From NCBI GenBank assembly GCA_003221635.1, contig QHSR01000245.1, positions 28,814 through 82,318 of the forward strand: DNA of 53,505 bases. The letters are read 5' to 3'. Source of the DNA: Candidatus Rokuibacteriota bacterium. Its GTDB lineage: Bacteria; Methylomirabilota; Methylomirabilia; Rokubacteriales; CSP1-6. Positions 1 to 53,505 of the stretch are shown here, piece by piece. Both the position numbers and the translations under genes were made by a program. The notes under the pieces are model-generated. The model searched no databases, was not told the origin of the DNA, and worked only from the letters and a program-made list of their open reading frames with translations. The stretch's first letter is position 1. Every line of letters starts with the position of its first letter.

Positions 1-574
1 CGGCAATGACGAACAGATACACGACGTTGTAGTAGAGGCAATGGACTGCCAGCATCGTCGCCGCCGAGGCCAGGCAGATCCGCGCGGCGCTCGGCTTCTC
101 CGCCACCCGCCACAATGAGCCCGTCACCCACAAGATCAGCAACATGCCCAATCCGTACGCCCGGATCGTGTCCCCGTACCAGACGAGCGACGGGGCCAGC
201 GCTGCCAGCGCCACACTCAACAGGGGCAAGCCCGAGCGGAACACGCGCGCGTTCCACCAGAACATCGCCAGCGTCCCAAGCCCGACGATCATTCCCAGCG
301 CACGCAGCGCCGTGTCGGAATCCAACCCCGCTCCAAGCCACCCTCGCAGCACCAGGCACCAGAGAATCGGAAAGGAATCGAACTCCATCCGGCCCCATGC
401 GTCGGCGAGAGTGCCGATCGCCGCCAGGTTGTAGCTGTTGACCTCGTCGCGCCAGAGCGGCCCCGCGTTCAGGAACACAACGACATGCACGACCACAGCC
501 CACAGGCAGGCTGAGACGGCGACCACCCATTCGGCTCTGACCAACCAGCGACTGTGTCGCGTGCGACTATTCAT
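1..574 (-). CDS. GT39-like multi-pass membrane glycosyltransferase, partial (runs off the window edge)
   Basis: Not in the ORF track because it is open at the edge. Hand translation from ATG at 574 gives MNSRTRHSRWLVRAEWVVAVSACLWAVVVHVVVFLNAGPLWRDEVNSYNLAAIGTLADAWGRMEFDSFPIL..., clearly paralogous to 656-2308 (AGxLWRDEVN, EFDSFPILW). Confidence 0.8.
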   Translation of the reverse strand, partial: MNSRTRHSRWLVRAEWVVAVSACLWAVVVHVVVFLNAGPLWRDEVNSYNLAAIGTLADAWGRMEFDSFPILWCLVLRGWLGAGLDSDTALRALGMIVGLGTLAMFWWNARVFRSGLPLLSVALAALAPSLVWYGDTIRAYGLGMLLILWVTGSLWRVAEKPSAARICLASAATMLAVHCLYYNVVYLFVIA

Positions 575-655
575 GGCCGCTCCGGATGGAGGGGACAAGA
601 GATGGGAATTCTAGAAGCGGTCCTCCGGCCGCGAGGAAACGACCCACGTGTTCGT

Positions 656-2308
656 CTAGTTCCCGCGCCATCCCTGGACAACGAGTAGGAGGATGTCCTC
701 GTACCCGTTTGTGCGAGACGCGTCCGAGAATGGGATTGCATCCACACGCGCTGCGTGGGACTGGATGAACCCTGCGACCTGCATCGACCAGGATTTCGAG
801 TAGGGGCCATCGTGCCAACCCCAGCGCCCATTCGGAGCGGGTGGCTGGAGGGACGCCTGCTCATGCGGTTGAAGAAAGTGCAGTCCTCCCACCAGCCATA
901 CGCGTTTCCCGCTGCCGAGGGTCTGTGCGACTTGATCGAGGATGGGCCGCACGGGCTCTCTCTGGTCCGGCGTTGTCATATGGGACAGGAACAGATCGAC
1001 CCGCGCATAGCGGTGATCCTCGACAGGCGGGATCGTCACCCACGCGACGTCGCCATGGTAATAACGGGCGAAGGTAATGCCGTAGTACCAGGGATTGACC
1101 ACGAGGAGATCGCCGGGTTGGGCGTTCTGCTCCAGCCAGGCGGCGACGACGTCGAGGTTGGTCATCCGCGTCCGCACGGCCGACATCGCCGGGAGAAAGG
1201 TCATGGCGACAATTCCACCGGCGACGAGGAGCCGGGCGATTCTCGCGGTCCTGAACCCCGAGAATGCGGAGGAGGCTACGTCGATGGGAAGCGCAACGAA
1301 TGTCAGGAGCGCCACGTAGTACCACGGTTGAGTGGGGTACTGCAGCTTCTTGAGGAAGAGGTAGTAGCCCACGATGGCGACGACCAGAGCGACGGAAGAG
1401 AAAAGGATCAAATCCCGTTGACCGCGGCCGAGGCGGGTTTCCTCGGCGGTCAGCACGCATAGAATTCCGCCCCCGAGCACGACAACGAGGAGACCGACCC
1501 AGACCCAGACGGCAACCGCGCCGGCCGGGTTCAAGGCTTCGCGGAGTTTCGTCCAGAACCAGTCGAGTCGAATCCCTCGCCACAAATCCGGATGTTGGAA
1601 CATTGGCCCCCAACTCTTGGATCTCTCGAATACCGAAAAGTAAGGAACCAGCGAGAGCGCCGAGACTCCGCCAACGGCAAGCACAGCCCCGGTTCCTCGC
1701 CACCTGCGGTTCGACAGGGTGACCGCGCAACCGCCCATGCAGAGAGAGAAGAGAAGAACGGCGTTGTAATACAGGCTCTGCACGGCACCCAAGGCCGCGA
1801 GCATGAACAATCCCACATTCCTCCCCGTGGGCTCCTCGAGCACTCGCCACATCAAGCCGGCAGCCAGCAACATCATGAGCGTGCCGAAGCCATACCCTCG
1901 CATGGAGTCTCCCCATTGGATGATGCTGGGGCTGAATCCGATCAGCGCGACGGAAAGCAAAGGGGCGGAACCCTTGAACGCTCTCGCGTTGAACCACAGG
2001 AGTGCGAGGCAACTCACGCCGATTCCGAAACCCAATAATCGGAACAGGAAGTCGGTGCCACCGAGTACCGACCAGCCTCGGACGATGAGCAGCCAGAGGA
2101 TCGGAAACGAGTCGAACTCGATGTGGCCCCACACGTCCGTGAGGCTGGGCAGATTGCTCACATTGACCGTGTTCACTTCGTCGCGCCACAACCCTCCGGC
2201 GTGGATCGTAAAGAGGACGTGGAGACTCATCGACAACAGCGTCGCGACGAGGGCGACGGCCCACTCCGACTTCCGCGACGCGGATTCGCGCCGAACCGGA
2301 TCCTTCAC
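656..2308 (-). CDS. GT39-like multi-pass membrane glycosyltransferase
   Basis: Long hydrophobic ORF with N-terminal HAGGLWRDEVNT motif. GTG at 2308 overlaps the TGA of the upstream gene (GTGA), so I prefer it to the 2371 start. Confidence 0.8.
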   Translation of the reverse strand: MKDPVRRESASRKSEWAVALVATLLSMSLHVLFTIHAGGLWRDEVNTVNVSNLPSLTDVWGHIEFDSFPILWLLIVRGWSVLGGTDFLFRLLGFGIGVSCLALLWFNARAFKGSAPLLSVALIGFSPSIIQWGDSMRGYGFGTLMMLLAAGLMWRVLEEPTGRNVGLFMLAALGAVQSLYYNAVLLFSLCMGGCAVTLSNRRWRGTGAVLAVGGVSALSLVPYFSVFERSKSWGPMFQHPDLWRGIRLDWFWTKLREALNPAGAVAVWVWVGLLVVVLGGGILCVLTAEETRLGRGQRDLILFSSVALVVAIVGYYLFLKKLQYPTQPWYYVALLTFVALPIDVASSAFSGFRTARIARLLVAGGIVAMTFLPAMSAVRTRMTNLDVVAAWLEQNAQPGDLLVVNPWYYGITFARYYHGDVAWVTIPPVEDHRYARVDLFLSHMTTPDQREPVRPILDQVAQTLGSGKRVWLVGGLHFLQPHEQASLQPPAPNGRWGWHDGPYSKSWSMQVAGFIQSHAARVDAIPFSDASRTNGYEDILLLVVQGWRGN

Positions 2309-2838
2309 TTGCGTTTCAGGGCCAGCGCGACGAAGGGAAGTTTGCGAATGGCGTCCGCGCGGCCTACCCAAAACCCGCCCAGATTGTCCTGGACCTGTGT
2401 TCGGATGATCAACCGGATGAAAAGGTTATAGACGAAGCTCGCGACATAGTGTCCGGTGTCATCCATCACCCCCCCTGGACAGAACCGCGAGCCGCTTACG
2501 AGATCGGCTCCTCGCACCACATGCAACATGAACGGAATCTCGTCGGGGCGATGCGTGAAATCGGTATCCATGACCAGCGGATAGTCTCCCGTCGCCGCCT
2601 CCAGTCCGGCGCGAATGGACTTGGCGAGGCCATGGTCGGACTCGCGCAGTATGGCCTTGAGACTCGTGTCGTCACGCGCGGCGGACTGGACCGCGGCATA
2701 GGTGCCATCCGGGCTGTTGTCGTCCACGGCGAGGATCTCGTATGTCCATGGCGCGATGACGTGTGTCTTGATCTCGGACACGAGCCGCAGGATGTTCTTC
2801 GCTTCGTTGTAGGTCGGCAGAATGACCGAGAGTCTCAT
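2305..2838 (-). CDS. GT2 family glycosyltransferase (dolichol-phosphate mannosyltransferase-like)
   Basis: MRLSVILPTYNEAKNI..., VDDNSPDGT, MDTDFTHRPDEIP motifs. ATG at 2838 overlaps the upstream stop (ATGA). Confidence 0.9.
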   Translation of the reverse strand: MRLSVILPTYNEAKNILRLVSEIKTHVIAPWTYEILAVDDNSPDGTYAAVQSAARDDTSLKAILRESDHGLAKSIRAGLEAATGDYPLVMDTDFTHRPDEIPFMLHVVRGADLVSGSRFCPGGVMDDTGHYVASFVYNLFIRLIIRTQVQDNLGGFWVGRADAIRKLPFVALALKRK

Positions 2839-3656
2839 CAGAGCGAGGCGGCCTGAGATTTCACCGCCTTGATGAAAGCGAGACAACCGTCCGGGTGCCG
2901 CACCGGCGAGAGCCAAGCGGAGAACAGGCCGCGGAAGGGCCTCAGGAGGACCCGGCGCAGGGATGGAGACAATACCCAGCGGCGGGCGAGTCGTTTGAGA
3001 AGCATGGAGGGAAGCGCGAGAGGAGCCAGCGCGTCGTCGACGAGAGCGACGCGCGGAGCCCCATACCGCGCGACCTCGACCACACGGAACCCGGACCCCG
3101 CGGCGAGGGCCCGCCATGTCCCGGCGTCATACGCGTGGTAGTGTCTCCAAAACCGGTTGAAGAAACGACGGTATCGATCGGAGATGCCGCGAAGGCCGGC
3201 TCGGATGAGCAACTGGTTGATCACGGTCCAGGTTTCGAAGTCGTTGGTGGGAACCGTGAAGTAGAAGACCCCACCCGGAGAGAGGATCCGGAAGACCTCG
3301 TTCAGCACAGGGCGCAGATCGGGAATGTGCTCCAGGACACTGTTGGAGAGCACGGTTTGGAACGATCCGTCCGGCTTCGGGATTCGTTCTCCGTAGCAAC
3401 GAATGAGCTCTCGATAGGCGCCCGTCCGGGCAGCCTCACGGAGCTCGTGGGGATCGGGATCGATCCCGGTATCCAGTCGGTCTCCAAACAGGACGCTGGC
3501 GAAGAGTCCGTCGCCACAGCCCAGGTCGAGGACCGGACTCCTGAACTCGTGTTCGGCCAGGATCACGCATTCCAGAGTTCTCTCGATCGCGAGAGCGAGA
3601 GGAGCCCTTGCCGTGTACTCCTCGAGGAACGAGGAGCGAAAGGAGAGCGTGCTCAT
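2838..3656 (-). CDS. class I SAM-dependent methyltransferase
   Basis: VLDLGCGDGLFASVLFG and SNSVLEHIPDLRPVLNEVFRILSPGG motifs. ATG 3656 is ATGA-coupled. Confidence 0.88.
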   Translation of the reverse strand: MSTLSFRSSFLEEYTARAPLALAIERTLECVILAEHEFRSPVLDLGCGDGLFASVLFGDRLDTGIDPDPHELREAARTGAYRELIRCYGERIPKPDGSFQTVLSNSVLEHIPDLRPVLNEVFRILSPGGVFYFTVPTNDFETWTVINQLLIRAGLRGISDRYRRFFNRFWRHYHAYDAGTWRALAAGSGFRVVEVARYGAPRVALVDDALAPLALPSMLLKRLARRWVLSPSLRRVLLRPFRGLFSAWLSPVRHPDGCLAFIKAVKSQAASL

Positions 3657-4744
3657 CGCTTCAGCTTCCGCAAGCCCTGGCAGATCGTGTGGACCAGTTC
3701 CTCCGTCAAATCTGGAAACGTCGGCAGGCTGATGACGTTTCGCGCCAGGTCCTCGCATACCGGGAGCGCGAGTGAATCATAGATCGGCTGCTGGCTGGCC
3801 GCGTAGAAACCGGGCCGGCATTCCACATCCAACTCTCGCATCTGATCGATGACACGGTCCCGGCCCTGTGGAAAAGCGCCGGGGTCGAGTTTCAACGCCA
3901 GGGCCCAGAGCACGGGCATCACTCGGGCGTCGAAGTGTTGGAGCGTCACACCGGACTCGCCATCGAGCTCGCGGCGATACATCGCGTGAACCGCGCGGCG
4001 GCGGGCGACGATCTCCTGGATGCTCTCCAGCTGGGCGCATCCCATCGCGGCCTGCAGATTGGTCAGACGAAAGTTGTGTCCCGGAGCCTCGTGCCAGTAG
4101 TAGCGCCGTTCGCGGAGCATCCCATGACTGCGGAACAGACGCACTCGCTGGTCCAACTCCGGATCGCGCGTCACCACCATGCCGCCTTCGCCTGTCGTGA
4201 TGGTCTTGGTCGCATGGAAGCTGTACGTACCGATCGTACCGATCGTTCCGGCTTGGCGGCCTTCCCACTCGGACATCATCGATTCGGAGACGTCTTCCAC
4301 GACGGGGGTACCCCGCGACCTGGCGACCGAGAGGATCGCGGTCAGATCGCAGACGTTCCCGTACGTGTGGATGGGAACGATCGCTCTCGTGCGCGGGGTG
4401 ATCGCCGATTCGAGAGCACTTGGGTCCAGACACCATGTGGCGGGGTCGACCTCGACGAACACCGGCCGAGCCCCGCACAGGATCGCGATGTTGGCCGCGG
4501 CCTGGTAGGCAAACCCCGGCACGATGACCTCGTCCTGATGTCCGACCCCCAAGGCAAGATAGGCCAGGTGGAGCGCGGCCGTGCCGTTGGAGACCACGGC
4601 CGCGAAGGGAACCTGCAGCGTCTCACAGAAGTCCTTTTCCAGTCGGTCCACGAAGGGACCTCCGGAGATCCAGGTCGAGCGCAGAGCCTCCTGAACATAA
4701 CGCTCTTCCTTCCCGAAGAGCGTCGGCTTGGCCCAAGGAATCAT
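3653..4744 (-). CDS. DegT/DnrJ/EryC1/StrS-family PLP aminotransferase
   Basis: MIPWAKPTLFGKEERYVQEALRSTWISGGPFV..., GTYSFHATKTITTGEGGMVVT (PLP lysine region). Confidence 0.92.
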   Translation of the reverse strand: MIPWAKPTLFGKEERYVQEALRSTWISGGPFVDRLEKDFCETLQVPFAAVVSNGTAALHLAYLALGVGHQDEVIVPGFAYQAAANIAILCGARPVFVEVDPATWCLDPSALESAITPRTRAIVPIHTYGNVCDLTAILSVARSRGTPVVEDVSESMMSEWEGRQAGTIGTIGTYSFHATKTITTGEGGMVVTRDPELDQRVRLFRSHGMLRERRYYWHEAPGHNFRLTNLQAAMGCAQLESIQEIVARRRAVHAMYRRELDGESGVTLQHFDARVMPVLWALALKLDPGAFPQGRDRVIDQMRELDVECRPGFYAASQQPIYDSLALPVCEDLARNVISLPTFPDLTEELVHTICQGLRKLKR

Positions 4745-4950
4745 GCTGAAAGCCTTTCGGGGCTCGCGGTCTGTCCGAGCGCCTTCATGTCGGTGACATC
4801 ATCCGGAGCTTGCTGGAGGGTCGACACCTCGGCCCGCCGCAGCGGGCCCGCGTGGGTGCTGAAGCTTACACCGAGGGCGAGGAGGCGCACAGTGCTCAGC
4901 AGGGCCGCCGCGAGCTCGGCCCACCCGAGCACCGCGAGCGGGCGCCTCAT
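4741..4950 (-). CDS. 69-aa ORF, apparent N-terminal remnant of a GT39-like paralog
   Basis: MRRPLAVLGWAELAAALLSTVRLLALGVSFSTHAGPLRRAEVSTLQQAPDDVTDM... aligns with HAGGLWRDEVN... of 656-2308. ATGA overlaps at both ends (4950/4947 and 4744/4741). Confidence 0.55.
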   Translation of the reverse strand: MRRPLAVLGWAELAAALLSTVRLLALGVSFSTHAGPLRRAEVSTLQQAPDDVTDMKALGQTASPERLSA

Positions 4951-6425
4951 GCGATGGTGGTCTGCGTGGACAGCCGGGGCAGCGACGGAGCCAGCCTTCG
5001 CTCGCGTTTCTCGCCGACGATCACGCACTGCACGAAGAGATCCCTGATGCCGAAGTAGTATTCGCGCAGGACGAAGCCGGCGGCGTCCAAGAACTCGGCG
5101 GCCTCCTCGCGCGAGCCGAGCAGCGACACCTCGTCAGGGTGAAATTTCTGCTCGCGACCAAGCACCCCACGCAGGAGATGTCGGAGCGCGCGCAGGAACA
5201 GCACGCTGGAGCCTCGGCGGTGCGGCCAAAAGACGACGAGCTTGCCGCCTGGCCGCAGGACTCGATGGAGCTCACCCAGGATGTGTCGAATCTCGTCCCG
5301 TCGGAAATGCTCGAGCACCCCGAGGTTGTAGGCGCCGTCGAACGTCGCGGCCTCGAACGGGAGATCGAAGATGCTCGCCTGCTCGATGCGGTTCGCGAGC
5401 CGGTTGTTGCGGGCGTAGAGCGTCAGGGCTCGCTCGGAGATGTCGACGGCGGTGATCCGATAGCGCGCGTGGAGGCCCTGGTCCACCTGACCGCTCCCGC
5501 ATCCCGCGTGGAGAAGACGGGCGCCGGCGGCGAAGGAGCGCCCCGCGTAGCGACGCAGATTGCGCCTGATCACCCGGCGATAGGCTCTCGCCACGAGGTC
5601 GTAGACGGCCCCGAGCGTGGTCCGCTTCTCGCTCCAGTACGCGTCCCAACCCTGCATCTCGCTCAGGGCCGGGCGTAGCGTGTCGACCCGGCGGGCCCGC
5701 ACGAACCGATCGCGGTGTCGGGTGTCGTCGGTGAAGAGCTTCAGCAAGAAACGACCGCTCCGGATCCCCTCCCGGAGGGTCAGCTTGGAGTTCCCGTACA
5801 CCCGCGCCGGCAACACGATCGGAATCTCTCGAATGCAGACGCCGTTACGACACAGGATGAAGAGACTCTCGAAGAAGAACGCGTAGGCGCGCGCCGTGAC
5901 GAGGTCGAACAGCTCTCGAGGGATTCGCCGCAGATCATAGAGGCGGAGCGCCCCGCTCGCGTCGTACGGCATGCGCAGGAAGGTCCTCGTCAGAAAATGC
6001 CCGAACTGCGTCAGGAACAGGCGATGGGGGCTCCAGCCGGGAAGACTGTCCGACTCGAGATAGCGGGAGCCCACGACGACGTCCACGCCCGGAGCGTGCG
6101 CGGCGATGAGCCGGGGGATGTCGGCGGGGCTGTGCGAAAAGTCGGCGTCCATCGTGACGAGCTGGTCGTAGCCCCGATCGTAGGCGTACGCGATGCCTTC
6201 CGAATGCGCGCTGCCGATGCCGAGCTTGCCCTTGCGGTGGATCACCGTGACCCGCGGATGCCGCCGCGCGAGAGCGTCCAGCGTCGCGCCGGTGCCGTCG
6301 GGCGAGCCGTCGTCGACGAACAGGATGTCCGCCGCGAGCGGCAGCGCGACGAGCTCCGCGCACAGCCGCTCGACGTTGCGGTTCTCGTTGTAGGTCGGCG
6401 CGAAGATCAGGCGGCGCGGAGACAT
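4947..6425 (-). CDS. fusion protein: N-terminal GT2 glycosyltransferase plus C-terminal SAM methyltransferase
   Basis: MSPRRLIFAPTYNENRNVERL, VDDGSPDGT, MDADFSHSPADIPRL (GT2), then LLHAGCGSGQVDQGL and GVLEHFRRDEIRHILGELHRVLRPGG (methyltransferase) in one frame. The ORF-track start at 6986 is extended; ATG 6425 is the natural start. Confidence 0.87.
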   Translation of the reverse strand: MSPRRLIFAPTYNENRNVERLCAELVALPLAADILFVDDGSPDGTGATLDALARRHPRVTVIHRKGKLGIGSAHSEGIAYAYDRGYDQLVTMDADFSHSPADIPRLIAAHAPGVDVVVGSRYLESDSLPGWSPHRLFLTQFGHFLTRTFLRMPYDASGALRLYDLRRIPRELFDLVTARAYAFFFESLFILCRNGVCIREIPIVLPARVYGNSKLTLREGIRSGRFLLKLFTDDTRHRDRFVRARRVDTLRPALSEMQGWDAYWSEKRTTLGAVYDLVARAYRRVIRRNLRRYAGRSFAAGARLLHAGCGSGQVDQGLHARYRITAVDISERALTLYARNNRLANRIEQASIFDLPFEAATFDGAYNLGVLEHFRRDEIRHILGELHRVLRPGGKLVVFWPHRRGSSVLFLRALRHLLRGVLGREQKFHPDEVSLLGSREEAAEFLDAAGFVLREYYFGIRDLFVQCVIVGEKRERRLAPSLPRLSTQTTIA

Positions 6426-6433
6426 CGGCGAGT

Positions 6434-7672
6434 CTACGCCGAGACGACGTCGATGGACGGGAGCGGGAACAGGAGCCGTCCACCCGCCGCCAGGTACGCG
6501 GCCTCGCGCTCGACGATGCCGGCGCGGAAGTGCCACGGGAGCACCAGGAAGTAGTCGGGCTTGCGGGCGCGAGCGTCCGCTTCCGAGATGATGGGAATCC
6601 ACGTTCCCGGCGTGACGCAGCCGAACTTGTCTTCGTTGACCTCGGCGATGGCCGGGAGGAGGTCGCGGTCGATGCCGGCGAACTGGAGGATCACGTTGCC
6701 CTTCGTGGAGGCGCCGTAGCCCAGCACGCGGCCTCCGCGCGCCCGGATGCCCTCCAGCCGCGCGCGGAGCTCGCGCTTGTGGGCCAGGACGCGGGCGCGG
6801 AATTCCTCGAAGGGCCGCAACGAGCCGAAGCCCGCGCGCCGCTCCTCGTCCAGGAGCCGCTCGATACGATCCCCCTGTCGGGGCGCGAGACGTCGATTCC
6901 GGCCGAGCGTCACCGCGAAGCTTCCCCCGTTGACGTCGTTGCACTCGACGTCCAGGATCGCGAGGCCGACCTTGTCGGCCAGCCATTTGATCTGGGCCAA
7001 GGCGTAGTACTCGACGTGTTCGTGGCAGATCGTGTCGTAGGCGTTGACCCGCAGCATCGCCGGCAGGTAGCTCTGCTCCAGGTGCCAGACGCCGTCGTCG
7101 GCCAGCACATCGGCGACCTGGTGAGCGAAATCCAGCGGCCGTTCCAGGTCGTAGAACATCGCGATCGACGTGACGAGCCGCGCCTTCCGGCGGCCGAGCG
7201 CGCCCCGGTAGAGGTCCGCGGTGAAGAAATCGGCGATCAGGCGGCTGTCGGCTGGATAGCCGCTCTGCCAGCGTGCGGCCGATGGATCGATGCCGAGGAG
7301 CGTGAGCTTTCGGCCCGAGAAGAACGAGAGGAGCGTTCCATCGTTGCTCCCGATGTCGACGACCACGTCGTCGGGTCGAAGGTCTACGGCTCGCGTGAGC
7401 GCCTGGGCCTTGTCTTCGAGGTGGTCGACCATCCGCCGGTTCAGCGACGAGCGGTACCCGTACTGCGGTCCGTACAGCTCGGTTTTCTCGTAGGAATGAA
7501 GGAGCTGCACCAGGCCGCAGTTATCGCACCGCACCAGCGTCAGGGGGCCCTTCGTGAGCGGCGCGTCGGAGCTACGCGGGAACACTCCAGTCAGGAACTG
7601 GGTGCCCAGCTCGAGGAGCACGTCGAGCCCCTCACCGCCGCAGATTCGGCATGCCGTCACTTGTCGGTACAT
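6434..7672 (-). CDS. SAM-dependent methyltransferase of the sugar C-methyltransferase type (N-terminal Cys cluster, C-terminal C-methyltransferase-like domain)
   Basis: MYRQVTACRICGGEGLDVLLELGTQ, VRCDNCGLVQL, VVDIGSNDGTLLSFF, RVLGYGASTKGNVILQF. Confidence 0.88.
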   Translation of the reverse strand: MYRQVTACRICGGEGLDVLLELGTQFLTGVFPRSSDAPLTKGPLTLVRCDNCGLVQLLHSYEKTELYGPQYGYRSSLNRRMVDHLEDKAQALTRAVDLRPDDVVVDIGSNDGTLLSFFSGRKLTLLGIDPSAARWQSGYPADSRLIADFFTADLYRGALGRRKARLVTSIAMFYDLERPLDFAHQVADVLADDGVWHLEQSYLPAMLRVNAYDTICHEHVEYYALAQIKWLADKVGLAILDVECNDVNGGSFAVTLGRNRRLAPRQGDRIERLLDEERRAGFGSLRPFEEFRARVLAHKRELRARLEGIRARGGRVLGYGASTKGNVILQFAGIDRDLLPAIAEVNEDKFGCVTPGTWIPIISEADARARKPDYFLVLPWHFRAGIVEREAAYLAAGGRLLFPLPSIDVVSA

Positions 7673-7899
7673 GGCTGATTTCTCGCAGCAAGTGCCGTGC
7701 CACAGATTTCGAATGGTACCGGAAATCGACGCCAGTATACTCGTCTCATCATCGCGATCTGCGAGCCTCGATCACGATCCCGATCAGCGAGTGACGGTCG
7801 CGCCGCCAACCAGCGTCAATTGATGTGGCGAGGACGTGCCCACCTGACACATCGACCGGGCCGCGCACCGTCCGGTGCTCTCACCTGTTTCAGGCCGCT

Positions 7900-9546
7900 A
7901 TGAGCGTGAGAGGCGATACGCTGATTGCGGTGAGCCCGTCTGCCGCGAGGGCGTCGCCACATCCCGCCTGGGTCCTCTTCCTGCTGGCCGCGGTCGTGCT
8001 CGTTACCGCTGCGGTCCGTCTCAGGCTCCTCGAAGTTCCCCTCGACCGCGACGAAGGCGAGTACGCGTACTTTGGGCAGCTCCTGCTCGAGGGGGTCCCG
8101 CCCTATGCCGCCGCCTACAACCTCAAGGCACCCGGAATCTACGGCGTCTATGCTCTGATCCTCGCCGCGTTCGGCCAGACGACCACCGGGATCCGCCTGG
8201 GGCTCATCGTCGTCACCTCGGCCACGACGGTGCTCACGTATCTGTTGGCGAGGCGCCTGGTCGGGTTGGCGGCGGGCCTCGTGGCAGCCGCTGTCTACGC
8301 CGTGCAGGCGTTGAACCCGAAGGTCCTCGGCCTCGCGGCCTACGCCGAGCATTTCGTTCTCCTCTTCGTCGTCGCCGGCGCGCTCGTCCTTCAGACGCAG
8401 GCACGCGATCGTCGGCCTGCGATCGTGCTCGCCGCCGGGCTCCTCTTCGGTGTGGCGTTCCTCATGAAGCAGAGCGCGGCGGCCTTCGTCGTCGGCGGCG
8501 CGCTCACCATGCTCCTGTCGAGCGACCCCGACGGGACGCCCCGCTGGCCGCGCCGTCTTCGCATGACAGCCCTCTTCGTCGCCGGCGCCGTCATCCCGTT
8601 CGCGCTCGCGTGCCTCGCACTGCTGGGGGTGGGTACCCTCGGAACCTTTTGGTTCTGGTCATTCGTGTACGGCTCGACCTATTCGGCCGGGCTCCTCGAG
8701 GGTTGGTCCAACCTCGTCGCCAGGCTCGCGGCCGTCGCACCGTCCGCCTCGGTCACGCTCGCCCTTGGGGCGATCGGCCTCGGCGCCCTCTTTCGGGGCC
8801 GCCTGCGCTCACGGGGAGGCGACGTCCTGCTCCTGGTGGCGGCGTCGTGTCTCGGAACCATGGTGGGCCTTCATTTCAGGCCGCAATACTGCCTCCTGAT
8901 GCTCCCCGCGCTCGCGCTGCTGGCCGCGATCGGCTTAGACGCGCTCGGCCGACTCCTGGCGGGGCCGCGAGCGAGCGTCCTGCAGCGCGCGGTGACGATC
9001 GTCCTGGCGGTCGCTGCTCTCGGGCAGCCGCTCTACGCCTCGCGGGACGTGCTCTTCCAGCTGGGGTCCGTCCAGGTCTCACGGACGATTTACGGGCGCA
9101 ACCCGTTCCCCGAGTCGGTGGAGGTCGCGCGCTACATCCGCGAGCACACCGCGCCGGGCGACCGCGTTGCCGTGCTCGGGTCCGAGCCTCAGATCTACTT
9201 TTACTCGGGCCGGCGCTCGGCGACCGGGTATATCTACACCTACCCGCTCATGGAGCTCCAGCCGTACGCCGCGGCGATGCAGCATCAGATGATCCGAGAG
9301 ATCGAGACCGCCAACCCCCGGTATCTTGTCTTCGTCAAGGCTCCGACGTCATGGCTGGTCAGGCCCGACTCTGACCTGACGATCTTCGGCTGGTTCGCCG
9401 AGTACCAGCGGAGCTTCACGCGAGTCGGGCTCGTGGACATCGTGTCGGAGAAGGAGACGGTGTATCGCTGGGGCGAGGCGATGGTTGGCTACGCGCCGCA
9501 CTCCAACGCGTGGCTGCTGGTCTTCGAGCGGGGGAGGAAGCCATGA
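7900..9546 (+). CDS. GT39 (ArnT/PMT-like) membrane glycosyltransferase
   Basis: Hydrophobic ORF with LEVPLDRDEGEYAYFGQLLLEG. ATG at 7900 (MSVRGDTL). Confidence 0.83.
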   Translation: MSVRGDTLIAVSPSAARASPHPAWVLFLLAAVVLVTAAVRLRLLEVPLDRDEGEYAYFGQLLLEGVPPYAAAYNLKAPGIYGVYALILAAFGQTTTGIRLGLIVVTSATTVLTYLLARRLVGLAAGLVAAAVYAVQALNPKVLGLAAYAEHFVLLFVVAGALVLQTQARDRRPAIVLAAGLLFGVAFLMKQSAAAFVVGGALTMLLSSDPDGTPRWPRRLRMTALFVAGAVIPFALACLALLGVGTLGTFWFWSFVYGSTYSAGLLEGWSNLVARLAAVAPSASVTLALGAIGLGALFRGRLRSRGGDVLLLVAASCLGTMVGLHFRPQYCLLMLPALALLAAIGLDALGRLLAGPRASVLQRAVTIVLAVAALGQPLYASRDVLFQLGSVQVSRTIYGRNPFPESVEVARYIREHTAPGDRVAVLGSEPQIYFYSGRRSATGYIYTYPLMELQPYAAAMQHQMIREIETANPRYLVFVKAPTSWLVRPDSDLTIFGWFAEYQRSFTRVGLVDIVSEKETVYRWGEAMVGYAPHSNAWLLVFERGRKP

Positions 9547-9998
9547 TCGGCCAGGGCTTGAGCTTCGAACAACACGAGATCGGCGCCACCTACCGCACGC
9601 TCAGCCGGACGGTGTCGGAGACCGATATCGTGACCTTCGTCAACCTGTGCGGCTTCACCGAGCCGCTCTTCATGGACATGGAATACGTCGCCCGCGAGTC
9701 GCTGTTCAAGCGGCGCGCCGCGCCCGGGGCCCTGACCTTCGCGCTCGCCGAGGGCCTGATCATGCAGACCGGGCTCATCCACGGCACGGGCATGGCCTAT
9801 CTCGGCAGTGAGCTGCGCGTGACGGCACCGGTGCTCGAAGGCGACACGCTCACCGTGGAGGTAGAGATTGCCGACAAGCGCGAGACCAAGAAGCCCGACC
9901 GCGGTATCGTCACCTACCGCCACCGCGTCCTGAACCAGCGCGGCGAGCTGGTGCTGGAGGCGCGCATCCAGCGGATGATCCGACGCGCCGCGCGCTGA
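9543..9998 (+). CDS. MaoC-like (R)-hydratase / hotdog-fold dehydratase
   Basis: MIGQGLSFEQHEIGATYRTLSRTVSETDIVTFVNLCGFTEPLFMD..., APGALTFALAEGL. ATGA overlap with the upstream gene. Confidence 0.82.
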   Translation: MIGQGLSFEQHEIGATYRTLSRTVSETDIVTFVNLCGFTEPLFMDMEYVARESLFKRRAAPGALTFALAEGLIMQTGLIHGTGMAYLGSELRVTAPVLEGDTLTVEVEIADKRETKKPDRGIVTYRHRVLNQRGELVLEARIQRMIRRAAR

Positions 9999-10100
9999 AG
10001 CAGCCCGGGTGGAGGGGCGCCGCCCGCGGATTCGATCCGTCCGACCGGGCGCTCGCGTACAATCGAGCCAGGGAGCCCAGGCTTCCAACGGAGGCGACCG

Positions 10101-10604
10101 GTGAGTGGAAGAATCGTCCAGATCAGCGTCTCGCGCGGCGGCGTCCCGAAGACGGCGGTGGCCGTAGCACGCGTCACCGCCCTGGGACTCGAAGGTGACG
10201 CGCACCGCGACGCTGAGCATCACGGGGGTCCGGAGCGGGCCGTGTGCCTCTACGCGATGGAGGCGATCGGTCGTCTTCAAGCCGAGGGGCACCAGATCGT
10301 GCCCGGCGCTATCGGCGAGAACGTCACCGTCGAAGGGCTGGACTGGGCGGCCGTCGTCCCGGGGTCTCACCTGCTGCTCGGCGAGACGGTGCTCCTCCAG
10401 GTGACGCGCTACACGAGCCCCTGCACGAACATCACGCGAGCCTTCAAGGACGGCGACTACGCCCGCGTGTCCCAGAAGCGCCATCCCGGCTGGAGCCGTG
10501 TCTACGCCCGCGTCCTGGCTCCGGGCTCGATCCGCCAGGGCGACTCGGTGCGTCTGCTGGACGAGGCCGAAGCCGCCGAGGTGACCGCCGCCGCGTCCAG
10601 GTGA
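10101..10604 (+). CDS. MOSC domain-containing protein
   Basis: GRIVQISVSRGGVPKTAV, GDAHRDAEHHGGPERAVCLYAMEAI, PGAIGENVTVEGLDW. RBS-like ggagg before the GTG. Confidence 0.85.
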   Translation: MSGRIVQISVSRGGVPKTAVAVARVTALGLEGDAHRDAEHHGGPERAVCLYAMEAIGRLQAEGHQIVPGAIGENVTVEGLDWAAVVPGSHLLLGETVLLQVTRYTSPCTNITRAFKDGDYARVSQKRHPGWSRVYARVLAPGSIRQGDSVRLLDEAEAAEVTAAASR

Positions 10605-11779
10605 TCCGCCACGCCGAGGTCGTCATCATCGGTGGCGGCGTCATCGGCGTCTCCATCGCCTTCCACCTGGCCGGCGCGGGCGTGCGCGACGTCCTCCTGG
10701 TCGAGCGCAGGTTCCTCGCGTCCGGCGGCACCGGCCGGTCCGTTGGGATCGTCCGCCAGCTTTACCCGACACCGGAGACCAGCCAGATGGTCGTGCGCTC
10801 GCTCGCCGTCTTCCAGCGCTTCCACGACGCCGTCGGCGGCGGCGAGTCGGGCTACGTCGGCTGTGGGGTCGTCATCGGCGTCTCCACCGCGATGCGTCCC
10901 AAGCTCGAGGAAACGGTCAGGCTCCAGCGGTCGCTCGGCGTCCGCGCCGAGGTGCTCGAGCCCGGCGAGGTCGTCAAGATAGAGCGACGGATCAATCCCG
11001 AGAATCTCGGCGCCGTCCTCTACGAGCCCGAGTCGGGCTACGGCGACCCGACCGCGGTCACGACCGGTTACGCCGACGCGGCGCGGCGGCGCGGCGTCCG
11101 TATCGAGCAAGGCGTCGAGGTCGTCGCGATCCGCACGGCAGGTGACCGCGTCACCGGTGTGGAGACCGCCGCGGGCGAGCGCATCGACGCCCCGGTCGTC
11201 GTCAACGCGGCTGGGCTCTGGTCGACGGCCGTCGCGCGGCTGGCCGGAGTCGCCCTGCCGATCATCGTCGGGCGCCATCCCGTCTTCGTCGTCGAGCGCG
11301 ACGCAAGCTTCGGGCGGCCGCATCTCGTCTATCTCGATCTCGCAGGCGGCAGCTACGCGCGCCCCGAGACGGGTGGGCTCACCCTGACCGGGTCGCTCAC
11401 CGACGACGAGACGCGGCATCCGATGGAGCCCGATTTGCTCGGCGGTGACGTGAGCCTCGACGAGGCGGCGGACGTCCTGGCGCGTACCAGCCGCGCGATC
11501 CCGCGACTCGCCGACGCCCGCTACCGGCGTGGCTGGGCTGGCGCCTTCGACATCACCCCGGACTGGATGCCGATCCTCGACGAGTCACCCCTCCGCGGTT
11601 TCTGGATCGCGACGGGCATGAGCGGCCACGGCTTCAAGCTCTCGCCCGCCGTCGGCGAGATGATGGCGGCGCTGATCACCGGGGCCGCGCCGCAAGTGAA
11701 TCCGGCGCCGTTCGCGCTCGGGCGCTTCAGCGCGAAGAGCTCGAGCGGGACCTTCGTGGCCTCCTACCTCGGCTCATAG
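10601..11779 (+). CDS. FAD-dependent oxidoreductase of the DAO / sarcosine oxidase beta-like family
   Basis: RHAEVVIIGGGVIGVSIAFHLAGAGVRDVLLVER (Rossmann GxGxxG), C-terminal GFWIATGMSGHGFKLSPAVGEMMA. GTG 10601 is GTGA-coupled. Confidence 0.88.
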   Translation: MIRHAEVVIIGGGVIGVSIAFHLAGAGVRDVLLVERRFLASGGTGRSVGIVRQLYPTPETSQMVVRSLAVFQRFHDAVGGGESGYVGCGVVIGVSTAMRPKLEETVRLQRSLGVRAEVLEPGEVVKIERRINPENLGAVLYEPESGYGDPTAVTTGYADAARRRGVRIEQGVEVVAIRTAGDRVTGVETAAGERIDAPVVVNAAGLWSTAVARLAGVALPIIVGRHPVFVVERDASFGRPHLVYLDLAGGSYARPETGGLTLTGSLTDDETRHPMEPDLLGGDVSLDEAADVLARTSRAIPRLADARYRRGWAGAFDITPDWMPILDESPLRGFWIATGMSGHGFKLSPAVGEMMAALITGAAPQVNPAPFALGRFSAKSSSGTFVASYLGS

Positions 11780-11822
11780 AGGCCGAACGAGCAACCATCC
11801 GCTGCTGAGAAGCCGAACCGGC

Positions 11823-12797
11823 CTACCTGGAGATCCCCTTCTCCTTGAAGAATCGCTCGGCGCCCGGGTGAAGGGGGAGCGGCATCCCGACGAGCGCCGT
11901 CTGGAGCGTGAGGTACCGGGCCGCCGCGTGAGCGGCGTGGAACTGGGGCAGGTTGTCGAACACCGCCTTGGTGACGCGATACACGAGACTCTCGGGCAGC
12001 GCGGAGCGTGCCACGAGCGTGGCCATGACCGCCGGAGTCGTGACCTCGCGCTCCTGGCCTTTATAGGTGTTCGCCGGGAGCTCACCGATCGTGTAGAACG
12101 GATACTTCTTCATGAGCGCTTCGCCGGCGGTGACGCCCACGCTCACCAGGCCGACCTTGCCGGAGCCGAGCGCGTCGGCGACCACCGGAGCGCCAGCCGC
12201 GATCGTGAAGAAGGCGGCGTCCACGAGCCCGGCCTTCAGCTGATCGACCGCCGCGGAAAACGAGACGCGCACCGCCGCGCCGAGGTCGCCTTCGCCGACC
12301 CCGTGGACTTCGAGCAGCTGGAGCGCGTTCTGCTCCGTGGCCGAGCCGGGCGTCCCGAGGGCGACGCGCTTGCCCTTGAGATCGCGGACCGACTTCACGC
12401 CCGACGCGTGCGTCGCGACGACGTGCACCAGCTCGGGATACACCGAGAACACCCCGACCATGTTCTTCACGGGCTTGCCGACGAACGCGCCGGGCGCGAT
12501 CCCGTTGAACGCGTAATAGGCGATGTCATTCTGGAGCAACGCGAAGTCGGCCTCGCCGGAGCGGATGAGCTGGACGTTCGCGACCGAGCCCCCCGACGAC
12601 TCGACGGTCGCGCGCAGGTTGAGGACCTTCGCCTCCGAGGTGATCCGCGAGATGGCGCCGGCGATCGGGTAATAGACGCCGTCCACCTCGCCCGCGGCGA
12701 TGGTGACGACCCGGCGCGGCTGGGCCGCCAGCGTCGTCGACAGCGCGAGCGCGCTCACCAGGCCGGCCACAACGGCAGATACGACGAACCGCTTCAT
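11823..12797 (-). CDS. TAXI-family TRAP transporter solute-binding subunit
   Basis: Signal peptide, then VVTIAAGEVDGVYYPIAGAISRI...AT.ESSGGSVANVQLIRSGEADFALLQNDIAYYAFNG. ATG 12797. Confidence 0.87.
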   Translation of the reverse strand: MKRFVVSAVVAGLVSALALSTTLAAQPRRVVTIAAGEVDGVYYPIAGAISRITSEAKVLNLRATVESSGGSVANVQLIRSGEADFALLQNDIAYYAFNGIAPGAFVGKPVKNMVGVFSVYPELVHVVATHASGVKSVRDLKGKRVALGTPGSATEQNALQLLEVHGVGEGDLGAAVRVSFSAAVDQLKAGLVDAAFFTIAAGAPVVADALGSGKVGLVSVGVTAGEALMKKYPFYTIGELPANTYKGQEREVTTPAVMATLVARSALPESLVYRVTKAVFDNLPQFHAAHAAARYLTLQTALVGMPLPLHPGAERFFKEKGISR

Positions 12798-12879
12798 AAT
12801 GTCCTCCGGGGCCACGACAGCGAGAGGCCCGCCCCTCATCTTACCTGCCCTGTCACGATGGCGGTGTAGACTGAGCGCC

Positions 12880-14661
12880 GTGACGGCGCGCCTGGGCGTC
12901 GATATCGGCGGCACGTTCACCGACCTCGTCGTCATCGACGAGACGACCGGCGTCACGCGCGTGGGCAAGATCCTCACCACGCCGAAAGATCCGGCGCACG
13001 CGGTCGAGCAGGGCATCGGGTCGCTCCTGGAGGACTCGGCGATTCCCCCGAGCGCCGTGCGGGCCGTCGTCCACGGCACGACGCTCGCGACCAATGCCCT
13101 CATCGAGCGCAAGGGCGCGCGCACGGCCCTTCTGACCACCGAAGGTTTCCGGGACGCGCTCGAGATTCGCCACGAAGGCCGCTACGACATGTACGACCTC
13201 TTCATCGATCCGCCGGCGCCGCTCGTGCCGCGGCGGCTTCGCCGCGAAGTCCGCGAGCGGCTCCTGGCCGACGGCTCGGTTCGACAGCCCCTCGACGAGG
13301 ACGGAGCGCGCCGGGTCATCGGCGAGCTGGCCGCCGAGGGCGTCGAGGCAATCGCGATCTGTCTCCTGCACGCCTACGTGAACCCCGTGCACGAGCGACG
13401 ACTGGCGGCGCTGGTCGCCGAGATCGCCCCGCAGATGGCGGTCGCGTGCGCGTCGGAGGTCGTGCCCGAGATCCGCGAGTACGAGCGCACCTCGACGACG
13501 ACGGCCAACGTGTACGTGGCGCCGCTGATGGCCCGCTATCTCGAAGACCTCGAGCGGCGGCTCGCCGACCGGGAGATTCCCGGCCAGCTCTACATCATGC
13601 AGTCCTCCGGCGGCATCGCGCTGCCGCCGCTCGCCCGGCGTCTGCCGATCCGCCTCGTCGAGTCCGGGCCCGCCGCCGGCGCCCTGGCCGCCGCCCAGGC
13701 CGCGCGCGAGCGCGGCGAGCCGAAGCTTCTGTCGTTCGACATGGGCGGCACGACCGCCAAGGCGTGCGTCATCGACAACGGCGTGCCGCTCGTCGGGCGC
13801 GAGTTCGAGGTGGCGCGCGCCGACCGCTTCAAGAAGGGCTCGGGGTTGCCGATCCGCGTGCCGGTGATCGAGATGATCGAGATCGGAGCCGGCGGCGGCT
13901 CGATCGCGCGCGTGGACCGCATGGGGCTTCTCAAGGTCGGCCCCGACAGCGCGGGCGCCGATCCCGGCCCGGCCTGCTACAACCTCGGCGGACGCCAGCC
14001 CACGGTGACCGACGCCGATCTGCTGCTCGGCTATCTCGACGCCGAGTTCTTCCTGGGCGGGCGCATGCGGCTGGATCGCGCGGCCGCTCAGCGCGCGATC
14101 GAAGAGCACGTCGCCCGGCCCCTCGGTCTCGACGTCACGCAAGCCGCCTGGGGCGTCCATCGCGTGGTCAACGAGAACATGGCGGCCGCCGCGCGGATCC
14201 ACGGGATCGAGCGGGGGAAAGACCTGCGCTCGTATCCGCTCTTCGCCTTCGGCGGCGCCGGCCCCGTCCACTGCTGGCAGGTCGCCCGCGTTCTGAAGAC
14301 GCCGCGCATCCTGCTGCCCCTCGGCGCCGGGGCGATGTCCGCCTACGGTCTCCTGGCCGCACCCCTGGCCTTCGACTTCGTGCGGACGGGCCGCCAGCGG
14401 CTCGACCGCGCCGACTGGGCCGCGGTGAACCAGCTCTTCGCCGAGATGGAAGCTGAAGGCCGCGCGCTGCTCACGCGGGCCGGCGTCGCCGCGAGCGACG
14501 TCCGGGTGGCCCGCATCGCCGAGATGCGCTACCTCGGCCAGGGGCACGAGGTCGAGGCCGCGGTGCCGCTCGGCAATCTTTCCGCCGAACGCCTCCCGAC
14601 GATCACGGCGAGCTTCGAGGCGGCGTATCGCGCGCTCTATCACCGCCTGCCATCGCGTTGA
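12880..14661 (+). CDS. hydantoinase/oxoprolinase A-type subunit, main part (terminates early; C-terminus continues in another frame at 14658-14984)
   Basis: VTARLGVDIGGTFTDLVVIDETTG, VHGTTLATNALIERKGARTALLTTEGF, LSFDMGGTTAKACVID. GTG 12880 is in frame with the track ORF. Confidence 0.88.
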   Translation: MTARLGVDIGGTFTDLVVIDETTGVTRVGKILTTPKDPAHAVEQGIGSLLEDSAIPPSAVRAVVHGTTLATNALIERKGARTALLTTEGFRDALEIRHEGRYDMYDLFIDPPAPLVPRRLRREVRERLLADGSVRQPLDEDGARRVIGELAAEGVEAIAICLLHAYVNPVHERRLAALVAEIAPQMAVACASEVVPEIREYERTSTTTANVYVAPLMARYLEDLERRLADREIPGQLYIMQSSGGIALPPLARRLPIRLVESGPAAGALAAAQAARERGEPKLLSFDMGGTTAKACVIDNGVPLVGREFEVARADRFKKGSGLPIRVPVIEMIEIGAGGGSIARVDRMGLLKVGPDSAGADPGPACYNLGGRQPTVTDADLLLGYLDAEFFLGGRMRLDRAAAQRAIEEHVARPLGLDVTQAAWGVHRVVNENMAAAARIHGIERGKDLRSYPLFAFGGAGPVHCWQVARVLKTPRILLPLGAGAMSAYGLLAAPLAFDFVRTGRQRLDRADWAAVNQLFAEMEAEGRALLTRAGVAASDVRVARIAEMRYLGQGHEVEAAVPLGNLSAERLPTITASFEAAYRALYHRLPSR

Positions 14662-14984
14662 CCTCACGAACGGAGCCACCCCGCGTCTCTGTCAGGCCAC
14701 CCTTGGTTCGAGCCGGCCTCACGGCCCCCGCTACAACAACACGGCGTGGCTCCGCACGCCCGAACAGCGCGAACTACGCGATCAAGGGAACGCGCCGGGC
14801 GTACTTCGCGGAGAGCGGGGACTTCGTCGAGACGGCCGTGTACGACCGGTACGCCCTCACCACGGGGATGACGCTGACCGGTCCCGCGATCGTCGAGGAG
14901 CGCGAGTCGACGGCGGTGATCGGGCCCGGAGGCCGCGCCCGCGTGGACGCGGGACTGGCCCTCATCGTGGAGACAGGATCGTGA
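14658..14984 (+). pseudogene. C-terminal part of the hydantoinase A-type subunit in a shifted frame
   Basis: AIKGTRRAYFAESGDFVETAVYDRYALTTGMTLTGPAIVEERESTAVIGPGG is the expected HyuA-family C-terminus. The preceding ~40 aa look unlike the family and contain the repeat. Confidence 0.6.
14671..14739 (+). repeat. copy A of an imperfect ~69-bp repeat, inside the hydantoinase A C-terminal region
   Basis: CGGAGCCAC...TCAGGCCACCCT...CCGGCCTCACGGCCCCCGCTACAACAA. About 53/69 positions match copy B by hand alignment; the last 27 bp match 24/27. Confidence 0.7.
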
Positions 14985-16681
14985 CGGCGCGACGCCGCTC
15001 GGGCCAGATCGGGCGTGTCGGAGCCACTCGTTCCTCTCTCAGGCCACCCTCGGCCAAATCCGGTCTCACGGTCCCCGCTCCAACAAATCCGATCACCCTG
15101 GAGATCTGCTGGAACCGCCTCGTCGGCGTCGTCAACGAGCAGGCGGCGGCCCTTCAGCGGACGTCCTTCACCTCGATCGTGCGCGAGGCGGGCGACCTCT
15201 CGGCGGGTGTCTTCGATTGTCGCGGCTTCATGGTCGCCCAGGCGGTGACGGGCACGCCGGGCCACATCAATTCCATGGCGCTCGCCATGAAGCACTTCCT
15301 GGCCGCGTGCCCGCTCGAGACGCTCCGGCCGGGCGACGTCCTGATCACGAACGACCCCTGGCTCACGTCGGGCCATCTGAACGACGTCACCATCTGCTCG
15401 CCGATTTTCAGGGACAAGGAGTGCATCGCCTTCTTCGCCTCGACCTGCCACACGGCGGACATCGGCGGGCACGTGCTCTCGGCCGAGGCGCGCGAGGTGT
15501 ACGAGGAAGGCCTGCAGATCCCGATCATGAAGCTCTACGAGGCCGGACGGCCCAACGAGGGGCTGATCGCGATCATCCGTGCGAACACGCGCCTGCCCGA
15601 GATGGTGCTGGGCGACTTCCACGCGCAGATCGCGGGGGGCGCCGTCGGGGGCGAGCGGCTCCTGGAGTTCATGACGGAGTTCGGCCTCGAGCGGCTCGAG
15701 CCTCTGGCCGACGAGATCATCGGACGCACGGAGCGCGCCATGCGCGAAGCGATCCGTGCGCTCCGGCCCGGGGTCTACACGAACGAGGTCACCTCGGACG
15801 GGTTCGACGAGCCGATCACGATCCGTGTGCGCTGCGAGATTCGCGGCGACGAGCTGCTCGTGGACTACGCCGGCTCCTCGCCGGCGAGCCGGCGCGGCGT
15901 GAACGTCGTGATGAACTACACCGAGGCGTACACGACCTACGGCGTGAAGGTGATCGTGAGCCCGGACGTGCCCAACAACGAGGGCGCGTTCCGGCCACTG
16001 CGCATCACGGCGCCCCCGGGGTCGATCCTGAACGTACAGCGCCCGGCGGCCGTCGCCGCCCGACACATCGTCGGCCACTTCCTGCCCCACGTCATCGCGG
16101 GCGCCCTCGGCCAGGCGCTGCCCGACCGGGTCATGGCCGAGGGCTCGGCGAACATCTGGGGCATCCAGGTCTCGGGCAAGGACCTGGCAGGCGAGCCCTT
16201 CAGCTACATCTTCTTCTCATCCGGCGGGACCGGGGCGCGCGCCATCAAGGACGGGCTCTCGGCGACCGCGTTTCCATCGGGCGTCCTCGGCACGCCGGTC
16301 GAGGTCATCGAGAACCTCTCGCCGCTGATCGTCGAGCGGAAATGCCTGCGCGACGACTCGGGCGGCCCGGGGAAATACCGCGGCGGTCTGGGTCAGACCA
16401 TCGCCTTCCGCGTGCGCACGCGCGAGCCGTTCGCCGCCTCGATCCTCTGCGATCGCACCGTGCATCCAGCGGCTGGATTCCGCGGCGGCGGGCCGGGGGC
16501 GCGCGGTGCGGTGCTGATCGACGGCGTGGCGCCCGCGAATCCGAAGGCCGAGCAGCTCGTGCCCCCGGGTGCGCTCGTGGAGGTTCGGCTCCCGGGGGGC
16601 AGCGGCTATGGGCCGCCCGGCGAGCGCGATCCGGAGCTGATCGCGCGGGATCTGCTCGAAGGCTACGTGCGCGGCGCCTGA
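14981..16681 (+). CDS. hydantoinase/oxoprolinase B-type subunit
   Basis: NPITLEICWNRLVGVVNEQAAALQRTSFTSIVREAGDLSAGVFD, GDVLITNDPWLTSGHLNDVTI, SSPASRRGVNVVMNYT, GGGPGARG. GTG 14981. Confidence 0.9.
   Translation: MTARRRSGQIGRVGATRSSLRPPSAKSGLTVPAPTNPITLEICWNRLVGVVNEQAAALQRTSFTSIVREAGDLSAGVFDCRGFMVAQAVTGTPGHINSMALAMKHFLAACPLETLRPGDVLITNDPWLTSGHLNDVTICSPIFRDKECIAFFASTCHTADIGGHVLSAEAREVYEEGLQIPIMKLYEAGRPNEGLIAIIRANTRLPEMVLGDFHAQIAGGAVGGERLLEFMTEFGLERLEPLADEIIGRTERAMREAIRALRPGVYTNEVTSDGFDEPITIRVRCEIRGDELLVDYAGSSPASRRGVNVVMNYTEAYTTYGVKVIVSPDVPNNEGAFRPLRITAPPGSILNVQRPAAVAARHIVGHFLPHVIAGALGQALPDRVMAEGSANIWGIQVSGKDLAGEPFSYIFFSSGGTGARAIKDGLSATAFPSGVLGTPVEVIENLSPLIVERKCLRDDSGGPGKYRGGLGQTIAFRVRTREPFAASILCDRTVHPAAGFRGGGPGARGAVLIDGVAPANPKAEQLVPPGALVEVRLPGGSGYGPPGERDPELIARDLLEGYVRGA
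15019..15086 (+). repeat. copy B of the imperfect ~69-bp repeat, inside the first 40 codons of the hydantoinase B gene
   Basis: CGGAGCCAC...TCAGGCCACCCT...CCGGTCTCACGGTCCCCGCTCCAACAA. Same reading frame relative to copy A (VRPPLVRAGLTAPATTT versus LRPPSAKSGLTVPAPTN). Confidence 0.7.
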
Positions 16682-16962
16682 CCGGCGCCATCAGTCCCGC
16701 GTCGATCAGTCGCTGGACCCTGTAACTGCGGTACGCCCAGCTACTGAGCGGTCACGGTAAATACGGCACCTCTCAGACGCATCCGCCCCGTTCTCAACGC
16801 AGAGTGCCCAGCGCGCTGTGCGCTCGCTTGGTTGGAGCCTCTCCTGACTATCTTGAGATCCGGATACTTGGCGCCGGTTCCACTTGGCGTGCGACTTGCC
16901 GGGTTTCTGGCTCGTCGTTCGAGACGGTGCCGCAATCGACACCGAGGACAGCGGTCCAGATC

Positions 16963-19311
16963 ATGCGCAAGGGTGAAACTATGCAAACGCTCGGGGGACG
17001 GCTCGTGCTCGGCGTCTTGGCAGTCGGCTGGATTCTCCTCGGGCCAGTCCTCGCGTGGGACCACGGGCGGCTGACCCTCACGCCCAACACCGCGCATGCG
17101 GATATCACGTACATCTACGACCGGCTCGGCCGATTGATCGCAGTCGTGGACCCGGCCGGCGATGCGGCGGTGTATCACTATGACGCCGTCGGCAATCTCA
17201 CCGGTATCTCCCGCCAGAGCTCCGCCCTGGTCTCCGTCATCGACTTCACCCCGGCCAGCGGGCCGGTCGGCACGACGGTAACCATCTTCGGCACCGGGTT
17301 CAGCCCGACTCCAAGCCAGAACACGGTCACCTTTAGCGGCACCGCGGCCAGCGTGTCCTCGGCCAGTCCGACCCAACTCGTGGCCACGATCCCGTCAGGA
17401 GCAACCACGGGCCCCATCGCGGTGACTGCCCCAGCGGGATCAGCCACCAGCAGCGCTCCCTTCACGGTGACGGGCTCGAGCGGGGCCCCGACCATCACGA
17501 GCTTCACCCCCACGATCGGCACGCCGGGCACCGCCGTCGCGGTCACCGGCACGAACTTCGAGTTGACCTCGACCAACAACCGCCTGCGGTTCAACATCGG
17601 CCCGGCCCCGATCACGTCGTCCACCACGACGAACCTCTCGGTCCCGGTGCCGGGCGGGGCGACGTCGGGTCGGCTCTCCCTGGCCACGCCCGGCGGCGCC
17701 ACCCAGAGCGTCGATGACTTCTTCGTGCCGCCCGCACCCAACACCGTGTCGAGCGTGTCCTTCACCGGCCGGACCTCCATTGGCGGCGCGAGCGTCACCG
17801 CGTCGATCGGTGGTGCCGGCAAGATCGCCCTGATCGTCTTCGATGGTCAGGCGGGCCAGCAGGTGAGCCTCGGCGTCAGCTACGGCGGCGTCCTCGAGAC
17901 AGATACCTACGTCTACCGTCCTGACGGCAGCCAGCTCGGCTGGGTCTACGCGGACGGCGCGGGGCGCGACCTACACTTCGCGTCCCTGCCGGTGACCGGG
18001 ACGTATACCATCATGGTCACTCCCCACGGCAACTACACCGGGACCAAGGCCATCACGCTGTCTCAGGACCTCATCATGGGGGCCCTCCAGGTGGGCGGCG
18101 CCTCCGTTCCCGTGAGCATCACGCGACAAGGCCAGCGGGCCCGGTTGACGTTCTACGGCACGGCGGGGCAGCGGCTGAACCTCGGCTTCCCGGGAGCGAG
18201 CATCTACGACAGCCTCACCGTCTGGAAGCCCGACGGCACGTTGTTCGCGTCGTCTCCTGGCACCACCGATCTCAGCATGGTCATGCCGCCCCTGCCGACG
18301 ACCGGCACCTACGGTATTCTCATCGACCCCACCAACGTCGAGAGCCGCAGCATGACCCTGACCCTGTCGGAGGAGATCAGCGGCGCGATCGTGATCGACG
18401 GTGCCTCGGTCCCGCTGACGCTGGCCCGGCCAGGGCAGATCGCGCGCCTGACCGTCGCGGCGACCGCGGGCCAGCGGCTGAATACTGCGGTCACGAATGC
18501 GACGCTGACGACGTCGCTCGCGATGCTCAAGCCTGATGGCAGCACGTGGTTCACCACCAGCGTGAGCAACGGGACGGTCCTCGACTCGGCGCCCCTGCCG
18601 GCCACCGGCACCTACACCATCGTGATCGATCCCAATACCGCCACCACCGGCGGTCTCACCCTCACGCTCTCGGCGGAGATCGCCGGCAGCATCACGCTGG
18701 GCGGGTCGCCGGTGTCGGTCACCACCACGCGGCCCGGGCAGAAGGCGCGACTGATGTTCGGCGCGACCGCCCCCCAGCGGGCCAGCCTGCACATCACCGG
18801 CGTGACAGCGAGCGGGAACGCCTGGCTTGGCCTCCTCAAACCCGACGGGAGCCAAATCGGCTCGATCACCGTCTCCAACGGCGGCACGGGCTTCCTCGGC
18901 GCAGTCACGCTCGCGACCACGGAGACGGCCTACGCCGTCTACATCGCGCCGGGAGGGACGGGGACCGCCAGCATGACCCTGAGGCTCTACGACGTACCGC
19001 CGGACGTGAGCGGCACGGTCACCATTAACGGAGGCTCCGCTCCCGCGAACATCACCGTCCCCGGCCAGAACGCCGCCTTCACCTTCACGGGCACGAGTGG
19101 CCAGACCGTGACGGCCCGCGGCGACAGCAACACGATCGGCTGCGGTGCGTTCGGCGTGAAGTGGCCGACCGGGAGCTTCACCACGGTCTCGCCCTGCTCG
19201 GCGAGTTTCTCCATCGGTGGGATCAGACTCCAGACCGGCACGCATACCATCTTCTTCGACCCGTCCGGCCCCAACACGGGCGGCGTGAACCTGAGTGTCA
19301 CGCTCCCATGA
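16963..19311 (+). CDS. exported protein: signal peptide, short YD-repeat segment, two IPT/TIG-like domains, about five tandem ~100-aa pre-peptidase-like repeats
   Basis: MQTLGGRLVLGVLAVGWILLGPVLA (signal), ITYIYDRLGRLIAVVDPAGDAAVYHYDAVGNLTGIS, VIDFTPASGPVGTTVTIFGTGF, then repeats such as GQRARLTFYGTAGQRLNLGF / GQIARLTVAATAGQRLNTAV / GQKARLMFGATAPQRASLHI. ATG 16963 or 16981. Confidence 0.82.
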   Translation: MRKGETMQTLGGRLVLGVLAVGWILLGPVLAWDHGRLTLTPNTAHADITYIYDRLGRLIAVVDPAGDAAVYHYDAVGNLTGISRQSSALVSVIDFTPASGPVGTTVTIFGTGFSPTPSQNTVTFSGTAASVSSASPTQLVATIPSGATTGPIAVTAPAGSATSSAPFTVTGSSGAPTITSFTPTIGTPGTAVAVTGTNFELTSTNNRLRFNIGPAPITSSTTTNLSVPVPGGATSGRLSLATPGGATQSVDDFFVPPAPNTVSSVSFTGRTSIGGASVTASIGGAGKIALIVFDGQAGQQVSLGVSYGGVLETDTYVYRPDGSQLGWVYADGAGRDLHFASLPVTGTYTIMVTPHGNYTGTKAITLSQDLIMGALQVGGASVPVSITRQGQRARLTFYGTAGQRLNLGFPGASIYDSLTVWKPDGTLFASSPGTTDLSMVMPPLPTTGTYGILIDPTNVESRSMTLTLSEEISGAIVIDGASVPLTLARPGQIARLTVAATAGQRLNTAVTNATLTTSLAMLKPDGSTWFTTSVSNGTVLDSAPLPATGTYTIVIDPNTATTGGLTLTLSAEIAGSITLGGSPVSVTTTRPGQKARLMFGATAPQRASLHITGVTASGNAWLGLLKPDGSQIGSITVSNGGTGFLGAVTLATTETAYAVYIAPGGTGTASMTLRLYDVPPDVSGTVTINGGSAPANITVPGQNAAFTFTGTSGQTVTARGDSNTIGCGAFGVKWPTGSFTTVSPCSASFSIGGIRLQTGTHTIFFDPSGPNTGGVNLSVTLP

Positions 19312-19328
19312 GGCGAGGAACACACACC

Positions 19329-22300
19329 ATGACGACTCCCCGCCTGCTGCCGAGCTTTCTTTTGTGCGTCACGCTGGGGCTCCTGCTCTCGCCCGCTTCG
19401 TCCGGTCCCCAGGGCGCCGGGCCAGGCATACGCGCGGTGCCCGGCCAGACCTCGACGGTGCTGCCCGATGGAAGGTGGCTGCTTCTCGGCGGTCAGGGAC
19501 CGCAGGGTTCAACAAGGACTGCGGCGATCTACGACCCTCGCACGGGTATCACCACGGCGCTCACCCCGCTCCGGCCCGCGCGCGCGTGGCACTCGGCCAC
19601 GGTCTTGCCGGACGGCACGGTGCTGGTCTTCGGTGGTGCCGGTTCGAACGACCGAGCACTGGCGGAGCCTCAGATCTTCGATCCAGGGACGGGCACATTT
19701 CAGTCGCTATCGATCCCGGGGATAACTCCACGCGCTCACCACAGCGCAACCCTGCTCACCGATGGGCGCGTCCTCATCGGTGGCGGCGAAGCATCGGGAC
19801 AGGCGCTGACTCTGACCGAGGTGTGGACCCCGCAAACTGGAGCGCTGGACACCATCTCCGCTCCGATGAGCGCGAGGCGTTCCGGGCACACTGCGACGCT
19901 CCTCGGAGACGGGACCGTCTTGCTGTGGGGCGGCACTGCCGCTGCGACCGCTAGCGGCGAAGTCTTCGATCCAGTCACGGCGAACTTCAGCCGCATCGCG
20001 GGTACGCCTTGGGGCTCACTCTCCTCCGACCCACCTCAGCTCGCGGCGTCGCTCCCGGCAGCGGGCGCCGTTGATGTTCTCGTGGACCGCCCGATCGCGC
20101 TTCGCTTCTCCAAACCCCTTCGCATGGACAGCGCCACCGACACCACCGTCACGCTCAGCGGTCCTCAGGGACTCGAGACCGTCAAGGTGGTGGCCGCCGA
20201 AGGCGGCATGCTCGTCTTCGTCACGCCGACGGCGCCCCTGACCCCCGGCGCCCGCTACAGCCTCGTGCTCAACGGCCCGGAAGATCCAGACGGGCATCTG
20301 CTGCCCTTCACCCGCGTCGAGTTCAGCACCATCCCGGCGCCAGGGGCGGCTACCTCGCCCGCTATGGCCGCGCCCGCCACGAGATCGGACTACTCCACCG
20401 CCCACGCTCATCATGCCTCCAACTCTCCCAAGCTCGGCACACGCTCGGAGCTGGACGAGTTCGAGTGGAAGGGGCCGCTGCGTGATGGCAAACCGTATTC
20501 GCGCTGGCAGGACCTGCCGCCGCTCAAGGCTGCCCCAGGGGTAACGGCGCTCGCCGGACAGGTGCTGCGCCTGAACGGCCAGCCTCTCGCCGACGTGACG
20601 CTGCAGGTCGGCTCCCGGTCGACGCGGACCGATGGCACCGGCCGCTTCCTGCTCACCGGAATCGCTCCGGGCCGGCAGGAGCTGATCATGGACGGCTCCA
20701 CCGCGAACCAGCCCGGCCGGACCTATGCGACGTTCGATTACGGTGCCGCCATCGAGGACAAGACAACGACCGTGCTGCCGTTCACCATCTGGATGCCCGT
20801 GCTCGACATGCAGCATGCGACGCCGCTCCCGGCCCCAACGCCGCACGAGATCGTCGCCCGGACGCCTCGAATCCCCGGGCTCGAGGTGCACGTGCCCGCC
20901 GGCGTGATTCTCCAGACCGACAACGGCCCGCTGCCCTCAATTTCGCTCACCCAGATCCCGGTCGATCGGCCGCCGTATCCGCTGCCCCCAGGCACGACCT
21001 TCTTCTTCACCCCGCAAGGCCACGGGGCTCAGGTGCTCCGGGCCGACGGCACGCCCAATCCGACCGGGGTGCGCATCATCCTGCCCAACGTAGATCACTT
21101 GCCGGCTGGGGCGCGCGTGGACCTCACCCACTACAACTACTATCGGGGCGGCGACGACGGCCGCCAGATCGTCCCCGACCCCGGTGTGGAGTTCAAGCGC
21201 CTGGGGTGCGCCTTCAGCCTGGGGCCAGACTCGGCCTTTGCGGCCGCGATCCTGGCCGGCCTGCGGGATGGCGAGCCGGTGGACCTGGGCACGGGGCTGT
21301 TCACGCTGGAGAAGGTCGATCTCGTGCTCCCCGACGTGATCCCGATCGTGATTCGACGGCAATACCGGCCAGGAAATTACAACCCCCGAATCTTCGGCGA
21401 CTACATCAGCCATTCCTACCTGATGTACCTGGTCGGCGACCAGACGACCTACAGCTACGCGCAGCTCGTGCTGCCCGACGGCATCAAGGTCCGCTTCAAC
21501 CGCACCTCGCCCGGCACCGACAAGCCCGGGGCGATCATGGAGCACACGGCCACGCCCACCGCCTTCTACAAGGCGCGTCTGACCTGGAACGCCACGCGCA
21601 ACGGCTGGGACATCACTCTCCGGGACGGGACCGTCTATCAATTCACGGCCTCGGGGGACCTCGGCCCATTGCTCATCGGCATCCGCGATCGGGCCGGCAA
21701 CCAGCTCACCATCAGCCGCGCGATGCCCGGCAATAACGTGCCCATCACGCGGATCACTTCCCCCAACGGCCGCTGGGTCGACTTCTCCTACATCGCCGTC
21801 AACACCGTCTACCTGATCTCCCAGCTGCGCGACAGCCTGGGCCGCACCGTGAACTACGCGTACTACCCCGGCGGCTCCTTCTCCCTCAAGACCGTGACCG
21901 ACGCCGCCGGCGGCGTCACCGAGTACACGTGGGCGTCGAACCGCATTGCCACGATCAAGGATCCCCGGAACATCGTTTTCCTCACCAACGAGTACAACGC
22001 CCAGGGCCGCGTGAGCAAGCAGACCCAGGCCGACGGCACCTTCTACCAGTTCGCCTACACGGTCGACGGCCAGAGCAAGGTGACCCAGACCGACGTCACC
22101 GACCCCAGGGGCAACGTGCGCCGCGTCACCTTCAACGCCAACGGCTACGCCCTGACGGACACCCGGGCCTACGGCACCGCCGCCGCCCAGACGACCACGT
22201 ATACCAGAGACGCGACGAGTAACCTGGTCAGCACGATGACCGACGCGCTCGGGCGACAGACCACCTACACCTACAACACTCAGGGCCAGGTGCTCACCGT

Positions 22301-24434
22301 CACCCGGCTGGCCGGTACCGGCGACGCCGTCACCACCACCGTCACCTACGAGCCCACCTTCAATCAGGTGGCGTCGATCTCCGATCCCCTGAGCCACACC
22401 ACGAGCTTCGGCTATGACGCGCTCGGCAACCTCACCGCCGTCACCGATCCGCTGAGCCACCAGACCACGCTGACCTACAACACCCAGGGCCAGCCGCTGA
22501 CGATGACGGACGCGCTGAGCAACACCACCACGCTCAGCTATGCCGATGGCGACCTGGCCATCATCACCGATCCCATCGGCAAGACGACCACCCGATTCAC
22601 CGACGGGGGCGGCCGGCTCATCGCCACGACCAACCCCCTGGGCCGGCAGACGCGCTACGACTACGACGGCCTGAATCAGCTGACGAAGATCACCGACGCC
22701 CTCGGGGGCCAGACTCAGCTCGCGTACGATGGCAACGGTAATTTCCTGAGCCTGACCGACGCGCGCACCAACACGACGAGCTACGCCTACAACTCAATGG
22801 ATCGCGCCACCACCCGCCCCGCCCCGCTCACCCGCCAGGACAGCTACGGCTACGACAACAACGGCAACGCCGTAAGCTTCACCGGTCGGAAGAGCCAGAT
22901 CACGAGCACGACCCAGGACAGCTCCACGACCAGCTACACCTGGGATGCCGGGGACCGCGTCAGCCAGATCGTGGACTCGCTCTCGGGCACCATCACCCGC
23001 ACCTACGATGGGCTCGATCGGCTCACCCAGGAGGCCACGCCGCAGGGCACGATCAGCTACACGTACGACAACGCGAGCCGCCGTTCGTCGATGACAGTGC
23101 TCGGCCAGCCGACCGTCAACTACTCCTATGACAACGCCGACCGCCTCACCCAGATCACCCAGGGTACGAGCACTGTCGCCTTCGCCTACGACAACGCCAA
23201 CCGGCGCACCAGCCTCACCCTGCCCAATAGCATCGTCACCGAGTACGCCTACGATGCCGCCAGCCGCCTCACCGGGCTGACCTACAAGCTCGGACCCGCG
23301 CCCCTGGGAACGTTGACGTACGGCTACGACGCTAACGGCAACCGCACGGTCCTCGGCGGCAGCTGGGCCCGGACGGGTCTACCGGCAGCCCTCGCCAGCG
23401 CTACCTATAACGCGGCCAACCACCAGCTGACCTTCGGCAGCACGACGCTGACCTACGACCTGAACGGTAACCTCGCCAGCGATGGGACCAACACGTACAC
23501 GTGGGATGCGCGCAACCGCCTCGAGGCCATCAGCGGCGGAAGTACCGCGAGTTTCCAGTACGACGCGCAGGGGCGCCGCACGAGCAAGACCGTCAACTCG
23601 GCCCAGACCGGCTTTCTCTACGACGGCGTGACGCCCGTGCAGGAGTTGACCGGGTCGACGGTCGTCGCCAACCTCCTCACCGGCCTCGGGATCGACGAGT
23701 ACCTGACGCGGACGGACCCGAGCGGTGCGAGTCATTTCCTTGCCGATGCGTTGGGCAGCACTGTGGCTCTGTCCGACGCCGTCGGCACCCTACCGACGAG
23801 CTATACCCACGCACCATTCGGCGTGACCACCATCAGTGGGACCGCGACGGGCAACGCCTTCGACTACACGGGCCGGGAGGACGACGCGACCGGGCTGAAG
23901 TACTATCGGGCGCGCTACTACTATCCTAGACTTCAGCGATTCATCAGCCAGGATCCGATCGGCTTTCGGGGTGGTGACGCTAATCTGTACGCATACGTCT
24001 TCAACAATCCCTCCAACCTGACCGACCCGCTCGGTCTGCATCTTACTATCGCCCTCTATCGGTGCTGCGGACCCTACAACCACATTGGTATTGGAGTGAA
24101 CTCGAACGACACAGTTGGATTTCGTCCAACGATCAGTCTTCTACCCCTGTGGTTTGGCGAAGTGTCAAACGATCGAGCGGTACATCCCGAGGGACCAATC
24201 GCCTCCGTAACGCTCAAGACTACACAAGACCAAGATGCAAGGATTCAGAGATTCATAGAACACTACCGTGATCAGCCGGGCCTATATACCATTCTAGCAG
24301 GACGTCACTGTGGAACATTTGTCAGGGACGCGCTGGCCGCCGGGGGCATAGAGGTCGGAAATCCCAATCCGAACTGGATCATGGCGGAACTACTCGAACA
24401 GGCTCAGCGGCAGGGCGTCTTGTTGGCACCCTAA
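19329..24434 (+). CDS. Sec-exported Rhs/YD-repeat protein with kelch-like N-terminus, carboxypeptidase-regulatory-like domain, RHS core and variable C-terminal domain
   Basis: MTTPRLLPSFLLCVTLGLLLSPASS (signal), repeated LPDGxxLLxGG units, many YDxxGxL/T repeats, core motif YRARYYYPRLQRFISQDPIGFRGGDANLYAYVFNNPSNLTDPLGL. Confidence 0.93.
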   Translation: MTTPRLLPSFLLCVTLGLLLSPASSGPQGAGPGIRAVPGQTSTVLPDGRWLLLGGQGPQGSTRTAAIYDPRTGITTALTPLRPARAWHSATVLPDGTVLVFGGAGSNDRALAEPQIFDPGTGTFQSLSIPGITPRAHHSATLLTDGRVLIGGGEASGQALTLTEVWTPQTGALDTISAPMSARRSGHTATLLGDGTVLLWGGTAAATASGEVFDPVTANFSRIAGTPWGSLSSDPPQLAASLPAAGAVDVLVDRPIALRFSKPLRMDSATDTTVTLSGPQGLETVKVVAAEGGMLVFVTPTAPLTPGARYSLVLNGPEDPDGHLLPFTRVEFSTIPAPGAATSPAMAAPATRSDYSTAHAHHASNSPKLGTRSELDEFEWKGPLRDGKPYSRWQDLPPLKAAPGVTALAGQVLRLNGQPLADVTLQVGSRSTRTDGTGRFLLTGIAPGRQELIMDGSTANQPGRTYATFDYGAAIEDKTTTVLPFTIWMPVLDMQHATPLPAPTPHEIVARTPRIPGLEVHVPAGVILQTDNGPLPSISLTQIPVDRPPYPLPPGTTFFFTPQGHGAQVLRADGTPNPTGVRIILPNVDHLPAGARVDLTHYNYYRGGDDGRQIVPDPGVEFKRLGCAFSLGPDSAFAAAILAGLRDGEPVDLGTGLFTLEKVDLVLPDVIPIVIRRQYRPGNYNPRIFGDYISHSYLMYLVGDQTTYSYAQLVLPDGIKVRFNRTSPGTDKPGAIMEHTATPTAFYKARLTWNATRNGWDITLRDGTVYQFTASGDLGPLLIGIRDRAGNQLTISRAMPGNNVPITRITSPNGRWVDFSYIAVNTVYLISQLRDSLGRTVNYAYYPGGSFSLKTVTDAAGGVTEYTWASNRIATIKDPRNIVFLTNEYNAQGRVSKQTQADGTFYQFAYTVDGQSKVTQTDVTDPRGNVRRVTFNANGYALTDTRAYGTAAAQTTTYTRDATSNLVSTMTDALGRQTTYTYNTQGQVLTVTRLAGTGDAVTTTVTYEPTFNQVASISDPLSHTTSFGYDALGNLTAVTDPLSHQTTLTYNTQGQPLTMTDALSNTTTLSYADGDLAIITDPIGKTTTRFTDGGGRLIATTNPLGRQTRYDYDGLNQLTKITDALGGQTQLAYDGNGNFLSLTDARTNTTSYAYNSMDRATTRPAPLTRQDSYGYDNNGNAVSFTGRKSQITSTTQDSSTTSYTWDAGDRVSQIVDSLSGTITRTYDGLDRLTQEATPQGTISYTYDNASRRSSMTVLGQPTVNYSYDNADRLTQITQGTSTVAFAYDNANRRTSLTLPNSIVTEYAYDAASRLTGLTYKLGPAPLGTLTYGYDANGNRTVLGGSWARTGLPAALASATYNAANHQLTFGSTTLTYDLNGNLASDGTNTYTWDARNRLEAISGGSTASFQYDAQGRRTSKTVNSAQTGFLYDGVTPVQELTGSTVVANLLTGLGIDEYLTRTDPSGASHFLADALGSTVALSDAVGTLPTSYTHAPFGVTTISGTATGNAFDYTGREDDATGLKYYRARYYYPRLQRFISQDPIGFRGGDANLYAYVFNNPSNLTDPLGLHLTIALYRCCGPYNHIGIGVNSNDTVGFRPTISLLPLWFGEVSNDRAVHPEGPIASVTLKTTQDQDARIQRFIEHYRDQPGLYTILAGRHCGTFVRDALAAGGIEVGNPNPNWIMAELLEQAQRQGVLLAP
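24039..24431 (+). other. Rhs variable C-terminal domain, candidate toxin with H-then-C motif order
   Basis: Follows DPLGL: HLTIALYRCCGPYNHIGIGVNSN...GLYTILAGRHCGTFVRDALAAGGIEVGNPNPNWIMAELLEQ. GC drops relative to the Rhs body (my hand counts ~45-53% in sampled 60-bp lines versus ~67% at 22261-22320). Confidence 0.65.
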
Positions 24435-24453
24435 TAAATGAGACGCTGGCGAA

Positions 24454-24849
24454 GTGTTTATTTCGCGCAACACTGTAAGCGAGACGAATCCCATAAAGCC
24501 TGTAGGCTCGTCACGCGAGGTGCCCGTGCTGAAGAAAGTCGTAACCGCATCGCTTGTGCTCGGCGCATTGGGCCCCCTGATGCTCGGTCCAGTAGTGATC
24601 TGGCTCGACTCGCACTCACACGATTTTCGCACCGACATGCGCTGGGAGGCGATATTCAGGTGGTGCTGGCCTACCTCGCCGATGCTCATGACCGGCGGCG
24701 GTGCCAAGCCCTTCACGCTCGCCTATATGGTGCTGCTTCTTATAAGCGCACTCTCGAACATCGTCCTTTTCGGCTTGATTAGCGCGCTGTTGGGAGCTGG
24801 CTTCATCCTTGTGCGATCAGTGTCTCGCATGATGCGGGCGCCTAAGTAG
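24454..24849 (+). CDS. small membrane protein, candidate immunity protein
   Basis: 20 bp after the Rhs stop. Two predicted hydrophobic helices (VVTASLVLGALGPLMLGPVVIW; AYMVLLLISALSNIVLFGLISALLGAGFILV). Start uncertain (24454, 24520 or 24526). Confidence 0.6.
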   Translation: MFISRNTVSETNPIKPVGSSREVPVLKKVVTASLVLGALGPLMLGPVVIWLDSHSHDFRTDMRWEAIFRWCWPTSPMLMTGGGAKPFTLAYMVLLLISALSNIVLFGLISALLGAGFILVRSVSRMMRAPK

Positions 24850-25907
24850 GCAGCGGCGATTCTTGCGCCGGCCAGGGCAACCCGTGCCAGCTGGCGATGG
24901 GCGCCAACTACTCCATCATGGCCAACTTCACTCGCGTGTACGGCTTGACGGTCACGCGGGCCGGAGTGGGCAGCGGCTCGGTCTCGTCGAGCCCAGCCGG
25001 AATCAGCTGCGGAGCTGACTGTTCGGAGAGCTACAACACCGGCACGACCGTCACCCTCACGGCGACGGCCACCGTCGACTCGATCTTCATGGGCTGGAGC
25101 GGGGCGTGCGCCGGCGCCGCCTGTACGGTCACGATGACCGCGGACAAGACGGCCGTCGCCACCTTCGCGCCCAATCAGCCAGACCTCGTCGAGACGTCGG
25201 TGAGCGATCCGCCGGCGGCTGCGGCTCCGGGCAGCGCCTTCAGCGTGACCGACAGCGTGCTGAACCAGGGCGGTGTGTCCGTGGCTTCGACGACGACGCG
25301 CTACTACCTGTCGCTCGACGCCGCGAAGGATGGCGCCGATCGATTGCTCTCGGGAACCCGCGGCGTCCCGACGCTCGCCGCCAGTGCGACCTCGAGCGGA
25401 TCCCGGACGGTCACGATCCCATCGGCGACGCCGCTCGGCACGTACTTCCTCCTGGCTTGCGCCGACGATCTCTCCCAACGCGCCGAAAGAAACGAGACGA
25501 ACAATTGCCGCGCTTCTGCTACGACGATCCAGGTGACTCGCCCGGATCTCCTCGAGACGTCCGTCTCGGCGCCGCCCGCCACCGTGGTCCGCGGAACGAG
25601 CTTCTCGGTGACGGACACCGTGCTGAACCAGGGAGGGCTGGCGTCAGGCGCCTCGACGACCCGCCACTATCTCTCGGCGAACTCGGTGAAGGACGGTAAC
25701 GATCGTCTCGTCGGGTCGCGCTCGATCCCGGCGCTCGCCGTGGCGGCGACATCGACCGGCACGGTCAGCGTCACTGTCCCGTCGAACATGGCGCTCGGCC
25801 CGTACTACCTGATCGCCTGCGCCGACAACACCACGACGGTGACCGAGAGCAACGAGACCAATAACTGTCTCGCGTCGGACACCACGGTCCGGGTGACCGC
25901 GCCCTAG
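24846..25907 (+). pseudogene. 5'-truncated gene for an extracellular protein with InlB/Flg_new-like repeat and two CARDB-like domains
   Basis: Frame is open from TAA 24843-24845: VGSGDSCAGQGNPCQLAMGANYSIMANF..., which begins mid-domain (compare GWSGACAGAACTVTMTADKTAVATF further on). Two PDLxETSVSxPPA...NETNNC repeats. The track ORF starts at internal ATG 24897 with no signal peptide. Confidence 0.65.
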
Positions 25908-26061
25908 CCGTGAAGCGCTTCGCTCCTCGCCAGGCATAGAAGCAGGACGGTGCTCAACGCGGAAGGATGATCGTCATGCGGGGCGCGCGCATCGGCGAGA
26001 TCCTCGCCTACATGATCCATCCCGAGGCGGCGGGCCGGGGGCCTCGGGCCCGGTCGAGGCC

Positions 26062-26469
26062 TCATTCGGGCTCGCACTCGGAGGCCTGACGGGCGGAGCC
26101 GGGCGCGAGCCCCGCGATCATGAAGTCGGCCGTGGCGAGGTTGGTCGCCAGCGGAACGTTGTGGACGTTGCAGACGCGAAGCAAGGCGCGGATGTCCGGA
26201 TCGTGGGGCTGCATCGTCAGTGGATCGACGAAGAAGAATACGGCGTCTACCGCGCGCGTGGCGACGCGCGCCGCGATCTGCGCGTCGCCACCTTCGTGTC
26301 CGCTGAGAACCTCTTCGATCGTGAGTCCCACTTTGTCGCGCAGCAACTGAGCCGTGTGGCGCGTCCCGACGAGCTCGAAGCCTGCGAGGCTGCCCCGGTT
26401 GAATGTCGCCCAGGCGACGAGGTCGACTTTCCGGTTGTCGTGCGCGATGAGCGCGAGTCTTCGGTTCAT
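26062..26469 (-). CDS. mgsA: methylglyoxal synthase
   Basis: RLALIAHDNRKVDLVAW, LSGHEGGDAQIAARV, VFFFVDPLTMQPHDPDIRALLRVCNVHNVPLATNLATADFMI. ATG 26469. Confidence 0.9.
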   Translation of the reverse strand: MNRRLALIAHDNRKVDLVAWATFNRGSLAGFELVGTRHTAQLLRDKVGLTIEEVLSGHEGGDAQIAARVATRAVDAVFFFVDPLTMQPHDPDIRALLRVCNVHNVPLATNLATADFMIAGLAPGSARQASECEPE

Positions 26470-26635
26470 TGGGGAAATTCCTCCGATGAGGAAGGAGCAA
26501 CTCCGATGCCACCCGAGGTGGCAGGCCATGTCCGTGATCTTCAGGGGAAGAGCCGACGCCTCGACGTGACGTTGCTCAGGCAGGCGGCACTGTGGGATGT
26601 GCTGCCGCGAAAATCAGCACGGTCTCGAGTATGTT

Positions 26636-27370
26636 CTACATCGAGCTCAAGAGCCGACCGAATCCGCTGATCGACTCACGCACGCCGGCCAGGCGAAGCG
26701 CCCGCCAGAGCGAGGCCTGGTTCGACGAAACGACGGGCTTGCCCAGGTCTCGCTCGAGCACCTCGAGGACGCCGATGGTCGGGAGCCCGGTGCCGCTCAG
26801 AAGGACGGCGTCGGCGTCCGGCGCGTCGGCCTCGCGGGCGAGCCGGTAGGCGCGCTCTTCGCTTTCGTCGTAGATGTTCTCGACGCCGGCGAGCCGCCGA
26901 TAACCGACGATCTCGAACCCGGCCGCCTCCCAGTAGGCTCTCCCGAGCGCGCTGATCGACTCCGGATACGGAGTCCCGAGGGCGAGCTTCTTGACGCGCA
27001 GGTGGTGGAGCGCCGCCAGGATCGCCTGGGCCGCGGTGAGGGCGCGGGTGCCCGTGAGCGACGCGATGCGATCCGAAAGGGTCTGCTCCCCCTTGAACCC
27101 GTTGGCGTAGCTCGCCGCGGTGAACGCGAGCACCACGACCGCCGGGTTCACGGCCGCGAGCGTCCCCGCCGGCCCGGGGAGAGACTCGACGTAGGCGCGC
27201 GTCCTGTCCTCCATCCCCGCGGGTGCGCCGGGCGCGCTGGCGGATGCGGCCGAATCGAGGCGGGCGAAGTGGATGGACACGCCGGCGGGCACCATGCGAT
27301 AGAACTCCGGCTCGACCGTGGGATTCCCGGGGGGCACGAGCACGCCGATACGAGTTCGCCAGCCGAGCAT
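26636..27370 (-). CDS. maleate isomerase / arylmalonate decarboxylase-like (Asp/Glu racemase superfamily)
   Basis: RIGVLVPPGNPTVEPEFYRMVPAGVSIHFARL, LGTPYPESI, PVVSSNQASLWRALRLAGV. Confidence 0.83.
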   Translation of the reverse strand: MLGWRTRIGVLVPPGNPTVEPEFYRMVPAGVSIHFARLDSAASASAPGAPAGMEDRTRAYVESLPGPAGTLAAVNPAVVVLAFTAASYANGFKGEQTLSDRIASLTGTRALTAAQAILAALHHLRVKKLALGTPYPESISALGRAYWEAAGFEIVGYRRLAGVENIYDESEERAYRLAREADAPDADAVLLSGTGLPTIGVLEVLERDLGKPVVSSNQASLWRALRLAGVRESISGFGRLLSSM

Positions 27371-27492
27371 CGTCGCACGTCATACTCGCCCAACACTGCC
27401 CCAACCGCTAGTGCTCATCGAGCGCATCTCCCCCCGGGGTGCCACCTTAATCATTGTTTGTAGCCGGTTGGCGCGCACGCTATTTCTTGATA

Positions 27493-28857
27493 GTGGGATG
27501 TGTTCGGCCCTGGGCGCAGACGCTCAGCGCCCTCGGCCTCCTTGCCCTCCTCGCCGCCTGCGGGATGTCGCACGGAGCTCGCGCGGCGCTCGACGCGGGA
27601 CTGCAGGCAAAGGAGCAGGGCGCCCTCCGCGAGGCCCTGGAGCACTTCCGCAACGCCACGAGGCTCGCTCCGGACTCGGCCGAGATACAGCTGGCGCTGG
27701 GCGAGGCCGCGGACGTCCTCGGCGAATTCGACGAAGCGCTGGCCGCCTACCAGGTGGCGGCTCGGCGGGCCCCCTCGACGACGACCTGGCTTCGTCTGGG
27801 CGAGATGGCCGACCGGATGGGGCACGTGGACCTGGCGATCCAGTCGCTCGAGGGAGCGTACGGCCCGTGGCGCGAGCACGCCTGGAGCGGGCTCAAGGTC
27901 GGCGCGCGAACGTTCACCGCGTGCGCGCCGAGGGCCTGGCCGAACATCTCGGCGCTGTGGGCCAAGTGCGTGCCCACGGCCGTGCAGACCGGGCACGGCT
28001 ACTTCCACGCATCCCGCGAGCGAGTCCCTGAATACGTCTTCCGCATCCTGGTGGAGGCCGGGCAGCGCGAGAGAGCCGTCGCGCTCGCGCGAGAGCGCGG
28101 ATGGCTCCGGGACGGCGCGGACTACTGTCGAGCGCTCGACCTGCTGCCGGTGTCCGGAGAGACGACGGGCCTGCTCGCGATGCTGCTGCAGCCCGACCGC
28201 GCCGACTGCCTGGTGGGGCTCGGCGCGGAGATCGCCGACGACGGGCTCGCGCGCCTGGGACGGCTGGTCTTGCTTGACAGGGTCCAGAACTCCTCGCGAC
28301 TCGAGGCCCGCACGCGGGCGGAGTGGGTGCTGCGCCATCGCCTGCCGGACCACCAGATTCCCAAGCTCGCCGAGTCGCTCAACGTGACCGGCTGGCGGCT
28401 GCAGAACCGTCTGCGGCAGCCGGCCGAGGCGCTCGAGGTGTACAAGAAAGCGATCGCCGCCGATCCCGCCTTCTCGTGGCCGTATCACAACATCGGCCGG
28501 CTCTACATGAGCCAGAAAGACGACGAGCAGGCGCTGGCCTGGCTCGCGAAGGCGCTCGAGGTCAACCCGAATCACCTGCGAGCCCAGTTCAACCTGGGTG
28601 TCGCCGCCGCCCGGCTCAACCGATACGACGAGGCGCTCGGGGCCTACAGCCGGGCGCTGGTGATGAACCCGGCGGACGCCGACGCCTACGCGAACCTCGG
28701 CTGGATCCTCCTCAAGGTCGGCCGGCAGACGGAAGGCCTGCGCGCGCTTCAAGTCGCGGTGCGCCTCGATCCGAACCTCGAGCAGGAACGGAACTACCTC
28801 GACGCACAGTTCGGGCGCGACGCCCGGCGGGGCCCGACGCCATTCAGCGTCCAATGA
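27493..28857 (+). CDS. TPR-repeat lipoprotein
   Basis: TQTLSALGLLALLAAC lipobox-like N-terminus, multiple TPRs (SWPYHNIGRLYMSQKDDEQALAWLAKALEVNPNH). Start uncertain: GTG 27493 versus TTG 27454. Confidence 0.8.
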   Translation: MGCVRPWAQTLSALGLLALLAACGMSHGARAALDAGLQAKEQGALREALEHFRNATRLAPDSAEIQLALGEAADVLGEFDEALAAYQVAARRAPSTTTWLRLGEMADRMGHVDLAIQSLEGAYGPWREHAWSGLKVGARTFTACAPRAWPNISALWAKCVPTAVQTGHGYFHASRERVPEYVFRILVEAGQRERAVALARERGWLRDGADYCRALDLLPVSGETTGLLAMLLQPDRADCLVGLGAEIADDGLARLGRLVLLDRVQNSSRLEARTRAEWVLRHRLPDHQIPKLAESLNVTGWRLQNRLRQPAEALEVYKKAIAADPAFSWPYHNIGRLYMSQKDDEQALAWLAKALEVNPNHLRAQFNLGVAAARLNRYDEALGAYSRALVMNPADADAYANLGWILLKVGRQTEGLRALQVAVRLDPNLEQERNYLDAQFGRDARRGPTPFSVQ

Positions 28858-30221
28858 GGTCTCGAGCCATGAAAGCCCTCGTGTCAGCCGTCGCCCTGGT
28901 ACTCTGCACCGCCCTTCTCGCGATTGCCCAGGAGCGACCGGCGCCGCTGGCGAGCGATCTGGACCGCGCCCAGGCGGCGTTCAAGGCCGGCCGCCACACC
29001 GAGGCGCTGGCCCTGGCCCGCCGGGCAGCCGACGCCGCGCCCACGTCGGTGCGGGCGTTGAACGCGCGCGCCGGCATGGCCGAGTTCATGGGCGAGTTCG
29101 ACGAGGCGCGGACCTTTCACGATCGGGCCGGGGCGCTGGCGCCCGACGATCCCGATACCATCGACCGCACGGCGTCGTTCGCGGTGCGCATGGGCGAGTA
29201 CGATCGGGCCCTCGCCCAGCTCGACCGCCTGCTGGCCCTGCATCCGCGTCACGTGCGCTGGCTCTTTCAGTGGGCGCCAACCAGCCTCCAGGCGCCGCTC
29301 CTGCGCGATCACCCGTCGCTCGAGCGGATCGTGCAGATCAAGCTCGACATCTTGACCGAAAAGGGCGACCTCGACCAGGCCCGGCGGATGGCACGCGCCT
29401 ACGCGATCGTGCAGCCCGGCCAGAACTACTGCGACCAGGCGCGCGAAAGGTCGCGCGCGGGCGCCGAGCGCGACGAGATCTTCAAGGCGTTCCGGCTCGC
29501 CACGCTGGGGCAGCCCGACGCCGCGGACTGCATCTGGTGGTACGGCCAGTGGCTCTCGGACGAGGGGTACGTGCGGCTCGGGCGGCTCATGGTCATCGAG
29601 GGCACGCGCGTCACCCCCTCGGCCGCGAACAAGGAGGGCGGCGCGCGCTACGTCCGTATTCGCCTCGGTGGCAACCGTGAGGTTCCAAAGCGCGCGGAGC
29701 AGCTCTTCCTCATCGCCCGCCAGCGCTATCTGCGCGACGGCGACGTCGACGGCGCGGCGCGGCTGTTCGACGAGTCGATCCGCCTGGCGCCGGCGTTCGC
29801 GCGTCCGTACAACTACCGCGCGCTGATCGCCGCCGACCTGGGCGACCGCGAGGGGGCCCTGGCCTGGCTCCAGCGCGCCCTGCAGGCCGATCCCGACTCG
29901 TGGCGGACCCACCGCAACCTCGGCAGGCTCTTCGAGACGCTCGAGCGCTATCCCGAGGCGGAGATGCACCTGAGAAGGACTGTCCAGCTCTTCGGCGACG
30001 ACGCCGGCGGACGCCTGGCGCTCGCGCGCGTGCTGTACGCGCAGGGCAAGTACGACGATTTCGCTAAGGAGGCACGCGCCGCCGTCGCCTTCCTCGCCAA
30101 CTGGCGGGCTCCGGTGCCCGAGGTGCGCGACTTTCTCGCGAAGTTCGATCGCTGGGGACCGGGCGCGGCGCTGCCGCCGGCGCCCGACCCACACGTCATC
30201 ATGGGTTGGAACTATGACTGA
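28854..30221 (+). CDS. exported TPR-repeat protein, paralog of the preceding gene
   Basis: Signal MKALVSAVALVLCTALLAIAQE, TPRs. Shares NYC...ADC...SDEGYVRLGRLMVI with DYC...ADC...ADDGLARLGRLVLL upstream. ATG 28854 (ATGA) or 28869. Confidence 0.82.
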   Translation: MRSRAMKALVSAVALVLCTALLAIAQERPAPLASDLDRAQAAFKAGRHTEALALARRAADAAPTSVRALNARAGMAEFMGEFDEARTFHDRAGALAPDDPDTIDRTASFAVRMGEYDRALAQLDRLLALHPRHVRWLFQWAPTSLQAPLLRDHPSLERIVQIKLDILTEKGDLDQARRMARAYAIVQPGQNYCDQARERSRAGAERDEIFKAFRLATLGQPDAADCIWWYGQWLSDEGYVRLGRLMVIEGTRVTPSAANKEGGARYVRIRLGGNREVPKRAEQLFLIARQRYLRDGDVDGAARLFDESIRLAPAFARPYNYRALIAADLGDREGALAWLQRALQADPDSWRTHRNLGRLFETLERYPEAEMHLRRTVQLFGDDAGGRLALARVLYAQGKYDDFAKEARAAVAFLANWRAPVPEVRDFLAKFDRWGPGAALPPAPDPHVIMGWNYD

Positions 30222-31347
30222 CCGTATCGCGGTTGTCCTGCTGCTGAGCGTGGCGCTCGCTCTCGCACCGGCAACGATCTATGCCGGGACGTACCACTGG
30301 GTCGACGAGCAGGGCACCGTCACCTACTCCGATCGCCCGCCGCAGCCTGAGCAGACGCGAGCGCCGGCGCCGGAGGCCAGCCCGGCGCCCGAGGTGAAGG
30401 CGCCCGACGCCAAACCCGACACCAGCCCGGCGCCCGAAGTGAAGGCGCCCGACACCAAGCCGGCGCCCGAGGCGAAGGCGCCCGACGTCCGGCCGGCGCT
30501 CGGTGCGAAGTCGCGTGACGTGAAGGCGTTCGCGCCGCCGGCCGCGATCGCGAAGACTGGCCCGACGAAGGTGGACGAGCTGCTGGAGCTGTCCGGCGCG
30601 CGGACTCAGCTCGTGGGCCTCCTGAGCGGGATCGCCGGCCAGCTACGGCCGGCCCGCGGACAGATGAGTGCCAAGGACCAGGCCGCAGTCGATCGGATTC
30701 TGCGACAGGCGCTCCGCCACGAGGCGGTCTACACGCTCGTGCGCGACGCGTTTCTTCTCCAGGTCGACCGCACGAACCTCGAAGCGACGGCCGCGTGGCT
30801 GCGCTCGCCTCTGGCGCGCAAGATCGTCGCCCTCGAGATCGCCTCCTCGGAGCCGGGTACGGAGCAGAAAGTCGCCGCCTACGCCGCCGCCATCAAGACG
30901 AACCCGCCGCCGGAGCACCGCGTCGAGCTGCTCCAGCGGCTGGACTGGGCGACGGCCGCCAGCGAGATCTCGGCCGATCTCGCCGCCGCAGTCTCACGCG
31001 GCATCACGACGGCCGTGTCCGCGGCCGGACCGGCCGAGCAACGGCTGCGGCCGGGCCAGATCGAGGACCGTGTTGCGCAGGTGCGGGCGCAGGCGAGCGA
31101 AGTCCTGCGCGAGCCGCACGGGGCGGCGACGCTGTACACGTACCGCGAGCTCGAGGACGACGAGCTGACGGCGTACGTCCTCTTCTCGGGGTCGGAAGCG
31201 GGACGCTGGTACAACACCGCCATGCGCAAGGCGATGGTGAATGCCCTGGGCAAAGCGGTGGAGCAGACGGCTGCCGAGCTGGTGCGCGCCGTGCCGCTCG
31301 ACCGCTGGGCGCGCGCCGCGACGCCGGCGCCGCAGCAGGTGAAGTGA
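30214..31347 (+). CDS. DUF4124-like N-terminal domain protein with Pro/Ala/Lys repeat linker
   Basis: Signal peptide then GTYHWVDEQGTVTYSDRPP (DUF4124 signature), SPAPEVKAPDAKPD repeat linker. Overlaps the upstream gene. Confidence 0.75.
   Translation: MTDRIAVVLLLSVALALAPATIYAGTYHWVDEQGTVTYSDRPPQPEQTRAPAPEASPAPEVKAPDAKPDTSPAPEVKAPDTKPAPEAKAPDVRPALGAKSRDVKAFAPPAAIAKTGPTKVDELLELSGARTQLVGLLSGIAGQLRPARGQMSAKDQAAVDRILRQALRHEAVYTLVRDAFLLQVDRTNLEATAAWLRSPLARKIVALEIASSEPGTEQKVAAYAAAIKTNPPPEHRVELLQRLDWATAASEISADLAAAVSRGITTAVSAAGPAEQRLRPGQIEDRVAQVRAQASEVLREPHGAATLYTYRELEDDELTAYVLFSGSEAGRWYNTAMRKAMVNALGKAVEQTAAELVRAVPLDRWARAATPAPQQVK
30379..30501 (+). repeat. intragenic degenerate repeat encoding APEVKAPD(A/T)KP units
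   Basis: ggcgcccgaggtgaaggcgcccgac recurs with small changes about three times. Confidence 0.7.
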
Positions 31348-32648
31348 TGGCCGCCGCGTGCCCTCGCTGCAGCGCGCCGGCCGTCGAGCGCGACAAGTGC
31401 GCGCAGTGCGGCGTCGTCGCCTCCGTGTACGCTGCGGCCCTCGAGAAGATGCGACGCCCCCCGGCGCCGCCGGGCCCCGGGCCCACCGTGGCGGACGCAC
31501 CTGTCCCGGCTCGGGCGGACACACCTCGGGCAGCCACTCCCGCCGCGGCGCGGCCGGCCGAGATGCGTCCACCCGCGCCTCAGGCGGCCGCACCTCGGGC
31601 AAACACGCCCACGTGGGGCGTGGCGGTAGCGTCCGCAGCGCCGCGACCGGCCACGAACGGGTCCACACCGGCGCCGACCGCTGCATCCGCGCTCGCAATG
31701 ATGGCTCCGAGCCAGACCCGGATGCTCACGTTCCATGGCGCGGGGGGCACCCTGTTCGGCATCTACGTCGTGAACGTCCTGCTGACGATCGCCACCCTGG
31801 GCTGGTATCGATTCTGGGGCAAGGTCAAGGTGCGCCGCTTCATGCTGAGCCAGACCGGGTTCGAGGGCGACCGCTTCGCCTATCACGGCACGGGCAAGGA
31901 GCTGCTGCTCGGGTTCTTCAAGGCCGCCATGTTCGTGGGCCTGCCGATCACGCTGCTGGGCATCGCGGCGGAGCTCTCTCACGACAAGATGATCCACGGT
32001 GTCACCCGGTTCTTCACCTCGTCTCTCGTCTTCTTTTTCATCCCCATCGCGATGGTCGGGGCGCGACGTTACCGCCTGAGCCGCACCTCGTGGCGCGGAA
32101 TCCGCTTCTCGTTCCGCGGCCGGGCGTCGGCGTTCACCAAGATCTTCGTGCGGGGATCGCTGCTGAGCATGCTGACGCTCTCGCTCTACTACCCCTTTTT
32201 CCAGGCGCGACAGCAGCACTTCATGGTCTCGCATTCGCACTTCGGCCGCCGGCCGTTCCGATTCGACGGACGTGGGCGCGATCTCTTCGGCCCCTACGTG
32301 CTGACCGTGCTCCTGTTCCTACCGACCCTCGGCCTCTACACGTTCTGGTTCCAGGCGAAGAAGACCCGCTACTTCTGGGAGCACACCTATTTCGAGACCG
32401 CGCGGTTCCGGTGTACCGTCACTGGCCGGCAGCTCATGAACCTCACGATCGGCAATCTGGTATGGCTCGTGGTCACCCTGGGACTCGCGTGGCCGTGGGT
32501 GCTCGTGCGCAACGCGCGATTCGCGTTCGCGTATCTCAACATCGACGGCTCGCTCGACCTGGCCGGGATCGTCCAGGAACCCCAGCTCGCCACGGCCACG
32601 GGGGACGCGCTCTCCAGCCTCCTCGGCGCCGACGTCGACTTCGCGTAG
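31347..32648 (+). CDS. zinc-ribbon plus YjgN/DUF898-like multi-pass membrane protein
   Basis: CPRCSAPAVERDKCAQCGVV ribbon, Pro/Ala linker, then two units of TFHGxGxxLFGIYVVNVLLTIATLGWYRFWGKVKVRRF / RFDGRGRDLFGPYVLTVLLFLPTLGLYTFWFQAKKTRYF. Confidence 0.85.
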   Translation: MAAACPRCSAPAVERDKCAQCGVVASVYAAALEKMRRPPAPPGPGPTVADAPVPARADTPRAATPAAARPAEMRPPAPQAAAPRANTPTWGVAVASAAPRPATNGSTPAPTAASALAMMAPSQTRMLTFHGAGGTLFGIYVVNVLLTIATLGWYRFWGKVKVRRFMLSQTGFEGDRFAYHGTGKELLLGFFKAAMFVGLPITLLGIAAELSHDKMIHGVTRFFTSSLVFFFIPIAMVGARRYRLSRTSWRGIRFSFRGRASAFTKIFVRGSLLSMLTLSLYYPFFQARQQHFMVSHSHFGRRPFRFDGRGRDLFGPYVLTVLLFLPTLGLYTFWFQAKKTRYFWEHTYFETARFRCTVTGRQLMNLTIGNLVWLVVTLGLAWPWVLVRNARFAFAYLNIDGSLDLAGIVQEPQLATATGDALSSLLGADVDFA

Positions 32649-32658
32649 CGCCTGCCCG

Positions 32659-33759
32659 ATGCCCGGCGCGTTCACGGGCCACTACCTCGACGGCCGCAGC
32701 GCGGCGCGCCCGCAGGCGTCGATCCGCCTGATGCCGACCGGGATCGAGATCACGCTCGAGGGCGGCGGCCGCCTGTGGTGGCCGCTCAGGGAGGTACGCC
32801 AGACGCAGGGTTTCTACGCTGGCGAGCAGATCCGCCTCGAGCGCGGCGGACCGCTCGCCGAGACTCTCCTCGTCGACGATCCCACCTTCCTCGGGGCGCT
32901 GCACGACGCCGCGCCGGCCTTCGGGCGGCGCTTCCACGATCCGCGCCGGCGGCGCGCGCGGGTGCTGCTCACGATCGTGGCCGCCGTCACTGCCGTCGCC
33001 GCGGGCGCGGTCATGTACGTGTGGGCGATCCCCGCGGCGGCGGGCCTGGTCGCCGGCCGCGTGCCCGTGTCATGGGAGGAGCGGCTCGGACAGGCGGCCG
33101 TGGACCAGTTCACGGCCTCGAAGCCGCGCTGCGTCGACCCCGAGCGCGAAGCGGCCATCGGCGCGATCGTCAAGAGGCTGCTGGAGCCAGTGGCCCGGGT
33201 CCCCTACACGTTCCGCGTGACGGTGCTCGACGATCGGACGGTCAACGCGTTCGCCGTCCCCGGCGGCCAGATCATCCTCCTCCGGGGGCTCGTCGAGCGC
33301 GCGCGGACGCCGGAGGAGCTGGCCGGAGTGCTCGCGCACGAGATCCAGCACGTGCTGCATCGCCACGCGACGCGTCTTCTGCTGCAGCACGCCTCGACCG
33401 GCCTCCTGCTGGTCGCGATCTCGGGCGACCTCACGGGCGTGATGGCCTACGGCATCGAAAGCGCGCGTGTGCTGGGCACCCTGAGCTACAGCCGTCAGCT
33501 CGAGAGCGAGGCGGACATGGAAGGGCTGCGCATGCTGCTGGCCGCAGATGTCGATCCACGGGGGATGATCGCCTTCTTCGAGACGGTGCGTAGCGGAGAG
33601 AACGGGCTGCCAGCCGCGGCACGCTACCTCGCTTCCCACCCGCCCGCCGCGGACCGGATCGAGAGCCTCAAGCGTCTGGCGGCATCGATTCCGCACCGAT
33701 CCCGGCCGCTGCTGCCGGACCGGGACTGGAACGACCTCAGGCGGATCTGCAGCGGCTAG
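32659..33759 (+). CDS. M48-family metallopeptidase, membrane-anchored
   Basis: VLAHEIQHVLHRHATR (HExxH), VNAFAVPGGQIILLRGL, YSRQLESEADMEGLRML, SHPPAADRI. Confidence 0.9.
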   Translation: MPGAFTGHYLDGRSAARPQASIRLMPTGIEITLEGGGRLWWPLREVRQTQGFYAGEQIRLERGGPLAETLLVDDPTFLGALHDAAPAFGRRFHDPRRRRARVLLTIVAAVTAVAAGAVMYVWAIPAAAGLVAGRVPVSWEERLGQAAVDQFTASKPRCVDPEREAAIGAIVKRLLEPVARVPYTFRVTVLDDRTVNAFAVPGGQIILLRGLVERARTPEELAGVLAHEIQHVLHRHATRLLLQHASTGLLLVAISGDLTGVMAYGIESARVLGTLSYSRQLESEADMEGLRMLLAADVDPRGMIAFFETVRSGENGLPAAARYLASHPPAADRIESLKRLAASIPHRSRPLLPDRDWNDLRRICSG

Positions 33760-33826
33760 GAGCGCGGGAGATCGAGGAGAGCGTCACGGGTTCCCCGGGG
33801 CGTTTCGAGCCGCTCTGGGGGGCTTG

Positions 33827-33844
33827 GGGCCCCTTTCGGGGCCC
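33827..33844. terminator. hairpin GGGCCCC-TTTC-GGGGCCC between convergent genes
   Basis: 7-bp perfect stem with 4-nt loop. No U-tract. Confidence 0.5.
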
Positions 33845-33862
33845 AGTTAAACTAGGAACCGC

Positions 33863-34801
33863 TCAGCGGCGAGGGGCGTCGCCGAGGGCCACGACGACGA
33901 GGGAGCCGTCGGCGTCGACCGGACGGACGCCCCGTCCATACCCCGCAACGTGGTCGCAGAGCCAGCCGACGCAGGGCGTGCCGGGGTTGACCTCGCTCTT
34001 GATCGCGGCCCACTCCTCGGCCGCTGCGCGGCCGAGCGCCCGGTGGCGCGCGCTCGATTCGATCACGAGGACCAGCCGGGCACCGTCACCCTCGAGCCGC
34101 TTGAGGGCCGTCCGCGTCGCATCGACCGACGCCTGGATGAGGGTCTCGGGGTCCGGCGCCGAGCGCGCCTCGAAGCCTTCGGCGTAACCGAGTCCCGTCG
34201 AGTAGGCGGCCTCCAAGCACGCGGCACTGGCGAGCGGCTCGCTAGACGAGGCGCCGTACACCACCGGCGACGAGAGGACGCTGCAGACCGTCCGCATCTT
34301 GGGCCCCATCAGAACGCGCCACGGCTGCAGGAAGGCCTCCGCGGGCGTCCCAAAGCCAGGCTTCACGAACGCGAGGCCGAGGCCCCGTGGGTACCGCATC
34401 CGGAACGGCCAGCCTGCGAGGATGAGCCGTGCCGCCCCCTGCCCCGCCTCGGTCAGATCACGGCCGCCCGCGGCGGCGACCCCGCTCACGGCCCCTTCCC
34501 CGTTGGTGAGGCAGACGACGAGTGCCCCGGCCGTCACGGCGCCGTTGTGAGTGAGGATCGCCGAGGTAGCGCCTCCGGCGACGCCGACGGGACCGAGCAC
34601 GCCCCGGATCATCGGGACCACGTCCTGGGCGGGCACGCCTGCGGTGACGAGGAGCACGAGATCAGGTGCGGTGCCGTGGAGCCCCGAGCGCGCCATCGCG
34701 GTCGCGCGCACGGCGGCCCAGATCGCGTCCTGGTGCGAGGCGAAGCCTATACCGATCTTGAGAGTCTTCGACTCGGTTTCGACGGGGATGCTCGCGTACA
34801 T
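33863..34801 (-). CDS. FIST N/C-domain protein
   Basis: DLVLLVTAGVPAQDVVPMIRGVLGPVGVAGGATSAILTHNGAVTAGALVV, GDGARLVLVIESSARHRALG, VNPGTPCVGWLCDHVAGYG. Start ATG 34801 (or 34831). Confidence 0.72.
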   Translation of the reverse strand: MYASIPVETESKTLKIGIGFASHQDAIWAAVRATAMARSGLHGTAPDLVLLVTAGVPAQDVVPMIRGVLGPVGVAGGATSAILTHNGAVTAGALVVCLTNGEGAVSGVAAAGGRDLTEAGQGAARLILAGWPFRMRYPRGLGLAFVKPGFGTPAEAFLQPWRVLMGPKMRTVCSVLSSPVVYGASSSEPLASAACLEAAYSTGLGYAEGFEARSAPDPETLIQASVDATRTALKRLEGDGARLVLVIESSARHRALGRAAAEEWAAIKSEVNPGTPCVGWLCDHVAGYGRGVRPVDADGSLVVVALGDAPRR

Positions 34802-34910
34802 AGTTCCGAGCGTCTGCAGCCGGGGTGCCAACCGGAAGGGGCTGAAAGATCAGGGGCTTTCTTCATCGATTGACGGCGGTGGGTGTCAGTTCGGCAACAG
34901 GTGTGCCTTT

Positions 34911-36263
34911 TTAGAGCATGCCGTACTCCTTCAAACGACGATAGATCGTCCGCCGAGAAATCCCGAGAGCGCTCGCGGCCGCCTCCTTGTCGTCCTTGTA
35001 AAATGCGAGCGCGCGCAGGATCAGGTCCTTTTCAACGTCGGCGAGTCGGGGGACCGTCCCGCTCTGGGGAATGGACACCGAGGGCACCGACGCGTTGCCG
35101 AGGACCGGAAGATCCGCGAGCCCGATCTGCTCCCGCGCGCCCATGGCGAAGGCTCGCTCGATGACGTTCTCGAGCTCGCGCACATTGCCCGGGAAATCGT
35201 ACCCGCCGAGCGTGGCCAGTGCGTCCGGCGTGATGCCCTTCACGTCCCGCCTGAAGCGCCGGTTGTAACGGCGCAGGAAATGGTTCACGAGCGCCGGAAT
35301 GTCCTCGCGCCGGGCGCGCAGCGGCGGCAGGCTCACGCGGACCACGTTCAACCGGTAGTAGAGGTCCTGGCGGAAACGTCCGTCGGCGATCGAGCGGTCG
35401 AGGTCGCGGTTCGTCGCAGCGATGACGCGGACGTCGACCGGATGCGCCTTGGTCGAGCCGACCGGTCGCACCTGCATCTCCTGCAGCACGCGCAGGAGCT
35501 TCACCTGGAGGCCCGGCGACAGCTCGGCGATCTCGTCCAGGAAGATCGTGCCGTCGTGGGCGCCGCGGAAGAGGCCGAGCGCGTCCGACACAGCGCCCGA
35601 GAAGGCGCCGCGGACGTGACCGAAGAACTCGGATTCGAGCAGGTCTTCCGGGATTGCGCTGCAGTTCACCGGAATGAAGGGCCCTTTGTTGCGGTTCGAG
35701 AGCCGGTGGATCGCCGCGGCCACCAGCTCCTTGCCGGTGCCGCTCTCCCCCTCGATGAGCACCGGCGAGTCCGTGGTGGCCACCTTGCCGATGATCTCCT
35801 TCACGCGCTGCATTGGCTGCGCGTTGCCGACGAGCTCGTTGACGGTCAACTCCTCGCCCAGGCGCGTGCGGAGCGACTGGACCTCGCCCTTCAGGAATCG
35901 CTTCTCCGTCACGCGCGCCATGAGGTGGCGCAGCTCGTCGAGGATCAGTGGTTTGGACAGGTAGTCGTACGCGCCTTCCTTGAGGGCCTCGACGGCGGAG
36001 GCGATCGTGGGGTAGCCGGTCATCACGACGACCTCGATGGATTCGTCGTGGCGCTTGATCTCGCGGAGGAGATCGAGGCCGCTCATCTCCGGCATGCGGA
36101 TGTCGGTGATGGCCGCGTCGTACAGCTCTAAGCGGATCGCCTCGAGCGCCTCCGCGCCGGTGCCGACGCATCCCACCTGGTAGCCCCACTGTGTGAGGGC
36201 TTCCTTCAGGAGCTTCAGGATCGAGGGCTCGTCGTCAACTACGAGGATCTTTGCGACTTCCAT
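34911..36263 (-). CDS. NtrC-family sigma-54-dependent response regulator
   Basis: Receiver domain (ILVVDDEPSILKLL, ITDIRMPEMSG), AAA+ (EGESGTGKELVA, GAFSGA, DEIAELSP), Fis-type HTH (AAASALGISRRTIYRRLKEYGM). Confidence 0.95.
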   Translation of the reverse strand: MEVAKILVVDDEPSILKLLKEALTQWGYQVGCVGTGAEALEAIRLELYDAAITDIRMPEMSGLDLLREIKRHDESIEVVVMTGYPTIASAVEALKEGAYDYLSKPLILDELRHLMARVTEKRFLKGEVQSLRTRLGEELTVNELVGNAQPMQRVKEIIGKVATTDSPVLIEGESGTGKELVAAAIHRLSNRNKGPFIPVNCSAIPEDLLESEFFGHVRGAFSGAVSDALGLFRGAHDGTIFLDEIAELSPGLQVKLLRVLQEMQVRPVGSTKAHPVDVRVIAATNRDLDRSIADGRFRQDLYYRLNVVRVSLPPLRARREDIPALVNHFLRRYNRRFRRDVKGITPDALATLGGYDFPGNVRELENVIERAFAMGAREQIGLADLPVLGNASVPSVSIPQSGTVPRLADVEKDLILRALAFYKDDKEAAASALGISRRTIYRRLKEYGML

Positions 36264-36399
36264 ACCCTTTCTTCGACTCTAGCACGACCAAGATGTCAAA
36301 CTGACAAGCTATATGTCGAGCTCCCGGAGGGTCTCCCCTTGCGCCGAATGTGGGCCCATGTTAGCGTGGGCGTTGACTTTTTACCGAGGAGACCGCTAC

Positions 36400-36729
36400 A
36401 TGGCGAACACCGAGACCGTCCACCTCACCGAAGAGAATTTCGATCAGACGCTCGGCCGAGATACCGGGGTCATGATGGTGGACTTCTGGGCGGAGTGGTG
36501 CGGACCCTGCCGCGCCATCGCGCCCCTGCTGGAGGACCTCGCCAGGGAATCGGCGGGCAAAGTGACGCTCGCCAAGGTCAACGTAGACGAGAACCCCGGG
36601 CTCGCCGCGCGCTATGGGATCCGCTCGATCCCGACAATCCTGTTCGTGAAGGGCGGCAAAGTCGCCGACCAAGTGATCGGCGCGGTGCCCCGGGCGAAGC
36701 TTCAAGCGAAGCTGGACGCTCTCGCCTAA
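36400..36729 (+). CDS. trxA: thioredoxin
   Basis: VDFWAEWCGPCRAIAPLLEDLA, YGIRSIPTILFVKGGKV. ATG 36400. Confidence 0.96.
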   Translation: MANTETVHLTEENFDQTLGRDTGVMMVDFWAEWCGPCRAIAPLLEDLARESAGKVTLAKVNVDENPGLAARYGIRSIPTILFVKGGKVADQVIGAVPRAKLQAKLDALA

Positions 36730-36831
36730 CGCGCCCCCGGCGGGGACCGCATCAGCACCTCCGGTACAGGCATCCCGTCACTCTCCCCGAGTCGTGACGA
36801 GTTCCGGGCTCTCGCGGCACAGGGCAATCTT

Positions 36832-38289
36832 GTGCCCGTGTTCGCCGAGTTGCCGGCCGACCTCGACACGCCGCTGTCCGCCTATCTGCGCTTGCGGCCG
36901 GGCCCGTACTCGTTCCTGCTCGAGTCCGTCGAGGGCGGCGAGGTGTGGGCGCGCTATTCGTTCCTTGGCGTCGATCCGCTGATGGTCATGACGGCGAAGA
37001 ACGGCCGGCTCACGCTCAGTCGGAACGGCCGGACCGAGCGGCTGCCGGAGGGCAATCCGCTCGTGGCCGTACGTGATCTCCTCCGGCAGTTCCAGCCGGT
37101 AGCAGTGCCAGGCCTGCCGAGGTTCCAGGGCGGCGCCGTCGGCTACCTCGCCTACGACATGGTCCACCATATGGAGCGGCTGCCACGCACCGCGAACGAC
37201 GACCTCGGGCTGCCGGACGCGGTGTTCCTCTTCACCGACACGCTGCTCGTCTTCGATAACCTTCGCCATCGACTGCTCGTCATCGCCAATGCGGTCGTGG
37301 ACCGGCGTGATCCCGCGGCGCTCGACCGCGCCTACGACCGCGCCGCCGTCCGCATCGGGATGACGCTCGCAAAGCTCGCGCGCCCGGCGCGGCCGCCGTC
37401 CACGTTCGCTCTGTCCGCGACGGCGCCGCTCCTGGCCGAAGGCGAGGAGGGCTTCACCTCGACGATGAACGAGGCTCAGTTCACTGATGCCGTCCACCGG
37501 GCGAAGGAGTTCATCGCCGCGGGGGACGCCTACCAGATCGTGCTGTCGCGCCGGCTCGACTGCCGCCTCACGGCCGATCCGTTCACTATTTACCGGGCGC
37601 TCCGGACGATCAACCCGTCACCGTACCTCTCCTTTCTCCGGTTCGGCCCGCTGTCCATCGTGGGCTCGTCGCCCGAGGTGCTGGTGCGCGTCGAGGGCAA
37701 TCGCGTCGATCTGCGCCCGATTGCCGGCACGCACCCGCGCGGCGCCACCGAGACCGAAGACCGCGAGATCGAGGAGCGGCTCCGGAACGACCCGAAGGAG
37801 CGCGCGGAGCACGTGATGCTCGTCGACCTCGGGCGGAACGACGTCGGACGCGTGTCCGAGCTGGGGTCGGTCAAGGTCACCGAGTTCATGGAAATCGAGC
37901 GCTACTCGCACGTGATGCACCTGGTGAGCCACGTGACCGGCAAGCTCAAGGCCGGCAGTGACGCGCTCGACGTGCTCCAGGCGTGCTTCCCCGCCGGCAC
38001 CCTCAGCGGGGCGCCGAAGATCCGCGCAATGGAGATCATCGACGAGCTGGAGCCGACCCAGCGGGGACCCTACGGCGGCGCCGTCGGCTACGTCTCCTAC
38101 TCGGGCAACCTCGACTCGTGCATCACGATCCGTACCGTCGTGTGTCACGGCCGGCGCGCCTTCATCCAGGTGGGCGCCGGCATCGTGGCCGACTCCGATC
38201 CGAAGACCGAGTGGCTCGAGACGTGCTCCAAGGCGCGTGGTATGGTCCTGGCGCTGCGGATGGCCTCCGGGACGCCGTCGCGACAATGA
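36832..38289 (+). CDS. trpE: anthranilate synthase component I (homology extends upstream of 36832)
   Basis: [84 protein letters not shown]. Confidence 0.93.
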
Positions 38290-38855
38290 TCCTCGTCATC
38301 GACAACTACGACTCCTTCACGTACAACCTCGTCCAGTACCTGGACGAGCTGGGCGCGACGCTGGAGGTCGTGCGCAACGACGCCGTGAGCTGTGACGCGA
38401 TCGCTGCGCTCAAGCCCGAGCGCGTGGTGATCTCCCCCGGTCCGGGCACGCCCGACCAGGCGGGGGTGTCTCTCGAGGTGATCCGCCGGCTCGGGCCCGG
38501 CACGCCGATCCTCGGCGTCTGTCTCGGCCACCAGGCGATCGGCCAGGCCTATGGCGCCACGGTCGCGCGCGCGAAGACCCAGATGCACGGCAAGACGTCG
38601 GCGATCCGCCACGACGGCCGCGGGGTCTTTGCGGGCCTCGGGAACCCCTTCGTCGCTACGCGCTACCACTCGCTCGCGGTCCTACGCGACACCGTCCCCG
38701 ACGTGCTGGAGGTGACGGCCTGGGCCGAGGACGGGGAGATCATGGGCCTCCGTCACCGGCGCGACCCGGTCGAAGGCGTCCAGTTCCATCCCGAGTCGAT
38801 CCTGACGGTCGAGGGAAAGCAGCTTTTGAGAAACTTCCTCATCGGTCCCGGATGA
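38286..38855 (+). CDS. trpG: anthranilate/aminodeoxychorismate synthase glutamine amidotransferase component
   Basis: [52 protein letters not shown]-coupled to trpE. Confidence 0.95.
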
Positions 38856-39877
38856 CCACCCCCCCTGCGACCGAGCGGCGCCTGATCGAGATCATCCGGC
38901 GGGCGGTCCGGAAGGCGTCAGGGGTCCGTGTTGGAATCGGCGACGACTGCGCGGTCCTCGAGCCGGACGCCGGAAGCCTCCTTCTGGCAACGACCGACCT
39001 GCTCATCGAGGACGTGCACTTCCGGCGTCGCTGGGCCACGCCCACCGACATCGGCTGGAAAGCGCTCGCCGTGAACCTCTCCGACATCGCCGCGATGGGC
39101 GGCCGGCCCCGCTGGGCCCTGATCGCGCTCGCCTGCCCGGAGGCCGTTGGGCTCGACGAGGCCGAGGCCTTCTACGCTGGGGTCCGGGCGCTCGCGTCGG
39201 AGCACGACGTGACGATCGTCGGCGGGGACACCGCTGCATCGCCCCGGGGCTGGATCGTCAACATGACACTGCTCGGCGAGGCGGTCCGGCCACCGATCAC
39301 CCGGTCAACGGCGCGCGGCGGCGACGTGATCGCCGTGACGGGGTCGCTGGGGCGTTCCGCGGCCGGGCTCGCGCTCCTGGAGGCGACCCCGGCGCCGCGC
39401 GGCGTGACCGCCGCCGAGGCGACCGACGTCACGACCGCGCACCTGAGGCCCCGGCCACGGACCCGAGAAGGGCAGTGGCTCGCCGCGGCCGGGGGCGTCA
39501 CGTCGATGATCGATCTCTCCGACGGCCTCGCGACCGATCTCGGCCACCTGTGTGAGGAGAGCGGGCTCGGTGCGCGCGTGGAGCTCGGAAGGCTCCCCGT
39601 GGAGGCCACGGTGCATGCCGTAGCGCGGGCGCTCGATCGGGAGGCGCTGGCGTGGGCCACCGGCGGCGGCGAGGACTACGAGCTCCTCCTCACCTGCGCG
39701 CCAGAGGCGTTCGAGCGCCTGGCCGGGGGGCTCGCGGCGACGATCGGGACACGGCTCAGCGCGGTGGGCGAGATGACGGCCGCCGCCGACGGCGTCCGGT
39801 ACGTCGACGCCGGCGGGCAGCCCATCCCTGTCCGCGCCGGGTTCGAGCATTTCGTGACGGGGCGCGCCCGTGTCTGA
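38852..39877 (+). CDS. thiL: thiamine-monophosphate kinase
   Basis: [61 protein letters not shown]-coupled. Confidence 0.95.
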
Positions 39878-41144
39878 CACCCTCGGCCTGGGGTTGCTGG
39901 CCCTCGGCATCCTCATCGTCTGCTCCGCGATCCTCACGGGCGCCGAGGCCGCGTACTTCTCCCTGGGCCGCGCCCGGCTGAGACAAGTCGCCGCGAAGAG
40001 CGAGGCGGAAGGCGCGCCCAAGCCGCTCATCGAGCGCCCGCACGAGCTGCTCGTCACACTGCTGGTCGGCATCACGGTCATCAACATCGGGGCCGCCGCG
40101 ATCGCGGCGACGATCGCCGACAGCCTCTTCGGTCCGAGCTGGGGGCTGTTCGTCGAGATGATCGTGTTGATCTTCGTCCTGACGACCTTCGGCGAAGTCC
40201 TGCCGATGACGCTCGCGGTCAAGTACCCGGAGCGGTTCCTGGCCTTCGCCGGACGCCCGGTGGCGTGGCTCGGCGTGCTCCTGGCGCCCGTGCGCGCCGC
40301 CCTCGCGGGACTGACGGCGCTGACGGTCAGCCTCATCGGCCGCGGACGCGTCGAGCAGGCGATGCTCAGCGAGGAGGAGCTGCGGACACTCGTCGACGTC
40401 GGCGCGAGCGAGGGTGTCGTCGAGCGTGAAGAGCGCGAGATGATCCACAAGGTGTTCGAGCTGGAAGACACCCTCGTCCGATCGGTCATGGTACCGCGCC
40501 CCGACATGGTCTGCCTCGACGTCGAGACGCCGGCGGCGGAGATCCTGCCGGCGCTCCGCGAGCACTTGCATTCGCGCGTGCCAGTGTACGAGGGCTCGAT
40601 CGACGTCATCGTGGGCATCCTGTACACCAAGGATCTGCTGCCCTACATGGAGGGGTTACCGGTGGGGTTCGACCTCCGCGCCCACCTGCACCCCCCGTAC
40701 TTCGTGCCGGAGTCCAAGCGCGCGGACATGCTGCTCCAGGAGTTCCAGGCCAAGAAGCTCCACATGGCGATCGTGGTGGACGAGTACGGGGGCACCGCCG
40801 GCCTCGTCACCCTGGAGGATCTCCTGGAGGAGCTGGTGGGTGATATCTCCGACGAGTACGACGAGCCCGAGCGCCTGATCCAGCGGGTGGACGCGAAGAC
40901 CTTCCGGGTGGCCGGCAAGCTGCCGCTCGAGGAGCTCAATGCCGTCACCGGGCTCAAGATCACCAACGAGGGCTATGACACCGTCGGCGGCTGGGTGCTC
41001 GACCTCTTCGGACGCGTGCCGCGGCGGTCCGAGCGCTTTGAAACGCCGGAGCTCTGGCTGACGGTGGAGAAGGTGGAGCGGACGCGAATTCTCGAGGTGC
41101 TCGTCTCGCTCAAGAAGCCCGCTCCGAAGGAGGCGGCCGCGTGA
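39870..41144 (+). CDS. CNNM/HlyC-CorC family transporter-like protein (DUF21 plus CBS pair plus CorC_HlyC)
   Basis: Membrane N-terminus, VRSVMVPRPDMVCLD, VDEYGGTAGLVTLEDLLEELVGDISDEYD. Confidence 0.92.
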   Translation: MSDTLGLGLLALGILIVCSAILTGAEAAYFSLGRARLRQVAAKSEAEGAPKPLIERPHELLVTLLVGITVINIGAAAIAATIADSLFGPSWGLFVEMIVLIFVLTTFGEVLPMTLAVKYPERFLAFAGRPVAWLGVLLAPVRAALAGLTALTVSLIGRGRVEQAMLSEEELRTLVDVGASEGVVEREEREMIHKVFELEDTLVRSVMVPRPDMVCLDVETPAAEILPALREHLHSRVPVYEGSIDVIVGILYTKDLLPYMEGLPVGFDLRAHLHPPYFVPESKRADMLLQEFQAKKLHMAIVVDEYGGTAGLVTLEDLLEELVGDISDEYDEPERLIQRVDAKTFRVAGKLPLEELNAVTGLKITNEGYDTVGGWVLDLFGRVPRRSERFETPELWLTVEKVERTRILEVLVSLKKPAPKEAAA

Positions 41145-42385
41145 GCCTCCTCTGGCTGGCCGGACTGTGTCTGCTGCTCACGATGTTCTTCTCGGCGGCG
41201 GAGATGGCGTTCATCGCCGCCAACCGGCTGCGCCTGCGGCACCTGGCCGAGGAGGGGAGCACGACCGCGGCGCTCTACCTCGAAGCGTTTCGCCAGCCCG
41301 AGCGCGCGCTCTCGACGGCGATGATCGGGGTGACGATGGCCCACATCGTGGCCGGCTCGGCGGTGACCTGGACCCTCCTGCCGGCGCTGGGGGCGTGGGC
41401 GCCGCTGGTCGCGACGCTCCTCCTGACCCCGGTGATGCTCGTCTTCGGCGAGATCATCCCGAAGGCCATCGCGCGGGAGTGGGCGACGAGCCTGATCCTG
41501 ACTCTCTACCGGCCGCTGACCTGGGCGGCGACGCTGCTGGTACCGTTCGTGGCGTTCGCGAACTTCGTCGTCGGCGCGATCCTGCGAACCTTCGGCGGGC
41601 GTCAGGTCGACATGCGCGCCTTCGTCTCGCGCGAGGAGCTGAAGGCGCTGCTCCAGATGCAGCCCGGCGAGGCGGACGTGACGACCCACGAGGCGCAGCT
41701 GATCGACAAGATCTTCGACCTCGGCGACACGACCGTGCGCGAGGTCATGGTGCCGCTGGTCGAGGTCGCCACGCTCCCCGACACGGCGACGCCACGTGAC
41801 GCCATCGCGTGCGTCCTGGAACGCGGGTTCTCGCGGATCCCGATCTACCGACGGCGCGAGACCAACATCGTGGGCGTGGTCGGTGTGAAGGATCTGCTGA
41901 GCCGCGGCGCGTCGGTGAGGACCCTGGACGAGCTGAAACGCCCGCCGTATTATGTGCCGGAAACCAAGCGCATCGACGACCTGCTCCGCGAGATGCAGCG
42001 CAACCGCACCCACATGGCCGTCGTCGTGGACGAGTACGGTGGCTCGACCGGCGTCGTGACGCTCGAGGACGTTCTCGAGGAGATCGTGGGCGACATCCAC
42101 GACGAGCACGAGCGGGCGCCCGCGGCGGCGGAGCGGCTGCCCGACGGGAGCTACCGGGTCGCCGCGCGCGCGAACATCGATGAGCTGAACGAGGCGTTCG
42201 ACTGGACTCTGCCGAAGCGGGACTACGAGACCGTCGCGGGGCTCGTGCTCGCGACGCTGCATCGGATCCCCCGGCCGGGCGAGGGGTTCCAGGTCCCGGG
42301 CTATTCGATCACCGTGCTCGAGGCCGACGCTCGGCGCGTCATGGCGGTGAAGATCGTGCCGGTCGCCGGCACCAACAGTTCATAG
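41141..42385 (+). CDS. second CNNM/HlyC-CorC family protein, tandem paralog
   Basis: [48 protein letters not shown] 41141 overlaps the previous stop. Confidence 0.92.
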
Positions 42386-42435
42386 CCGCGCCTCGGCCGG
42401 CGGGGCCCCAGCCCCGCGACGGCCTGCGGCGCGCA
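42378..42435 (+). repeat. 58-bp direct repeat, copy 1 (includes the last codons/stop of the upstream CBS gene)
   Basis: gttcatagccgcgcctcggccggcggggccccagccccgcgacggcctgcggcgcgca, identical to 42442-42499. Confidence 0.95.
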
Positions 42436-42441
42436 TCACCT

Positions 42442-42499
42442 GTTCATAGCCGCGCCTCGGCCGGCGGGGCCCCAGCCCCGCGACGGCCTGCGGCGCGCA
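42442..42499 (+). repeat. 58-bp direct repeat, copy 2
   Basis: Exact copy with 64-bp period. Internally self-complementary (CGCGCC...GGCCG..GCGGGGC-ccca-GCCCCGC..CGGCC...GGCGCG). Confidence 0.95.
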
Positions 42500-42516
42500 C
42501 AAGGAGGGGCTTGAGC

Positions 42517-43191
42517 ATGGCTGGAACGATGGTCGAGTTCGCGTCGAACGGGAGCAAGACGGCCGGGTACCTGGCGACGCCCGCTTCGGGCAAGGGCCCG
42601 GGCGTGCTGGTGCTCCAGGAGTGGTGGGGTCTCGTCGGACACATCAAGAACGTCTGCGATCGTTTCGCCGCCGAGGGGTTCACGGCGCTCGCGCCGGACA
42701 TGTACCATGGCAAGACGGCCAGCGAGCCCGACGGCGCCGGCAAGCTCTTCATGGCGTTGAACATCTCGCAGGCGGAGCGCGATCTGCGGGGCGCCGCGAC
42801 CCATCTGCTCGGGCACTCGTCGACGAAGAAGATCGGTGCCGTGGGCTTCTGCATGGGCGGCCAGCTCGCCCTTTATGCCGCCGCGCTCAACCCTACGGTC
42901 GGCGCCTGCGTCAATTTCTACGGCATCCACCCGAACGTGAAGCCCGACTACTCGAAGCTATCGGGGCCGGTCCTCGGCCTCTTCGCGGAGAAGGACGGCT
43001 TCGTGACACCTCAAGTCGCCAAGGACACGGACGCGGCCATCAAGAAGGCCGGCAAGCAGTCGGAGATCCACATCTACCCAGGCGTGGATCACGGCTTCTT
43101 CAACGACGACCGACCGGACGTCTATAACAAGGCCGGCGCCACCGACGCTTGGCGGCGTACGCTCGCTCACTTCCGCCAGAATCTGAAGTAG
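42517..43191 (+). CDS. dienelactone hydrolase family protein
   Basis: GPGVLVLQEWWGLVGHIKNVCDRFAAEGFTALAPDMYHGK, IGAVGFCMGGQLALYAA, GVDHGFFNDDRPDVY. Confidence 0.93.
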   Translation: MAGTMVEFASNGSKTAGYLATPASGKGPGVLVLQEWWGLVGHIKNVCDRFAAEGFTALAPDMYHGKTASEPDGAGKLFMALNISQAERDLRGAATHLLGHSSTKKIGAVGFCMGGQLALYAAALNPTVGACVNFYGIHPNVKPDYSKLSGPVLGLFAEKDGFVTPQVAKDTDAAIKKAGKQSEIHIYPGVDHGFFNDDRPDVYNKAGATDAWRRTLAHFRQNLK

Positions 43192-43201
43192 CCGCCCGGC
43201 G

Positions 43202-43255
43202 CGAACACGGCAGCGAGAGACGCCTGCGCCTGAGGCTCCCTCGCTGCCGTGTTCG
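43202..43255. terminator. strong inverted repeat downstream of the dienelactone hydrolase gene
   Basis: CGAACACGGCAGCGAG (43202-43217) pairs perfectly with CTCGCTGCCGTGTTCG (43240-43255). 22-nt loop with inner GCCT/AGGC. Confidence 0.65.
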
Positions 43256-43419
43256 GCCCGCCCCAGTTGCCTAGTAAGACTTACTCGACCGTCGGCCTCC
43301 TGACGGTCCGCATTCGGCTCCAGACGTACAAATGCCTACTCCCACGGACATTTCCGACTCTGGCATTCCCCCTGCTTTCGTCCTGCTGCAGTACGAAATC
43401 CACGGGGAGGAGCGTCCAC

Positions 43420-43572
43420 ATGAACATGCGCGTGCTCATCGCTGGCCTCGTAATCGCTCTCGGGATCGCCGAGATCGCAATGAGCACCGCGGCGCTCTAC
43501 ACGGAGAGCATCACGCCATCGAGCCTGGAGCCGGAGGTCCGTCCGGATCAGGACCAGCGGAGACCCGAATGA
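43420..43572 (+). CDS. small single-TM/exported peptide of unknown function
   Basis: MNMRVLIAGLVIALGIAEIAMSTAALYTESITPSSLEPEVRPDQDQRRPE, preceded by ggggaggagcg RBS. Confidence 0.45.
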   Translation: MNMRVLIAGLVIALGIAEIAMSTAALYTESITPSSLEPEVRPDQDQRRPE

Positions 43573-43721
43573 CAGCCGCCCTCGAGGTTCGCCTCATCAA
43601 GCGGCCAGGCGCAGCCCGGCCGCTCGCGGTGCGAGTCACCTACTACCGAATCCCGCCCGGTCACGCGAAGAGGATGGAGAGGTCGAGGTTCGAGCACAGC
43701 AGCGAGGTCAAGCATGACTGA
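43569..43721 (+). CDS. 50-aa ORF of unknown function
   Basis: ATGA overlap with the previous small ORF. MTAALEVRLIKRPGAARPLAVRVTYYRIPPGHAKRMERSRFEHSSEVKHD. No recognisable domain. Confidence 0.25.
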   Translation: MTAALEVRLIKRPGAARPLAVRVTYYRIPPGHAKRMERSRFEHSSEVKHD

Positions 43722-43728
43722 CCCGCAC

Positions 43729-45186
43729 TCAGGAGCGTGGTAGGAGGACGGTGAAGCGGCTGCCCTTCCCCTCGCGCGACTCGGCGATGACGCGACCCCC
43801 GTGCGCGCTCGCAACGCCCCGCACGATCGCCAGGCCCAGGCCGGTGCCGCCCCGATCTCGGTGTGCCTGCCGGTACGGGTCGAAGATGTTCGGCAGGGCA
43901 TCAGCGGGGATACCCACACCCGTGTCCTCGACCTGGAGCTCGAACTCTGGGCTCGCGTCGATGATCCGAACGACGACACGCCCGCCGTGTGGGGTAAAGC
44001 GGATCGCGTTGGCGCCGAGATTGACCACGAGCTGGTAGAGCCGCTCCTCATCGCCGAGGTACGCGAAGTGCGACCCGTAGCGCTCGCGCTCCAGGGCGAC
44101 CCCCGCCTCCTCGGCTTGCGGGTGAAGCTCCTCGACGACGCGGTCCACGAGCATCGCGAGGTCGAGCGGCTGACGGTTGAGCTCCACGAGCCCCGCCCGG
44201 AGCCGCGACATCTCGAGGATCTGATTGGCGAGCCGGAGCAGCCTCTCGGAACTCCGCCCGATGATGTCGGTCAGGCGCCCCTGCTTCTCGGTGAGGGGGC
44301 CGGGAGCACCCTCGTGAAGGAGGTCGACGGCGCCGCGGATCGACGTGAGCGGCGACCGGAGCTCGTGGGAGACGGTTGCGAAGAACTCCCGTTTCGTCTC
44401 CTCCATCTCGCGCAGCTGGCTCGCCATCGAGTTGAACGAGAGCGCGAGCGCTCCGATCTCGTCGCGGCTGTCGACCGCGATGGGCTCTCGGAACGCACTC
44501 GCGGCGACCTCGGCGGTGGCCGAGGACAGCAGGTCGAGCGAGCGAGTCATCCGCCGAGCGACGATCGCCGTCCCGAGCAGGGCCAGGCCGACGGCCGCGC
44601 CCAGCGCGATCAGCACCGCGGTCCACGTGCGCGCCTCGAGACGCGCGGCCTCGGTCTGCGAGGCGACGACCCGCGCGCGGGTCGCCGCCATCAGCCCGTC
44701 CAGGCTTTCCCGGACCTGCTGGCCCAGCACCAGCGCGGCGGCGTCCGTCAGCCGCACGGCACGCGCGCGGTCGCCACGGTGGAGGAGCGCGTGCTCCTCG
44801 GCGACGAGGCGCCGGTACTCCTCGAACGCGGCTCTGGCCTCGCGCAGGTGCAGCGCCTCCCGCTCGCTCAGCGAGTACTCGGTGAGGCGCTCGAGATCCT
44901 CCGCGATCCGCGCCGCCAGCTCGGTCCACGCTGTCGCATACCGCCGGTCGCCCATCACCACCGCGCGCGCCTCGAGTCCCAGGAGCGGTGGAATCGCCTC
45001 GCGGGCGGACGCGGTGAGGCTCAGCGCGGGGATGGTGCGGGTCGTGATCTCGCGGTTGACGGACACGAGACGGCCCACCGCGCCGAGGCTCAGGGCGCTG
45101 ACGCCCGCGAGCACAGCGATCACGAGCGCGGAGGCGAGGAAGATCTTGGATCGGAGCCGCATGCCCAACCCACGGCCGTTTTTCAT
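43729..45186 (-). CDS. membrane sensor histidine kinase (4HB-like sensor, HAMP, HisKA, HATPase)
   Basis: FFATVSHELRSPLTSIRGAVDLL (H box), LGANAIRFTPHGG (N box), DTGVGIPADALPNIFD, GGTGLGLAIVRGV. ATG 45186. Confidence 0.94.
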   Translation of the reverse strand: MKNGRGLGMRLRSKIFLASALVIAVLAGVSALSLGAVGRLVSVNREITTRTIPALSLTASAREAIPPLLGLEARAVVMGDRRYATAWTELAARIAEDLERLTEYSLSEREALHLREARAAFEEYRRLVAEEHALLHRGDRARAVRLTDAAALVLGQQVRESLDGLMAATRARVVASQTEAARLEARTWTAVLIALGAAVGLALLGTAIVARRMTRSLDLLSSATAEVAASAFREPIAVDSRDEIGALALSFNSMASQLREMEETKREFFATVSHELRSPLTSIRGAVDLLHEGAPGPLTEKQGRLTDIIGRSSERLLRLANQILEMSRLRAGLVELNRQPLDLAMLVDRVVEELHPQAEEAGVALERERYGSHFAYLGDEERLYQLVVNLGANAIRFTPHGGRVVVRIIDASPEFELQVEDTGVGIPADALPNIFDPYRQAHRDRGGTGLGLAIVRGVASAHGGRVIAESREGKGSRFTVLLPRS

Positions 45187-45404
45187 TCGGACATTCCTGC
45201 CCTGAGCCGCTTCACCAGCTCGTAGAACGCGCTCTTCCCGCCTCGATACCCGGTGACCCGGACGCGCCGAAGAATCTCGGCGCCCGAGAGGTCGGGCTCT
45301 TCGTGTAGCCACTGTCGCACCATGGGGGCGCATCGCGCCGCTACGGACGGGCGCCCGGCCCGACTGGGCTGTGGAACCCGCGACACCCGCTCGGAGGCTT
45401 CCAT
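45183..45404 (-). CDS. 73-aa ORF resembling an N-terminal fragment of an IS21-type transposase
   Basis: MVRQWLHEEPDLSGAEILRRVRVTGYRGGKSAFYELVKRLR resembles the IstA region. ATGA overlap with the kinase start. Confidence 0.5.
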   Translation of the reverse strand: MEASERVSRVPQPSRAGRPSVAARCAPMVRQWLHEEPDLSGAEILRRVRVTGYRGGKSAFYELVKRLRAGMSE

Positions 45405-45616
45405 GCTACGGTGTCTAGGGCAAAACTGATACCGGATTCGAGAGCCAGGAATATCAGTGCTTTCCGCGCCGCCCCGGTAGCGCGAGCTGGTAAGTCCCTA
45501 GGCAGGCCGATCATTCTCGAGCCAGCGCCTTGCGTGCAGGAGCGGTGCACGATCGGCGGGATTCGCCGGCTTCACGGCGGGGCGCCTCGATCGCGAGCGT
45601 GTCCTTCACACTCTTC

Positions 45617-45646
45617 TTGCTTCGTCGACCGACGGCCTCCTATACT
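45617..45646 (+). promoter_or_regulatory. sigma70-like promoter upstream of the bactofilin gene
   Basis: TTGCTT (45617-45622), 18-bp spacer, TATACT (45641-45646). Confidence 0.4.
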
Positions 45647-45727
45647 CACCGCACTTCATTCGGGCTCGTGGTCGGCGGCTCTGATGGGCTCCGCCAGAGG
45701 CAGCCGGCGCACACGGAGGTGAAGCCG

Positions 45728-46273
45728 ATGTGGAAGCGAGCGGAACCGCTACGGCCGACGGGTGTCCCGGCCAACACCGCGCAGGCACCGTCCCACCCAT
45801 CAGTGTTGCCTGATGGCTTTGATCGGACACGGGGAGAACAACGCGTTATGAACGAAGAGCTGGCGAGCATCGGGAAGAGTATCGTCATCAACGGCGAGCT
45901 CAGCGGCAGCGAGAACCTCACGATCGAAGGCCAAGTCGACGGCAAGATCGAGCTACGGGACCACGTGCTGACGGTTGGATCGAACGGGCGTATCAAGGCG
46001 CAGGTCACCGCCAAGTCCATCGTCGTGTTGGGGCATGTGGCGGGTAATCTGACCGCGACCGAGAGGGTGGACATCAGGGAGAACGGATCAGTCGAAGGAG
46101 ATATCGTGGCGCCAAGAGTGGCGATCGCCGACGGATCGCACTTCCGCGGGAGCATCGACATGCAGCGCAAGGAGCAATCGGCCGCGACGGACCGGCCGCT
46201 CGGAGGACTCAAGCCCGAGGCGAAGGTGCCGATGCCCGCGCCGGCCGCGAACGGTGAGCTTGCCCGCGTCTGA
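45728..46273 (+). CDS. bactofilin (polymer-forming cytoskeletal protein)
   Basis: SIGKSIVINGELSGSENLTIEGQVDGKIELRDHVLTVGSNGRIKAQVTAKSIVVLGHVAGNLTATERVDIRENGSVEGDIVAPRVAIADGSHFRGSIDM. Confidence 0.93.
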   Translation: MWKRAEPLRPTGVPANTAQAPSHPSVLPDGFDRTRGEQRVMNEELASIGKSIVINGELSGSENLTIEGQVDGKIELRDHVLTVGSNGRIKAQVTAKSIVVLGHVAGNLTATERVDIRENGSVEGDIVAPRVAIADGSHFRGSIDMQRKEQSAATDRPLGGLKPEAKVPMPAPAANGELARV

Positions 46274-46747
46274 CTACCCGGACGCGGCGGCGGCCTTCTC
46301 CTTACGCTTCCGCCGGCCGGTCGCGCCGGCTTCGCCCTTGGGAGCGCGTTCCTTCTTCTCGCCCTTCTTGTCCTTGTCCGTCGGCGTCTCGACGCGATCG
46401 ACCAGCTCGAGGAACACCAGGGGCGCCCCGTCGCCCGGGCGCTGGCCGGCCTTGATGATGCGAGTGTAGCCGCCGTGGCGATCGGCGAAGCGCGCGGCGA
46501 TCGTGTCGAAGAGCCGGCCCACCACCTCGGTGTCCGGGATCATCGACAGGGCCTGGCGGCGCGCGTGGAGGTTCTCGCGCTTGGCCAGGGTGACCATGTG
46601 GTCCGCGAGGCCCCGCACCGCCTTGGCCTTCGCCTCGGTCGTGGTGATGCGCTCGTGCCGGAACAGCGCGACGAGGAGGTTGCGGAACAGCGCCCAGCGG
46701 TGCTGCGTGACACGGCCGAGCTTGTAGCCGGCGTTGCGGTGCCTCAT
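46274..46747 (-). CDS. rplQ: 50S ribosomal protein L17
   Basis: MRHRNAGYKLGRVTQHRWALFRNLLVALFRHERITTTEAKAKAVR. Confidence 0.97.
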   Translation of the reverse strand: MRHRNAGYKLGRVTQHRWALFRNLLVALFRHERITTTEAKAKAVRGLADHMVTLAKRENLHARRQALSMIPDTEVVGRLFDTIAARFADRHGGYTRIIKAGQRPGDGAPLVFLELVDRVETPTDKDKKGEKKERAPKGEAGATGRRKRKEKAAAASG

Positions 46748-47727
46748 CGGGCCACGCTGCCCCGCCCCAGGGCGCCGAGGACGTTCGGATCGATCCGCAT
46801 ACCGAGCGACAGGCCGAGCGCGGCGAGCGCCGTCTTGATCTCGTCGATCGATTTCTCACCGAGGTTCTTCACATGCTCCAGGTCGGCCTCGTTCTTCTGG
46901 ACCAGGTCCACCACCTGGTTCAGCTCGGCGTTCTTCAGCGCGTTGATGGCGCGGGCCGGAAGCGCCAGCTCCTCGAGCGTCTTGGCCAGGGCATCGCGCA
47001 GGAACGCCTCTCCGCCATCGCCCTCCGCTTCCTCGTCCTCGCGCGGCACGCCGGCGGCCAGCGGACGAAAGTGGTCCTTGAGGTAGGTGGAGGCGCGGGT
47101 GAGCGCGTCGTCGGGGCTCACGGAGCCGTTCGTCCACACCTCGACCACCAGCTTTTCGTAGTCGGTGATCTTCCCGAGCCTGGACATCTCGACGTTGTAC
47201 GCCACCCGTGTGATGGGCGAATAGGCGGCGTCGAGCGGCAGCGCGCCGGCCGGGACGGCGGTGGTCGCACGATCGACCGCCTCGTAGCCGCGGCCGATGC
47301 CGACGCCGAGCTCCATCGTCACCCGGGTGTTGGATTCGATCGTGAAGAGATGGATTTCGGGGTTCACCACCTCGACGTCGGTCTCGGGGACGTCCGCGCC
47401 CGTCACGACCTTCGGTCCGCTCACCTCGATCCGCAGCACCTTGGGCTCACCCGACGGCACCTGGATCGCGAGCTTCTTGAGATTGAGCAGGACATCGACG
47501 GTGCCCTCCTTGACGCCCGGGATTTTGGTCTCCGCGCTCCTGACACCGTCGATCCGCACCCAGGACACCGCCGCGCCCGGCACGACCGCGAGCAGGGTAC
47601 GCCGGAGCGAGTTCCCGACGGTGAGCGCGTAGCCCTTCTCGAAGGGCTCGGCGACGAGCCGTCCGTACTGGTCGCTCAGGATCTCCCACTCGACCTTCTT
47701 CGGCTTCTGAAACGGAATACGTGGCAT
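46744..47727 (-). CDS. rpoA: DNA-directed RNA polymerase subunit alpha
   Basis: PFEKGYALTVGNSLRRTLLAVVPGAAV, C-terminal LVQKNEADLEHVKNLGEKSIDEIKTALAALGLSLGM. Confidence 0.98.
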   Translation of the reverse strand: MPRIPFQKPKKVEWEILSDQYGRLVAEPFEKGYALTVGNSLRRTLLAVVPGAAVSWVRIDGVRSAETKIPGVKEGTVDVLLNLKKLAIQVPSGEPKVLRIEVSGPKVVTGADVPETDVEVVNPEIHLFTIESNTRVTMELGVGIGRGYEAVDRATTAVPAGALPLDAAYSPITRVAYNVEMSRLGKITDYEKLVVEVWTNGSVSPDDALTRASTYLKDHFRPLAAGVPREDEEAEGDGGEAFLRDALAKTLEELALPARAINALKNAELNQVVDLVQKNEADLEHVKNLGEKSIDEIKTALAALGLSLGMRIDPNVLGALGRGSVAR

Positions 47728-47735
47728 AGCCTTCC

Positions 47736-48359
47736 TTACTTGCTGTACAGCTCGACGATGAGCTGCTCGGCGACGGGGATCTGGATATCGTCACGCAGCG
47801 GCAAGCTCCGGACGACCCCCCTCTTCTCGTTCAGGTCGAGCTCCAGCCACTGCGGCACCTGGCCGCGGCCGGCGTTGACGTTGTCGTCGAGCCTGACCTG
47901 CAGCTTGGAGGTCGGCCGGAGCTGGATCAAGTCGCCGACTTTCACCAGAAGCGACGGGATCGACACCTTCCGGCCGTTCACCTGGAAGTGACCGTGCGCC
48001 ACCATCTGCCGCCCTTCGCGGCGCGAGGCCGCGAACCCGAGCCGGTGCACGACGTTGTCGAGGCGCAGCTCGAGAAGCCGCAGGAGGTTCTCGCCGGTGA
48101 CACCCTTCTCGGCCTCCGCCCACTGGAAATACTTGCGGAACTGGCTCTCGAGCACACCGTAGATCCGCTTGGCCTTCTGCTTCTCGCGGAGCTGGACGCC
48201 GAAGGCGGTGAGCTTGCCGCGGTTGAGCCCGTGCTGACCCGGCGGATAGTTGCGCCGCTCGATCGCGCACTTGTCGGTGAAACAACGGGCGCCCTTCAAG
48301 AAGAGCTTCATGCCCTCGCGTCGGCACAGCCGGCACTTCGCGTCGCGATACCGCGCCAT
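47736..48359 (-). CDS. rpsD: 30S ribosomal protein S4 (Cys-containing zinc-type N-terminus)
   Basis: [44 protein letters not shown]. Confidence 0.97.
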
Positions 48360-48368
48360 CGCCGCCCC

Positions 48369-48776
48369 CTACACCCGCCGCCGCTTCGGCGGGCGGCACC
48401 CGTCGTGCGGGATCGGCGTCACGTCACGGATGGCGGTGATCTCCAGGCCCGCGGCCTGCAGGGAGCGGATGGCCGCCTCCCGGCCGGCCCCGGGGCCGCG
48501 CACGAAGACTTCGATCTGCTTCAGGCCGTACTCCATCGCCTTGCGCGCGGCGAACTCGGAGGCCGTCTGGGCGGCGAAGGGCGTGCTCTTGCGCGAGCCC
48601 TTGAACCCCGCGCTCCCGGCGCTCGACCAGGACACGACGTTCCCCATGCGGTCGGTGAGCGTGACGATCGTGTTGTTGAACGTCGCCTGGATGTGGGCGA
48701 TGCCGGTGCGCACCTCGCGCCGCTCGCGCTTCTTGCCGCCCTTCTTCCGTGGTGTCGGTTTCGCTTCCTCGGCCAT
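48369..48776 (-). CDS. rpsK: 30S ribosomal protein S11
   Basis: [59 protein letters not shown]. Confidence 0.98.
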
Positions 48777-48779
48777 GCC

Positions 48780-49217
48780 TTACGCTCCCGCTTTCTTCGG
48801 CGCTGCCGCCGGCGCGGCCGCGGGCGCGGGCGCCGCCGTCGTCGCGGCCACCTTCTTCTTGATCATCACACCCCGCTTCGGCCCTTTTCGCGTCCGGGCG
48901 TTCGTATGCGTGCGCTGACCCCGCACCGGGAGGCCGCGCCGGTGCCGGATTCCGCGGTACGCGCCGATGTCCATGAGGCGCTTCACGTTCATCGACACCT
49001 CGCGGCGCAGGTCGCCTTCGACCTTGAGCTCGCGCTCGATGAGCTCGCGGATCCGGTTCACCTCGTCGTCCGACCACGCCTTCACCCGCTTGCTGGGGTC
49101 GACGTTGGCCCGGAGCAGGATGCGCCGCCCCGTGGACCGGCCGAGACCGTAAATATACGTCACCGCAACTTCGCCCCGCTTCTCCCGGGGCAGATCCACT
49201 CCCGCCACTCGTGCCAT
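48780..49217 (-). CDS. rpsM: 30S ribosomal protein S13
   Basis: [57 protein letters not shown]. Ala/Pro-rich C-terminal tail. Confidence 0.97.
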
Positions 49218-49233
49218 AGTCCCCTCCGCCCGC

Positions 49234-49347
49234 TCAGCCCTGTCGCGCCTTGTGCCGCGGGTTCTTGCAGATGATCCGCGTCACGCCGCGACGCTTGACG
49301 ATCTTGCAGTGCTCGCAGCGCACCTTGATCGACGGTCGTACTTTCAT
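49234..49347 (-). CDS. rpmJ: 50S ribosomal protein L36
   Basis: Hand translation: [37 protein letters not shown]. Too short for the ORF track. Confidence 0.95.
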
Positions 49348-49370
49348 CGCTCCTGTCCTCGCCCCGGTCC

Positions 49371-49589
49371 TTACTTGAACCGATAGGTGATTCGGCCGCG
49401 GGTGAGGTCGTACGGCGACAGCTCGACCTTCACGCGGTCACCCGGCAGGATGCGGATGAAATTCATCCGCATCTTACCGCTGACGTGCGCGAGCACCTTG
49501 TGCCCGTTCTCGAGCTCGACCCGGAACATCGCGTTGGGCAGCGGCTCGACCACCGTCCCCTCGACCTCGATCGCGTCTTCTTTGGGCAC
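49371..49589 (-). CDS. infA: translation initiation factor IF-1
   Basis: [74 protein letters not shown] start overlaps map TAG. Confidence 0.96.
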
Positions 49590-50377
49590 TATCCGCGACC
49601 CGCGGGCGCCGTGGGCGCCGACTGGCCGATCCGGCTCGTCAGCACCTCCGGGCCGTGCTCGGTCACCGCCACGGTGTGCTCGAAGTGTGCGGCCAGACTC
49701 CCGTCCTGCGTCACGGCCGTCCACCCGTCGTCCAGAATCCTGACCTCCCAGCTCCCCATCGTGACCATCGGCTCGATCGCCAGCACCATCCCGGCACGGA
49801 GCTGCGGGCCCCGGCCCGGATCCCCGAAGTTGGGAATCTGGGGCTCTTCGTGCAGCGCCCGCCCGATGCCGTGCCCGACGAAGGCGCGCACGATCGAGAA
49901 CCCGTGCGCCTCGACGTGCGACTGGACGGCGTGCGACACGTCGGACAGCCGCCGATCCGTCCGGCACTCCTGGATGGCCCGCTCCAGGCTCTCACGGGTG
50001 ACGTCCAGGAGCTTCTGCACGTTCGCCGGCACCGGGCCGACCGGCAGCGTGAACGCGCAGTCCGCGTAGTACCCCTCGACGATGCATCCGAGGTCGAGCC
50101 CGACGATGTCGCCCTCGTGGATCTTGCGCCGGGGCGACGGGATGCCGTGCACGACTTCCTCGTTGATCGAAATGCAGACCGTCGCCGGAAAGCCGCGATA
50201 GCCTTTAAAGGCCGGCGCGGCGCCCTCGCGATGGATGTACGCCTCGACGTCCTCGTCGATGTCGAGCGTCGACATTCCCGGGCGGACGGAGGCGCGCAGG
50301 CGCTCCACCACGCCGGCCAGGATGTGGCCCGCTCGCCGCATGAGCGCGATCTCGCGCGCCGACTTGAGCACGATCAC
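49589..50377 (-). CDS. map: type I methionyl aminopeptidase
   Basis: [75 protein letters not shown] start 50377. Confidence 0.96.
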
Positions 50378-51030
50378 CGTTCGGCCCCCACGGCGGCCCG
50401 GACCGCGTCCCTGATGGCCGCGATCGCGCCCTCGCCGACCACGGTGGCCAGCACGTTGCGCTGGCGGTAGTAGTCGAGCAGGGGCGCCGTCTGTCGCCGG
50501 TAGACTTCGAGGCGGTTCCGCACGGTGGCCTCGCGGTCGTCTTCCCGCTGATAGAGCTCGCCGCCGCACGCGTCGCAGACGCCCGCGCGCTTCGGCGGGC
50601 TCGACGTCAGATGGTACGTACGGCCGCACGCGCGGCACACGCGCCGGCCCGTCAGCCGGCGCAGCAGCTCGGCCTCGGAGACGTCGAAGTAGACCACCGC
50701 GTCGAGCGTCTGGCCGAGGTCCTTCAACAGTCGCGCGAGGGCCTCCGCCTGGGCGATGGTCCGCGGAAAGCCGTCGAGGATGAAGCCCCTCGCCGCGTCG
50801 CGCCCGCCGAGGCGCTCGGCCATCAACCGAATGATCACATCGTCGGGGACGAGCGCGCCGTGATCCATGTAGCGCTTGGCTTCGACTCCGACTGCCGTGC
50901 CGGCCGCCACCGCCTCGCGCAACATGTCGCCGGTCGCGAGGTGGGGCACGCCCCACTCGCGCGCGAGGTCGCGCGCCTGGGTGCCCTTGCCGGCTCCCGG
51001 AGGTCCGAGAAACGCGACGCGCACGCTCAA
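50374..51030 (-). CDS. adk: adenylate kinase (zinc-finger LID type)
   Basis: RVAFLGPPGAGKGTQARDLA, FILDGFPRTIAQAEAL, CRACGRTYH...GVCDACGGELYQREDD. TTG 51030 (TTGA overlap) or GTG 51024. Confidence 0.96.
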   Translation of the reverse strand: MSVRVAFLGPPGAGKGTQARDLAREWGVPHLATGDMLREAVAAGTAVGVEAKRYMDHGALVPDDVIIRLMAERLGGRDAARGFILDGFPRTIAQAEALARLLKDLGQTLDAVVYFDVSEAELLRRLTGRRVCRACGRTYHLTSSPPKRAGVCDACGGELYQREDDREATVRNRLEVYRRQTAPLLDYYRQRNVLATVVGEGAIAAIRDAVRAAVGAER

Positions 51031-52355
51031 CTCCGCGCGAACGCGCCCGAGCGCGACTTGGACCGCTTCAGGAAGCCCTCGTAGTTCCGCATGAGGAGGT
51101 GGGACTCCATCTGGCGAACGGTGTCGAGCGCCACGCCGACCACGATCAAGAGGCTGGTCCCGCCGAAGTAGAACGGCACGTTGAACCAACGGATCAGGTA
51201 GTCCGGCAGCACCGAGATCAGCGCGAGGAACAGGGCGCCCGGCAGGGTGATCCGCGTGAGCGTCCGGTCGATGTACTCCGCCGTCTTCTTGCCCGGCCGC
51301 ACGCCCGGGATGAAGCCACCGTACTTCTTCATATTGTCCGCGAGGTCGATCGGGTTGAACACGATCGCCGTGTAGAAATAGGCGAAGAAGACGATCAGCC
51401 CCATGTACATCAGGGTGTAGAAGGCGCGTCCGGGCGACATCGCGTCGGCGATCCACTGCATCCACGGGTGCGGGACGAATCGCGTCAGGGTCGCCGGGAA
51501 CAGGATCAGCGAGGACGCGAAGATGACCGGGATGACGCCCGCCGTGTTGATCCGTAACGGGATGTGCGTCGACTGCCCGCCGTACACGCGCCGGCCGACG
51601 ACGCGTTTGGCGTACTGCACCGGGATCTTTCGCTGGCCCTCCTGCATGAGCACGACGGCCGCCGTCACCCCGACCATCACCAGGATGATCGCGCCGAAGA
51701 CGAAGAGCTTCAGCTCGCCCGTCGAGATGAGGACGTACGAGGCCTGGATGGCCGACGGCAGCCGCACGACGATTCCCGCGAAGATGATCAGCGAGATCCC
51801 GTTGCCGATGCCCTTCTCGGAGATCTGCTCGCCCATCCACATGATCAGCGCGGTCCCCGCGGTCAGCGTGATCATCGTCAGCAGCCGGAACCCCCAGCCG
51901 GGCGTCGGCACGATCGCCAGGCCCTCGGGGCTCCGCATGCTCTCGAGGCCGTACGCGATGCCGAGCGCCTGGACGCACGACAGCACGATCGTGCCGTACC
52001 GGGTGTACTGGGTGATCTTCTTGCGGCCCGCCTCGCCCTCCTTGGCGAGCCGCTCGAGCGTCGGGACGACGACGGTCAGGAGCTGCAGGATGATCGACGC
52101 CGAGATGTACGGCATGATGCCGAGCGCGAAGATGGACAGCCGCCTCAGATTTCCGCCCGAGAAGAGATCGACCATTCCCAGGAGCGTGCCCTGCACCTGA
52201 TCGAAGAACTGCGAGAGCGCATGGCCGTCGATGCCGGGGGTGGGCACGTGGGCGCCCAGACGGTACGCGACGAGCAGCACCGCGGTCATGAGGACGCGCC
52301 GCTTCAGCTCCGGGATCTTGAAGACGTTCTGGAAGCTCTGGAGACTCTCGATCAC
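51027..52355 (-). CDS. secY: preprotein translocase subunit SecY
   Basis: LGIMPYISASIILQLLTVVVPTLERLAKEGEAGRKKITQYTRYGT and multiple TM segments. Confidence 0.98.
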   Translation of the reverse strand: MIESLQSFQNVFKIPELKRRVLMTAVLLVAYRLGAHVPTPGIDGHALSQFFDQVQGTLLGMVDLFSGGNLRRLSIFALGIMPYISASIILQLLTVVVPTLERLAKEGEAGRKKITQYTRYGTIVLSCVQALGIAYGLESMRSPEGLAIVPTPGWGFRLLTMITLTAGTALIMWMGEQISEKGIGNGISLIIFAGIVVRLPSAIQASYVLISTGELKLFVFGAIILVMVGVTAAVVLMQEGQRKIPVQYAKRVVGRRVYGGQSTHIPLRINTAGVIPVIFASSLILFPATLTRFVPHPWMQWIADAMSPGRAFYTLMYMGLIVFFAYFYTAIVFNPIDLADNMKKYGGFIPGVRPGKKTAEYIDRTLTRITLPGALFLALISVLPDYLIRWFNVPFYFGGTSLLIVVGVALDTVRQMESHLLMRNYEGFLKRSKSRSGAFARS

Positions 52356-52819
52356 GAAGCCGGCACCTCGCCGCCGAGCGTCTCGACGCGACCGCCCTTC
52401 GCCTCGATCTTCGCGCGCGCGGATCCGCTCACCGCGTGCGCGCGGACGGTCAGCGCATGCGCCACGTCCCCCTCGCCGAGGATCTTCACGCGCGACCGCG
52501 CGCTGCCCTTGATCAGGCGCGCGCGGGTGAGGCTCTCGGGATCGACCACAGCATTCGGCCCGAACCCGCCGAGCGCCTCGAGGTTGACGACCACGTAGAC
52601 GGTCCGGCCGCCGTGGGGGACGAAGCCGCGCTTGGGCAGCCGGCGGTAGAGCGGCATCTGGCCGCCCTCGAATCCGCCGCCCTTGCCGCCGCCCGACCGG
52701 GCGTTGTGGCCCTTGTGCCCCTTGGTAGAGGTCTTCCCGTGACCGGAGCCGGGGCCGCGACCGATCTTCTTCCGCCGCTTGGTGGCGCCCGGCGCCGGGC
52801 GCAGCTCGTCAAGCTTCAC
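52352..52819 (-). CDS. rplO: 50S ribosomal protein L15
   Basis: [66 protein letters not shown]. Confidence 0.98.
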   Translation of the reverse strand: MKLDELRPAPGATKRRKKIGRGPGSGHGKTSTKGHKGHNARSGGGKGGGFEGGQMPLYRRLPKRGFVPHGGRTVYVVVNLEALGGFGPNAVVDPESLTRARLIKGSARSRVKILGEGDVAHALTVRAHAVSGSARAKIEAKGGRVETLGGEVPAS

Positions 52820-52997
52820 GGGTCACCTTGAGCACGTGGGGTACCGCCGCGATCATGCCGCGCACCGACGGCGAGTCCGCGTGGCTGACCACCTGACGGA
52901 TGTGGCGGAGGCCGAGCGCCCGGACCGTCGCTTCCTGCCTGGGGGACAGGCCGATGAGCGAGCGCGTGAGCGTGACTCTAAGCCTCTTGTCGGCCAC
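52809..52997 (-). CDS. rpmD: 50S ribosomal protein L30
   Basis: [61 protein letters not shown] 52997. Confidence 0.94.
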
Positions 52998-53505
52998 CGA
53001 CCGTCTCCTCCACCAACGCGCTGTCGCCACGCCGCCGCGCCGCGTGCAGGTCTTGCAGGCGCTTGATCCGGCGCAGGGCGTCGAGCGTGGCCTTGAGCAC
53101 GTTGTGCGGGTTATTCGATCCGAGCGTCTTCGTGAGGATGTCCTGCACGCCCGCCGCCTCGAGGATCGGCCGCACGGCGCCCCCGGCGATGACGCCCGTG
53201 CCAGGCACCGCCGGCTTGAGGAAGACGCGCCCGGCGCCGAAGTGTCCGGTGATCTCGCACGGGATCGTCGTGTCCTTCAGCGGCACGAAGATCAGATCCT
53301 TCTTGGCGTGCTCCACCGCCTTGCGGATCGCCTCGGGCACCTCGTGGGCCTTGCCGAGGCCGACACCCACGTGGCCCCGACCGTCGCCGACCACCACCAG
53401 CGCCGTGAACGAGAAGCGGCGGCCGCCCTTGACGACCTTGGCCACGCGGTTGATGGAGACAACGCGGTCATTCAGCTCGAGCACGCTCGGATCGATCTTC
53501 GCTTC
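52978..53505 (-). CDS. rpsE: 30S ribosomal protein S5, partial (5' end beyond window)
   Basis: [65 protein letters not shown]. Reading frame continues to the window edge past the track's start at 53484. Confidence 0.96.

What the first reader, a model, noticed from the sequence alone, without database searches (positions are those of the whole stretch)
24039..24849. Rhs C-terminal cassette: putative H/C-dyad toxin domain followed by a small membrane protein as candidate immunity partner
Seen in sequence: right after the Rhs core motif (...NNPSNLTDPLGL) the protein switches to ~132 aa with no YD repeats, carrying YNHIGIGVN and LAGRHCGTFVRDAL. The DNA becomes clearly less GC-rich from this boundary through the next gene. 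Twenty bp after the stop lies a two-helix membrane protein. Established knowledge: in polymorphic Rhs toxins the variable domain after DPxGL is the toxin and the next small gene is usually its immunity. Inference: His before Cys recalls circularly permuted papain-like folds (LRAT/YaeF/NlpC-type), so the domain may be a cysteine hydrolase or acyltransferase acting at the envelope, which would fit a membrane immunity protein. I do not recognise either protein as a named family.
Basis: partly seen in the sequence, partly recalled or inferred. Interest (0 to 1): 0.72.

Follow-up and report, generated by a model that had tools for sequence, protein, structure and literature searches.

The report
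Rhs-tip toxin with membrane immunity gene
The tip of a large secreted bacterial Rhs protein is an unnamed, probably membrane-lipid-attacking toxin domain built like known papain-fold lipid enzymes, and the small membrane gene behind it is conserved beside it in related bacteria, as expected of the gene that protects the producer.

Summary
The Rhs gene (ATG 19329, stop 24434) ends its core at DPLGL (24038). A 131-residue tail follows, then a small membrane protein. Tail plus membrane gene form the lowest-GC 811 bp of the window.

The tail is a real family. It sits at the end of Rhs cores in 6 of 95 genomes of the phylum, with H15 and C91 invariant. In 5 of 6 the next gene is a relative of the window's membrane protein; in the sixth it is a lipoprotein. 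Profiles built without the window find both window genes.

No Pfam or NCBIfam model reaches its cut-off. Every weak sequence and structure match points the same way: permuted NlpC/P60 (papain-like) enzymes, namely TseH, PLAAT/LRAT, Lnb_N and PPPDE.

The closest studied precedent is Tox-Act1 with its two-helix Imm-Act1, a periplasm-acting phospholipase (PMC12994826). I read this as a polymorphic toxin that attacks acyl bonds at the target's inner membrane, neutralised by a membrane immunity protein. The pair and the fold are well supported. The lipid substrate is inference, and toxicity is untested.

It is a new family within a known kind.

The parts
19329..24434 (+). Rhs protein gene: apparent signal peptide, kelch repeats, Big_5, DUF6531, RHS/YD repeats, Rhs core, toxin tail
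   Evidence: Pfam and NCBIfam domains over their cut-offs; ATG with upstream GAGG; signal peptide MTTPRLLPSFLLCVTLGLLLSPASS read by eye; no PAAR match
23811..24038 (+). Rhs-associated core (TIGR03696) ending ...NNPSNLTDPLGL
   Evidence: residues 1551-1626 of P0001; the only match to this model in the genome
24039..24434 (+). C-terminal toxin domain, 131 aa, permuted NlpC/P60-like family
   Evidence: family of 6 genomes, models, Foldseek, Pfam sub-threshold hits, TseH as the only PDB profile hit, Lnb_N profile comparison
24081..24083 (+). His15 of the domain, predicted catalytic His (motif NHIGIGV)
   Evidence: invariant; position
24171..24173 (+). Asp45, invariant acidic residue, possible third active-site or structural residue
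   Evidence: invariant; role inferred only
24309..24311 (+). Cys91 of the domain, predicted nucleophile (motif [RN]-[NH]-C-x-x-F-V)
   Evidence: invariant; it lies in the stretch that the sub-threshold PPPDE, LRAT and Lnb_N hits and the TseH match cover
24526..24849 (+). candidate immunity gene, about 107 aa, two membrane helices with a WPTSPMLM loop; the ORF can be extended to GTG 24454
   Evidence: homologues directly downstream of the toxin domain in 4 other genomes; leave-one-out profile hit E=7.5e-7; hydropathy
23922..24849 (+). low-GC exchanged segment: end of core, toxin tail and immunity gene
   Evidence: GC3 change point and GC ranking
24864..25908 (+). right-hand border: 5'-truncated remnant of a long B-repeat/CARDB protein gene
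   Evidence: 86% DNA identity to the 3' end of a 1926-aa gene in a same-genus genome; no other synteny around it

Best explanation
The segment is the variable effector-immunity tip of a Sec-type Rhs polymorphic toxin. The 131-residue tail is a cysteine enzyme with the circularly permuted NlpC/P60 (papain-like) fold: His15 on an early strand, Cys91 at the start of a later helix. It most likely attacks acyl bonds of phospholipids, or less likely of lipoproteins, at the inner membrane of a competing bacterium, as Tox-Act1 and TseH do. The small gene at 24526-24849 encodes an inner-membrane protein that protects the producer and its kin. The tip was acquired as a cassette by recombination within the conserved end of the Rhs core. 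Shown here: the conserved toxin-partner pair, invariant H and C, fold-level resemblance, tail variability on related cores, foreign composition. Inferred: catalysis, lipid substrate, site of action, immunity function, route of delivery.
For: Domain family at Rhs ends in 6 of 95 genomes, H15 and C91 invariant. Conserved membrane neighbour in 5 of 6, with leave-one-out E=7.5e-7. Foldseek: TseH 6v98 ranks first for a relative's model (prob 0.98, TM 0.52, E 0.017), and human PLAAT/HRASLS enzymes take ranks 1-7 for the window's model. The only PDB profile hit is again TseH, with both the His and the Cys blocks aligned. Sub-threshold Pfam hits to PPPDE C97, LRAT and Lnb_N all cover the Cys block. 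Lnb_N profile-profile score 24.6 against 200 column shuffles (mean 11.3, SD 2.1, maximum 17.7). Cores 60-65% identical to this one carry unrelated tails. Lowest-GC stretch of the window. Precedent: Tox-Act1 (permuted NlpC/P60; needs its conserved His and Cys; toxic only in the periplasm; phospholipase) with Imm-Act1, which has two transmembrane helices (PMC12994826).
Against: No single sequence or structure match is significant alone: Foldseek E 0.017 to 0.17, TM 0.44-0.53, all Pfam hits below cut-off, hhalign probability 10.7%. The best Pfam E-value (0.0076) belongs to PPPDE, a peptidase family. One family member (G079) has a lipoprotein rather than the membrane protein downstream. Nothing shows that the domain is toxic.
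Confidence: 0.66

Rival explanations
1. Same fold and same toxin-immunity pair, but the enzyme is a peptidase or amidase (peptidoglycan cross-link, or a PPPDE-like isopeptidase), not a lipid enzyme.
For: PPPDE C97 is the best Pfam E-value (0.0076). TseH was first proposed to be an endopeptidase (PMC12994826).
Against: The permuted group is the lipid-binding one; TseH itself showed phospholipase activity in a liposome assay. The window's model matches PLAAT phospholipase/acyltransferases. A membrane-embedded immunity protein fits a membrane substrate better.
Confidence: 0.15
2. The tail is an autoprocessing or releasing protease of the Rhs protein, or a non-toxic terminus, and the membrane gene is an accessory.
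For: Papain-like domains act as releasing peptidases in some polymorphic toxins (PMC3482391).
Against: The domain is at the extreme C-terminus with no toxin after it in all six intact copies. Other tails on related cores are of unrelated kinds, including alpha/beta hydrolase-like ones. The downstream partner is conserved.
Confidence: 0.08
3. The toxin acts on eukaryotes (grazers, hosts), and the downstream gene is incidental.
For: The structural relatives of the window model are eukaryotic PLAAT enzymes; some polymorphic-toxin tips are thought to act on eukaryotes (PMC3482391).
Against: A conserved immunity-like neighbour in 5 of 6, plus an alternative lipoprotein in the sixth, argues for bacterial targets.
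Confidence: 0.06

Closest known systems
Tox-Act1 / Imm-Act1 (Salmonella T6SS effector STox_15; PMC12994826)
   Same: Predicted permuted NlpC/P60 core with essential His before Cys; antibacterial pair with a downstream two-helix membrane immunity protein; related to Lnb/DUF4105 and TseH.
   Different: There delivered by T6SS; here the tip of a Sec-type Rhs protein without PAAR. No direct sequence comparison was made: I did not fetch that effector.
TseH (PDB 6v98; DUF6695 clade)
   Same: Only PDB profile hit and top structural hit of a family member's model; aligned His and Cys motifs.
   Different: About 12% identity; sub-significant E-values; stand-alone T6SS effector rather than an Rhs tip.
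PLAAT/HRASLS and LRAT (PF04970)
   Same: Top seven Foldseek hits of the window model; resemblance of the motif around the Cys; Pfam LRAT E=0.03 in a relative.
   Different: Below Pfam cut-off. The second active-site His of LRAT/PLAAT (12 residues after the first, from memory) is not there: that position is an invariant Gly.
Lnb_N / DUF4105 (PF13387)
   Same: Profile-profile alignment over the helix and Y...NC block, 0 of 200 shuffles as good.
   Different: Below Pfam cut-off; a larger domain of a lipoprotein acyltransferase family, absent from the window's own genome.
Tox-HDC (PF15656)
   Same: Also a polymorphic toxin named for conserved H, D/N and C.
   Different: No match in any genome that carries this family; predicted Rossmannoid/caspase-like fold and usually without immunity genes.

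Membership tests
Rhs polymorphic toxin (effector-immunity) system | Rhs/YD repeats and Rhs-associated core ending DPxGL, followed by a variable tail | tested here: met
Rhs polymorphic toxin (effector-immunity) system | related cores carry unrelated tails | tested here: met
   cores 60-65% identical with unrelated tails
Rhs polymorphic toxin (effector-immunity) system | conserved small gene directly downstream | tested here: met
   5 of 6 members; leave-one-out E=7.5e-7
Rhs polymorphic toxin (effector-immunity) system | tail is toxic and the neighbour neutralises it | not testable with these tools
   needs expression in cells
Permuted NlpC/P60 (papain-like) superfamily | catalytic His before catalytic Cys, both conserved | tested here: met
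   H15 and C91 invariant in all members; catalysis itself not tested
Permuted NlpC/P60 (papain-like) superfamily | fold matches permuted members | tested here: inconclusive
   all credible top hits are of this group (TseH, PLAAT), but E 0.017-0.17 and TM 0.44-0.53
Permuted NlpC/P60 (papain-like) superfamily | significant sequence match to a member family | tested here: inconclusive
   Pfam sub-threshold; TseH E=0.85; Lnb_N beats all 200 shuffles but probability 10.7%
LRAT/PLAAT family proper (PF04970) | passes the Pfam cut-off | tested here: not met
   15.0 bits at best against a cut-off of 24.3
LRAT/PLAAT family proper (PF04970) | second active-site His 12 residues after the first (spacing from memory) | tested here: not met
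   the position is invariant G27
Tox-Act1 clade | groups with Tox-Act1 in a tree | not tested
   reference sequences were deliberately not fetched
Tox-Act1 clade | two-helix membrane immunity partner downstream | tested here: met
   hydropathy of the window protein; homology to Imm-Act1 not tested
Tox-HDC (PF15656) | profile match | tested here: not met
   no match in G000, G034, G035, G075, G079 or G083

The most novel reading that the evidence does not exclude
A previously undescribed family of Rhs-borne permuted papain-like lipid toxins in a little-studied phylum, with two interchangeable immunity solutions (a two-helix membrane protein and, in G079, an unrelated lipoprotein). It could work as an acyltransferase or lipoprotein deacylase rather than as a plain phospholipase.
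Probability: 0.3. Interest if true: 0.6.

Novelty: new member of a known kind. Interest (0 to 1): 0.47.

Why it matters
According to PMC12994826 (2026), Tox-Act1 is the first toxin of this fold characterised directly as a lipid enzyme, and it belongs to a T6SS. Finding the same logic (His-Cys enzyme plus a membrane immunity protein) on a Sec-type Rhs protein in a phylum known here only from draft genomes would suggest that permuted NlpC/P60 lipid toxins move between delivery systems. It also gives a small, testable pair that no current family model detects.

Tried and rejected
Tox-HDC, suggested by the invariant H, D and C: rejected, no match in any carrier genome. LRAT proper: below cut-off and lacks the second His. 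Loci L002 (an RNA methyltransferase-like protein) and L042 (viral contig): chance peptide matches, not relatives. Weak A2 hits in other genomes are ABC permeases or unlinked membrane proteins. tblastn of plasmids (also with a family consensus) and phages, and two of the three viral-contig scans: nothing. Simple insertion into a syntenic site of same-genus G049: not supported, only the CARDB remnant aligns over any length near the pair. Literature searches for Rhs with LRAT, and for Rokubacteria (my guess from memory for the phylum) with Rhs, found no paper. The single genome-contig scan found no true relative, so prevalence outside the phylum is unknown.

Full report
OBSERVATION. The Rhs ORF carries kelch repeats, a Big_5 domain, DUF6531, many RHS repeats and the Rhs-associated core, all over their curated cut-offs. 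It begins with an apparent signal peptide at ATG 19329 (signal read by eye) and has no PAAR match. The core ends ...NNPSNLTDPLGL at 24038. The tail is 131 residues, the next ORF ends at 24849. GC falls from 0.668 in the core to 0.539 in the tail and 0.590 in the next gene; 24039-24849 is lower than every one of 1054 sliding windows of that length. The third-position GC change point is at about 23922, so the exchange probably took place within the conserved core end. Immediately to the right, from 24864, lies a 5'-truncated remnant of a long B-repeat/CARDB gene whose full version (1926 aa) is in a same-genus genome; nothing else around it is syntenic with that genome.

FAMILY. Neither window protein reaches the cut-off of any Pfam or NCBIfam model. 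A search of the 95 held genomes of the phylum found the tail in five further genomes, each time at the C-terminus of an Rhs frame right after DPxGL. In the alignment H15, D45 and C91 are invariant, with T61, Q65, Y83, F94 and V95. The distribution is sporadic: 6 of 95 genomes, while cores related to this one at E<=1e-10 occur in 31 of 95.

PARTNER. In G034, G035, G083 and G075 the gene directly downstream is a 93-110 aa membrane protein with a W-P-[ST]-[SQ]-I-[ML] motif between two hydrophobic stretches, overlapping or close to the toxin gene. A profile built only from these finds the window's 24442-24846 frame as the sole hit among 536 window ORFs, E=7.5e-7; the corresponding toxin profile finds the Rhs frame at E=2.9e-25. 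In G079 the neighbour is instead a lipoprotein, and a second, degraded copy of toxin and lipoprotein lies further downstream. Two kinds of partner for one toxin family, and displaced remnants, are usual for polymorphic toxin loci (established knowledge).

FOLD. AlphaFold2 from five or six sequences gave mean pLDDT 86.5 for the window domain and 84.2 for the L006 relative. Foldseek against the PDB: the window model's first seven hits are human PLAAT/HRASLS phospholipase-acyltransferases, with an HRASLS3/LRAT chimera ninth (best prob 0.77, E 0.17, TM 0.44/0.53). The relative's first hit is TseH, prob 0.98, E 0.017, TM 0.52, followed by H-REV107. By sequence, the family profile has one PDB hit, again TseH (E 0.85), aligning both the GH and the NC motifs, the former very weakly. 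Single members have sub-threshold Pfam hits to PPPDE C97, LRAT and Lnb_N over the Cys block. A profile of Lnb_N proteins from the same phylum aligns with the family profile at score 24.6; 200 column shuffles give mean 11.3, SD 2.1, maximum 17.7, and reversed and unrelated controls score about 11. None is decisive alone; together they all name the permuted papain-like group.

MECHANISM. Precedent from the literature: Tox-Act1 has a permuted NlpC/P60 core, needs its conserved His and Cys, is toxic only in the periplasm, cleaves PG and PE, and is neutralised by Imm-Act1 with two transmembrane helices; TseH also showed phospholipase activity (PMC12994826). By this analogy the window domain is most likely a His-Cys acyl hydrolase or transferase acting on the inner membrane. 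This is inference from fold, residues and partner; no activity was measured. Positive residues at both ends of the partner suggest both ends in the cytoplasm and the loop outside (inference). Delivery is unresolved: the protein looks Sec-exported, while the genome also encodes a VipB-type T6SS sheath protein elsewhere.

POLYMORPHISM. The genome has one Rhs-associated core. Cores 60-65% identical to it in G087, G051, G090 and G073 end in unrelated tails. More distant cores (L053, L057, L059) carry tails with a G-H-S-x-G nucleophile motif that suggests alpha/beta hydrolases.

VERDICT. Observation confirmed with small corrections; first interpretation supported. A new family within a known kind: an Rhs effector-immunity pair of probable permuted NlpC/P60 type. 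Toxicity and substrate remain to be shown.

Noticed in passing
24864-25908: 5'-truncated remnant of a B-repeat/CARDB gene starting just after the immunity stop codon; 86% identical to the 3' end of a 1926-aa gene in same-genus genome G049, with no synteny around it.
   Followed up: yes
16804-19311: Gene directly upstream of the Rhs gene encodes a protein with a short YD-repeat followed by IPT/TIG-like repeats (read by eye); a protein with the same opening lies just downstream of the toxin-immunity pair in L040 and L041, which may make it a recurrent neighbour of these Rhs loci.
   Followed up: partly
L053, L057, L059: Other Rhs tails in the phylum carry GHSxG-type alpha/beta hydrolase motifs, hinting at further lipid- or ester-targeting tips.
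   Followed up: no
L044 (from 2188): The genome with the closest core (65%) has a tail that begins like this domain (DLTI..Y.CC.....HI) but is broken after about 22 residues and is followed by an unrelated gene.
   Followed up: partly
L037 / L008 (G079:C41): Degraded second copy of toxin tail and lipoprotein downstream of the intact pair, as a displaced cassette.
   Followed up: partly
L031:869-1419: A stand-alone frame with the same Cys block (LLPHNCASFVEDVVRAGG), not on an Rhs core, followed by a small membrane-protein frame.
   Followed up: no
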